The notes beneath the pieces are model-generated. The model saw only the letters and a program-made list of their open reading frames with translations, had not been told where the DNA came from and searched no databases. The position numbers were made by a program, and so were the translations under genes. Of a stretch of DNA of 64,000 nt, positions 1 to 64,000 are shown piece after piece (the stretch's first letter is position 1; every line of letters starts with the position of its first letter). The DNA comes from Utricularia gibba (taxonomy: Eukaryota; Streptophyta; Magnoliopsida; Lamiales; Lentibulariaceae). The stretch is from the NCBI GenBank assembly GCA_002189035.1, contig NEEC01000007.1, positions 868,001 to 932,000 on the forward strand. Reading direction: 5' to 3'.

Positions 1-36
1 CTTTGAAGTAATGAGTTTCAAGATCATTTGTTTCAG

Positions 37-715
37 TGGACAAGGAACCATTTCTCTAGAGCTTTTGGAGCAGATTTCTTCAGTGGATGCCATAATCGTT
101 CCCATCAGTGGTATAATTTAGTCTGTGGATTGGTGCAAGATTCGATTTTTAGTCCTCCAACATTTAATCAAACGTTGTTGTGTTCATCTTTGCATTTCCC
201 ATCGCAGGAGGCGGTTTGATTTCCGGGGTGGCAATAGCAGCCAAATCCATCAACCCCTCGATCAGAGTATTAGCTGCAGAACCAAAAGGCGCAGATGATG
301 CTGCTCGGTCCAAACAAGCTGGCCGCATAGTAATTCAACCTGAGGTCAAGACCATTGCTGATGGCCTTCGAGGTTCTCTTGGATCCTTAACATGGTAACC
401 ACCGCTTCATCTCTTTACCCACTAACACATCAGATTAACAAACCCTTTTCGCCTTCTACCAGGCCTGTAGTACGGGACTTGGTTGACGACATCATAGTTG
501 TCCATGACAAGGAAATCATATATGCCATGCGACTTTGCTATCAAGTTCTGAAGGTAGCAGTGGAGCCAAGTGGTGCCATTGGTCTTGCTGCTGTTCTCTC
601 GGATGGTTTCAAGGGCGACCCTCGTTGGAAGAACTGCAACCATGTTGCCATTATACTCTCCGGGGGCAATGTGGACATGGATGTCTTCTGGGAATCTCTG
701 AATCAACTTGCCTGA
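37..715 (+). CDS. SR: Serine racemase, PLP-dependent, C-terminal exons (5' partial)
   Basis: The gene enters from the left edge; three final exons are visible at about 37-110, 208-394 and 463-715, and they join in phase at GT-AG introns. The translated pieces match fold-type II PLP enzymes of the serine racemase/threonine dehydratase family. The glycine-rich phosphate-binding loop PISGGGLISG is split across the first intron, and AAEPKGADDA, IADGLR, VEPSGAIGLAA and the C-terminal ILSGGNVD follow. Plant serine racemase interconverts L- and D-serine and also dehydrates serine. The catalytic lysine lies in the missing N-terminal part. The absence of a C-terminal ACT-like domain argues against biosynthetic threonine deaminase. 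The end of the coding region is a TGA at 713-715. Confidence 0.88.
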
Positions 716-1076
716 GGAATGATCCTCGCCCTCTCCGGTAGAAGAACAGCAGCAAAATCAACCCAAGAAGCAATATTTTGATGATATGTACTCGTTGCTG
801 TTCCTTCAAGCAATGTTTTGATGATATCGAAAAATTGGCGGCTCCGAGGCGCCGAGCAGATTCATGTTGGGATATTGAAATTTCAAACAATTCTAGGAAG
901 AAAAGAAATTTAAAGAAGTTAATACGTGGCTTTGAAATTGCGAGAAGTTTTGAGGTGTAACTGATATTTCCGAACACTTTGGGGGCTTTATGTTTCAGGG
1001 GGAACCTACATAAGTACATAACTCGTCTTGCTTCCATCCTCCGCCGTCAACCTGCTTAGGGTTCTTCCGTCGAGGT

Positions 1077-3321
1077 ATGGAGGTGGAGACTCCTGCTCCG
1101 GGCTTGTCGTCTTGGAAGGATGCATTGACCAATCTGAGAGATACGCCGCAACAAGAAAGCCAGAAAATCGATCTCTTTCCCGCCGCCGCGGCTCCTGCGA
1201 GCGACGGCCGTGTACTGGTGGGGAGCTGCACGTCATCGAAGGGAATTTCGGTGGCTGTGGTTGACGCTAACGCTATAATACATGGTGGGGAGAAACTTTT
1301 TCACTCTGCTGACCGATTCGTCTCCATTTCGGAAGTCATCAGCGAAATCCGCGACTCGCGTTCTCGCCACGCCCTCAATTTCTTGCCTTTTGATGTTGAT
1401 ATACTTGAGCCGTCGCCTGAGGCGTTGAAGAAAGGTATTCTTATCTCTTCAGCCGTAAGTGTTTTCCGTTGTATCTTTTTGGTTGTTGTTACTTGCCCTA
1501 GACTAGATGTTTGCAACCCTCATGTCTAGAAGGTGATCATTGACTTGGCGGCATCCATCTGGGGTTATTTTTCTCAGTAACACGTTCTCGTGTATACTTA
1601 ATTTTGCAGTGATCAGCTTCGCGAAAGCCACAGGTGATTTCCGAACGCTTTCCGATGTGGATTTAAAGCTAATTGCTTTAACTTATATGTTCGAGGTTCA
1701 ACTGCATGGGACACAGCATCTCAGAGAAAATCCGCCTCCCATTCAAGCAGTTAATGTTAAAAGGCTTCCTGAGAAGGATTTACCCGGCTGGGGTTCGAAT
1801 GTGCCGAATATAGAGGAATGGGAAGCACTGGACCGTGCAGATGAGGATATATCAAATCAAAAATCCCGGATTTTACCTCTTCAAAATCTGAGCTTTGATA
1901 CCTTCGATACTCATTCTCCTGATCAACATCTTCCAGGGGATGCTTCAAAGGGAGATGGAATGGACTCAGAGGCCCCAAATCTTCCGGATGTTGATGATGC
2001 CCCTAAAAAGCCACATCGATCCCCCATCAAGAAAAGAGAGGTGAAAATTGATGGCAAAAAGATGGTGGCTGCAGGGATTGATGCATCACAGGGTCAGGAT
2101 GTGGATGATTCGGATGATTGGCGTCCTGCTGTGAGTCGAAGTACTCATAGAAGGTTTTTAAGGAGAAAAGCCAGACGTGAAATGAGTCAGGCGTCATCTG
2201 AGCTGGACAGCCATCATGAAACACCGGATGTTATGGTGAAGGACGATGTAGATGATTCTGCTTGTCCCGGACTTCTGATTGATGAGGCTAATGATGAAGA
2301 TGGAGGTATCTCATCTTCTTTAAATGGGATGAAACTCATTGAAGAAAGCCTGGATTGCTTAGATGTTATGCCAGAGAAAATTGAATCCAATGGCGTTGAC
2401 ACAACAGATTCTCCTGATAATTTACCACAGGATCATGTTAGTGATCATGAACTGGGGATATCAGAGACATGTAGCCAGAAATTTGAAACTAGAGATGATG
2501 TAAGTAGCGAACAGAGCTGGACACTCAGGTCCCTGTCGGAGTCTAGTGTGGCTTGCGTAACTAGTGACTTTGCCATGCAAAATGTGATCCTTCAGATGGG
2601 ATTGCGCCTTCTGGCTCCAGGAGGAATGCAGATACGTGAGCTTCATCGGTATGATGTTCGCAAAGAGAGTTGGATGATTTCTTTTCTTTATGAACTATAA
2701 ATTTGAACCTTTTCTAGGTGGGTGCTGAAATGCCATGCTTGCTTTAAAGTCACCACAGAGATTGATAGGATATTCTGCCCATCGTGTGGGAATGGTGGTA
2801 CGCTTCGCAAAGTAGCTGTGACTGTTAATGAGAATGGGGCCGTAATCGCATCTCGCCGATCTAGGATATCCCTGCGTGGGACAAAGGTGCCCCTGTGACT
2901 CCATTTTCGTGCCTCTTAATCCTCAGGATACAATAAAGTTCATTAAAGTATTTTTTTTTACAGTTCTCACTTCCATTGCCCCAAGGCGGTAGGGATGCGG
3001 TTACCGTGAATCCTATTTTACGCGAAGATCAACTTCCTCAGAAATTTTTGTATCCTAAGACAAAGAAAAAGAATAAACAGGTTGGTTGCTACATTCCAAA
3101 GATATTTCTCTGATTAGGTTGAGCTCTTTTATTATCTCAACTTTTCTAAGCGGTTGGGGCAATGATCTCTACAGGAAGATGACTTCTTTATTCCAGATGA
3201 CATTTTCCGACATCATGGTGGAAAGAAATCTTCTAACCAACCTCCATTAAGGAAAGCAGTTTCAATATTCAGTGGAAGAAGGAATCCCAACGACAACCAT
3301 TTTGCCCCTCCGAAACGATAA
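1077..3321 (+). CDS. NOB1: 20S pre-rRNA endonuclease NOB1 (PIN domain and zinc ribbon)
   Basis: Five exons (1077-1434, 1610-2648, 2718-2886, 2964-3080, 3175-3321) join in phase to 609 codons. The N-terminal PIN nuclease domain begins near residue 60 with VAVVDANAIIHGG, whose Asp is a metal ligand, and continues across the first intron through TLSDVDLKLIALTYMFE. A long acidic, low-complexity middle is typical of plant NOB1. A zinc ribbon near residues 470-490 has KCHAC and FCPSCGNGG. The basic tail contains REDQLPQKFLYPKTKKK. In the known family, NOB1 cleaves the 3' end of 18S rRNA in the late 40S precursor. The start is the first ATG in this frame, following a telo-box-like TTAGGGTT leader element common on plant ribosome-biogenesis genes. 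It is convergent with the next gene. Confidence 0.95.
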
Positions 3322-3649
3322 GTTGTGGCTCTCCATGTTCAGCATCATTCAGCATGGATTTGCTACTCTACTTATTCCTATGGTTCACCCAAAAATTTTT
3401 TCTCTTATATATCTCATCTGTTCCGGTCAACTGATGTAATCCAATATACGCGGCGATTTTGTCAGTGCAATGAACATAGTGGATTTCTGCGAGATGTTTA
3501 ATTGTAATTTCAACATGAGTAGCACTATGGTTGGTGATATTTTACAGGACTTCCAGACAATCAACGCAGAAGGGCAACGTATACTTTTCTGTGTTATTTT
3601 TGTCTGAATGGTGCTTCGAGTCAACATGGGGGCTGCGGTTGTTAAGATG

Positions 3650-6600
3650 AATTCTGTGCATACACGAGCTTGCGAACTTGTAGAAAGTTGTTGCCTCTTC
3701 CCCTCAACTTTTGCAAGCATGAGACTTGTTTCTGAATATGTCTCCTGCAATTTCCTTGAGTTTAGTTTCCATTAACTTGTTCCTCTTCTTGGGTTGCACC
3801 ATCTCGGCAGTATCTCCCTGCGGTTTTTCTTGCAGCATGATAAACCTTCTGTTTGGACAGTGAATCGAGATTCAGATAGCAGCACCTCTGCCTTCAAGGT
3901 ATTCTTGTCAACTTGAAACTAGTAAATAAGCTCAAAACTAGTGTATGCGTCGTAGAAGTATTCTACCTGTTGGGAGCTTGTGACCCGTGATCAGTTACCT
4001 GTATGATTTGTAGAAACCGTTAGAAACTCATGACACTGAATAAATTTATCCAAAGCAGATCGTAGTGTTTAAAGCTTGTCTTCATATATAATCATCCCCT
4101 AGAATCCATCATCTATGTTTAGAGTTATGTTCTTACGTGAATGAGTTGAGTAGGCCCTTCCGTTACTTCTTTTCTTTTAGAATCTTTACGTTCTAAAAGA
4201 CTCAACCAACCTTTTGGGTTTCATTGCCACTATGATGGTTCCTGTGTTGTCTAGGAGCACAACTTGTTCCTTCTGGTTCTTCGATTTTGCAGGGAATGTG
4301 CTTTTCCTTCTCCAGAAATGCCTTGCTTGGCATCTGAAGTTCCGTTTCCTTCAGTTTGCAGTTATCCTAGCGATAATGTAAGAAAAATGAGTGTCTGATG
4401 CTAAATACATGTCACAAAGAAACACAACAAAAGTTTTACCTGCAGGAACTTAATTTTCTCCTTACAATTCAGGATCCCTTCGGAATCGTGAGGAGCTGGC
4501 TTCCTTGATTTCGAAGTTGTGCCACTGCCAGTGCTATCCCCCATCTTCATTACTGTTCTGATAAACATGTCCTCTTTAATCTTCGTATCACTCTCCAACT
4601 GAACTACTTGTTTCATCTCATCCCTGAGCATCAAAATTTCATCTGACAAAAGCCTTTTAGTTTCTTCAGCAACGGCTTTCTGATGCTGGAGCAGCAGTTC
4701 TTTACCCTCAATTTGTATCTGCAGGTTCTTTATTTCGTTCTCCAAGGAATTCACTTGCTTCACCAGCTGCTCCAGTCGAATCTCATACTGATCCCTGATG
4801 GATTGCTTTTCCTCTATAGCCACCTTGATCCGTTCTTCCAAACATGCTTTCTGCAACCGCAGTTCATTAGCTTCTGTCAGTGCCTTTACAGCCAGTCTCT
4901 CGTTGGCCTCGAAGGTCGATTCCATCTGCATTGAAAGCCTTTTAACTTCCTCTTGAAGCCGGTCCGCCATAATAGCGTTCTGCAACCGTGCCTTTCTCAG
5001 TTCTTCCTCAGCTGTCCGTACCCTTTTTTCCTGGCAGCACAAAAGATGCTCAAGGTCAGCTTCCAAGCACCGGGCTTGCTTGTTACTTCCATCTTCTAAC
5101 TTGCTGATGTGATCCTCGAGCTCCCTTATTCTCTCTAACGCAGTTTCTGTTTCTTCTGATTGGCTCTCGAGTTTTATCTCAAGATTCCCTATCTGGGCTT
5201 CCAATTCTTTGCACGATGAGTATTCACACTGAATCTTCAGCTCTTCCCGGAGCTGGATATGCTGAAGATTGTTAACCATTTCGTGATTATCTTGTTTCAT
5301 GATCTCATAATCAAGTGCTAGCTGCTCCATTTGCATCTCTAACTCATCTTTATCCCGTTTATACATCTGTAACTCACTGTGCATCCGCATTATCTGCTGT
5401 TCAAGCAGATACGAATCCTTCACCTCACCAGGCTCATTCACAAGCTCTTCAAGAGCTTTCTGTTCCTTGTCATCATCTACTCCTCTGACAGTTTCCGACT
5501 TCGAGTTCTGCATCGCCTGAAGCCGAACCTGAAGACTGGAGGTAAGCTGCTTCTGATGATGCAGCTCCTGTATGAGCTCTTCCATGAAAGCTCTGCACTC
5601 ATCTCCCTCATGTGCCAGAGTTTTCCCACCTTCAACAGAGCTTGCAGACCGTTCTAAAACTCGGAGTTTTTCACATTCTAACTTCAACGAGTCCCGCTCC
5701 TCCTTCACCAGGATGAGTTCCTGGAATAGCCCTTCCCCTCTTTTGCTCTCCTTGGTGATCTGTTTGCGGAGCGTTTCAACTTCCATGTCTGATATCTGTG
5801 CTTGTCTCGACAAAGCCCTGATCTCAGATTTGAGCTTTTCTACTACAGCATCAGATTCCTCTTCCAAGTTTAGTCTCACGAAACTTTCCCCTGGTATGGT
5901 GAAAGAATCATTCCTAAGCCATTCCCAGTCTGACTTGTGCCCTTCCTCGAGAACCAAGTTGTTTGGATCCACACCACTGCACTTTGAGTCCGCCTGCCAA
6001 GGAATTTCAACGCCGGAGCTGCTGCCGGAGCTTGACATCGTCAGATCAGAGCCACTGGATGCTCGGTGTCGAGAAACTGTTGAGACTCCCTTGCTCAATG
6101 AGGTATCCTGTTGTGAACCAAAACATTGATCATATCCAAAGAAGGAAAAAGGGAGAATTCTTTTGCCAGAAGAGATGGGAAGAATACATCTGGAATGCTC
6201 TTGACAGCTTCATCGACATCTTCGCTGCTCATTCGGGACATCAAACTGCTCTCTTTGTATCTCAGTTTCGCATCCTCCGGCCGGTCATTTCCTCTATGAA
6301 ACCATGAGGAAGATCAAGCATTTACAAGATGCAGAAGGGAAGAACAAGGCAAAAGACCAACCTCTGATCATGAGAGTCTTTCATCCTCTGGATCAACACC
6401 TATTCGGTTTTGAAAAAAGAAAAGGAAGAAGATGAACTATGTTTCGCACAAAAACAGCAGCAAACACTAGAATCCTCATGTAACAGGTACTACTCACATT
6501 CAGTACACCTGTTTTTGAACTCTTGAGGGGAAGAGAAACCAGTGTGACCTTGAATGCTTCAACATATTTTGCAAGATCAATCGAAGCTTCTCCAATAACG

Positions 6601-7114
6601 CTGGATTTCGATGATCCCTGAAAGTAGAAAACATCACAAGCAGTGGTAGTTAGCTTTCAGTGGTCTCTCAATCTGCTGGCTACAGAGAAAATAAAAGAAA
6701 AACAAGCAGCTACACCGTTGCTAGAACAAAGCGGTAAGTTCTTTCATGAAATTTCCCCGATATCGGGTCTGAACTGAACTTCACAGCTTCATAAACAGGA
6801 TTATCCCAGAGAATACTCTCTTCACAAACGACTGCTTTATCAGATTTTACACTTGGTTTTCCAGTATCACCAGGAACCACAGATACTATCAAGCCTTCAT
6901 CTCCAACAGATTGAACCTAAAATTCGAATCAGGAAACCATTTCAGACTCTGCAGAACGACATACATAGAACCGGAAAATTGGTTCTTCTTCGTGTCATCA
7001 TTCCGATTAAAAACCAGAGTACAAAAAAACAAGTACCTTAGCTGCATGGAAACGCAGCTGGAATACGACTTTCACCGTATTTTTCTCAATTTTCCACCTA
7101 CCAGACCTGAACAT
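3650..7114 (-). CDS. NT-C2 (EEIG1/EHBP1 N-terminal) domain, long coiled-coil protein, myosin heavy chain-related
   Basis: The ATG lies at 7112-7114 (MFRSGRWKIEKN). In-phase exons are 7037-7114, 6716-6916, 6498-6617, 6362-6399, 6188-6293 and a large one at 4440-6107. A likely exon at 4211-4366 and a terminal exon near 3700-3840 follow, with less certain borders. The first exons encode an NT-C2 membrane-binding domain (TVKVVFQLRFHAAK, GDEGLIVSVVP, GEASIDLAKY). A serine-rich linker (HRASSGSDLTMSSS) is followed by roughly 450 residues of heptad-rich coiled coil. This matches the plant 'myosin heavy chain-related' family, which has no motor domain. The conserved family ending (KEMQERYSEIS type) is present near 3690-3760, but a one-base insertion at about 3749 puts it out of frame. 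The encoded protein would therefore stop about ten residues later with a changed tail. Confidence 0.82.
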
Positions 7115-10100
7115 TTTCACTTTCAACTCCTCAAAGCTTCAAAGCCAACTCATTCTTTTTCTGAAAATCGGCCTCTCAAGCTGCATAAAAGAAGTCCGAA
7201 AAGAAAACCCAGGTGGGCAAGTGGCTATTCAAAGGAGGTTCAATGCAGAGTTATAGCTCCGTTTCTTTAGACAAAAGAAATGGCGTCTTTGATTCGTTTG
7301 TGAAGTTCCCGACTCCGGTGGCTCCTACCCTTTTGTCGCTACCGCCACAACGCAAAAGTGCATCCTCTTTTGCGTATGGCGTTGCCTCCAAGTTGCTGCC
7401 ACACTCATGAAGAGTGAAGAGGAGCAAGAAGCAATAATAAAACTGTGACGCCTTCGCCCCTGTCTCTTGTAATTACTAAACATGTGTCGGCAAAATTATT
7501 TGTTTTCGCTACAGCAGGTAAATAGTCAACACAAAATAATGGAACACCACTTCTTTCTTTAAATTTCATAAATTTCCGATTTTAGATTTTTTTACTCCAA
7601 AATTTGCTCAAAGATTTCACTTTATGTATCAAATATGAAATTTTAAATTTTTCTGAAAGTTCTCCCACAAAATTTGGCATTTTCCATAAAATGAATATAA
7701 AAAGACACGTTATAAAATACAGAGAATCGATTTGTGCCTTTGAAATAAAATTCATTAACATGAAAAATTGACTGATTACCAATCCACAGTATTATAATAT
7801 TAAGAAATTCTATTTTCTTGTTTTTGAAAAAAAGGTTTGACATCAACAGCATATTAAAATAATACGTATAAATATCATGAAAAATAAGTTCATTATTCAA
7901 CGGGGTGTTCCTCATATTTTTATCACAATTGTTGTTTTTATTATTCAAATATTTACCCTATTGTCAAATGGTGCAGTTAGCCCAACCCCATGATACAAAA
8001 GCATTGTACATATGTTATGACTAACGTTTATTTTGTACGATATTGCTAAATATTTAGCAATATTATTTTTAAATGACCACACATCTTAAAATTATCTCAC
8101 TAGCATACTTAATTATGTAGTTATTACCAAGGATACTTCATCATTTTCAAAAGAAGATCTTATATAAGATTTGATTAGTTATTCTATTTAATTTCTTCAT
8201 TTACTTTCATATGTAACTGATGTTATATTCGTCTAAATTGATTCTATCATACTTCATTGAGTTTACAACATATCATCTCATACTTTAAACTATTTGAAAC
8301 CAAAGGAATAACAAACGTTTTAAATAGATCGGATACAGTTTCACTACTCCATAAATATACTTATTAATCGATTCATTAATCAAACCTGATGATCTGATCC
8401 AACCGCTGGAATGTCCATTCGGTGTGTGTGTTGTTGTGGGTGGAAAAAATCATGTGTTCCAAAAATGGCATTCTGTAGGAGCAAATAAGTTTATCTACTT
8501 TTGATGCTCCATGTTTTGTCAATTCGCATTCATTTCACCATCTGCCTTCGCTAAATTATTCAATGCCTTGTCAATAATTGGTACTCACACAGTGAAATGC
8601 CCCTCAAAACAAAAATATATAAAATTAGAACTTTGTTCTTATTTTTGATAAGCTACGTACCATCAACCTTCATTTCTTTTAGAAATACGACACACACCTG
8701 ACACGTGTGCCCTAAAAAAGATTAAATTTTTTTAGTTCTAAAAATATATGAAAATGGTGTCACGTCTGTCTGTATTGACACTTAAACCGTTGATGATGCA
8801 CCGCACGTCCGTACACACACACAATAATAGAGGAGGATTAATCTCTAAACCGATACTGGAGTAGGGGGCGGACTCCATGATCACAACAATAATTCACAAT
8901 GATTAGACCTAATCCTCAATATTTTTGGCATAACCCAAAGTATTTTGGTCATTTATTTAATTCTGAAATGAATATTTATTTTTGGAGAGGCATGTCATGA
9001 ACCACCCAGCCCTTTGCATTTATGGGATGCCTACTCACCCGAAAATGTGGGCCGCATTAATCAGGTTTGATGCTGGGTGGGGGTAACATCCTGAACCCAA
9101 AACATTATTTTACTATTCCATATAAAAATTTATATTTAAAAAATTATAAAATACTTAGGTAGTTGGATACAAAATCATTTTTTTTTAAAATGTAAAAGTT
9201 AATGTTGTATTTTAATATTATGGAATTAAATTATATCTATTTTTTAAAAAATATATATATTTGAATAAATACATATATATATACGATTAAGTGTGATAAA
9301 ATTGGTCTACTACTAATTAAATATACGATTAATACATACTATTTAATATAAAAACAAAATTTTATGTTCTACCAAAACAGTAATTTTATTTTGTTTTTGG
9401 TGAGGTACGGACACATGAAATATTTATGATATTAAAATTAAATCTTCCAAATTGGAGCGCAGCACAATAAAAAGGAAGGATATTTGTGAATATAAATGCA
9501 TTTAATTTCGATAATTGATTGGGCTTCAAGTGCATCGTTGGGAACGAGATTGATCTCATTAAATGTTTCATCAAATTTTGGTGAGGCATTAAAAAAAAGT
9601 GGCTGCAAATAATTATATTTCCCAAGTTGGATTTTCTTGCACATAAAATTCCTTTTTTGGGGGGTTTCAACGCCGATTCGTGTCTTTTTTGTTCCTAAAA
9701 GGCTTGTGGATAGCGACTCGTGGGTGAAAATTTATGAACGTCTTTTCGCATTTTTAATACGCACCCAATATTCTATGCCAATATGATATGATATGCTATG
9801 CTATGTGATGTGAGGAAGCTTTATAATGACATATATGTTGTGACATTCAATCCAGATAAGATCATTCGTTAAATAGTTATATGTATTAAATTTTGATTGA
9901 GTTAGTAATTAAATTTTAAAATTTTAATTATTTGTGTTTACTATAAGTTGTATTTTATTTTATTGTAATATTATATCGTTATATTAATATTGTTTTTTTT
10001 TTGAATTATTTATGAATAATGTTGCATTGTTTTAGTTTCTAGGTTATATGGCCCTTAAGACCTCATCAAGAAAGGATGGAAAAAGATTAGATTAATCTCA

Positions 10101-10792
10101 TATCGATTACAAAATGAGAAAAAATACAAGAAAGAGATAGAATTGATGTAGTGTAAGACAACTTAAGTTAAACGAAGATAAATAAAACGAATAAACGATC
10201 AAATGTACAGTATGTAGATAATATGTAAAGAATAAAGTATATAGAAAAAAATAAAAAGTGATAAATTGTCATAAAGTTATCTAAGAATTGAAAATCTTAA
10301 TGTCTTCGGCTTTTCCCAAAAATTCATCCTCATGTGCTACGAGTATTTTCATTACGGTCATGGTGACAAGGATATGCTCATCTAAAACCATATTCTAATT
10401 GGAACATGAAAGTTTGAGCTAGCGACTGAATTGGGTTGGGCCGGGCCCAAAGAATGAGCCTGACTCATGGACGTGCCCATATAACACGATTATTTCCTTC
10501 AATTCACGTTTTCAAATCAGCTCATATCCTTTTTTTTTTTCCCCTTTTTCATGAATTGGAGCCACAGATTTGGAATTGCAGATTTTGGTCGATGTGTATT
10601 GTTTGGATTTTGTGTTCATGATCCTCGATTTCTTGTTGAGACTGTAATTTCTCTGAGGGGAAGCGAGTTGCAATTCGAGAAGATTCGTGTTCAAAGGCAG
10701 ATAACAAAACAGAGAAATGAAGCAAGAAGTTCCGGAGTATCAGACAATCCAGCAGGAGGAAATGATTCTGTTTTTTCAGGTTTAGGGTACTT
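7115..10792. other. Long AT-rich intergenic region
   Basis: About 3.7 kb between two minus-strand genes. The first 300 bases are probably the 5' leader and promoter of the coiled-coil gene. The rest is strongly AT-rich with many short homopolymers and short TA-rich patches, for example around 9240-9300. No open frame here looks like protein and I see no clear transposon ends. A short plus-strand frame at 10551-10802 has no recognisable content. Confidence 0.6.
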
Positions 10793-11894
10793 TCAGGTGT
10801 AAGTGCAAGTGTCCTTTTTGAACTTGATAGGCTTGTTGCTCGCTGAATCGACGGTCATGGGGCAGGAAACCTTTCTCCGATGCATTGTCCTAACTAGTGT
10901 GCCGACAATATCTCCTTTGGATATGAGTTCAAAAGTCAGTGATAATGGTACCTGAACAGGTCCCTCGGTGGATGGTAAATTTGAGCCAGCTCCGTACAGG
11001 GGAACCTTGGTTCCTGCTATTTGCACCACCACATTCTTGTGGCTTTCCCTTGGTTGAAAGTAGTGTTGGAACTGTAATAATACTAGAATCAGAACAACCA
11101 TTGTTGTTGTTTTTGTTTGAATGGATGTTGAGTTTTGTTGAAAGACGATACCTTTCCATTTGCGACAATGATGTCGGAGTAGATGAGATCCACAGAAGGT
11201 GAGCTGAGATGCATTCCGTAGAATGTGGCTGGATTATATACACTGATCCTTAGTGTTCCGTTAATGTTAAACATTTTTGTAGGAACTCCAGTGGAGTCTG
11301 CGCCGGAGCCAATGAAAAAATTGTTGACAGTAAGGCTCTGCAGAAGCCAGGAGAATTTCTGATGAATCATATGTTGAATGTGATCAATGAGCTATAGAAG
11401 CAAAATAAGGTTGGAGAGTTCGTTACCCTGACAGCAATCACAGGCTTGTAATTTCTTCCTGCACCCCATATGATCAAGCAAAAAACTGTAAACAGCAGGA
11501 CAAAGCCAAGAAAAGCCATCAGAGCTTGACATCTTCTGGTCAACCTTTTCTCCTTTTCATACTCATCATACTCCCCCTCTTCCATAATTACATCACATTC
11601 AGGCCACCCTTTATCATTTCTTTTCCGGCCACCATTTTTTCGGCCGGAAGAAGACCGAAAGATGCCGGAGAATCGGCTGGCGGATGAGTTTCTGGAATGG
11701 CGCCCGAATGAAGGGTGTGATGGAGACTCCATGGGACTATTGAAATTGGGAGTTGGTTGCATGTTGGAGGATTTGTCTCCATCATGAGAATCCCTTGAAG
11801 GGCTTTGCACATAGTATACTGGTCTCTTTGGAGATCTGGGAGGAGATGTTGTAGCTATGCTTGTGATATCAGACTCTGACTTTGTGTGCTGCAT
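10793..11894 (-). CDS. LEA_2 (NDR1/HIN1-like) single-pass membrane protein
   Basis: Three exons (11427-11894, 11152-11337, 10793-11071) join in phase to 310 residues. The start is MQHTKSESDI; a Met six codons upstream is also in frame, but MQHTK fits the family better. The cytosolic N-terminus carries the conserved YYVQSPSRDSHDGDKSS block and a Ser/Arg-rich stretch (GIFRSSSGRKNGGRKRN). Next come an acidic patch (EEGEYDEYEKEKR) and one membrane span near residues 130-150 (ALMAFLGFVLLFTVFCLII). The extracytosolic part is an LEA_2 domain with SLTVNNFFIGSG, NPATFYGMHLSS and the VPLSLTFELISKG strand. Members of this group sit in plasma or endomembranes and are mostly uncharacterised, some linked to stress or defence. 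The protein ends ...KFKKDTCTYT. Confidence 0.88.
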
Positions 11895-12967
11895 TTTATC
11901 AATACAGCACAACTCGTTTCTCCAAGATTCAACTGATCAGAAAACAACATCCATTGACGCTTCTTCTCCAGAGATTACCCTGAAACACCAATACCAATGA
12001 CCGCAACACAGGAATTATTCATTTCTAATCAAGTTTCAGGAATCATGCTGCAAGCAAAAATCGTTAAACAAAAGGTCAACAAGGATGGGATTTTCATCCC
12101 ATTCCAAGAAAACCCAGAAAGGAAAAGATGCAACTTTGCTTCAATTCAGAGCAATCACAGCTGTCGAAACAAAACCCAATTGAGAAATCAAGAAAGTTTA
12201 CCAAGGAAACATCCACAGTGTGTATCTGTCGTGAACTCGCAGCGTTGTGGCGATGGAGAAGAAGCTAAGTAGAAAGAATGGTGTGGTGGTTGGTTCTTCT
12301 GGGTTGGAGTTCGGGTTCGGAGAGTGTCGGCAACAGTTAGTCCTGTCAAACACAAGATGGTGGACCTCTTTTTACACCTTACGTTTGGAATATGTAGCTG
12401 TCGACAGTCAAACTACTCTGAACTTCCACTAAATAAATTATCTGAGAGGTTGATTTCGAGTTTCTAGTAAAAAAATTCACATTTTGCATCACCACAAGAT
12501 GCTTCTTTATACATTCAAAATCTAAAAACCACCCACGATGTATTTCATACATGAAAACATCTAGGAGCTCGACTCCCAGAAGGATGACAATGTCCAGCTT
12601 CGAAGACAAACAGCGGTTGGCATCGGTGGTGCGTTGTCAGAATCAATGGGTTAGTTTCATTGTCTGCATCAAAATGGTTCGTGGAGTTCTTGACAACATG
12701 TCAATAATTTTGAAGATGACCCACAGAAAAGGGAAGGGCTACCATCCGTTTGACCCACCCTAATGCCGGAAATGAGCTGTGAAGCTTTAGAATTATTAGA
12801 CACTAGAGCTATGAAGCGGAACATGGCATTCTTTCCTACAGAAATGGTCGAGATCCGATAGCATTCTGAGCTACGACAATTCAACAAGATGCAGACATCA
12901 ACTTTTCTTCAAGTTCTTGTAAGATCCATCAAGAAATACGGCTACATCACATATGACAAGGGCTTGA
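11895..12967. other. Intergenic: leader and promoter of the LEA_2 gene
   Basis: About 1.1 kb between the LEA_2 gene start and the 3' end of the hydroxypyruvate reductase gene. The part next to 11900-12300 is the likely 5' untranslated region and promoter of the minus-strand LEA_2 gene. The part near 12700-12967 is the likely 3' untranslated region of the reductase. No further coding sequence is supported. Confidence 0.5.
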
Positions 12968-14281
12968 TCAAACCACAGGGGTTAACAGGGGCTTCCCAGA
13001 AAAGTGAGCATCTAGATTCCTTAAAATCAGATCAGCCATGTCAACTTCTGTTTCCACTGTACTGGTTCCAACATGAGGCGAAAGCACAACATTTTCAAGG
13101 CTAAACAGCGCCTCTGGCACATGGGGTTCATTCTGGAAGACATCAAGGCCGGCACCCCCTAACCGCCCCTCGACCAAGGCAGAAACGAGTTCATGCTCGT
13201 CGACATGGCCACCTCTACCAACGTTGATCAAAACTCCCTCTGCACCCAACGCCTGAATCACTTCTCGATTCACAATGTGTCTGGTTTCGGGATTTAGGTC
13301 ACAGGCCACTACTAAGATGTCACAGTTTGAGGCTAGCTCTGTGATAGTTGAGTAATACTTGTAGTTTTTATTTTGTTTCTCAGATCTGGAGCTGTAGCTG
13401 ATTGGACAGCCGAACTCCTCCACTCGCTTGGCGATTGCTGAACCAACCCTTCCAAGGCCTATAATTCCCACCCTTTTACCACTCAACTGCAACACAAAGA
13501 GAATGATTAGTGTGGATACTGAAGTTAACACAGAGAACCGTTAAAAAAGAAGGTAAAAAGATCATTTATAATAATCACACTGATGAAGAATGTCCTACAG
13601 AAGCAAGCAATGAGCTTTTTTGCATGATTTCCAATTAGTTGGCTGAATCCAGTAACAGTGTAAGAGAAAAGCAATGAGCTTTTTTGCATGCTCATTGTTG
13701 ATGCAAAGTAGAACCAGTGACACTTTCAAACACTCCGATGTTAAAGGTCCAATCTTTTACCTCCCATGAGCGCGATCAATCTTTCATCTACCAATACCAG
13801 CTCCAAAGGTATTCGAATGCAATTCAGATTCAAAATCAGCATAAGGAAATTTCCAAACCTTTGTGGTCAAAGGGAATTTATGGCTCAGCCACTCCCTGTT
13901 CCTCACAAAATTGTCACAAACGCATATTCTTCTCAGAACAGCGATCATCAGAGCAATGGCTGTATCCGCAACTTCAGCACTCACTACATCAGGGGTGTTG
14001 GTAACCCTAATCCCCTTCTCCTCGCATTTCTCCAAATCAACGTAATCCACACCTACGCTGAAGCACGAAACGATTGTCAGGTTGGGTAATGCGTCAATTA
14101 ATTCAGCACCGATTTTCTCGCTGGGGACTCCAACCACAGCGTGGATAGATTCAGCGTGCCGCATGATGAAGCCTCGGGGAGTCGGCGGAGTCTCGTGTCT
14201 GAAGACTGTGAACCTCCTCCCGAGCTCCTGTTCCAAGTAGCCGTAAGATGGACCCATCATTAGAACTCCGATGGACTTCAT
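12968..14281 (-). CDS. HPR3: Glyoxylate/hydroxypyruvate reductase, HPR3-like (D-2-hydroxyacid dehydrogenase)
   Basis: Two exons (13859-14281 and 12968-13486) join in phase to 313 residues, the usual size for HPR2/HPR3. The start [11 protein letters not shown] is the first family-like Met; the open frame upstream of it has no stop but is not conserved. The NAD(P)-binding fold has GIIGLGRVG at residues 148-156. The catalytic triad of the D-isomer 2-hydroxyacid dehydrogenase family is complete: Arg232 in INVGRGG, Glu261 in FQNEP and His279 in SPHVG. Known plant homologues reduce hydroxypyruvate or glyoxylate outside peroxisomes as a photorespiratory bypass. No C-terminal peroxisomal SKL-type signal is seen (it ends LLTPVV), consistent with a cytosolic or plastid location. 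HPR3 is preferred over HPR2, but sequence comparison would be needed to settle it. Confidence 0.9.
13605..13690. repeat. 22-bp direct repeat pair inside the HPR3-like intron
   Basis: The 22-base word at 13605-13626 (AAGCAATGAGC followed by TTTTTTGCATG) recurs exactly at 13669-13690, 64 bases downstream, within the single intron. This looks like a small local duplication with no coding effect. Confidence 0.8.
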
Positions 14282-14573
14282 TCTGGTCGCAGCGTTGCCG
14301 AAATTCCCGCTACAAGCGCGCGGCCGCTGGATCCGGCTAAGATAGCAGTCGCGGAGATGCCCCCCGACAAATCCGGTCAACTGAATTAGAAATGTAATCA
14401 AAGTTTTGATTTTTTTATAATTTATCGAAGTGCTTCAATGCATAGAGAAGAATTCACAGGCAAGAAAATGGGTGCCATATTCGGTTGCTCGTGTTTTCCA
14501 AAAATGGCAACCACATAGCAAAAAAGAATCAGGAAGATGATTTTGCTCCGATTTTCAGAGATGGAATTCTGAA
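14282..14573. promoter_or_regulatory. Shared 292-bp divergent promoter region (HPR3-like / RopGEF)
   Basis: The reductase ATG (minus strand, ends 14281) and the RopGEF ATG (plus strand, 14574) face away from each other across only 292 bases, which must hold both leaders and both core promoters. The sequence is AT-rich; I could not assign a clear TATA box to either gene. Confidence 0.5.
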
Positions 14574-16576
14574 ATGGTTGAAGCATCCGGGGAAGAACTT
14601 GGGACCCCGAAATCCCGCCTCGGAATCTTGAAGGGGATGATTTGGGATCGTGCAAAACGCACCCGCAGCTTCATCCTTGACAAAAGTGGCTCCTTCGCTT
14701 CACCTGGTCGTGATCATGAGAGGCTGATGTATAGAAACCACGAGAAAAATCGGTACATGGAAACTGCTCGAATAGTATCCGCCCTCGTCGGAACGGAGGA
14801 CGTCAAATCCCGGTTGGCCAACAGCCCGAATTCTGGTGGCCGCGATAAGAAACTCTCAGGCATGGATGTAACACGATCATTAATGATAGTATATTTGGGT
14901 TTATCGAATGATCAGGCTTAACATTGAGTGCTTGATTTAGATATGGAAATGATGAAGGAAAGGTTTGCCAAGTTGCTGCTAGGGGAAGACATGTCCGGTG
15001 GCGGAAAAGGCGTTTCGTCGGCGTTAGCCTTGTCGAATGCTATCACCAACATTGCTGGTTTGTACTGTTGGTTTCCATAGAAGCTAGTTCAAGTTGCATG
15101 CCTTATGCTGTTAAATGGAATCAGCTTCTGCATTTGGAGAGCAGAAGAGATTGGAGCCAATGTCAGAAGAAACTAAGGCTAGATGGAGAAAGGAGATCGA
15201 TTGGCTTCTTTCTGTTACAGACTACATTGTTGAATTAGTCCCTACGAAGCACAAGTCTAAAGATGGGAACTCCATGGAGGCAAACCTTCATCTCTTTTAC
15301 GTCATCTTTCCACCATTCCTACTGAAAGTTCACAGCTTTTTTTTTTTTTTTTTTTGCACCAGGTTATGGTGACAAAGCAGAGAAACGACCTCCACATGAA
15401 CATCCCTGCACTCAAGAAGCTAGACGCTATGCTCCTTGTTAGACTTGATTTTCCTCAAAGTTGTCACCTTTTAGATTCTTTTGTTACGACATTGACACAA
15501 TCTAATGATGCTCGACAGGATTGTCTGGAGAATTTCAAGGATCAACAGGAATTCTACTACGGAGACGATGTGTTGCATAAAAATGAGGATAAATGGTGGA
15601 TCCCCGCTCCGAGAGTTCCAGCAAATGGTTTGTCTGATGTATCAAGAAAATGGCTGCAGCATCAAAGGGATTCAGTTAACCAAGTACTGAAAGCAGCCAT
15701 GGCTATAAATGCTCAAGTCCTCGCAGAAATGGAAATCCCTGAATGTTACCTGGAAACACTTCCTAAAGTAAGAAGATTGCAAGAAAAGTTTTTTTTTTTT
15801 TTTTCCCACAGAGCATTCAGAAGTTGTATCTATGATAGAATGGAAGAGCAAGCCTTGGAGACTCTATATACAGGATCATCACGGAGGAGTTCTTCGATCC
15901 GGACTACTTGCTTTCCTCTATAGACTTGTCATCGGAGTACAAGATAGTTGAGCTCAAGAACAAGATTGAGGCATCTATGGTTATATGGAGAAGAAAGCTC
16001 ACAACCAAGGAGACCAAGTCCTGGGCCTCAACAGTAAGCTCTGAAAAGAGGGAAATATTAGAAGAAAGAGCAGAAACAATCTTGCTCATTCTCAAGCATC
16101 GGTTCCCTGGAATCAGCCAATCTGATCTTGAAATCACCAAAATCCAATACAACAGGGTAAGTTAGTAAGCAATCCAGCAAGCTAATAGCTCCAGCTTTTC
16201 ATTCCTTGATCCTGATGGATGGTTGAAGGATGTGGGGCACGCCATCCTCGAAAGCTACTCTAGAATCATCGAGAGCTTGGCGTTCAACGTGTTGTCGAAA
16301 ATACAAGATGTTATGCAAGCTGATGATGCTGCAAGAAGTCAATCAAAAGAAGCTGCGGAGAAGGAGAACGCCATAGCGATGGACAGCGAGACGCCAACGT
16401 CGAAAACACTGTTGGATTTTATGGGGTGGACGATGGATCAAGCAGATGCAGTGGAGAAGAAGGATTTGCAGGAGATTAATCAGCAGCTAAGCAAACCTGA
16501 AAATGCGGTTACGAACAAGAAGTTATCATACTTAGAGCAACTTGGTGGTACTCGAAGTCCGGCAGCAAGACACTAG
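14574..16576 (+). CDS. ROPGEF: Rop guanine nucleotide exchange factor (PRONE domain)
   Basis: Seven exons (14574-14859, 14941-15057, 15125-15279, 15363-15437, 15519-15767, 15839-16156, 16229-16576) total 1548 bases, giving 515 residues. The PRONE domain fills the centre: [79 protein letters not shown] and [24 protein letters not shown] proteins load GTP onto plant Rho (Rop) GTPases at the plasma membrane in polar growth and receptor-kinase signalling. The short variable C-terminus ends ...SPAARH and contains TLLDFMGW. The frame holds only if introns 1 and 3 use GC donors (at 14860 and 15280, each after AG). The acceptor of intron 5 is placed at 15838, about 30 bases past the poly-T/CCCACAG site, because only this restores frame. 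Confidence 0.9.
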
Positions 16577-16791
16577 CTGCTAGTGAATGTCACAAGGATG
16601 AAGGGATGTTCGAAAATAGTCTCTCATGCGACAACGGACAATATTTATCGAAGTCGTTACAAGCAAAAAAGCGTTATGGATTTAAAAAGTGTAGACAAGG
16701 AACCACGACTCTATCCAAAATAGGCGTAAATTGAGAATCAATTTCCAAACAATTCTATCTTCTAGGTTCCAAAGCTGAGGCCATTGCGAAG

Positions 16792-17238
16792 ATGGTGATT
16801 CTATCATCTTCATCGATTCTCCAATTCAAATCCCTTTCGCTCGGTAATCCTTTTCTTCATGGCACCGCCCTCCGCAGAGAGAGCCCTGCGTTGCTGTCGT
16901 CTTCATCTGGGCAGCCGTCACTGCAGATAAAGGCGATGCGTTCTTTACAAGGGAAAGTCGTTTGCTCCACCAATGACCAGACAGTGGCAGTGGAGGTCGT
17001 TCGCTTGGCTCCGCATCCGAAGTACAAGCGCCGCGTGAAGAAGAAGAAGACTTATCAGGCGCATGACCCGCTGAATCAGTTCAAAGTTGGGGATTTTGTT
17101 CGCCTCGAACAGCGCCGACCCGTCAGCAAGACTAAGACTTTCTGGGCTATCCCCGCCGGAAGAAAAACTAACGTCGAACCTCAGCCAGATGTGGATACTC
17201 CGCAGGAGCTATCCATTCCTCTGGAATCGGCAAGTTGA
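16792..17238 (+). CDS. RPS17: 30S ribosomal protein S17, chloroplastic (uS17c)
   Basis: A single exon encodes 148 residues. A Ser/Leu-rich transit peptide of about 48 residues precedes the S17 OB-fold: LQGKVVCSTNDQTVAVEVVR, APHPKYKRRVKKKKTYQAHD, KVGDFVRLEQRRPVSKTKTF. Bacterial-type S17 binds 16S rRNA early in small-subunit assembly; the nuclear copy serves the plastid ribosome. The C-terminal extension (NVEPQPDVDTPQELS) is typical of plant plastid forms. The start ATG at 16792 is the first in frame. The gene lies about 215 bases after the RopGEF stop on the same strand. Confidence 0.95.
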   Translation: MVILSSSSILQFKSLSLGNPFLHGTALRRESPALLSSSSGQPSLQIKAMRSLQGKVVCSTNDQTVAVEVVRLAPHPKYKRRVKKKKTYQAHDPLNQFKVGDFVRLEQRRPVSKTKTFWAIPAGRKTNVEPQPDVDTPQELSIPLESAS

Positions 17239-19267
17239 GTGTCGTTATGTGGGTTGTATTGATATTGATCTCTGTGGTGCCTGTAGCATGCAACTACTCT
17301 TTTGAATTCAACTTGTTTTGTACTTCAGTTCGGCATTTCGAATCTATGAAATTCCTGCTTATGGTACCAAAAGATTCATTCTTTGCACTGTAAATGTTTC
17401 TCTACATTCATCAGTGTGCAAGATATGACGGCTATTGATTGGAACTACCTACCCTACTAGGATTTTGGTCGAAGAAGAGATGCTGTAGGTTTGATGAATT
17501 GATAAGAGTTGAATTTCAAACTTCTTGAAATGTGGATTTAACTTCATTTGACGCCGCCCCTCATGGATCTTCGAACTTCAATCTATTTGTTTGTTTAGAT
17601 TGCATTTATAATCACATCCCCGGCCTTGGCTACTAGAATTTTATTCAATTTTTGCATCGCTTCTCCTCAGCCAGAGTGATGTGTTAAAGATTAGTTGACA
17701 AATAATTAGCTTATGGTTTTCATGTGATATGTTGTCCTCGGCTGTTTTGCATATAAGAAAATGTGGCTGCTTCAATGATCATTCATGTCACGTTAAGTCT
17801 GTCGAGTTGGTGGTACTTGGTAGCTGAACTCCCAAATAACTCTTATTTGATTTTGATATCTTCTTCCATTTGCTGTACGAGTAGAGTTGCCATATAGCTT
17901 TTTGGAACGGATCAGGCATCTATAGCGGTAATGAATGTTATACAGGGAATTTTTATTGATATTGCTGATGCAAATACATGCCTTGATAAATACTACATCT
18001 TTCAAAAGTGCCTGGATTATGGCGTTCAGCTAGTTCACAACTGTTTGAACCCTGCCATGGATCTAAAAAGTGTCCTGTATGGTGGTAAAGCCGTGAAAGA
18101 TGCAGAAATTGAGGATGATCCTGAAGATGAAACTGCTGCCAGCCATTAGGAAACTCAGTCATTTGCTGGTTCTATTCCTGTTTAAAGAACCCTCTTCCTT
18201 GGGATCACACTTTTCAGCCAACTGCAGAACATGTTTATTTCTCACCTTCATGTTTGGAAACGTTTTAAAGTGTGTTAGTTGGAAGTGCTTCGTGAAGACA
18301 TGGTGGAAATGAAGAAGACGCACACAAGGCGACTGAATCAACCAATGGACAAGGAAGCAAACATAGCTTCTTCAAAGGAACAAAGATTTGTCTTCACTGA
18401 TGAAATTGATGCAGCTATTGATCAGAGGACTGGCTTCTTCTGCTGCTGCTGTTTTACCAAGAGGCAACTAAATCATGTATGCGCCTCTACATTTTTCTTG
18501 GAGAGCTTCATAAGAATATCAATGGATGCCAGGGGATCAATCACTAAACCTCCCATTGAGTTGTATTTTTTTTTCTAGAAATAATTTATGTAAATCATAA
18601 ATATATTTGTTTTTTCAAATATGAAATAATTAACTCCATTTGCATTCCTTTGAGCCCAATGATATGGTGGGATGAACCCGCGAGGGCCCAGATACGAGAA
18701 TTGGGCCAGCGGGTTGGCCCACGATGACGACCTGCCTGGAGAAAACTCCGCATAGCAGCAGGTCGAGAGGTTTTTCGCCATCTTTCACTACGAGGAAGAG
18801 ACCAAATCGTTCCTTGTGATGAATCAATGTTCCGGTGGAAGGAGATAAATCTGTTCTTCACCTGTTTTTAGGGTAAGATGCCCTGTTTCTGTTATTTTTT
18901 TAATATTTAAGACATGTCAATTTGGAACATCTTTTCGCTCGCACTGCCCTGAATTTTGGGGGAGTTTTTCAGCATTGTATATTGTTGGTTAAAAATGGGC
19001 ACCCTTCATTTTCATGATTAGGTTGCAATATTTTTTAGTAACAGATGGGTTTCCTGTGCTAGTATGATCGAGCAGTTTTTCGGTTTCCTAAAGAATTCAG
19101 CAATTCTGAGCCTTGGCTATTATTACTTTTCACTCCATACTACTAGAGAGGATTTCTTTAATCTACTGTGAGGTTTTTTTTCCTGCTTGAGAAATTATTC
19201 AATATCCTGTCTTTACTGGGTTTTTCTGTGGCATGGATGGGCATGCAGGTTTGGGGAAAAAAGACAT
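17239..19267 (+). other. Region between RPS17 and CCMH with unassigned open segments
   Basis: Two kilobases without a gene I can name. Two plus-strand segments look more protein-like than their surroundings. One at about 17931-18149 includes LDYGVQLVHNCLNPAMD and ends in an acidic EIEDDPEDETAASH with a stop. The other, at about 18282-18477, includes KEQRFVFTDEIDAAIDQRTG and a run of cysteines. They could be exons of an unrecognised transcript, leader exons of the CCMH transcript or a decayed gene. A GC-rich patch near 18650-18860 also stands out from the AT-rich surroundings. I infer no function. Confidence 0.35.
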
Positions 19268-20110
19268 ATGGAGAACAAGGAGGACGCGGTTAAGCAAGAG
19301 CGATTGGTGGAAGCACGGGCAAGAAACATAAGTCACAATGTGAGATGTACTGAATGTGGTAGTCAGTCCATAGAAGATTCTCAGGCTGATATAGCAATTC
19401 TCCTCCGCAAGGTACTGATATTGTATATCCATCTTCCTCTTGTTTCTAAACCAAAAACGTAACTACCTTTTAAATGCAAAGATGATGATGAATTCAGTGC
19501 TATTAACGTTGTTGATGCTATTACTGCCTTCAAGTACGATTATATATTTGCTACGGTATTATTATATGTGGTGCTGATTGTCATCCTTCTTCATTGCATT
19601 TTGGCTCGACCTTTTTCTATGCACTTACATAGTTGTTTGTGGAGCTTTTCTGTTGCTCATGGATGAAAAAATTCGCTCGGGTTAATTTGATCCCCGTTTC
19701 CTTTAGCTTATCCGAGACCAAATTCGTTCTGGGAAAAGCGATAAGGAGATTTTCAAGAAGCTGGAGGAAGATTTTGGTGAGACTGTACTTTACACACCAA
19801 AATTTGATATGCAAACTGCTGCTCTTTGGCTTTCTCCGGTTAGTAAAATATCTACAACACTTCCTCCATCCATTTCTCTGTTATTTTTTACCATATAAGT
19901 ATGAAACTATGTTGGCAGCTTATTGTTGCTGGTGCTGCTGGGGGAATATGGGCATACAATAGATACAGAAGAAAAACTAACGTCCATATTATGGTACTAG
20001 ACCTGATCAGAGGAATCCCACTTACACCCAAGGAGAAGGAGACTGTGCTAGATCTTCTAACCCCACCTACATCTCGACCAGCATCCTCTTGGTGGAGAAG
20101 ATCCAGCTGA
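19268..20110 (+). CDS. CCMH: Cytochrome c-type biogenesis protein CcmH, mitochondrial
   Basis: Three exons (19268-19411, 19707-19838, 19919-20110) join in phase to 155 residues, close to the known plant CCMH length. The conserved block SHNVRCTECGSQSIEDSQAD holds the redox RCxxC motif, followed by LRKLIRDQIRSGKSDKEI and the family signature FGETVLYTPKFDMQTAALW. One membrane span follows (LIVAGAAGGIWAYNRY), then a short soluble tail (IRGIPLTPKEKE). In plant mitochondria the system I maturation pathway uses CCMH on the intermembrane side, where the RCxxC thiols act in reducing apocytochrome c before haem attachment. The start MENKEDAVKQERL is chosen because it directly precedes the conserved EARARNISHNV block; the 5' leader may contain introns. 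Confidence 0.93.
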
Positions 20111-22646
20111 GTTACATCTCCTCTCAAGGTATACACCATTTAGTGTGTTACTGTGGAGCTTGTTCAAATTTTCTCAGGCCCCCTGGTAGCTAGAAAATTA
20201 ATCCATCCAACTGCTGAAAGTGTAGACTATTTACTTACAAACTGATGGAACTATTTTTCACCTTGGACACCACACATGCTGTAACATGCCTTGTTTTAGG
20301 GAAAACAACACGTCACTAGATCGCCAAGACTTGTGGGATCCGGTTACTGATCAATGGACCAGAAACCCAGAAACATTTACAGCAATGACAACCCAACAAT
20401 CTTCCCTTTAAAAGACAATCCGTAAATTCCCCTCTGGTGAAATGTTCAAGTTCCGACATGGAGACATACATGTACTTGACTAACGAGGCTGCGCGCATAC
20501 ATGCATCGTGAATCCACGTCAGTGCACTTGCACCATCGCATTTATGTGATGCATGAAAATTAACATGCATCATGTACACGTTGCTGAACCATGCTCTAAA
20601 CATAAATAATCCAAGTTTCAATGCTCATATCCACTCCGATCAACTTGTTTCACTTGAATTGAAAATCCCATGGACCGAAAACCGAATCATGAATGGATAT
20701 AAACCCTAGTTGTAGTAGTGTACATTGTCTGCAGCATAAGAGCCACTAGCCCCATCAAATTGGATGCAACTTGGACTCTGCCCTTTAGAAATTATTATCC
20801 CTTTCTACAACACCATGAAATGAACGTGCGAATTGTGCACCTTTGCTTCATTATATAAAGGGTAGTTTTTTTAAAAAAAATTTACCCTTGTTGTAAAAGG
20901 TAAGAGTAAAAGACGTCAAGTGGGATCTGATGCGCTGGTGTAGGCTTTAACCATGGCCGTCGGTGGCTTCCCACGCCCCGGTCCTTGTAAGATCTACCCT
21001 ACGGTGAATGCCGACGGGAGACGACGGGAGCACTGTCACTCAAAAAAAAAAAAAAAAAGAAAATTCGAATAGGCGGCCGTTCGTGGGCTTATTTTTTTAA
21101 AATGTTATAAATACCTAATTTTTTTCTTTATTAAAATTAATTATTATAATTTATCTTCTAAAGAAAGTGGGACCAAACAAGTGTCATTAACTGTGAAAAA
21201 AGGGGCAATTTGTGTTTATTAATTATAATTTGACATAGGAAAAAAAAACATGAAATTTAATTTTGTGCACCTGTCCAGAAAGGCAATAGGGCCCTCTCAT
21301 GAAAAATATAGGCAAGGACAGAATGAGTACACGTCGTGTCCCCCGACGTGTCCCAATATGCTACTGTATTTCTAACATTTTGTCGCGAGGCCTTAACGGA
21401 CACGTGTCATTCCCGGAGTGGCCGATATTCTTAATAAGTGAATTGTGTTAGATTCGGCCTAATTTGCTGAACTCGATCCTAATCGAACAGCAACGCATCG
21501 TTCTGTTAGGGCATTTTCGCGTAAACCGAGGAAGGGCAAACAAGAGAAAGACAACATGGGACACGAATTTTCTCCATTTTTTTAATTCTGAGTTTATTCC
21601 TTTTGCGTTCTCTTTTCACCTAATCGATTCTCTTACTTCTCAAGGAATCATGTGGGAAGTGTAAAGGCGAGTGACACGCCCCTTGACCCGGTCATCGTCA
21701 TGGCTACAGTTTTTTTTCCTTTTTTTAAAAAAAAAAAATCGGAGGAGGAGGAGGGGTTCCCTATGCATATTATTAATTATAAGTTTAAATTATTACTAAT
21801 ATCCTTAAAAAGATATTGATTTATATTTATATTTAAAGATCGTAGTTAAAAACCAGTCGTCCATGTTTTTACTTTTACCCTGATTGGATGACATGGCAGC
21901 GGCGGTAACTAACTAACTTAACTTATACAGTGACGTCAGCTGGGCAGTGTTTGCTGTAGTGGGGATGGGGTGTTCATTATTGTATTCATATATTACAAAA
22001 TATACTTGTAAGTTGTAATATTGAATAATTTCTGTGTTTCAAAAAATCATAAATTTTTATAACTAAAATATGGGGAATACTTTTTGTTCATTTTCTAAGC
22101 TAATGAGATTTACCCCACAGTAATTTCCCCGGGGACAATGAAGAAAGGGGTGCAAACTCTTCCTAGAATACACTACAAGATCCTGCTATTCTGATGGGTG
22201 CATTGAATTTTTACCAAAATGACAGCAGGCAAAGTGATTTATTGTAGAGTGGTGTTTGTTCTTGCCCCTAGACACTCCACTGTTGGCGGTGTGCATTTGA
22301 CTGGAATAATTGCTTTCTGCTGCTTAACGTTTTTACTGCTGCTTTATCAACTTTAGGAAAATTAACCCCTCTACACCTACCACGCAGAGTGAAAATAAAC
22401 AAAAGAGAGCAACAGAAAGGCCAAAGAAGCTTCTTTTTCTGTATCACCAAAGCCCTTTTTGGGGGCACTCTGTGGCATTCAACCCACTGCATCCAACAAT
22501 AAAGAAGAAAGCAAAGGAAAGGGAAAGTTCCCTCTGTGTCTGTCCCTCTCTCTCTCCCACTCAATCCCTGTGGCGAATCCTCGCTTTCTTCCTTGTTTGA
22601 CTCTGTGCTCTGTCAATATCACACGCTCTTGATTGTAGTTCTCTCC
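20111..22646. other. Intergenic: CCMH 3' region and Aux/IAA promoter
   Basis: About 2.5 kb with no convincing coding sequence. It contains the CCMH 3' end, a GC-rich block followed by an A16 run near 20930-21060, and AT-rich spacer. The last ~150 bases before the Aux/IAA ATG are pyrimidine-rich with a short CT run near 22545-22560, typical of a plant 5' leader. Confidence 0.5.
20930..21062 (+). mobile_element. Possible poly(A)-tailed retroinsertion (SINE-like or processed fragment)
   Basis: A GC-rich block of about 110 bases (CCATGGCCGTCGGTGGCTTC onward) ends in CACTC followed by 16 or more A residues, inside otherwise AT-rich DNA. A GC-rich body with a pure A tail is the form of a retroposed sequence. 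I see no convincing target-site duplication or RNA polymerase III A/B boxes, so the call is tentative. Confidence 0.25.
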
Positions 22647-23833
22647 ATGTCTGCATCTCAAGAGCAAGTTTACATAAGCTTGTTATCACTGCCTTGTTCA
22701 GCAGCCGTTATCTCAAATCATGAGATGAAAGATGTCTCCAATCTTAAGGGAACCGAGCTGAGGCTGGGGTTGCCGGGTTATGAGTCACCGGAGAGAAAGA
22801 ATGGAGGAGGAGAGTTTCTGAAGCTTTGGAAGGATACCAAGGAGGTCTTTCATAGTCCTTCCAAGAGCCCTGTATCGGGTTCTAAGAGGGGCTTGTGTGA
22901 TGACATTAATGATTCTGATAACTGGGGTTTACGTGTTCATGGAGCTGATTTGAGGAAAGCTGAGGCTTTTTTATCCACCACAGATTCCGAATGTAGCAGG
23001 GAAGACATGTACCGCTCTGTAAAGCTTGCAGAGAACAACAATGAAGATGTAAATATTCCACCAGCTTCCAAGTAAGCTTCTATCCCCTGCTTTTCATAAG
23101 CTTCTGCGAGTCTTTTTTTTGTCCAATCTTCGCACCCGATGAGTTCTAACAACTTGCTGATTTCAGGGCACCCATAGTTGGATGGCCACCAGTGAGATCT
23201 TTTTGGAAGAATACGACAGTCACTAATTCATCTCAAACTAACTGCATTCCTACAAACAGTGCTTACAGTTTTTATGTGAAAGTGAGCATGGATGGCGCTC
23301 CGTACTTGAGAAAGATAGACTTGAATGCTTACTCCCACTACACAGAACTCTCATCAGCCCTTGAGAAGATGTTTGGTTGCTTCATTATTGGTAAACATCG
23401 TGTTCTTTCATTCTGGACCTTCTCATCCCGAAACTTCTCCTGTTAAGTACTGAATCATCTCTGCTCAGGGAAACAAGAAGTCCCAAGCGAGAGGCGATTG
23501 ATGGATCTCCTCCACGGCTCCGAATATGTCATGACTTATGAAGACAAGGATGGCGATTGGATGCTCGTTGGAGATGTTCCTTGGGAGTATGCACTCTTGT
23601 GTCCTTGAAAAGCCTTTGAAATGGGTGTTCTTGTTTCCTAAAACCCTTTTTGTATGATTTCAGAATGTTCATGGATTCATGCAAGCGACTGCGAATCACC
23701 AAGGGATCTGAAGCAGTTGGACTTGGTAACTACTTTCTCTGTGCTCCTGCTCCAAATGGATAAAAACATTACCATCCTTTTAACCATTGTTGCAGCTCCG
23801 AGGAGTCTCCACACAAGTCCAAGGTCCAAATAA
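22647..23833 (+). CDS. Aux/IAA transcriptional repressor (IAA8/9/27-like)
   Basis: Five exons (22647-23071, 23167-23390, 23469-23586, 23664-23725, 23796-23833) sum to 867 bases, 288 residues. All four domains are present. Domain I is the EAR-type repression motif TELRLGLPG (residues 36-44), which recruits TOPLESS. Domain II is the auxin-dependent degron VGWPPVRSF (residues 146-154), bound by TIR1/AFB. Domains III/IV form the PB1 dimerisation fold ([57 protein letters not shown]). The C-terminal GLAPR ending favours the IAA8/9/27 branch. Introns fall at the usual Aux/IAA positions. An in-frame ATG at 22536 would add 37 unconserved residues and was not chosen. The degron is followed by FWKN where SYRKN or SFRKN is usual. 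Confidence 0.95.
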
Positions 23834-26800
23834 TATGATCCTCTAAAGAAATCAAACAAACCTACCCTCATAAACCAACGACCTGTGTTCTCCTGTCTAT
23901 GTTCACTGTGCCTGCAGTCTGCCCGCTATGGATGCAGCAGTTCACTGACTTTTGATAATGGCATTTCTGAGTCAATGTATTCCTATTGGTTTTTTTACCT
24001 CCAGAAACGCATAAATGCTGAAAACAATCAAACACAGTAACACAGATCTAAGCACTAAGCTAACCGACCACGACAAAAATCAAAATTTGTTGCTACCCAC
24101 CACTCCATCACTAACCCATTTGACAGTAGACAGACGCATGTTTCGTTTTCTGGGGTGGTGGTGATCAGTAAGTTTGTTGTATTGTACCTTAATCTCAGTG
24201 AAATTGAACTGACAAACGCATCCCCACCAACGTCTGCGCGGAGCTCTACTGTCCCTGCAAATTTCGTCCATTTGTCTGTGTATTCTATTCAACCTCACTG
24301 TCCTTAGAAGCGAGCAGTGCCCACCACCTTGCCAAACAGTACCCCTCTGCAAGAGACACAGCAGGCAAAGGGTATTTATCCATCCCATATCGAGATAACC
24401 AAATCTCTTCCTGATGGAGATTGCATATTTGTCTGCAAACGGTTTTCCTTGCCGACCCTAGCAGACTAGAGAAGCTGTTTTTTTTTTTTTTTTTTTGCAT
24501 GCTAATTAAAATGAATATTAATCAAACATTAAATAAATAAATCTGCGAAAACAATTTTTGTACCTAAAATAAAAAATATTCGAAAATTTATCAACTCATC
24601 CTCTCACATGTGTAACCTCACTTCACTTCCAATAATTAAATAAAAACAAATGCTTTAAATATTATTGATATTTCGATCCAAAAATGAACAACTGCCACAA
24701 ATAAATACGACGTCGTCTTTGTGCTACGTTAGCTTATCTACTAATTGAAAAAAAACATGGGCCTAAGCCGGCCGCGTATGCCCGGCCCATCATGCCTTTT
24801 CACGGTGGGCCTGCGGTATAGTGTTCTACAATAGTGTATTCATTTAATATTAAAGGCGAATTAATTAGGTTTGATTGGATTAGCCCCGGCTCGCCTGTAT
24901 GGCCGGAAATGAAGAGGATTGGATTGAATTAAACTAATTAATTGAAAAAAAGATTAAAAAAATTAAAATGAAAATCGTATTCGATTGAAAAAATATGATT
25001 AAAACTATATTCAGATATTTTTAAAATTTGGTTTTCCATGGCACCTAGAGGTGGTTTGATACTAAAATATTGATATATTTAGATATAATGTAATTGAGTA
25101 TATTCATATATACTTAATTATATATAACGTTTAATATCTAAGAATATAAATCCGAGTATATAAGTAATATACATATAATTAGTCATCTCCTCCATTTATA
25201 TATATCAATCACATACTTAAAAAAGTAGCACATAAGTGATATAATCATACAAGATTGATATACATATATTAATTAATTAAACGATAATACATATTTAAAC
25301 TTGAATATAAACTTTCTATACTCTCTTATCAAACGCTTTATTAGGAGGAAGGCTACCATGGGAATGTCGTCCGAAGGGAGTGTTGGTCGATGTTCAAAAA
25401 CCGACTACTGGTCTTCAATTTGGAGCTGGGATCAAATTGAAAACGCACCAAACGCACTCATAGTGGTGCATTCATATTTGATGCCCTAGCCGTAGTAGGT
25501 CACATTTGAAACCATAGATCAATTCCTTAGGTGGAATTAAATTAGGGTTATTATAGTCGAAGCTTCATTGTCTCCGTGGGCGCACGCAATCAATGAGTAT
25601 ATATGTGGGTATTAAATAAAACATTTAATATTTAGGAATCATGCTACTCGCATTTGGATGAATTAAAAAAATGACTATACATTATAGATTGTGTTAAAAA
25701 ATAACCGGGAAAAAATTTATAATTTTTTTAACTCAATGTGTAAGAGAGCCACTTTTCTAAAATGACCTCTTACATTTTTGGAAATTAATTCTAACAAAAT
25801 ATAAATTATGTTTCTACAAATTTTTATAGATTTCTATTCTTTACTTGTATTTGATAACATCTATTTATAGAAGGGTGTTATTTGAAACACATACTTCATT
25901 TTCAGCATATCAAATTATGGAGGATTCTTTACTCCACACCTGAGGTGGATAGCACTATAATTACACTTGATGCATCATATTGAATGCTTCCCCAGTGGGC
26001 AATAATCAAACATGTGTGGTGAGCATGGGATGGGCTTTCAATTGGAGTTTACAAATATCTAAAGCATGGTTTTACAAGTAGAAATTATTGGGACAGGAAA
26101 CTTCTTTTTCATTCAAAGGACATTCATTTACATGTAAATAAACTAAGGTTGAGTTTGGGATCTCCAAAGCTCTTAAGGTTTTCAAATGCGGAATAACTAA
26201 AATAACGTAACTCAATTCAATTGCAAATTGGACTCACTAACCTATGTTGTAAACTAATGTTTCATGGTTTATCGCGATGGTTATTATTAATTATTTTGAT
26301 TGTCAAACGATGATAATAAAAACAATTATTTAGGCACAACTTCCAATTGATTTATCTTAAATTGTGCGGGACAAAACTTTAAAAGGATTCGATGTCACGT
26401 GTGCTCGCTTCTCTTTTAGTATAGCATAGAATACAATAATTGATTGTGTACCAAAAAACATCATTATTACAACGTACTTACGAACAACATGATAATTAAA
26501 CTAGGGGTGTCCACATTGTATAAGTAAAAAAAAAAAAATTATATTGTATTTCCACCAAGATGCAACCTTATCTAATGTTAAATAAGATACCATTTTTATC
26601 TTACCCATATTTAACCTAACGCTCAACCAATATTTTAAAAAATCACAATTGAATAATCGTTCTTAAAATAATAAAAATAAACCGTATTTCAATATTTTTT
26701 TAAAACAAAGATTCAACCACCATATAGCCGTTCGAGAGGTTTACCATTTTTTTTTTTTTGTGATTTGAAACATGTTTCTCCACCACACCCTTTTCTCTTT

Positions 26801-27245
26801 GCTCCAATTTGGAGGTATGCAACAAGTATAATGACTTGGATATTCTTTATTTGAGTTAATTAGAAAATTGGTCATTCGTAAATTTTTTCATATATTAAAT
26901 TAAAAATTTTATAATAGAGATGACTCATTTTCTCATATATTAATGAAATGATTGTCAAATTTCTAATATACCCCCTAAATGTTATGATACGAGAGATGAC
27001 AAGAAGAGATGCGTAAAAGAAGTGCGTCGAGGGAGGTGCAGGTGCAGCCGTAGGTGGCTACAGGGTAGTTGTTTGGTTGATCTTGAAGTCCTCTTTTAAT
27101 TCTACAGCTGTAAATGCTATAAATTACATGCACCTATATGATTAAATAAGTCCACAATTATGCAACTACCACTCCTCTTTTATTTTCCTTGGTGCCTCCT
27201 CTTCATAACGCTGCTGTCTCTTCCTCTTCCTCTCTTCATGACTCC
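23834..27245. other. Intergenic, AT-rich
   Basis: About 3.4 kb. It includes the Aux/IAA 3' region and a T20 run near 24478-24497. An extended AT-rich stretch rich in TATA/ATAT steps (about 24950-25310) contains no convincing gene. A short plus-strand frame at 25301-25489 has no recognisable domain. Confidence 0.5.
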
Positions 27246-28846
27246 ATGGCGTCATCTTTACAAGACGGCCCTCCAAATCCTTCCTTCGCCATCAGGGGAC
27301 CCAAACCCCTCTTCCCGCGAAGCCTGTCCACCAAAGAGTGGCCGCGCCCCGACACGCTCTGCCTCCCCCTGCCCCCGCGTCTAAGCGCCAACGCCGCCGC
27401 CACCCTTTCACTGCAGGAGCACGACTTCCACGCACCGCCCACCCCGCGCCTGAGCTTCACCCCCGAGACCTCCAACGGGGACTGCGGGGACGCCGTCGAG
27501 TACTACCGGTGCGTCTCCTCCGTGCTGAAGAAGGACGGCCAGGTTCTCTGCGTCGCCGCGTCGAATGGGATCGTGTACACGGGCTCTCAGAGCAACGTCA
27601 TTCGCGTTTGGAAGTTGCCGGAGTTTGCGGAGTTGGGGCAGATTAAGACGAAGGCTTGCATTGTGGTCGCTTTGCAGGTTGACAACGATAAGGTCTACGC
27701 CGCGTACGCGGATTGCAAGATTCGGGTCTGGCGGCGGACTAGTGACGACGGCGTGCGACACCTCAGAATCGGAACCCTTCCCACGGCGGCCAGCTTCTTC
27801 CGGGGTTACATCGGCGGCAGGGATCGAATGGTAATTTCCCTATCTAACTTGGTCACATTTTTACTTGATAAAAGGTTATTATCAGAAAGAACAGTGTGCC
27901 ACCATGGCGCGAGGAGACAACTTGAGTGCTGTCCTACAGGGTAGGACGGTAATTTCATATAGTTACTTTATTGGGCATGGTATGACATTATGTGAATTGG
28001 GCCTCGTGACTCGGGGAGAGAATCAATATGCGCTACCCTACAGGGGTACTATAGTAACTTCACTCAGTTGTTGGCCTAGCTTTGGCATAATATGCGTAGT
28101 AGTTACTACTAACGTACGAGTTTCTGTACTCATTTTCAGATCAAACATTTGGGACCGATATCATGCCTAGCAATTAACGCGGCGGAGGACATTTTGTACT
28201 CATCTTCGTTCGACAGAACGGTTAAGGTGTGGCGGGTGTCTGATTTCTGCTGCATCGAGACGATCCAGGCGCACACCGAGCCCATAAACGCCGTCGCGGT
28301 ATCGGAGGACGGGGTGCTCTACACCGCCTCCGACGACGCCACCGTTCGGGTGTGGCGGAGGAACTTTTGCTCAGGGGGCAGGGCGCATTCCCTCACCATT
28401 ACCCTGCCACGAAATACTCCCCCGTGAAAACACTCGCTTTGACTTCCGACGCCGCCGTGCTCTACGGCGGCTGCAGCGACGGGTACGTCCATTACTGGCT
28501 CAAAAGCTGGTTCTCCGGCCAGCTGCAATACGGCGGCGCGTTGGCGGGGCACACGCACGCCGTGCTCTGCCTGTCGACGGTGTCAAATTACGTGGTGAGT
28601 GGCTCCGCGGATTTGACGAGTAGAGTTTGGTCGAGGAGGATGGATGGGATTCACAGCTGTGTCGCAGTGTTGAGGGGCCACCGTGGACCAGTGCGGTGCG
28701 TCGCGGCGGTGCCATTTTCCGAGGAAATGGGAGACGAGAGCTTCACTTTCTGCACCGGAAGTTTAGACGGCGTGGTCAAGGTGTGGAGGATTAGGAACAC
28801 GGCGACCCAACAAAGTGTTGGCCAACACAAGTCCGGCGAGTACTGA
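27246..28846 (+). pseudogene. WD40 repeat protein (JINGUBANG-like), frameshifted
   Basis: Exon 1 (27246-27830, from MASSLQDGPP) and exon 2 (28140-28846) join in phase 0. Repeats appear as GQVLCVAASNGIVYTGS, VIRVWKLPEFAELGQIK, KIRVWRR, ISCLAINAAEDILYSSSFD, TVKVWRVSD, YTASDDATVRVWRR, VYYVSGSADLT-like blades and a last FCTGSLDGVVKVWRI. This suits a seven-bladed propeller of the plant JINGUBANG-like group; some members negatively regulate pollen germination. In exon 2 the frame breaks after HSLTITLP at about 28409. The continuation AKYSPVKTLAL needs one extra base (CCA-GCG-AAA expected, CCA-CG-AAA found), and the unrepaired frame stops at 28425-28427. The rest of the gene, including the final two blades, is undamaged. 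It is either a recent null allele or a sequence error. Confidence 0.75.
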
Positions 28847-31019
28847 GGTCTGCAAATGGACCTTCAGCAACGTTGTGGTATTTACACTGTCATATTAGAA
28901 CAATCCAAGACGGTAATAACACCTTGTTAACTACGTAAACAAAGAAATTGCTATTTTAATTTATTCGATAAGTATGATTAATTTATATAAAATTAAATGA
29001 TTTAGTTAGATAAGAGTATATTTATAGAATGGAATTAAAAATTAACGTATGCTTTGACATAAAGGAAACTTTGGAAAAGAGCCCTTATTTTTATATTGTA
29101 CCATAATATAGACCCGGGCCTGTCTTAAAAGAGCCCAGAAGGCCCACTAGACCCGGACATCAAATAGCAGCTGCAACGCAGTAACCTGTATCATATAATG
29201 CACAATAATCAAAATCATAATTAACATAATTAAATTTATTATTATTATTATTATTATTATTACAAATATTTGTTGTTACTCACTCACCCATAACATAAAA
29301 CATTTATACTCAATACAGTACAAAATAAAATATTAATAAAACCTTTTTCAGCATAAAGGCTTTTTTTTGTTTTTACTTTAAATTTGTATGATAGAGGGGA
29401 CAATTTTGATAAGAATTTGTAAAGTAGTCCATGATTACACAACGACTCAGAGAAAAATTCAGCACGTGAGAAACGTGCTCCACCTAAATCACGCGGTCAT
29501 GTCCCAAATTGCTAACGTGGGCGTGTAATAGGAAATTATAATCTTACCCCTGATACAAGAGTCCCGGTTCTGACGCGAACCCGGCTTGTAATAGAAATAA
29601 AACGAACCAAATATATGTTTTTTTAATTAAAACATATTACACACATGTCCGTACGCAAATATATCGTTTCGGACATCATATATAAATGAAACATGTTAAA
29701 AAAAAAAAAAGCAAACTTATCTCAGTACGGAAACATCGGCTGTGTGTATATTTAAAACAAAAAGGCACTCTGCTTCCCCTCGATGGCGCAATTTATCTGC
29801 CCGAGTGGCTGCAGCCTCGGCGGCGGTCGGTGGTTGACGAGTACTTTTCAGGCCAGTCGGGTGGTGGTAGCCGGTGGGGAGTTCGAATTGCACCACGATA
29901 AGGCTTGGCGCGACCATGCGTTCTCTCTCATGTACCTAAACAAAAATTTTATGCACACATTGATCGTTTTTTTCAAATAATATATGATGCGTGGCTACTT
30001 TCGTAATTCACGCATGAGAATATTAATTGATTGACATAATTACATTTAGGTTAAGACAAGTAGTGTTAGACCAGGAGGAGATTTCGGGAATATTGTTTTT
30101 GGGGTTAGAAATTTTGATGAAATTTAAAATATGATCATATAGAACGATGTTGGTCCACGTATCCATTTGGGCAGGCGCATTGGCAAGCACCCCGTCATTC
30201 ATTAGTGAAGTGACTGTGTACACGTGTTACCCAACTCGGCTGCACTGTGGCTATATATATATGAAGAAAATACAAGCTTTACAATGACGTTTCTATCCCA
30301 ATCGTCGATCGCTGTGTAGGTAGAGTTGGTTAGAGGATACGAGGATAAACGGGTAATTAACCTGCCCAACAATGGTGATCCCTACATTCAACAATCTATC
30401 ACGTTGTGTTTTCAAACTTTTCGGCAGGAGGAGAGAATAGAAGAGCACTCCATGGCTGAATTACCGGCTGGATTTATTGTGAGAGGTAAAAAACATTGAA
30501 CAAAGTCGTCCAATAAGATGCAAGCAGTCTTCATTCAGGCGCCGTACAAACAAGCTGTGTTCTGCAAATTGCACAGTTGCTTCGGACCCTCTGGAGCTGT
30601 CCAGAAACGCAAATGTCTCCAATCAAAACGGCACTGATTTAAAAATGCTTGTCCTTCTCTCTCAGTTCTTGTCTTGATGTCACTGGTTCTGCTGCTGGTT
30701 TATGAGGCTTTCAGGGCGAATGCGTGTTTCATTACTTGGGGTGGTAATAAGGTGATGGATAATAGGAATGCGAATCCCGACGAATGAAGCTGAAACTGCT
30801 GCGTCGTGTCTGAATTGGAATGGAAGGGATGAAGCTAATATGCGCCACTCAGATACTGTAAATCTTATGGAGCTTCGCCATGTACGATTTTTTTGTTATT
30901 TTTGTGCATGAACATGAAATGGACACATCACCACCACATGTGCTTATATTATTAGTATCAGTTCTTCACACTCCATGTACAAGCAGTTCGTCTCGTCATA
31001 TAAATCTCTTTCCAACACA
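28847..31019. other. Intergenic with ATT microsatellite; ERF promoter
   Basis: About 2.2 kb without supported genes. It contains the WD40 3' end, a trinucleotide microsatellite, AT-rich DNA, and the upstream region of the ERF gene. A CACGTG G-box lies near 29464, too far from either gene to assign. Confidence 0.5.
29236..29262. repeat. (ATT)n microsatellite
   Basis: About nine uninterrupted ATT units in AT-rich intergenic DNA, likely length-polymorphic. Confidence 0.9.
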
Positions 31020-31915
31020 ATGGATGAGCGGCCGTGGATTCTGGGCGCCGGGGAGAGTATGGCGGGAAAAGTTACCGGGAGAAAATCGGGTTACCGGGGC
31101 GCGAGAATGAGGGTATGGGGAAAATGGGTGTCCGAGATCCGTCTCCCCAAGAAGAAGACGCGGGTGTGGCTGGGGACCTACCCTACGGAGGAGATGGCGG
31201 CGCGTGCACACGACGTGGGCGCGTTAGCCTTCAAGGGGAAATCAGCGGTTCTCAACTTCCCCCATCTCAGGGACTCTCTCCCTCGCCCAGCGTCTCTTTC
31301 TCCCAGAGACGTCCAGGCGGCGGCGGCGAAGGCGGCGGCGATGGGAGGAAGAGTGGTGCTAGGCTCTGCGCCTGATCCAGTCATGAATTCGGCCCCACCT
31401 TCTCCGCCGAGCTGGGCGCCAAACGATGCCGATTTAGAGACTGATCTCGGGGAGATAACTGATCTACCCTGCCTGGAGAGCAGCTACCATGAATCCACCA
31501 GCAGCTTCGACAACTTCGACGCGGCGGAGGAATGGATCCCCTGGGGCGCGGAGGATGACTTTTCCGATCGAGTAGGAACTGGTGTCATTATGATTAACAG
31601 CACATTCACCTTCGGGGTGAATGGATCGGATACCACATCCTTTCCACAGGTAGATTATGATTAACAGCACATTCACCTTCGGGGTGAATGGATCGGATAC
31701 CACATCCTTTCCACAGGTAGCCCCCAATCCTTATTCACTGACACGACCCACCAACTAAACCTTTCGAACATCATAACAAAAGAAAATCAATCACACATAC
31801 GACAGAAAACATTTTATTCACAATCTCGTTCTTAGTCTTTGGTAATCAATTTTGCGTCATCATAAGATGCACATCATAACCATTTTTTTTTTCTCTCTTT
31901 CTGCAGAACGAATAA
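31020..31915 (+). CDS. AP2/ERF transcription factor, DREB-type group III (TINY-like)
   Basis: A single AP2/ERF domain occupies about residues 24-82: [51 protein letters not shown]. The WVSEIR strand has the Val and Glu found in DREB-type factors. The trailing [18 protein letters not shown] is characteristic of the TINY/ERF group III branch, which binds DRE/GCC elements in cold, drought or ethylene responses. The acidic C-terminus ([13 protein letters not shown]) is a likely activation region. A CAG|GTAG donor at 31649 joined to the acceptor at 31906 gives ...SFPQNE and 212 residues; without splicing it ends ...FPQVDYD at 31664. The donor region is duplicated exactly. The start MDERPW at 31020 is one option; ATGs at 30975 and 31059 are also in frame, and TATAAAT lies just upstream at about 30999. 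Confidence 0.88.
31587..31720. repeat. Exact 67-bp tandem duplication across the ERF splice donor
   Basis: The block at 31587-31653 is repeated base for base at 31654-31720. Each copy encodes or covers [20 protein letters not shown] and ends in the splice-donor word CCACAGGTAG. The first copy is in frame. The second, offset by 67 (not a multiple of three), is read out of frame and reaches a stop after five codons. Confidence 0.95.
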
Positions 31916-33894
31916 GGAGATCAAAGATGCCACCGTGAGGCTGTCGCCCCATGAAGGAAGTGCAGCTCCTTGCTTTGCCTTTTAAAGCAAAGTACTATGG
32001 TGTTCTCCAAAAGAAAAAAAAAAAGAAGCACTTTACTTCCTTTATTTCTCATGTGCCTCTTTACAGGAGGAATTCAAAAATCAAATTCCAAGGAAACCAA
32101 CAAAGACGATCCATTTGACAGTAAAATCCATTAGATCGAGCATCTAGTTACATTAATCATACCCACACTTTAAATTCAATTAATTTGGTTTTAAAAATAC
32201 TTATAAGTTACATTAAAATAGGTTTCAAATTAAGAATAATTTGTGTTCTACGAGGAAACTATTACTACTTTTCAAGAATTAACAATAAGTTCCGCAACTT
32301 TCAGAGTGCATGGTTTTCAAGATCGATTAATTTTTACTTGATGATTAGCTAATATATTTCCGATCACAAAAAGCAAACTTCCGACAAGAAACCACGTCAA
32401 TCGGAGCGGGCATTAATGGTGAAAGAGAGTCGGTACGAAAGCGGGGTGCGTCTGAGATTTTTTTAAAGCAGCATCACCAACACTGTCTGATTTCCAAACA
32501 AAACCAATTTTCAATCCAGAAACCCAAGTCTCCCAAGAGTTCCACTTCGTCGTTACAAACCCAATCAACCATTTTTGGTTAGAAATCAACCGGGGTGAAT
32601 GTTCATTTCTAACACCAGAGTTATGCAAACTGCGGTCTCCTTGTTCAATGCATCAGCTGGCTTCTGAGTCAGCTGCCGGCCCTCAAACATGTTTGCCTTC
32701 GTTTCACTGAGAAACAGCCTCTGAGTTGGACCCGACACCAAGCCACCAAGTTAATGATTCTTATTAAATTAAGGAGATGAGAGTCTACACAAGTGGTTGT
32801 AATCAGCAACTTTTTCATCCCAAAAACACCATGGTCAGTGTCTAATACCGGGGTTCAGACGAGTGCCCCTCAACTGGTTTACTAGATTAGGGTTTCTAGA
32901 TCCCATACTTGGATTATGCTGAAATCATATCGGATTATGACCCATTTCACGATTCATACTTTACGAATATCATATAAAAATGCCACCATTCTCATTTTAT
33001 TTATCACATGCTATAATAACAAATTAATATAAAAAATGGTCAATTTTATTTGTAATTATGATGGTACATGAGCCTCACGTCATTTAGAAAAATGACCACA
33101 CACATATTATATTTTAAACACTAAAACAATGTTATGTAAAATTTTTGAAACATGTTTTTACTTTTCAAATTTATTTTTTAAAAAATAAAAATAAAAAATA
33201 AAAGTAATCAACTTATTACTTTTTCAAAAATAAATTTTGTAGTATTAAAATTATTCTAGAACAAAACTGTTTTTATTTATGAAAAATAAAAATATGTTAT
33301 AAAAAATTTTAAGAACATTCATTAAATTAAAAAAATTACATTATTAAGGGTCAATTTTATTACACAATATCTCACACACTGGAATAGTGTACTTCGACTT
33401 GTACAATTTTCATCCACGGAAATAGCATCAAATGGATTAAGACAAGAATAGGATTTAAAATCAGCAAGGTCCAAGAGGGCCACGTTGCAACAAATTATTA
33501 CGGGGTCCCTGTCCCCATGGGAGCAGTAGACCCTGTCTCAATGAACACTCAATAATTGCCCAAGTTGTACGTCACTCGAACCCCTCCTTTTATTTAAAGC
33601 GTCGCTTTCCACCGCACACGTTGAGATTCTAACGTACGCTGCTTTACAAAATACTGCATGCAATTCCATGTTTTTTTTCCATTCAAATAATTTAAAAATA
33701 AAAAAGGTTCAATTATTGTTTTAGTGATTTGTGGCCCATACATAATGGGCCGAGTCGCATTCAAAGCCCAATTATAGGCCCATTTATGCGGTTTGGACGT
33801 CTGTGAACCATAGATTACCTTCCATATAGAGATGACATTAATCTGTAAACGCAGATGAAGTGGGTTGAGGGTGAAACTGAGTTTCGGAACATGT
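31916..33894. other. Intergenic, AT-rich
   Basis: About 2 kb between convergently arranged ends of the ERF gene and the early nodulin-like gene. It is AT-rich with A/T homopolymer-like stretches near 33170-33350. No coding sequence or element boundary is supported. Confidence 0.5.
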
Positions 33895-34474
33895 TCATGG
33901 CAGCAATAAAAGAAGACCCAGGATGGTGTACTCCTGCAGGGATGGAAGAGATCCGGCACTCGACGGCGACGGTTGCGGTGGGTATGGATCACGGTGCTTT
34001 GACATCACCTCCACCATCAATCTCTGCCCATTTCTGCACCTCTCCTCGTCTCCACTGACGAAATACGCCGGTCCGGGCTGGTCCAAAATGATGACAGTCC
34101 TCCCGTCGTGGAAAACAGAGATGGGGTGGCTCGAGTTGCAGTGATAGTATCCCACTTTGTCCACCACTTCCACAGAATCGTTGCTGTACTTGAAGCCTGA
34201 AGAATGACATGACAATTTTCTTTTGGTAGAATTACTGCGAAAATGAGTGTGATGCAGTAAAAGGGAATAATGGTGATCGCTTACTAAGGGAATCCCCGAC
34301 GTGGAATCTCTTGCTTGAGGCCCACCGTGAGTACATTTCACCATCCTGCGGGGGAGGAAGTCGCCACCCGTCGCTGCCCCCGACCTCGATTTCCTTCGCT
34401 GCGACGGCGGCTGTCATGCAGGCGATGACCATAGCAAGGATGCAGGAGGAAAGAGTCTTACGAGGAAAAGCCAT
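33895..34474 (-). CDS. ENODL: Early nodulin-like protein (phytocyanin fold, GPI-anchored)
   Basis: Two exons (34285-34474, 33895-34196) join in phase within VGDSL|SFKY, the usual phytocyanin intron site, giving 163 residues. A signal peptide of about 26 residues (ending MTAAVAA) is followed by the plastocyanin-like domain: EIEVGGSDGWRLP, YSRWASSKRFHVGDSLSFKY, and PGPAYFVSGDEERCRNGQ. The two Cys of the structural disulfide (in YYHCNSSHP and ERCRNGQ) are kept. The distal His and Met ligands of copper-binding phytocyanins are not, as in other ENODLs, so copper binding is unlikely. NSS and NDS are possible N-glycosylation sites. A short Pro/Ser linker leads to a hydrophobic tail (ILGLLLLLP) typical of a GPI attachment signal. 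Such proteins sit on the outer plasma membrane. Confidence 0.9.
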
Positions 34475-34774
34475 AACATGTGTTCTAATTTCCTCTCGGG
34501 ATATGGATGGAGTTTAAATGTATCTCAGTGACGAAGTGGGGCGAAGTGGTTATTAGCGGTTCAAAGATCGTGGGTTCCGGAAAACCTTCAGAGCCATAGT
34601 TGGGCTGTTGACATCCATTCGATTGGGCTTTGGAAATTCCTAAGCCCATTGAAGAGTACATTCTTGTTTGACATTGAACTCGAGCTCTGCAGTTGGAATA
34701 CAAATTATGTGAAATCCCTCTGAAAACTCTCGGCGAGGGAAAAAATAAAGTCACAGATTCATATGATGGATTCT

Positions 34775-36087
34775 TCAGACTCCAAACATCAAGTCCATGA
34801 CCTTGGACACCAGCGACCTTGCTGGTGTAGCAATGGTTCCGGAAGGCTGCTTCAGACTGGAAGCGCTGGTTTGGATGTATGCCGGACTAAGAGAAGCTTT
34901 AAAACCATTGGATTCAAAACCTGCCGGTGGTGGTAGTGGCAAGAACTCCGGGCTGTTGAGTCTTGAATCCAGTGCTTGTCGTTGCATCGGATCCACAGGC
35001 TTCACGCCGATGATGAGAACCCCGTTTAAGTCCATGCCATTTTTGCCTAATGCTTTGTGGGCATCGGATCGGTGCTGAAATCAAGCAGGTGGTGTTGGTG
35101 AATAATTAATGGGTCTGAGGATAAGAATCATGGAACAAGGAAAAGAAGGGAAGAAAAAGCTAACCTGATATAGAATGTGCATCCAATTCGCACTTCCTGG
35201 ACCAGGAACGTGTCTTAGGATCACCCCGCATTTTTCAAACTCCCGTAAAACAAGATTCGTGTCGGCTGGTGAAAATCTGAAGAGGAAATTTGACAGAAAA
35301 ATGCTTAGAAACAGAGAAAATGCTGGAACGTGTCATGATGGCATAGGTCCATCGGCACCAATTTTCATCAATGCAATCACAACCTCACAATATTATATAT
35401 GTGGTATCCTAGCGAAAAAGAACGTAGATGATTGATATCTTAGAGAGTCAAAAAATTATGGCACAGTATCGAGGGGATTGAACATGCATACCCGTAAACA
35501 GTAACCCATTCCTCTTCATCCGGCCCTCCAATAGGTGGGAAGCTTTTCTTTAATTCAGGCCGTGCAACCTCCCTCGGTCGAGGAACAGTTATGAGCGCAC
35601 CAGGCTGAACAACACCTTCAACAGGTGACCCTTTTCCCCTATCATCTGAATCTGCACTGCCACGACTCTTAGCAGGTGTCCATAAGCTTGAATTCAACAA
35701 AGGACTTTGTTGGGACTGCTGTAATGGCGTCTTAGTTGAGCCATCATAAGAAGAGGTTGCATCCGTCTTGCCTCTAGGAGTTGAATGTTGCCTACTAAAA
35801 CTTGATATTGGAGTCCTCGGATCCGACTTGATATCAGGTGACACTGGATGCGCCGGAATCCCCATTTCTGGGGAAGCCTGAATCTTATCATCCAGGGTAA
35901 AGACTGGAGGGGGAGGAAGATCAGAACTAGCAAAGTTTTCACGCCACATAGCTGAAACAGCAGCTGCCTGCCCTGGTGTACTAAACTTCCCGCCAGTTCG
36001 ACGAGGTGAGATGGGTGATGCTAAATCTTGATAAAATAATGATTTCCTCCCCACAGATCGAGGCAATTTCTTGATGTCAGACTGCAT
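34775..36087 (-). CDS. NUP35: Nuclear pore complex protein NUP35 (MPPN/RRM-type domain)
   Basis: Three coding exons (35492-36087, 35165-35276, 34775-35074) sum to 1008 bases, 335 residues, matching plant NUP35. Conserved segments run in order: GRKSLFYQDLASPISPRR, STPGQAAAVSAMWRENF, DLPPPPVFTLDD, GKGSPVEGVVQPGAL. The RRM-like Nup35 domain spans EEEWVTVYGFSPADTNLVL, VPGPGSANWMHILYQ and NGVLIIGVKPVDPMQRQAL. The C-terminal amphipathic membrane-binding end is SLVSKVMDLMFGV. The family links the inner ring of the pore to the nuclear membrane. The start MQSDIKKLPRS lies just inside an exon whose acceptor is near 36112, so an upstream untranslated exon (roughly 36400-36600) is likely. Confidence 0.95.
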
Positions 36088-37672
36088 TCTCTTTATCCTG
36101 GTTGGTACCTGCATTTTTAAGTGATACGTTACACTATTATCCAACCAATCGTCAAACTATCACCAAGTGAGCACAAGTCAGAGGCGCACTATCGTCAATC
36201 AATCGTATTCACATGCAACCATTCAAAATTACTATCCCCAGACAGCTAAACGCGGTGTAAAATCACAATATATGCAGCGGTTCAACCACATCACAAAATG
36301 AGTAAGATGAAAACAACACAACACAACTACGTTACAAGCTACTAAGAATATCAGGATACCTTATGATCAACTGTATCGTCACAAGCTCTCAGATTAAGCA
36401 AAAGGATATGAAGAATGAAACCCTAATTTCGCGGTATCCCACCCCCGAACAACCTCCTCTAGTTTCAAATCAGTGCCAAGAATAGCACCAACAATTCCGA
36501 ATACCTTACAATCAACTATATCTCCCAATCTCTCCAGTTGAAGCGACAAACCCTATTTTCCCGGAATCTCATCCCTCTGGTTTCAAATCAGAGAAAACGA
36601 ACCGGCGTGGTAAATAGTGCACGCTTAGGTATCGGGCCTTCCCTCTGGGCCGGGCCACTCCAATTTTGAAGCCGCTCAAAACATTACCACCCGGCCCATA
36701 CCCAAACAGCCCAAACTGGGCCCAATTAAATCATGAATAGAAATGAGCATACTATATACAAAGTTCAAGACTTTAACCAATACCCATATCAGATACGATC
36801 CAAACCATATGATTATACAAAAAAACGCCGTAACGAGGGGCGATGGTCATCCATCCCATCATCAATAATATGAGCATGAGATGATGGGGCATACCATCGA
36901 GACAATCAGAGGAACATACGTGCATGTGTTAGGAGGGGGGAGAAATGACGAGGAGATGGAGACAAGATGAGAATAGCATTTGAAAGTGGCCGAGGGGCAT
37001 ACGCGAGAGCAAGATGCCATCCCCAGACAGGAGCAGCATACTCACAATCACCCATGTGCTCCTCCTCCCCACCTCCACATGCCCCTTTCTCTATACAAAC
37101 TTAAATGCTTTTCACCTAACCCTGATTAATTACCACTGTAAATTCTCCCTTTTTTTTACCTCCCGACAAAACCCGTAGCCCCTCACGTCATACCCCGACC
37201 CGTTGGCGTCCATGCATGCATGTAGAGTACCATTATTTACATGATCGCATAGGAGGAGGAATGTACCAGGCACAAGTACAATGTCCCATGTGCATTATGG
37301 ATGGGTGCATCCGATACATGATGACATGTATGTATGTGGGATGAATCGGATGGTCAATGGGGGTAAGGATTTGGCTACGCCTTTAAAGGGTGAACGACAA
37401 AGTGGACAACTCATCTCTGTGGCTCATGCTCGTAGACATCAACATGATGGACTTTTTTTAAAAAAATGATTATAAAAAAATACAAAAAATGGTTTGGGGA
37501 GAAAAGCACGTAATAGAGAGAGATTGTACGGTTTAATTTATTGTTAAAGGGGAGGGGAAGAGTGAGAGGGAGAGGTGAGTTTTTGGCCCGTGCCCCATTT
37601 TTTTACTTATAAGAATGGGGGATGCTGGTTTGTTTTGCTGCGTCTTGATTGCTTGGTTGTCTTTCCTCTGTG
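36088..37672. other. Intergenic between divergent NUP35 and GATA genes
   Basis: About 1.6 kb holding the NUP35 5' intron and leader (to about 36600) and the upstream region of the GATA gene. The stretch 36930-37110 is purine- then pyrimidine-rich. No separate gene is supported. Confidence 0.5.
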
Positions 37673-38601
37673 ATGGAGTACTTGGCTGACTTCTCGGCGG
37701 CGGACAACGGCGTGGGGGGCGCCCTTCATTTTGCGGTCGATGAATTGCTTAATTTTTCGGATGAGACGATGGCCGACACGTTCCTTGAGGTGCCCGCGGC
37801 GAATTCCGGGGATACGTCGACGCTGACACGGGTCGAGAGCTGTAATTCCTCTGTTTCCGGTGGTGGGGACGGGCATTTCGACTGGAAGAGCTTCGACGAG
37901 TGCCAGTTTGCCGGCAGCGTGCCGTACATCCAGGTGATTGGGATCAAGTTCTTACGCCAACGGATTTTCGGTTGGGGAGTGGTTTTGTGAATGTGTGAAA
38001 TTTGTAGGAGTGTGACGCGGAGCTGGAATGGCTGTCGAATTTTGTGGAGGAATCGTTCTCCAACGACGACCACCGCTTCATCCCGGCCACCGGCGCTGCA
38101 GTAAACACCGCTTCCCCGGCGCCGCCGACGGTTTTCCCTGCCGACGTCTCGGTGCCTGGAAAAGCCAGGAGCAAGCGCTCACGCGCGGCGCCCTGCGACT
38201 GGTCCTCGCGCCTCCTCCACGTGGCGCCTCCCGCTAAACAAGAGGCGTTGGTGGCGGAGACGGGTACCCCTCCCCGGAAATGCCTACACTGCGCATCGGA
38301 GAAGACCCCACAGTGGAGAACGGGCCCAATGGGCCCAAAAACACTCTGCAATGCTTGCGGTGTCCGGTACAAATCGGGGCGGTTGGTGCAGGAGTACAGA
38401 CCCGCCGCTAGCCCCACGTTTGTAGCGGCGAAGCACTCGAACTCCCACCGGAAAGTGATGGAGCTCCGGCGCCAGAAGGAGGTCCAACGGCAGCAACAAT
38501 TGAACGCCCAAGTTTCCATCTTTAAGGGGTGCGATGAATTCCTGATTCATCATCACCACACCACCCTTCTCAAAGGCCACGATTTGCGCCGCATGATCTA
38601 G
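37673..38601 (+). CDS. GATA zinc-finger transcription factor, class I (GATA5/12-like)
   Basis: Two exons (37673-37933, 38008-38601) join in phase 0 to 284 residues. The N-terminus is acidic ([29 protein letters not shown]), as in subfamily A. A basic patch GKARSKRSR precedes the single class IV-type finger C-X2-C-X18-C-X2-C with Cys at 179, 182, 201 and 204 (CLHC, then LCNAC). The finger includes [19 protein letters not shown] and the basic tail [19 protein letters not shown]. Such factors bind WGATAR sites. The C-terminus carries a Gln-rich basic helix and a His run (HHHH). Confidence 0.94.
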
Positions 38602-40300
38602 CCTAGTGTACTTACCCCCAAGTCACAGACACGCCTGGCTGCCTGCAGCTTAGATTTCTTCTTCATTACAACTTAAGCGCCCCAAATGTGTTTTTCAACG
38701 GAGAATAAGAATCCCATGTATCATACTGTCAACTCCAAAAACCCAAGCCATTCAGTTTCAGCAGAGCTCTCCAAACCCGCTTTCTCAGACAACTGAAACC
38801 AGAAATCAATTCTAAAGAAAAGGCGCAACCTTTCCACATTGTCTTGCCATTCAAGAACACCCCATGTTTCGAAATATGAGGAGTAGGTAACTGATGGGCG
38901 TAAAGCTTTAATCGAAGGGGGCTCGATTGTACGGGACACATGATCATGTGGGGGAGACCTGCGGTGTGCCTCATTCACTCACCTTTCAATTCTCACTTCT
39001 TTGTGAATTCAATTCTCTCTCGGCTCCAATGTCCCTCAAACAACGACTCCTCATCCATTTTCCACCCCCATTTCCAACTATAAATAAAAAAGAACATTTT
39101 TTTTTTCAAACTTCATGAAGAGAGTGAGTACCATCTTCCCAATTGATTTTAATTTTAAATTTCATAGCTGATAATTTAATTTAATTAATAATATATTTAA
39201 ATACAGACACATATTTCAAAAATTTTGATAAAAAATTTGATGGGTAGGATATGTATCTTAAACATAATGACGTATTCAACCTCAAAAGACATTCTTTTTT
39301 TCTGCAATTTTTTGTGCGAAAAAAATATTGAATTTTACTAGATAAAATATTTTTCTTGCAAGCGCACAACCGCTGGGCATAATGTCGTTTGACTGGTCTT
39401 CACGGTCACCGACGCATCCCGCGCCTTTTGAACCACGAGACCTCACAACTTGTGACACATTAAAGAAAGAAAAAGTAAATATAAATAAGTTTTAAAGCTT
39501 CTTTCAAACGCTGTTAATTGCATCCTTTTTATTATTTTTTTAGAAAAAAATATATTTGTTTGTGTGAAGAATTAATGATTTAAAGACAATAACAACCCAT
39601 ATGTTTGGTAATTAAATGAGTGGTCAATTCCAATTCAGTAGACCCCATGTGCAAGTCCAACGTTTGTCCATCATCTTTTCCATAATTGCGATGCCCGGCC
39701 CCGAGATATTACAATATTACAATTCTACTACCCAGAATAATAAATAATTACATTATTTTAAATAGGATAAATATGTTTGCTTTCACTTTATTTGTTTCTT
39801 TCATAGAAAAGAACAAAAAATAAAGTGGAAACTCGAGGCGGTGCTACCTTTTTCTCAACGTGAAAATATTTAATGATTTTAAATTCGTTTGGAAATTTTT
39901 GTAAAACCATGGGCCGTTTATGGGCCGATCCGGGCCGTTTTGAAGGATTGTTCGACGACGGATCCGGGCCACCGGACTGGTACGGTTGAAATTATTAAAA
40001 ACAATTTTTTTTATTAAAAATTAAAAATTTAGAAGCATTATTTGTTTTGGGATATTGTGTTAAAATTATTAATAAATTTATTATTTTTATAGGAATATAA
40101 TAATAGTATAATGTGAAACTCTTTTTTTTTTGGGTAATTCAGACACTCTTTTATTGCAGGGTGTGTTCCTTCAAGCGTGTTCTCCTTGGTAAAACGGAGA
40201 ACCGCTGGTGAAGAAATGGACGCATACAATTGCGTTTTCCAGGAAAAAAAATTGAAAAAGGGAAAACGAAATCCGAGGAGATGAGGGTAACTGTGTTTCA
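38602..40300. other. Intergenic, AT-rich
   Basis: About 1.7 kb between the convergent GATA and DUF761 genes. It is mostly AT-rich. A minus-strand frame of 85 codons at 38721-38978 has protein-like composition but no family I recognise and probably overlaps the GATA 3' untranslated region. Confidence 0.45.
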
Positions 40301-40735
40301 CTATGGAGAATTCTGATGGTGCCTCAAGTCTCTGTAGAACTTCCGGATAAACTCTTCCGCGGCTTCATCTACATGAGCATCCCCTCCTTCATCCCCCACA
40401 AACGGGGAGTCCGTTACCCTCAGCTGCCTCACGAACGGCGTCCTCCCAAACCCAGGAAGCGCCGGCGACGCGGCGGCACTAACGAAATCCAGGGCGGCCC
40501 CAAACAGATCTCCATCGATCCCCGTCTTCCCATGGTAGGGGAAATCAGGGGATTTGCTACAACTGAACTGGTACTCTTTCTCACGATATGGGGTGCCGGC
40601 GGCGATCTTCGTCTTGGTCCAGAGCATCACGAGGCTGAGCTCCGCCGTGAGCCTCGCCTTGGAAATGCCTTTCCTCAGCATGAAGTAGATGGCTTTCACG
40701 CGTTTCCAGAAGCTTTTGTTGAGCCGTGGATCCAT
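40301..40735 (-). CDS. Small DUF761 domain protein (cotton fibre-expressed-like)
   Basis: A single exon encodes 144 residues, starting MDPRLNKSFWKRVKAIYF. The C-terminal DUF761 motif is clear: DAHVDEAAEEFIRKFYRDLR. The N-terminus is a basic amphipathic stretch (KAIYFMLRKGISKARL), also typical of this plant group, and the middle contains FSCSKSPDFPYHGK. Functions are largely unknown; some relatives are stress- or fibre-expressed. A clear TATA box lies 66-75 bases upstream of the ATG, which supports this start. Confidence 0.85.
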   Translation of the reverse strand: MDPRLNKSFWKRVKAIYFMLRKGISKARLTAELSLVMLWTKTKIAAGTPYREKEYQFSCSKSPDFPYHGKTGIDGDLFGAALDFVSAAASPALPGFGRTPFVRQLRVTDSPFVGDEGGDAHVDEAAEEFIRKFYRDLRHHQNSP

Positions 40736-42723
40736 GTTGCTTCCAAGATGTGGCGTTGGTTTTTCAAGGTGTCCCTCCGGGGTTCCGCATATGGAGTGGG
40801 TATTTATAGAGGGATCCTAAAAGTGGGACTCTTGATGTACTTTGGAAAAAGCACTTCCATTCAATGGCACCATCCTCCGGCTTTCATAAAATAAACCCTT
40901 TAGCCCTTACCAGTCGCACATCAACTCTCTAACGTAGCGCATGTTAAGTTTTTGTAAGCAGAAGTTAAAACAGATACTCTTTCTAGAACCACGACTCTTG
41001 ATGCCAAACATCTCATTTACTTCACTTAACAGGCAAATCATGGCCCTACAGATGGCTGAAGATTATGCGTCGGATAAGTAACCTCGGTGTTGATTATTTT
41101 TGAAGTTTTATGTTTGAGGGTTAATGAAGTGATTAAGTGAATGATTAGGAAGAGTGGTTTTTGATTTCGGAGAAAAGAAAAGGAGTTTCCCAGGCGGCTG
41201 GCTCCGCTTTTTGGTAAAGGGTGTGGGGAGCTCATCTTTTTTGTATTTCAGAATTCACGTTTCTCGTCTCCACTCACTCTCCCCTTTTCTTAGCAGGAAG
41301 GGTTTGCTCAAGCAGACGTGTCCTGCTCTCATTGGCCACATTTTCCTCTCCGACTACACGCTACACCACTGGACCCCAAATGGGTAGTCTGTGGGTATTT
41401 ACTAATAGTATCGAGCACGGGAGGTTTTTGGTTCCATATAGTATGTGTTATAACAAATAATTTTATATAGTTAATTAAAATTGAAATAATTAAATATATA
41501 AAAATTATATATCACGAATAATTAATTGAATCTAGTACCATCTAATTCATGGAATTCTTAATTTTAATATTATCAAAACTCTATTAAAAAAAAGCTTAGA
41601 GAGTTACCTATCAAGTCGGTTATCTGTGTGGAAGGGTGACACAGTCCAAGGCACTCGGTATGGGCTCATGCGGAATGCATAAAGGGGAAAAAGATGGAGA
41701 TGGGCACGACAGAGAAGTGAGTGGAGTGGTCTTTTATTGGGCAGGCCAACGTTCCTCTACCTTCCAGCCGGAGAACCGCCGTGGCGTTGTTTCCGTTCCA
41801 TCGTCGCCTTTCACAAAGAAGAAGCACTTTCCTTGGAGTTTTCTATTCATCTGAATCCACTTTCACGTTGTCCCCCCATTCCATTTCAAGTGTGTGCTGG
41901 CTTCGGAACATGGACTGGGCTTCGCCGTGTACGGTCTCCGATCAACCTGAGCAAACTTCTTACAAATGGCAGGGCGTACGGGTGAACAAGAGACTGTTGA
42001 ACGGACCCAGCCCAATAAGGAAGTTTGTAAGAAGAAACTGAAAGTAGAGTTCGGCGGGCCCCATAGAAAGCCCAGACGCACCGGAAAAAGTAATGGGCCC
42101 AGTACTGGGCTACCAGTACATCCCCATCATTAGGTAGCAGATAACTTTGTGCTCATAACTGCACTTGAATTCGTAGGACGAAAGCTGGAAAGTGAGATTC
42201 CAGTTGGGGACTCGGAGTTTCTATCAGGTGCTGTTGTATCATGGATTTATTTATGAGATGAAAACAAAAAAATTAAAAAAAAGATGGAATTTTTATTTCT
42301 GGGATTCTGTTAAAATCTCTTTTTGAATTTGAAAAGGTGTGTTTTCTTATTGAGCAAAGCGGACGGGGAATAAAGATTGGATTTTTGGTAAGCATTTTTT
42401 CACTTGCCACTTTTTTCCTGGAGTTAAGGGGGATGGATTGGAGCTTCCTGCGCTGTAACATGTAGACGGTTTTGATGGGTTGGATTCAAGTTTAAATTTT
42501 TTTCAATTTTGCATTTGAAATTCGTTTGTTTCTGTGATACCCTTTTGTCCTGGAACAGTGTTCTCCACGAGGGTCTGTCAGAGCACCAAAAATTTTCAAA
42601 AGAAGTTCCTTTATTAACCATAAGCATCCAAGTGAAAGAAACTTCTGTGTGTACAAGGAGCTTCTGCTTTCTCTCTGCTGCTCATTTGGATTCTGGTTGT
42701 TGCTCTTCTTCACCCTCGGCGAA
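40736..42723. other. Intergenic between divergent DUF761 and IQD genes
   Basis: About 2 kb with the DUF761 promoter at the left and the IQD leader at the right. Overlapping open frames around 41636-42041 occur in several phases and on both strands without recognisable content, so I do not call a gene. Confidence 0.45.
40801..40810 (-). promoter_or_regulatory. TATA box of the DUF761 gene
   Basis: TCTATAAATA on the minus strand, about 70 bases upstream of the ATG at 40735. Confidence 0.65.
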
Positions 42724-44016
42724 ATGGGAAAAGCTACCAAGTGGATTAGAGCTCTTCTTGGAATCACGAAAAGTAAGGAAAATCGTGGTGATTCTGCTAG
42801 TTCTGCTCTGAAGAAGGAGAAGAAAAGGTGGAGTTTCGCAAAGCATGCTAGAGCATCCGGCGAAATCGGGATTCCGGCGAACGAAGAAGACCCTCTCTGG
42901 CTGAAAAGTTACCTTTCCGACACACAGCAGCAAACTAAGCATGCTATTGCCGTCGCCGCTGCCACCGCCGCCGCCGCCGATGCTGCCGTAGCCGCCGCGC
43001 AGGCAGCCGTCGCCGTCGTCCGACTAACCAGCCAGAGCAGAGGAGCCTCTGTTTTCGTCGCCGGTAGAGAACTACGCGCCGCCGTAAAGATCCAAACAGT
43101 TTTCAGAAGCCATTTGGTAAGTCCTAAATCCAAAAAAAAAAATCGCCCTTGTTCATAATTATCCCCAGAATCAAACTTCGCATCTGTTTTACAGGCCCGG
43201 AAAGCTTTACGAGCGCTGAAAGGATTAGTGAAACTTCAAGCGCTTGTAAGAGGATTTCTTGTAAGGAGGAGAGCTGCTGCTACACTTCATAGCATGCAAG
43301 CTCTGTTCCGGGCACAGGCTGCAGTCAGGGCCCAAAGACACAGGGCAAGAAAGTGCATTGTAAGAGAAACAGATCATTTTCCCTTTACTTTATCCAATAC
43401 AAAACTCCATCAATGTTCATTCTCTGTATTTGCAGGAGGGCATCACGATACCCGCGGTGAATTCCCCAGCAAGAGGCTGCTTACCGGATCATACAACAAC
43501 AATCCAACAATCGAAGAAACTCCGAAGATCGTCGAGATTGATCCCGGCCGGCCTAAATCAAGGTCACGCAGAACCAATCCATCCTCCTTCCCCGAGTACT
43601 ACGACGACCCTTCCTACAATCCCCACTACATCGATGCATCATCCCCTCTCCCGTATCCAACTCCGGCGCGATTATCCGTCCCAGAGTATCAGATCAACAC
43701 CGAATTCGACTGGGGGCTCCTGAGGGAGGATTACAAATGCCCCACCTCCCAAAACACACCCCGGCTGAGTTACGCATTCTCCCCTGCAAAGAGTCTGTGT
43801 AGTGAGAGCTTCTCCAAAGCGTATCTGCATAATCCTCCGAGCTACATGGCCAATACCCACTCCTTTAATGCCAAACTGAGATCCCAAAGCGCGCCGAGAC
43901 AGCGACATGAATGGGGACTGAAGAACAGGCTTCCATTAATGGCATCAAGGAGCAGCTTCAGTGGGGTTCGGATGCACAGATCCTGTTCTCGAGTTCATGA
44001 AGACTTTGAATCCTAG
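42724..44016 (+). CDS. IQD: IQ67-domain calmodulin-binding protein (IQD22-24-like)
   Basis: The start [13 protein letters not shown] is the family N-terminus. Exon 1 (42724-43116) ends inside the IQ67 domain at the conserved phase-0 intron, and exon 2 begins at 43195 with [15 protein letters not shown]. Calmodulin-binding repeats are [29 protein letters not shown] and [15 protein letters not shown], preceded by an alanine-rich helix. The C-terminus keeps [34 protein letters not shown] and [15 protein letters not shown] proteins are microtubule- or membrane-associated calmodulin scaffolds. An intron-like segment at 43360-43435 (GTAAG...TTTGCAG, 76 bases) has no stop. If it is removed the conserved C-terminal frame is lost, and if it is kept the frame is open throughout. 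Either it is retained, a nearby base is missing or the true junction differs. Confidence 0.85.
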
Positions 44017-46300
44017 AAATGCGAACGCCTCTTCACCCCCATCTTTGTGGCTGTAAATTTCGTTCCCAGTTTATCATATTTCAAATTAATTTCCACCGGA
44101 TAAACATATTGATACCTATTATAAAAATTTATAACAACAAAGTTAAATAGCAAAAAAAATTTATAATTATTTTTTATTTACACGAAAATATTTTTGTGAA
44201 TATTAATAAGATAATAGAAATGAGTGACATGCAAGTTGCAACGTCATATATTGTCTTTTTTTAAAAAAATTATTTTATTTTCAAACGTTTCTTTCCCTCC
44301 CGCGCTACCCCTGTTGCCTATTATTATTAATATTATAATATGAATTTGAAATGGTAACGCAATCCATGGTATTTTATATATCTAATTAATGCATACTCTT
44401 GTCTTTTTTAATAATTATTATAATATTCAATTGCACATACTTTTAATCAATAATTTGATATCAATTGTACGATCCACGTCCATTGGTTCCTCCTTCATTT
44501 AACTTTGGTAATTAAATAATTTTCAGGGTAAAAAATTTGTCCGTACGGACATCAGCAAAAATGAATTTGGACATATTTATAATATTAATTTGAACTGCGG
44601 GGAGAAAAAAAAACGAAGAGGAGCCCATTCTGCACAGGGACGCAGATCTGAACAGGGAGCGGTTTTAAATTATAAAATAAGAAATAGTGGGCCGAAAATA
44701 AAAACAAGAAAACAAAGATGATTGGTGATGCCATTTTTAATATTATTTATTTATAAAAAACAAGATTCTCTCTCCTTTTGATGTAATGATATTGGTATTG
44801 ATATCTCATCCCTCCGTCTGGAGATGTGTGCACAGCCACGCACAGTGAATCATGAAAACTGTGTTCGTTGTTCTTTGACTGCATCATTACAATTTCCGAT
44901 TAAACAACTTATTTTTTTTAAAAAGATTATTATAAATTAAATTGAAATGTTAAAATGTTTAATAAATTAAAAATCAATATATTTAGTATAGTATTTTTTA
45001 ATGTGATTTAATTTTATTGTATACTTATATTTGCCGTAACATGTAACCCATTAACCAAAACCATGTATAGATGGAATTGAAATCATTGTGTTGTAGGATA
45101 TTTTTAAAAAAAACTATTAGAAATTAAATTGAAATGTTAAAGAATACAATATATTATATATTATTAATAATCGATTAAGTATAATCTTTTTTAATGTAAT
45201 TCATATTTATCATATATTTATATTTTACTTAATATCGATCCCATTAACTAAAAGGATGGAATCCGAATCAATGTAATGCAAGAAGAATCTTCAAATACAA
45301 TTTTTAGATCTAAGTTTTTCTAATATAATTTACGTTTATTATAATTAGTATTAACGTAACATCCAACCCATTAACCAAAACCGTGTATGGATAGAATCAG
45401 AATCTTGGAAGACAACTCGTGGGGAGCTGGTTTGGGTCCGTTTGGATGGGGATGTTACCACAGCATCTTTGTTTTTTTCAACGTAAACAGTTGGTGTTTG
45501 GAGGGAGAATCGAAGAAGCTACACGAAATGCTAGAAATGGGCAACGGCAGATGACAATTTTCCGATTATGAATGCACCTGCGCTCTGGGTCTCCGGCGAG
45601 CTGCAGTTTGGCAGAGCCTCCGGGGGTAACGTTAATGCAACCTTGCTATTTATATATCAAGGAATTAACACGGAAGTCGACCTCTATTATTGGTAATCAG
45701 CATGGGGAATGGCAAAAGCGACTGTGCCTAGTGCCCACGCCATGTGCCACAATTCAATTTCTATAATAAATGGTATTTTTCGTGTCCAAAATTGTCAATT
45801 TATGGATGCCACATTTTTTTCATGTGAAATAATATATGTTTTGATAACTATGTCAATGTTGGTTGAAATAGCAATTTTCAATTATTGGTATTATCCCCTC
45901 TCATAATGATGGGTCCCATATGATAAAAAGACACATGTTGTTTTTAACATCTATTAAAATATGATATCAATGAGATGATAAATCATAGAATAAAAAAGTA
46001 CCATACCGATTTTTAAAGATGTCACATGTTTTCATATCTTAGGGGAAATGAATTCTAAATGATGGATCAACATCATATTATTATAATATTTGAAATTGTG
46101 GAAATTGGGCTTCTTACACATTGATTGGGCCGTTCGTTCTAAAGCCCATTCGAGCAACTTGACACAATTTTTGAAAACCGGCCGTACTTATTCCCAACGG
46201 TCATAAACGGTTGTTGCATTCACATTTTTCATTGCGCAACGGTTCTATTTCCAGAAACTCCTCCTTCCCCTGAAGCAAGATTTGTTATAATCCTATTTCC
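44017..46300. other. Intergenic, strongly AT-rich
   Basis: About 2.3 kb, including a degenerate tandem repeat at about 44915-45407 and otherwise AT-rich spacer. Short open frames at 45572-45906 show no recognisable protein. Confidence 0.5.
44915..45407. repeat. Degenerate ~190-bp tandem repeat, three units
   Basis: Units start near 44915, 45098 and 45290. Shared words recur in the same order: AAATTAAATTGAAATGTTAAA (units 1 and 2), TTTAATGTGATT / TTTAATGTAATT / CTAATATAATTTACG, then CCCATTAACCAAAACC followed by GTAT-GATGGAAT-like sequence. Unit 3 is truncated on its left. A weaker partial match to the middle of the unit appears near 63600-63705. Confidence 0.55.
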
Positions 46301-48351
46301 ATGGATTACTTGGAGAACAGAGGCGAATTCCCTTCCAGATGTAACGTAGTCTCCAGAAGAGGTAAGCTTCGGAGCTTTTCTTGGATAAGGACATGGAATG
46401 TTTGGATGCTGTTCTTGATCTGAAATGGGGTTTGTATGGTTGCTCTAATTTTCTTCTATTATGAACAGGAGGAGGAAATGAGAATCGGGGAGATGGTTTT
46501 CGACCCAAGTTTCAGGGTAGCCAAAGAGTTTTAATGGGTGATTCAAATCGACGGATTCTGTCTGAACGGAATGAAAATATGTACGTTTCCAATACTCAGG
46601 ATTCGTATCTAAAGATGGGAAGGAGCAACGAGTTTGGCGATTCCTTTTCTGGACATTCTTGTTCTGCTGTTGCTGAGTATAACGGTTGTATTATCCAGGA
46701 TCATGAAAACACGCCTTATGACCCTTTGTCTAACAAACTCTTACCTCGACCGAAGTACCTACGTTTCAATCCGAATAGGTGCACTGAGATTTTTAGCAGG
46801 ATGGAAAAAGATTTCGAGGAGGAGTTATCTTCCAAGATGGCTTCTACTGTCGAAGTTGCAGATGTGAATGTATCTCCGATAGAAAAGACTCATGGATTGC
46901 CTTCATTTCTTTTAAGTTGCAGCTTGGTAGAACCTTCGAATGATGAATTCATGGAGGGAGATGATGATGAAGAAGAAGTTGATTGTCTGGACGAGGATGA
47001 GGAGCTAAACAGTGCAAGGGGAGGAGGGTCGTATGTTAAAGGAATGATGAAGCCCATTTTTACCTTCATTGCTTGTGTAGTATTAACTTCATATATCTGC
47101 TCTCTGCATTCTCCAGCATCCTCGGGACCTCAAGATGCGAATTGGGAACTTGAAAATGGTGACCTCATGAGTAAGAATCTAACGCTTGAAGTTGATGTCT
47201 TCAATGTGAATATGCGTTGCAGCGAAGTTTCTATTGGAGCTGAAGCTCTAGCTAATGTTTACAGCCACGGTATGTTTGGATCGGATGTTATTCAGGAAAC
47301 TAGGGATCATATTGAGCACGTTATGGCTGAAGACAATGAAATGCAGCCAGAGAATGCAGAGATGGAAACATCATCTCAACTTATAGATACAAGCTCTGAA
47401 GAAACAGAGTCTGCAGATTCTACTTTTGAGGGGTCTGCTGATGAATCAAATCTCATTGTTCCAGCTGAAGAAATTATTGAAGAAGTGTCTGCAATGGAAC
47501 TTGAGATTGCGGATATGGACGTGCTCTCTCAACTCGCAGAAGCGTACCCTGAAGATACAGAGTTTCAAACTTCAGCAGATCCTACTAGTGAGAGATCTGC
47601 GTGTGCAGATGAATCGAATCCTGTTGTTCAAGCTGAAGAAATTCTTGATGAAGTATCTGATTTGGAACCTGAGATTTCAGAAATCGACACATTCGCTCCA
47701 CCCGTGGACGCACACCCTGAAGAAAGAGGGTCCTTTCATTTGCTTCAACATGCTGACTATACTCGCGAGGAATCAACAGACACGATGAATCTTGTGGCTC
47801 CACTTGATGAAATCCCTGTAGCAGCATGTGACGAGGCAGGCAAATCGAAAAAGGTGGGATGGGATAGATCTGATGGTGTTGGGATTTATGCAGCTGTAGC
47901 TACATTGTTATCTGCTTTGGCCTTGATTTATCAAACATATCATGCAAAAAGCAAGCTGATTCAACCACAGAAACCTCTGCAAAAGATGCCTGAAGCTGGG
48001 GACAGAGAAGCACCTGAGGAGCTTCACAATTTAGAGAAGAAAGTTGAGTTCTTCTCCAAGCCACCGGTTCCCCACCTGATAGAAGAACTCAAAATGCCCA
48101 CTCTCAATCTCAACCACCATGTTCCATCTGTAGAGCTAATCAGTGAAATCAGTATCAGCCTAGAAGGCAGGTCAGGAAACTCCAGCAACAAAAGCATAAA
48201 CACCCTTTTCAAGGGAGATGATGATACATCCTACCAATACACAACTCCTCCTCCCCAGAAAAGAAGCTCAATCCCAAAGAAAGTGGTAGTGTTTCCATCC
48301 CATCCGCCCCATGCTCAAAGCAACCAGTTTTCTAAAACTAACCATCTTTGA
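46301..48351 (+). CDS. Unrecognised acidic protein with two predicted membrane spans
   Basis: Two exons (46301-46361 from MDYLENRGEF, and 46469-48351) join in phase to 647 residues. I do not recognise a named domain. Residues about 180-210 are an acidic run (EGDDDEEEVDCLDEDEEL) leading into a basic SYVKGMMKP and a hydrophobic span near 214-234 (FTFIACVVLTSYICSLHS). A second span lies near 491-512 (IYAAVATLLSALALIYQTY), preceded by KSKKVGWDRSDG. Between the spans is a Glu/Asp-rich region with about three imperfect 50-56-residue repeats built around ADESN..V.AEEI..EVS. The C-terminus is polar and basic. A membrane tether or organelle-surface protein is possible but is inference only. An internal Met (46534) is less likely to be the start because the upstream exon splices cleanly. 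Confidence 0.75.
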
Positions 48352-48837
48352 ATGAATGGTGCAGTGCAAAAAAATTGGAGATGCTGCTGCACCCATAAGC
48401 GTAACCCCGGTTCGCCGATCCGGTCGACTACGCGGCCTTGCAGCTGCCGCAGCATCGTAAAGCTGCCATGGCAAGTACTCTCAGCTCAACTCGTTGCCTA
48501 TTAGCATTACTTAGGAATCACCGTAGAGCTCTCCTACGAGATGAATTATTTCATATTCTAGAATTTGTACCACAAAATGGTTATCATTAGTATTATTTTT
48601 TTCCTTTACCATTTTATTGATTCTATATTAATAGAATCATTATAATTATTTATTTTATTACAATTTATAATTTACTTATCGATTTTATATTTCGAATCAT
48701 TTATAATTTTTCGTTCTTTACGGTTAACCATATAACTCCATATGGTTGCATTCTCAAGAATGTTCATTTCCTACGGAGAGGGATCATCAGCCTAAACACA
48801 ATGATTAAGATACGTAAATAAGCGTAATTAGATATGA

Positions 48838-49372
48838 TTAGAGGCCCTGATCAATCAGGTAATCTCCCATCTTCTCCACAACCATGTTGCATTGCCCAGG
48901 AGTCATTGGTTCTTCATATATTCCGACAATCAGAGCTTGCCCCGTTTTCTTCACAGTAATCCCTCCGGAGCCCTATACAGAAAACAAAAATCCATAACGG
49001 CCATGTCTGGCAAGGGTTCGCGAAGAAGCGATGCACCTTTTTTCCACGGATGACGGCTCCAGGCTCTCCCTGGATCACCATATACTTGGCACCGTCGAGG
49101 AAGAGTCCGGTGGGGGCCAGGAACCCCGGCTCGTCGAAGTCTTTCACAATGTTAGAAATCTCCTCGGGCTTGAACTGCACACAGAGATGCAGCAAATGAA
49201 TCGTCACGAAGGGAGCCCTCCGAGCAGAATCAAAAAATGATCATCCCACCTGAGGGAACGTGGTGCTCTTAGCCCAGACATTGCTGTCCAGTCCGATGAT
49301 CGCAGCGGCGGCGAGATGGACGCCCTCCACCTCGCACATCAAGTGATCGTTGACGTAGGTTTGCCACGACAT
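48838..49372 (-). CDS. PRF: Profilin
   Basis: Three exons (49250-49372, 49037-49174, 48838-48972) sum to 396 bases, 131 residues, exactly the standard plant profilin size with introns at the usual two sites. The start [14 protein letters not shown] is the profilin signature. Poly-proline and actin-binding segments follow: [53 protein letters not shown], and the end [15 protein letters not shown]. Profilin binds G-actin, poly-L-proline of formins and phosphoinositides, tuning actin polymerisation; plant profilins are also known pollen and food allergens. An upstream Met in the same open frame adds unconserved residues and was rejected. Confidence 0.97.
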
Positions 49373-50381
49373 GGAGTAGGATTCAAGGCCTTCGTTACGA
49401 TCAAACAGAAATTGCAGCTCCAATCCTTCTTTCTGCGCTTTCTCGGAATGCGCTCCACGCTGGGGAAAAAAACAAACACCGATGGGATAAATAGTGACGA
49501 TCGTCGAACAAATGAGTGGTAAAAATGTTACTACTTTCCGAATCTGAAGGTGTCAGAATTAAACCAGCGGTTTTGACGAAGTGGAGGAAGGCATTTGGGT
49601 GTTTGTCAGTGATTATAGTATTTTTAAAAATAAAATAACTAGATATAATTGACCATAATTACAAAAATTGAGTGATTTTTATCGTATATTTTTTTAAGAT
49701 ATTAAATATACTAATTATTGGTTGATATTGACTGCCTTTAAAATAGCATTATCTTGTTATTTTTTTGATCCACCAATGAAATAATTAGAATAGGGATAAA
49801 AATCTAATTATGATCATTGTCGATTGGTGATTTGTTCATAATGTGGAAGGGTCGGGCCGGGTAAATCCGGGTGACCCCGGATTTTAATGCGTGATGAAAA
49901 TTGATTTAACTTCTGATTCAAAACATGAAAATTCATATTAAAGCGAAACTCGGCAACAAAATAAAATCACACAAGATGGGATAGAAATTAGATATGCGAC
50001 AAATAAATAAAAATTTAAATAAATGTCCATTTTTGTACGGACGTGCAGTGTCTGGAAGCTTAATGTGCGTTTGGTAAGAGACGCGGATACCCACAACCGT
50101 TGGTGGTCGCCTCATCTTCTTGTCCAAAATCAAATTATTATTTTATGATTCTTTTTTTCCATATTAGGCCTGTTTTAAATTATGAAATATGTGGTTTAAT
50201 TAAAATATGGGTTTAGAAAAGAAAATAGGTTAATATTTATTCAGAGGAAGAGGAGGAGGGAGCACTCTTTATTACAAGCCCCCCGGAAAGGGGAACACAC
50301 GCAGCACCCTTATTAGTACACAGGAGCACTCACTCAGTCTTCCTCCTCCGCCTCCTCGCGACTCTTTCGTGTTTTGTGGCC

Positions 50382-51314
50382 TCAGATGTAGTACATGGGA
50401 TTGGGGACCTTGAAGGACCTCTGGGCGGGGCTCTCGGACTCGAGATCGGACCACTGGTCGCCGATGTTCCCCACGATCACGTAACCCTCGTTCACCAGAC
50501 GGGTTCGGATCTTGGCCTTGAACTCCTGGGAGCTGAGCTTGGCGTCCTCGGAGCCCCTTGATCGCAACAGAAATTGATTTTGAATACAAACTATAGAGTT
50601 TTTTCTGCGTAGAGTAGAGTTGAGCACTGGGTTTAGTTCGTTACTTGAGGATTAGCTCTTGGTAGTCGGTGTAACCAGCTTTCTCAAGATTGGCAGCTCT
50701 GGCAGCTTTCAGTGAGTCGCTCTTGCTGTCTAGGAAAACGATCTTGATTCCCAAGGACTTCACAACGTTGTAGAGATTTAGAACAGATTTGATTGCGGTG
50801 GATTCGCCCTGCTGTAGCCACTCGTAGAACGCAGCTCTGTTGTATGCCACCGCCCTGAGAAAACGATCAGAACACTTGTAAGAATTCAGATCTTAATAGT
50901 CACACAGACATCAGTGAAGAGCGTACCCGTATCTGACACTGGGGCGTCTGTAGTATTCAAGGTTGGAGAGGGCAGTCTCCTCGGTATCGAAGATAAAAAC
51001 GGCCTTACCGTTTTCGGCAACGTCGACTGAGTTGGCATGCCGGGCAGCGAGATCAGCAACGGCGGCCACGTCGCGGAGGTACTGATCACCCTCCATGTAG
51101 TTCTTGACGTAGCTTTCGCATTCGGCCGGGACAACCTTGAAGCCGTTGAGGTTATCTACCTCGGCGTTGAAGCGCCATGTGAGGCAGTCGGCGTCATTCT
51201 CGGGAGGAGGAGGTGGAGGGGGTTGTACCGGAAGTTGGCGGCGGCGCGTGCATGGGAATGGGAGAAGGAGAGGGAGAGAAGCGCGGCTACCAAGAGAACA
51301 ACTGGGAACTTCAT
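50382..51314 (-). CDS. HAD-superfamily acid phosphatase / vegetative storage protein-like
   Basis: Exons 50927-51314, 50645-50854 and 50382-50556 give about 257 residues if one base is restored near 51230-51245. The start MKFPVVLLVAALLSLSFSHS is a clear signal peptide, but the mature region (PPPENDADCLTWRFNAE, VVPAECESYVKNYM, GDQYLRDVAAV) lies in the next frame after the GC-rich signal-peptide end. HAD class-B motifs are visible. Motif I reads FIFDTEETALSN where FDVDETALSN is usual, so the second Asp (general acid/base) is Glu. The C-terminal GNIGDQWSDL carries the motif IV aspartates. Known relatives are vacuolar or secreted acid phosphatases and vegetative storage proteins, some of them catalytically altered. 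A TATA-like TCTATTTAAA lies about 70 bases upstream. Confidence 0.8.
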
Positions 51315-51380
51315 GACTACTTGGGGCTCTGAAGCTTTCTCAAGTTCAGTGGTGCGTTTCCTAACCCTAACGAGCAGGGG

Positions 51381-51390
51381 TTTAAATAGA
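51381..51390 (-). promoter_or_regulatory. TATA-like element of the acid phosphatase gene
   Basis: TCTATTTAAA on the minus strand, 67-76 bases upstream of the ATG at 51314. A telo-box-like TAACCCTAA on the plus strand lies just downstream at about 51362-51371. Confidence 0.5.
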
Positions 51391-52485
51391 TGCGAAATTG
51401 TACGAAAATATGGAACATAATTGATTAAATTTATTTAATTTCATGCAGGCTCACGTGATTCACGACACCGACAGCCTTCCTGTTTTCTTTCTTTTTTTTT
51501 TTCCTGTGTATTAATCATTTTTCTTTATTTAACGTATTTTAGCATCAATATTAATTGATTTAAATACTTTTTAATAGGTGACTTGTGTATTTTTCCCAGC
51601 CGTCAATTAAATAAATTGATTTATTTACACGTGGTAGATTTTAATTCCACAAGTTGAGACGATAAACCACGTGCGAAACCAATACATTGTCTCTCCATTA
51701 TTTGGACTCGACAATATCATTAATATTTTCTATTTTATCGGAATGAAAATAAAAAAAAATGCGAAAAAACAGTGCATTGCCCTCCACTGTACGGACGAGT
51801 CGTGACTCTCGAGGGTTTCCAGTCCGAAAGAGACGCGGCACCGGACACCGTTGAAGAGCAATCCCTTATCCAGTACCTGATCCTACACTTCGTATAGATT
51901 TCCTGCGGGTTTGGGGTAGGGCCCAGAAGATTAATTGTTTATAATAATAATAAATCATCATATATTATCTCAAAGTGATGCCTTTTTTTGTAAATATTAA
52001 AGTATAAAAAATAGGATAGATATTTAAGTTTGTAGATAATCGGCGGAGTATGGAGAGTTGGGCCGGGCCTGGCCCAATTGATGGAATTGTACAGCCCATT
52101 TGTGCAGAGATTAGTGTGGACTGCGGAGAGTTGGTTTAGAACTTGGCGGTGGCTGCTGCTTTCTTCATTTGACCACTTCTTCTATTGTAGCGATATCGTT
52201 AGTTGGCGTAGGGAGAAGTCACGTTTTGCGGCTTTAAGGTTTTCAAAAATTACTTTATTGCTCTTTTGCTCCCTCCCATTTTGTGGGATGCAATTGTTCT
52301 CTTCTTTCACGTGTTGATGGCTCTTACGCTTAGTTGCTGCTTATGGATCACTTGCAGAGATTTAAGAATTGACATAGCAAAGGAATTATTGCGTTCTGTG
52401 GGGCATTGCATAAATACCATACATCATACATCCTTTATTTCTCAATCGTCACCATTTGTATTTGTATAGGAGTAGCCTGTAGGCA

Positions 52486-52804
52486 TCATGGAGACACTTC
52501 TCCGGTCTGGGACGAAGTGTGGATGGGAGGAGAAGAACAACACCTGCAGCACGCGCCTGGTGGTCCAGGTTGGCAGCAGAGGCAAGCAGGGCATATTGGA
52601 GCCCTTGTGGCCAGCTCTGGGAGAACGCAGTAATATTCATCATTGAAACATTCATGTATCTTAAGATTTAAGGGTTAGTCCACATGTATATATGAATAGA
52701 GACGTACCTTCAGTGATCAATTCACGGGAAGCATCGATGGTGCTCGGACCCTCGGAGATGAGGAGGGCGGAGATGAGGAGAGCCAAGATGAAGAATCTGG
52801 CCAT
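52486..52804 (-). CDS. Small secreted eight-cysteine peptide, copy 1
   Basis: Two exons (52708-52804, 52486-52616) join in phase to 75 residues. Exon 1 encodes a signal peptide (MARFFILALLISALLISEG) and a short polar stretch (ASRELITE). Exon 2 encodes the mature core CPACLCCQPGPPGACCRCC and a Ser/Thr/Gln tail ending GEVSP. The pattern is C-x2-C-x-CC-x7-CC-x-CC, with a Pro/Gly-rich loop between the cysteine pairs. I do not recognise a named family; it resembles uncharacterised plant cysteine-rich secreted peptides. A TATA box 47-56 bases upstream supports this ATG over an in-frame one at 52870, which lies upstream of the TATA. The paralogue is at 57211-57529. Confidence 0.78.
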
Positions 52805-52850
52805 GGAGATCAGCGGTTTGTGTGCATGGGGAAGGTTGGGGAAGAGGTTC

Positions 52851-52860
52851 TTATAAAGGG
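52851..52860 (-). promoter_or_regulatory. TATA box of cysteine-rich peptide copy 1
   Basis: CCCTTTATAA on the minus strand, about 50 bases upstream of the ATG at 52804. It is identical in the paralogue at 57576-57585. Confidence 0.65.
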
Positions 52861-53249
52861 ATGGCAGCATAGAAAAGTCTTGAGGCAGTAGTAAGGAAAA
52901 TTCTCGAGTCCTTCATGGCGGCGTACTTTTCTAATTCCCCAACTGTAAGGAAATGATTTGTATCACGGCTACTTTTTGAGAGCCAACCCACTACTTTTAA
53001 ATGAAGACTTTCCACACATCATTCTCCCTGGACTCATAATCCTTACCAGAGCACATAATGCCTTTGAGAGTTAACAACCCAGCAAGGTGTTGCTTCCCAG
53101 AGATTCTCCCCAATGATACGGAGTTTGGATGGGGGATTGTGCAAGACTTTTTGGGACAGAGAGCTTTTGCTCACTTCTTACACTGTCTTCAATGTTTTGT
53201 CAGGAGTTCCAATCTTCCTTCCATGGAATCATAAGAGTGACCACTATCA

Positions 53250-54862
53250 TGTCACGCCTGTTTCATCATAAACTTACTACACCCGTTTCACTCTTTCGCC
53301 GCAAGGTGGCTAACAGTCTGACTAGTTGCAATAAAACAGCAACATCACACGAGAGGGAATAAAATCACAATAAAAAGAACGTTTTCATCGAGACATTAAA
53401 GGAAGATGGTCCAGCATTTTATTTAAATAGAAGTTTGGTAATGAAAATTCCACGCTCAAGATGAGTGACATAGGGGCTGTTGGTTTCCTTAGACCGATGG
53501 ATCAGGGGTCCTCACCATCTAATGCCCCCTCCAGTGGCTCCTGCCCTGCGTGCAAAGTAAGGAATTAGGGGGTGTTTTACAAAATTTTTATGCTTAATTT
53601 TTATTTATAGAAAAGTAAAAGTTATTTTTTTCAGAATATACTTATTTTCAAAATTGCTTTTATTAGAAATACTTTTAAAATCATATAATTTTTTTTTTTT
53701 TTGTCAAAATCATAAGATGTATGCATTTCAAAGGTTTGTAAAAACTTATTCCCCAAATCCGTCGGCCAACATCATAGTTATTGAATTCAAAAATACTTTT
53801 TCTTAGAATTATTGATTACGGTATAGTGTGATTTTTTTTTTGTTTTCCAAAGTCTTGTTTTTATTTTTCCATATCTCATTCAAAAGAATGGGACGATTTT
53901 ATAATTGAGGAATTTTAATTTGAATTCTTTGAAGAAAATTTACTCTTGTACATTGCATAAAATGAGCTCAATTGATGTCTACTTTTCAATGGAATTAATC
54001 TATTTTTATGTTTGTTGTTTCAACTTTGTGCTTGGTTGGTCTACATCATGCTCTGTGATTAGATTAGATTAAATGTTCTAATATAATAAATCATTATTTT
54101 GAATATGATGAATTAAAGATAATGAATATTATTAATAATAATAAAATCATTTGAAAAGCAAAAATTTATTCATAACACTACAATCTGTTTTTGCTTTTGT
54201 TAAATTTACTTTCACTTTTGAAAAGTATTTCTACAAAAATAAAAGTAAGTTATAAAAGTTTTGTAAAACACACCTTTAGTCTGTCACATTCATAGCGATT
54301 TGGAAAATTGGAAAAAGAAGGCACATAAGCGTTAAATAACAAGGTTCGTGAATTCGTGGGAGTGGCGCCCTGGTGTCCCAGGGAATTGCATTCCGCGGCA
54401 AACATCCACGTTGCCTCTCGGGTGTTCTGTGGCCACAGAAGCCCAGACCCAAACCAAGGCAGTCCTTGATCTCAATTCTGAAAATAAAACCTGACCATGA
54501 TCGTGAGTGCGGTGGAGCAATTGGGTTTATGCTGGACTTCGTTACCCTTCGTTGATAAACTCGATCTCCCTATACAGAATTCCACCATCAATAAAACCCT
54601 TAAAACTCTTATCACATTTCGATTTTATCGTCACAGCTCCTCGATCATGCTTCTCTTCCACTATCGAATCCCCACTACTCCGTTCGCTGTCTCTCCTTTT
54701 ATAGCATATGGGGTCTCCCACCGTCAAAATACTCTCGAATTCTAGAGATCCGTAATTTTCATTTACAACACTAACTACTTCTTCTTAATAGTATCATCCC
54801 AAATATTTTCCTAATTCACCTCCTCAAAACTTTCCAAGGCCAATAGGGTCTGTAATGTTACA
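53250..54862. mobile_element. 1.6-kb insertion resembling a solo LTR
   Basis: The segment is absent from the otherwise matching right copy, where the site near 57969-57974 reads CTATCA once. Here CTATCA flanks it on both sides (53244-53249 and 54863-54868), as a target-site duplication would. The insert begins TGTCACGCC and ends GTTACA, giving the TG...CA termini of LTR retrotransposons, and TGTCACGCC is a common LTR start. It has no internal coding region for gag or pol. A solo LTR left after recombination is the best reading; a non-autonomous element is an alternative. Confidence 0.6.
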
Positions 54863-55011
54863 CTATCAGCACATTGGCATCCACTTGACGGGTTTCAGTC
54901 ACTGTGGACTGCTCTGCAGAGGTGCTATTCCATGATCAGAAAGGAATTTTGTTAGGAGTGTTCTCAGGTGCGTGCACTTACATGCTGCTTAGGTGTCAGT
55001 ATTCTTCTCAT

Positions 55012-56579
55012 CCAGAAAAAATCAAGGCTTGGTTCATGACCAAAGTGCTTAACCTCATAGTCTAAGACATCCAGCAGTAAACTATCTCTGCAGAATGGTT
55101 GCCACAGGCAGCAAACTGATGCATTTTCATGTTCACTTCTATCCAACTCGAACCAGGCCACGTCTTCTCGACTCCCTTCTCCTTCATCGTTGCCCTCAAC
55201 CTGGATATGTCACTCCAGCGATTTCCTTCAGCATACATGCTAATCAAGAGGTTGTAATACCCGCTGTTGTTTGGCTCCAGAATTATTAGCTTCTCTGCAG
55301 CAATTTGAGCGATTTCCACGTTTTTGTGAAGTTTACAGCCACCTAATATCGTACCCCAAATCACATTATTAGGTTTCATTTTCATGCCCTTGATCATACG
55401 CAGTGCTTCTTCCAGCAAACCAACTCGACAAAAAAGGTCAACCATGCAGACGTAGTGTTCAATCCCAGGAGGAATGGAATATTTGCTGGTCATCTCTTGG
55501 AATCTTTTTTTACCTTCCTCAACTAAACCGGAATGAGTGCATGCTGCAAGGACGCTGACAAATATAACACTGTTAGGTTCAAGCTTCGCTTCCTTCATTT
55601 TTTCAAACATTGCTAATGCTTCCTTGGCACATCCATGAAACGCGAGGCCATCAATCATGGAACTCCAGCAAAAAAGATTCTTTTTCTGCAGCTTGTAGAA
55701 AACTAAAAGCGCCTTCTCCAGCATACCACACTTAGCATACATATCAATCAATGCTGATCCTACATGAACATCGCCAGTAAATCCGTTTTGCATTGCATAC
55801 ATATGCATCTCCTTAGACTTCTCCAGCGCCCCAAGATGAGCACAAGCAGATAATACAGTTGCCATGGTCACTTCATCTGGTTAAGTGTCTGTTTTGTTTT
55901 TCATTTCATCAAAAAGTTCCAAAGCTTCTTGATACCGGTTGTGTTTGCAGTAGCACTTAATCATAGTTGTCCAAGAAATCACATCTCTTGTGCTCATTCG
56001 GTAGAACAAATGCTCCGCAGACTCCAATTCCCCAGCTTCAACATAACTGTTTATCAAGGCATTCCACGAGGCGCTCTTCTTCTCTGGCGTCTCATCGAAA
56101 ATCCTCCTGGCAGAAATCAAGTCTCCAGAACGTGCATGCGCCAAGATCATAGTAGAAAGAGAAAAATCATCTCTTTCATGCATCTCATCAAACATGTTCC
56201 TTGATTCATCAATGCTACCTAAATTCGAATAGAAATCCACCAACACTGTTTGGATATGAATGTAAATTCCAAATCCCCACTTCATAACCTGACCATGTAT
56301 ACATTCACCTAATCCTCCATAAGATGAAACCTTGCAGCTCTTTATCAATGGCGGAAAAGTGTAACTGCTCGGACTCACAGCATTCCTCATCATAAGCACG
56401 TAGAGCCATAAACAATCGGCAGGCCGCAAGGAGTTCACCAGTGCTCCGAACATTGAATTATAGACAAAAATGTTAGGATTATCAAATAATTGAAGGAAAA
56501 TGATGCAGAATCTGTGCCGCCAAAACGGGTACAAGAAGTTGTATATTGATTGATCAGAAAACAGTCTTGCGCTAAGTCG
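55012..56579 (-). pseudogene. PPR protein, broken copy
   Basis: Nearly identical to the intact gene at 58108-59781 but disabled in several places. A nonsense change turns the Lys codon AAA into TAA near 55881-55883, in the segment reading KTDT-Lys-PDEVTM in the intact copy. A one-base deletion occurs near 56480 (TCAAATAATT versus TCCAAATAATT), just before the conserved NPNIFVYNSMFGAL. Another one-base deletion lies near 55081 at the C-terminal end. The first 35 or so codons are missing, because homology ends at 56579. Two long open halves remain (55062-55871 and 55881-56588), which an automatic annotation would likely call as two genes. Confidence 0.88.
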
Positions 56580-56695
56580 CTCGAACATGATTCCGATTTT
56601 AGTATTGAGTGTTCACGGTTTAGGGTTTAAGATTTAGTAATTTAGAATTTAGGTTTAGAGTCTAGAAATTAAAATACTATGTATGCTGTTGATGT
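56580..56695. other. Junction between the duplicated units, with telomere-like words
   Basis: This spacer contains GGTTTAGGGTTTAAGATTTAG followed by further TTTAG-containing words up to about 56670. It resembles a degenerate plant telomere repeat (TTTAGGG) or a cluster of telo-box promoter elements just upstream of the broken PPR copy. Confidence 0.5.
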
Positions 56696-57210
56696 CAAAG
56701 TGATACCTTCTTTTGTAAATATTAAAGTATAAAAAATAGGATAGATATTTAAGTTATAGTTGTTGGCGGAGTATGGACAGTTGGGCCGGGCCGGGGCCCA
56801 GTGGATGGAATTGTACAGCCCATTTGTGCAGAGATTAGTGTGGACTGCTGGAGTTGGCTTAGAACTTGGCGGTGGCTGCTGCTGCTTTCATTTGACCACT
56901 TCTTCTATTGTGGCAATATCGTTAGTTGGCGTAGGAAGAAGTCACGTTTTGCGGCTTCTCAGTCTTCCAAAATGGCTTTATTGCTCTCTTGCTCGCTCCC
57001 ATTTTGTGGGATGCAATTGTTCTCTTCTTTCACGTTTTGATGGCTCTTACGCTTTGATGCTGCTTATGGGATTACTTGCAGAGATTTAAGAGTTGACATA
57101 GCATAGGAATTATTGCGTTCTGTGGGGCCATTGCATAAATACCAAACATCATACATCCTTTATTTCTCAATCGTCACCATTTGTATTTGTATAGGAGTAG
57201 CCTGTAGGCA

Positions 57211-57529
57211 TCATGGAGACACTTCTCCGGTCTGGGACGAAATGCCGATGGGAGAAGAAGAACAACACCGGCAGCACGAGCCTGGTGGTGGAGGTTGGCA
57301 GCAGAGACAATGAGGGCATATTGGAGTCCTTGTGACCAGCTCTGGGAAAACGCAGTAATATTCATCATTGAAACATTCATGTATCTTAAGATTTAAGGGT
57401 TAGTCCACATGTATATATGAATAGAGACGTACCTTCAGTGATCAATTCACGGGAAGCATCGATGGTGCTCGGACCCTCGGAGATGAGGAGGGCGGAGATG
57501 AGGAGAGCCAAGATGAAGAATCTGGCCAT
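57211..57529 (-). CDS. Small secreted eight-cysteine peptide, copy 2
   Basis: Two exons (57433-57529, 57211-57341) give 75 residues. The signal-peptide exon is identical to copy 1 in protein (MARFFILALLISALLISEG, then ASRELITE). The mature core is CPHCLCCQPPPPGSCCRCC, with all eight cysteines in the same spacing. Eight residues in exon 2 differ from copy 1 (A/V, A/T, A/H, G/P, A/S, P/S, H/G, T/I), while the tail SSQTGEVSP is unchanged. By my count 11 of the 13 base changes in the exon alter the protein. Its family and role are unrecognised; a secreted signalling or defence peptide is inference only. Confidence 0.78.
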
Positions 57530-57575
57530 GGAGATCAGCGGTTTGTGTGCATGGGGAAGGTTGGGGAAGAGGTTC

Positions 57576-57585
57576 TTATAAAGGG
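57576..57585 (-). promoter_or_regulatory. TATA box of cysteine-rich peptide copy 2
   Basis: CCCTTTATAA on the minus strand, about 50 bases upstream of the ATG at 57529, as in copy 1. Confidence 0.65.
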
Positions 57586-58107
57586 ATGGCAGCATAGAAA
57601 AGTCTTGAGGCAGTAGTAAGGAAAATTCTCGAGTCCTTCATGGCGGCGTACTTTTCTAATTCCCCCAACTGTAAGGAAATGATTTGTATCACGGCTACTT
57701 TTTGAGAGCCAACCCACTACTTTTAAATGAAGACTTTCCACACATCATTCTCCCTGGACTCATAATCCTTACCAGAGCACATAATGCCTTTGAGAGTTAA
57801 CAACCCAGCAAGGTGTTGCTTCCCAGAGATTCTCCCCAATGATACGGAGTTTGGATGGGGGATTGTGCAAGACTTTTTGGGACAGAGAGCTTTTGCTCAC
57901 TTCTTACACTGTCTTCAATATTTTTTCAGGAGTTCCAATCTTCCATGGAATCATAAGAGTGACCACTTCTATCAGCATATTGCCAGGAGTTTCAGTCACT
58001 GTGGACTGCTCTGCAGAGCTGCTATTCCATGATTAGAAAGGAATTCTGTTAGAAGTGTTCTCCAGTGCATGCACTTACATGCTGCTTAGGTGTCAGTATC
58101 CTTCTCA

Positions 58108-59781
58108 TCAAGAAAAATCAAGGCTTGGTTCATGACCAAAGTGCTTAACCTCATAGTCTAAGACATCCAGCAGTAAACTGATCTCTGCAGAATGGTTGCC
58201 GCAGGCAGCAAACTGATGCATTTTCATGTCCACTTCTATCCAACTCGAACCAGGCCACGTCTTCTCAACTCCCTTCTCCTTCATCGTTGCCCTCAACCTG
58301 GATATGTCACTCCAGTGATTTCCTTCAGCATACATGCTAATCAAGAGGCTGTAATACCCGCTGTTGTTTGGCTCCAGAATCATTAGCTTCTCTGCAGCAA
58401 TTTGAGCGATTTCCACGTTTTTGTGAAGTTTACAGCCACCTAATATCGTACCCCAAATCACATTATTAGGTTCCATTTTCATGTCCTTCATCATACGCAG
58501 TGCTTCTTCCAGCAAACCAACTCGACAAAAAAGGTCAACCATGCAGCCGTAGTGTTCAATCCCAGGAGGAATGGAATATTTGCTGGTCATCTCTTGGAAT
58601 CTTTTTTTACCTTCCTCAACTAAACCGGAATGAGTGCATGCTGCAAGGACGCTGACAAATATAACACTGTTAGGTTCAAGCTTCGCTTCCTTCATTTTTT
58701 CAAACATTGCTAATGCTTCCTTGGCACATCCATGAAACGCGAGGCCATCAATCATGGAACTCCAGCAAAAAAGATTCTTTTTCTGCAGCTTGTAGAAAAC
58801 TAAAAGCGCCTTCTCCAGCATACCACACTTAGCATACATATCAATCAATGCTGATCCTACATGAACATCGCCAGTAAATCCGTTTTGCATTGCATACATA
58901 TGCATCTCCTTAGACTTCTCCAGCGCCCCAAGATGAGCACAAGCAGATAATACAGTTGCCATAGTCACTTCATCTGGTTTAGTGTCTGTTTTGTTTTTCA
59001 TTTCATCAAAAAGTTCCAAAGCTTCTTGATACCGGTTGTGTTTGCAGTAGCACTTAATCATAGTTGTCCAAGAAATCACATCTCTTGTGCTCATTCGGTA
59101 GAACAAATGCTCCGCAGACTCCAATTCCCCAGCTTCAACATAACTGTTTATCAAGGCATTCCATGAGGCGCTCTTCTTCTCTGGCGTCTCATCGAAAATC
59201 CTCCTGGCAGAAATCAAGTCTCCAGAACGTGCATGCGCCAAGATCATAGTAGAAAGAGAAAAATCATCTCTTTCATGCATCTCATCAAACATGTTCCTTG
59301 ATTCATCAATGCTACCTAAATTCGAATAGAAATCCACCAACACTGTTTGGATATGAATGTAAATTCCAAATCCCCACTTCATAACCTGACCATGTATACA
59401 TGCACCTAATCCTCCATAAGATGAAACCTTGCAGCTTTTTATCAATGGTGGAAAAGTGTAACTGCTCGGACTCACAGCATTCCTCATCATAAGCACGTAG
59501 AGCCATAAACAATCGGCAGGCCGCAAGGAGTTCACCAGTGCTCCGAACATTGAATTATAGACAAAAATGTTAGGATTATCCAAATAATTGAAGGAAAATG
59601 ATGCAGAATCTATGCCGCCAAAGCGGGTACAAGAAGTTATATATTGATTGATCTGAAAACAATCTTGCGCTAAGTCGGTCTTGAGCATAAGGCAATACCA
59701 TGATTCCAATTCCTTCAAAGTCGAGCATCTTCTCAATTTATCCGCAACAAACTTCTTAAAAAATGGAGCACATAACTGCAT
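58108..59781 (-). CDS. Pentatricopeptide repeat protein, PLS class, E subgroup
   Basis: An intronless frame of 557 codons starts MQLCAPFFKKFVADKLRRC. PPR units of about 35 residues run from about residue 75 onward, including NIFVYNSMFGALVNS, TFPPLIKSCKVSS, SWNALINSYVEAGELESAE, ISWTTMIKCYCKHNRYQEAL, VTMATVLSACAHLGALEKS, VGSALIDMYAKCGMLEKAL and FCWSSMIDGLAFHGCAKEAL. The C-terminal E-type motifs include NVIWGTILGGCKLHKNVEI, NSGYYSLLISMYAEG and KTWPGSSWIEVDMKMHQF. There is no DYW domain; the protein ends ...GHEPSLDFS. Such proteins bind organellar RNA in a sequence-specific way, usually for C-to-U editing with a partner deaminase. A clear organellar targeting peptide is not obvious. It is the intact member of the duplicated pair. 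Confidence 0.93.
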   Translation of the reverse strand: MQLCAPFFKKFVADKLRRCSTLKELESWYCLMLKTDLAQDCFQINQYITSCTRFGGIDSASFSFNYLDNPNIFVYNSMFGALVNSLRPADCLWLYVLMMRNAVSPSSYTFPPLIKSCKVSSYGGLGACIHGQVMKWGFGIYIHIQTVLVDFYSNLGSIDESRNMFDEMHERDDFSLSTMILAHARSGDLISARRIFDETPEKKSASWNALINSYVEAGELESAEHLFYRMSTRDVISWTTMIKCYCKHNRYQEALELFDEMKNKTDTKPDEVTMATVLSACAHLGALEKSKEMHMYAMQNGFTGDVHVGSALIDMYAKCGMLEKALLVFYKLQKKNLFCWSSMIDGLAFHGCAKEALAMFEKMKEAKLEPNSVIFVSVLAACTHSGLVEEGKKRFQEMTSKYSIPPGIEHYGCMVDLFCRVGLLEEALRMMKDMKMEPNNVIWGTILGGCKLHKNVEIAQIAAEKLMILEPNNSGYYSLLISMYAEGNHWSDISRLRATMKEKGVEKTWPGSSWIEVDMKMHQFAACGNHSAEISLLLDVLDYEVKHFGHEPSLDFS

Positions 59782-60296
59782 CTGATTGACTCAACAACGT
59801 TGGATTGTGTTTCAGAAAAGTTGAAAGTAACGGTATAAAACCACAAACTGTGTGAGGTTTCTGCCGACCGCATCCGCCTACGATTTCTGTCGCCGCGGCC
59901 GTAAACCACACCACTGTTCCCTCGCGGGCCGCCGCGCTCACACACGTGAACCGGCCCAGTCCGAGGGCCGTGGCTCTCCCGTGAGTCGGGCACAAGATTT
60001 TTTTTTTTGAAATTAAAATATACATGTTTTTCATTATAACCTGGAACGGGCCTAATCTGGGCTTACACCCCAGGCCTAAACAGCCTAAGTTTAAATGGGC
60101 CCATAATTTAGAATATATTCTTTTAATTTTTGTGAAATTAAATTGATGAATAATTTTATTTTGATATTTTTAAATATATAATTTTATTACAAGTTGCAGA
60201 ACGGAACGAATACAAAGAAACGAGAAAGACTCATAAACCCCATGATAAAGATGAAATCTTCCATTTTTTACTCCTAGCCCTCTGCGGTCCCTGGCT
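59782..60296. other. Intergenic: PPR promoter and MIOX 3' region
   Basis: About 0.5 kb. The PPR leader side (59782-60000) is GC-rich near 59880-59990, and an A/T run follows at 59998-60010. No additional gene is seen. Confidence 0.5.
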
Positions 60297-62153
60297 TCAC
60301 CATCTCAACTTGGAAGGAAAATACTGCAGATTGCAATGGAAAGTAAACAATTAATTAAGACGCCTCTTTGTTCTTCAGTTACTGCACATGTCACAAGTTC
60401 ATGCAACAAGTTTGTACCTTGTTAATCAGAGACAGGTAATATGGCTTCACTTTCTCCACATCTATGCGGACCTTGCTCTTGCTGTACAGATCGTATTTGC
60501 TGCAAAATGGATGGGATGAATCAATACGAGCAAAGATTTCTTTTGTTACGAGAGAGATGTGGTGAGATTTTACTTGAAGATTTGGAGCCACTTGAGATTT
60601 TCCTTGTCTTCCTCATTCATCAGGTACTTGTATGCCCCTGAAGTGTGCAAGGCTGCACCAGAAGAGAGTCGTTTCCCATCAGATAATAAGCCCTTTAAAA
60701 GCTACCCTGAGGTGCGGTTTAATTTGTTTACCGTAGAAAGAGTGGTATCTGACGATGAAAAGACCAGCAGAGGGCAAGGTGCTCTTATTTTCCTTTGCAA
60801 CCTTGAGGAGGAGAAGTAAAAAAGCAGTGAGATTGGGAAGCGCAAACAGTTTGAATCATGGAGTTTATCATGTAGCGAGTGTTTTACCAAATACATGTAG
60901 TCATCATGCCCCCAAGACATGAGAACATTCTCCAGCCCACAACCTTCTTCGTACACACCGAGTGTAGTGTTGTAGGCCGAGTTCTTGCTGTCAGGATTTT
61001 CACTGAAATACTGAAGAACACCAAAAACATCAGGCTAAACGCCAATAAAGTTGTCCAATGCGTCTGTTATGAAATTTGAAGTACCTTATGGTGAACTATG
61101 GACTTGTCAAAGGCGCAACCAACCGGAAACGTGTCACCTAAACACAGATTGTAAAAAAGTTACTTTTTTTTACCATCATGTAAGAATAATGAACCTGTTT
61201 TCACTTACCAACAACAGCCCATTGTGGAAGCTCCCCGAAGCTGGTATGGAGAAGAACCTTTCCGAGATCTAAAACAGAAACACTCGCTTAGGTCAACAAA
61301 GAAGAATAAAGCAGATTTTGTGTATGTCAACTCGAATCTTAAGAGGATAATTGGTATTATACCATGAATGAGACCAGTCAAGTGGAGCCAGTCCTCATCA
61401 GGATAGTCTTTCCTGATGGCCTCAGCAGTTTGCAAGAGATGCTCAATTTGTGGCTCATCCAAATCAGGGTCACTCTCATCAACAACATCGTTAAGAAGCT
61501 CACAACATTCCCAGATGCTCATCTCCACCTTGTCCAGCTTCCCATATGCGTCCCTCATTTTTCTTACCTACGTGCCACGAAAGCACACAAACAGGCTCAA
61601 AATTTACGAAACAACAGAGGTAAAAGTCAGTTTTTTGGTAAAAGAAACAGTGACTCACAAAGTTATAAGTCTGGTTAATGTGATTTCGCTTGTAAAACAT
61701 CTCCACTCCTTCCTGTCTTTCACTTTTAGCATTATCATAGTCCCTGGTTCACAATACAAATACTTGAGAAATCCATACAAAAAATCCTTGCTTGCGAGCC
61801 CAAACGAACCAAAAGCCCAACTGCATTGGGCTAAGATGCGGTTCAAAAAACCAGATTCCATGCAATCCCATCATCTAATCATTAACCGTCACTTTCAATC
61901 AAAAGAAAATGAACTAAACTTCATGTTGCAATCAAATCGAAGAATACCTGAAGTTGTGGCCAAAGGAATTAGCATGCGGCACCACGAACCCTCCATCCAG
62001 AACCAGATCAGTCTCCACAACCTCCTCCAACTTCTTCTCCTCCACCACTACAATTGCAGATTCCTAAACCCGATCAACACCAAAATCTAAGACCAAAAAA
62101 ACCAGAAATTCAAAGGAATTACCGATCTGAGGCTGCTCAATGACGATAGTCAT
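60297..62153 (-). CDS. MIOX: myo-Inositol oxygenase
   Basis: Eleven exons join in phase to 915 bases, 304 residues: 62123-62153, 61948-62047, 61659-61743, 61363-61567, 61209-61268, 61085-61137, 60888-61010, 60732-60801, 60574-60652, 60418-60499 and 60297-60323. The enzyme is a di-iron HD-type oxygenase that cleaves myo-inositol to D-glucuronate, feeding UDP-glucuronic acid for cell-wall pectin and hemicellulose. Ligand-bearing segments are intact: [34 protein letters not shown] (His-Asp), [27 protein letters not shown] and IVRYHSFY. The ending [16 protein letters not shown] is typical. The acceptor of exon 2 is placed at TTGTAG (62048-62053) rather than the upstream TTTAG because only this keeps frame. 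A TATA box lies about 95 bases upstream. Confidence 0.95.
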
Positions 62154-64000
62154 CTTGAATCAACGTTGAAGAGAAAGATACGGAAACCTAAGATGAGAAG
62201 ATTGCGAAGACGAGATTGCATATTTCGAGAATGTAGGTGAGGCCTATTTATAGCCGCCGGCGAGCCCTTCCCTGAGAATTCGGAAGCCGCGAGTCCTCAA
62301 TGCCAATATTTATGTCCTTCTCTGTAAAACTCAAAACTTCCGAGTCCTCCCGGTTGCTAAATCGACATATTTTCTATTTTATAACTGATTTTAAAAAAGA
62401 GATATTTCGCGTGTGCGGGGCCCATGATGACTCAGCAGCGAGCTGGAGATCATATACTCTTCTGCAACGGTAATGGCTGGCCCTGACGTGGAATTGACAA
62501 GGAGCGGGACTCATCATCTCTCACCACGTGCTCACCCTGCCGCATTTCTTTATTTTTAACCGTCCGTTTTTTTTCGTGTTAAAATTCGATGAAACTGAAA
62601 AATATCAACGGTCAGGATCTGTCCAGCTGGAAAATCAGTTTATTATATTATATTGCAACTTAATAAATTACGAGCAATTAGTAAAATATAATTATAAAAA
62701 GAATTTATGCACTGTATGATTTAAAATCCTTCTATCATTCCAAATTGATACTATTACATTTGAATTTTTTTAAATTTGAGAGTTGGGATTTGATCCTATT
62801 CAATAAATAAACAAATCGGATTGAATCAGATTCAACCCCAAATTCTAATGTTACTTGAAATATTAAAATTAATAATTCGATGAATCTAGTGAATACGTGA
62901 CTAAATTTCAAGTACATAACAAACTTTTTATCGTATCTAAAAAGCTTAGTTCCAATCAATTATTCATGATATATAAACTTTTATATATATGATCATATTA
63001 CTTTAATTTTTCGATATAGAATTGGAGTAAGTATCGATAAGTAACAAAAATCCCATGAATTGGAGTCTGAATATCTTATTGTAGGGATGGAGAATGATCG
63101 AGAATGCCCAACAACTGCCTAACAACCATTCCATAAAGCAAATGAAGTTCAACCACTATTCAATATGTATACATGTGACAGACAGCTTCAGGCAGGCCGT
63201 AGGATTCTGTGGCCTGTCCGAAAGAGGCATCCTCGTTATGGGAAAACGTGAGTGAGGGTTTGGTGGGTCTGAATTGGGTGAAAATATCAGTAATTCCGGT
63301 GCGTAGATTTTATTAATGAACATCTACGCTAATTTTGTTGCGGTTATGGTATGACAGGTGGATGTGGACTGTTCGAAATGTAATGTGCGGTGTGCACGCC
63401 TCCAGGTGTCGCCCACTCTGAGGTTGGTAACTGTTGAAATCATGTATTAATGTTGATAGTTGCTTGCTAAGCAGTAAGCCTCAAAACCAGCCCGAGCTCA
63501 TCCCGCAAATGGAACTGAAGCCATTTGCTTGGACACCACGAACAAACAATCGTACATCAGAAGATAAAAAAGAAATATAAGAAATTGTATATCAATAGTA
63601 ATTGTTTGAGTTTAATATTTTCTAATATAATTTATATTTATTATGCATTTGAATTTTATATGTGTTTGTTCTAATTATCGGATTCTTAATTTTAACGAAT
63701 AGGACTTGGAAGACGGTAGCAGAGAGCCGCATAAGGAATCTCAATGATTAGGTGTTATTGAAAAAGAGTGAAGCGTGAGACGTAGACATTTTAAGAAGGT
63801 TGAAATTAAGTATTCGACGTAATGAATAAACACACATGTAAACATTAAAAATAAGATGGGAAAAATCATGGGTGTGAAGATCAAGTATATTATAAAAATA
63901 AATTGCATTTTAAAAAATTAGACATAATTGATTTTAGTAATCTATAAGAACATCTTTATTAATATCCGGAAATACTGACCTGACATTTTTGGAAATTGAG
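62154..64000. other. MIOX promoter and AT-rich intergenic DNA
   Basis: The first ~400 bases hold the MIOX leader and promoter. The rest is AT-rich, without a supported gene. A weak match to the 44.9-45.4 kb repeat unit lies near 63600-63705. Confidence 0.5.
62244..62253 (-). promoter_or_regulatory. TATA box of MIOX
   Basis: CTATAAATAG on the minus strand, about 95 bases upstream of the ATG at 62153. Confidence 0.7.

What the first reader, a model, noticed from the sequence alone, without database searches (positions are those of the whole stretch)
52486..57529. Paired cysteine-rich peptide genes: near-identical signal exon, diverged mature exon
In the two paralogues the promoter, TATA box, signal-peptide exon and intron (about 52630-52930 versus 57355-57660) are almost base-identical. 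The mature-peptide exon differs at 13 of 131 bases. By my codon-by-codon comparison 11 changes are non-synonymous and 2 synonymous, giving eight amino-acid differences clustered around the cysteine core, yet all eight cysteines keep their spacing. This fits diversifying selection on a secreted peptide, as in signalling or defence peptides, combined with gene conversion of the 5' half. The family is unfamiliar to me.
Basis: partly seen in the sequence, partly recalled or inferred. Interest (0 to 1): 0.75.

Follow-up and report, generated by a model that had tools for sequence, protein, structure and literature searches.

The report
Duplicated plant cysteine-rich secreted peptide genes
A plant genome carries two neighbouring copies of a small gene for a secreted cysteine-rich peptide; their control region and export signal are kept identical, probably by DNA copying between them, while the active peptide has changed at eight amino acids with every cysteine kept, a pattern that hints at, but does not prove, selection for new peptide variants.

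Summary
Two minus-strand genes, each with two exons, sit 4,725 bp apart. Both encode 75-residue precursors with a hydrophobic leader and a C-x2-C-x-CC-x7-CC-x-CC core. The second exon differs by 13/131 bases: 11 non-synonymous, 2 synonymous, 8 residues, no cysteine lost. Chance gives this with P below about 1e-7, so recent homogenisation (gene conversion) is well supported. Diversifying selection is only suggestive: dN/dS is 2.05 for the mature exon, but Fisher P=0.28, or 0.018-0.078 against the non-coding flank. Cysteine retention argues that the peptide is made and used. The genome held here shows no third copy, and Pfam, NCBIfam, PDB and the open literature gave no match. I read it as a secreted cysteine-rich peptide pair of unrecognised subfamily under mosaic concerted evolution: a familiar pattern with an unfamiliar cysteine framework. 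Orthologues and RNA are needed.

The parts
52708..52804 (-). Gene A exon 1: ATG, hydrophobic leader MARFFILALLISALLISEGPSTIDA and first pro-residues; identical to gene B
   Evidence: hydropathy up to 2.96
52617..52707 (-). Gene A intron, 91 bp, GT-AG, phase 1; 1 difference from gene B, 7 bp from the acceptor
52486..52616 (-). Gene A exon 2: ..EELATRAPICPACLCCQPGPPGACCRCCSSPPIHTSSQTGEVSP*
57433..57529 (-). Gene B exon 1, identical to gene A exon 1
57342..57432 (-). Gene B intron, 91 bp
57211..57341 (-). Gene B exon 2: ..EELVTRTPICPHCLCCQPPPPGSCCRCCSSSPIGISSQTGEVSP*
52624..53193 (.). Homogenised tract of copy A (promoter with TATAA 51 bp upstream of the ATG, exon 1, most of the intron): 0 substitutions in 570 sites against 57349-57919 of copy B
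52517..52623 (.). Diverged island: 14 substitutions in 107 sites
52411..52516 (-). End of coding sequence and 3' UTR with AATAAA-type signal, 1/106 different between copies
51980..52410 (.). Downstream flank of copy A, 29/424 substitutions and 8 gaps: yardstick for the age of the duplication
54883..56583 (-). PPR copy A: 5'-truncated pseudogene with an in-frame stop near 55882
58108..59781 (-). PPR copy B: intact 557-aa PPR protein with E motif
53230..54880 (.). Repeat-rich insertion in copy A only, between peptide gene A and PPR A; removes the shared sequence upstream of about -430

Best explanation
A segment holding a small secreted cysteine-rich peptide gene and a PPR gene was duplicated in tandem. 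The peptide precursor enters the secretory pathway through its leader (cleavage probably near residue 25; inferred). The short acidic pro-segment ending in ..TR is probably removed, and a ~38-residue peptide with eight cysteines, compacted by up to four disulfides, is released outside the cell, most likely as a receptor ligand or defence peptide (inferred). After duplication, ectopic gene conversion made promoter, leader exon and intron identical, so both copies probably share expression at least through the proximal ~390 bp (conversion: shown by pattern; shared expression: inferred). The ~100-bp core-coding island was not homogenised and collected eight amino-acid changes in the loops between and beside the cysteines while keeping the framework. 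The copies therefore probably make two peptides with the same fold and delivery but different surfaces. Mild positive selection, or selection against converting this island, is likelier than not but unproven.
For: Gene structure, leader, TATA box, splice sites and AATAAA are the same in both copies. There are 570 substitution-free sites in a unit with 46/1235 substitutions (P bound 1e-11, or 6e-8 without the cluster). The diverged island has 14/107, against 29/424 in the flank. Thirteen random substitutions in the core would keep every Cys and add no stop with P about 0.025-0.037; with at most 2 synonymous as well, P about 0.003. Changes by codon position are 7/5/1. NG86 dN/dS is 2.05 for the mature exon against 0.40 for the neighbouring PPR pair.
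Against: The selection test inside the exon is not significant (P=0.28), and the core window used for P=0.018 was chosen after seeing the data. Given that cysteines and the frame are kept, the low synonymous count has P about 0.07-0.14. No transcript, orthologue or third paralogue is available. AlphaFold without relatives gave no confident fold outside the leader (mean pLDDT 61.7).
Confidence: 0.6

Rival explanations
1. Same genes and same conversion, but no positive selection: the exon-2 island simply lies outside two conversion tracts and keeps the neutral divergence of the duplicates, with constraint only on cysteines.
For: Exon-2 dS (0.063) is close to the divergence of the downstream flank (29/424=0.068). 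N versus S is not significant. Divergence is patchy across the whole unit, including perfect blocks within the PPR copies, so tract edges can fall anywhere. AtLURE1 shows that tandem plant peptide genes can differ fast without detectable selection (PMC3525529).
Against: Non-synonymous changes in the core exceed flank divergence (11/71.8 against 29/424, P=0.018, post hoc). A constrained exon should fall below, not above, the neutral rate. Only 1 of 13 changes is at codon position 3.
Confidence: 0.3
2. False tandem duplication: two haplotypes joined end to end in the assembly, so the copies are alleles.
For: Copy A ends inside the PPR gene where copy B carries on, as an overlap left unmerged would do. 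Copies elsewhere in the unit are 98-99% alike.
Against: No N anywhere in the window. A ~100-bp unique junction, a 1.65-kb repeat insertion, 6.8% divergence in one block and 0% in another fit old duplicates with conversion better than alleles. The rest of the assembly holds no further copy.
Confidence: 0.07
3. Not a protein-coding gene here, or the coding strand is the other one (plus-strand ORF starting at 52488).
For: Cysteine-rich frames can arise by chance in TGC/TGT-rich DNA; pattern searches of the genome show many chance CC-x-CC strings. A 52-aa plus-strand ORF exists in copy A.
Against: The plus-strand ORF is cut short in copy B and has no leader. The minus strand has leader, TATA, splice sites, AATAAA and full Cys retention in both copies.
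Confidence: 0.05
4. A secreted metal-binding peptide (metallothionein-like use of CxCC and CCxCC) rather than a disulfide-bonded ligand.
For: A CxxCxCC motif string occurs in a paper on Tetrahymena metallothioneins (PMC1808422, search listing; paper not read); eight Cys in 19 residues is dense.
Against: The leader predicts an oxidising secretory route, where disulfides are expected. No metallothionein family hit in Pfam at E up to 10. Metallothioneins are usually cytosolic (own knowledge).
Confidence: 0.1

Closest known systems
Plant defensin-like tandem peptides, e.g. AtLURE1 (CRP810_1)
   Same: Small secreted cysteine-rich precursors, local tandem array possibly shaped by duplication and/or gene conversion (PMC3525529).
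   Different: AtLURE1 has six cysteines in another spacing and 80-95% identity; no positive selection was found there. No Pfam defensin match here.
Ginsentides and eight-cysteine hevein-like peptides
   Same: Eight cysteines, a CC pair at Cys III-IV, and signal - pro - mature order in ginsentides (PMC6212409).
   Different: The ginsentide motif is CX6CX6-7CCX2-4CXCX4-6CX1-4C; here it is CX2CXCCX7CCXCC, proline-rich and much tighter.
Metallothioneins
   Same: Dense CxCC / CCxCC strings.
   Different: Secretory leader; no family match.
Tandem venom or defence peptide genes with conserved leader and intron but diverged mature exon (snake and cone-snail families from own knowledge; mussel CRP-I, PMC10138031, seen only as an abstract)
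   Same: Evolutionary pattern: conserved leader, variable mature peptide.
   Different: Only two copies here, and part of the conservation is a conversion tract that also covers the promoter.

Membership tests
Secreted plant cysteine-rich peptides (general class) | Short precursor with N-terminal secretory leader | tested here: met
   75 aa; hydrophobic N-terminus, Kyte-Doolittle mean up to 2.96; helix 2-16 in the model. No dedicated signal-peptide predictor was available.
Secreted plant cysteine-rich peptides (general class) | Even number of cysteines (4 or more) with conserved spacing among paralogues | tested here: met
   Eight Cys, identical spacing in both copies
Secreted plant cysteine-rich peptides (general class) | Expressed and secreted | not testable with these tools
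   No RNA or protein data here
Defensins, LTPs, heveins, thionins, GASA, STIG1 and other named families in Pfam | Match to the family profile | tested here: not met
   No Pfam or NCBIfam family at E up to 10; short divergent peptides can be missed
Ginsentide / 8C hevein-like | CXnCXnCCXnCXnCXnCXnC with a single CC pair | tested here: not met
   CX2CXCCX7CCXCC has three CC pairs (motif from PMC6212409)
Metallothionein | Metal binding by free thiols, no secretory leader | tested here: inconclusive
   Leader present, metal binding not testable
Positively selected gene | dN/dS significantly above 1 | tested here: inconclusive
   2.05, Fisher P=0.28; only two sequences
Gene-conversion tract between paralogues | Stretch of identity significantly longer than expected from the divergence of its flanks | tested here: met
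   570 sites, P bound 6e-8 or lower

The most novel reading that the evidence does not exclude
A previously unnamed plant peptide family with a CX2CXCCX7CCXCC framework, in which conversion keeps promoter and leader common to both copies while selection blocks conversion of a ~100-bp specificity cassette, producing two co-expressed ligands of different specificity (for example in recognition or defence).
Probability: 0.2. Interest if true: 0.6.

Novelty: new member of a known kind. Interest (0 to 1): 0.36.

Why it matters
If confirmed in relatives, this is a compact natural test of how gene conversion and selection divide a gene: everything needed for expression and export is kept common, while only the part that meets a partner is free to change. 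The cysteine framework matched no family model searched here, so the peptide could lead to an undescribed signalling or defence family. As it stands the pattern itself is well known from other peptide families.

Tried and rejected
Third or distant paralogues: DNA and protein searches of the held genome found only these two. Loose patterns GG-x-CC-x-CC and PG-x-CC-x-CC gave many hits; those I could translate were chance CC strings with no leader or framework. Pfam, NCBIfam and PDB sequence: nothing. Literature search for the core letters or motif: nothing relevant except metallothionein motifs. AlphaFold on one sequence: too weak for a fold search, so none was run. Promoter scan: no W-box in the shared proximal promoter, so no hint of defence regulation. 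No plant genome collection is available, so orthologue dN/dS could not be done.

Full report
What is there. On the minus strand, gene A (exon 1 52804-52708, exon 2 52616-52486) and gene B (57529-57433, 57341-57211) each have a 91-bp GT-AG intron and encode 75-residue precursors. A: MARFFILALLISALLISEGPSTIDASRELITEELATRAPICPACLCCQPGPPGACCRCCSSPPIHTSSQTGEVSP. B differs at eight residues: A35V, A38T, A43H, G50P, A54S, P62S, H65G, T66I. The cysteines are at 41, 44, 46, 47, 55, 56, 58 and 59 in both. A TATAA box lies 51 bp upstream of each ATG and an AATAAA-type signal follows each stop.

Setting. The pair belongs to a tandemly duplicated segment. Copy A covers about 51967-53240 plus 54883-56583; copy B covers 56692-57980 plus 57989-59781. 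Each carries the peptide gene and, upstream of it, a PPR gene on the same strand. PPR copy B is an intact 557-residue PPR protein with an E motif. PPR copy A lacks its 5' end and has a nonsense codon, so it is a pseudogene. Only copy A has a ~1.65-kb insertion at 53230-54880 made of sequences repeated many times in the genome. So the upstream DNA of the two peptide genes is shared for only about 390-430 bp. The genome held here (100 Mb, 516 contigs, completeness unknown) has no third copy by DNA or protein search.

Mosaic divergence. Between copies, substitutions are: 3' flank 29/424; 3' UTR and coding end 1/106; island 52517-52623 14/107; then 0 in 570 sites up to 53193; 2/43 after that; PPR body about 1%, with perfect blocks; PPR 3' end about 6%. 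The 570-site run has a chance bound of 1e-11, or 6e-8 when the exon-2 cluster is left out. An intron and a distal promoter without a single change in a unit that is otherwise diverged cannot be put down to constraint on coding sequence. Gene conversion, or an equivalent recent exchange, is the best account.

Selection. NG86 on codons 34-75 gives dN 0.129, dS 0.063, ratio 2.05, with Fisher P=0.28 for N against S. Against the non-coding flank P is 0.078 for the whole exon and 0.018 for the core, the latter chosen post hoc. Changes by codon position 1/2/3 are 7/5/1. In simulations of 13 random changes in the core, keeping all cysteines and the frame has P about 0.025-0.037, and keeping them with at most two synonymous changes about 0.003; once the constraint is granted, the scarcity of synonymous changes has P about 0.07-0.14. 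So purifying selection on the cysteines is moderately supported, and excess replacement elsewhere is suggestive only. The PPR pair gives 0.40 over 498 codons, though one copy is a pseudogene. With two sequences no stronger test is possible.

How it probably works. Leader-directed secretion, removal of a short pro-segment, and a small disulfide-rich peptide acting outside the cell are inferred from the anatomy. Changes fall just before Cys1, within the first and the seven-residue loop, and after the last Cys, as expected of a partner-binding surface on a fixed scaffold. No expression or biochemical evidence exists here. The single-sequence model is not informative beyond the leader.

Compared with what is known. 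No Pfam, NCBIfam or PDB match. The framework differs from ginsentides and hevein-like peptides (PMC6212409). AtLURE1 is a warning case: a tandem, lineage-specific peptide cluster, possibly shaped by conversion, in which no positive selection was found (PMC3525529). In Arabidopsis defensin-like genes positively selected codons are few and concentrate in the mature peptide (PMC5731061). The case is therefore a new member of a known kind, with an unrecognised cysteine framework. Absence from these libraries does not show that the family is new; plant sequence collections could not be searched.

Noticed in passing
window 53562-54281: Likely non-autonomous DNA transposon nested in the copy-A insertion: imperfect inverted ends GGGTGTTTTACAAAA..TTTTGTAAAACACACC beside TTA, many relatives in the genome; resembles PIF/Harbinger (Tourist-like), judged by eye.
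   Followed up: partly
window 54883-56583: PPR pseudogene: 5' truncated, with an in-frame TAA near 55882, yet 98-99% identical to the intact copy with perfect blocks of several hundred bases, another sign of recent conversion.
   Followed up: partly
window 56584-56691: Junction of the tandem duplication is a TTTAGGGTTTAAGATTTAG-like degenerate telomere-type repeat of about 100 bp, possibly filler DNA from break repair.
   Followed up: no
G000 C58, C69, C244 (two), C366: A 35-bp string encoding CTPCPCCAPGP-like residues occurs identically at five places; probably a repeat family, unrelated to the peptide.
   Followed up: no
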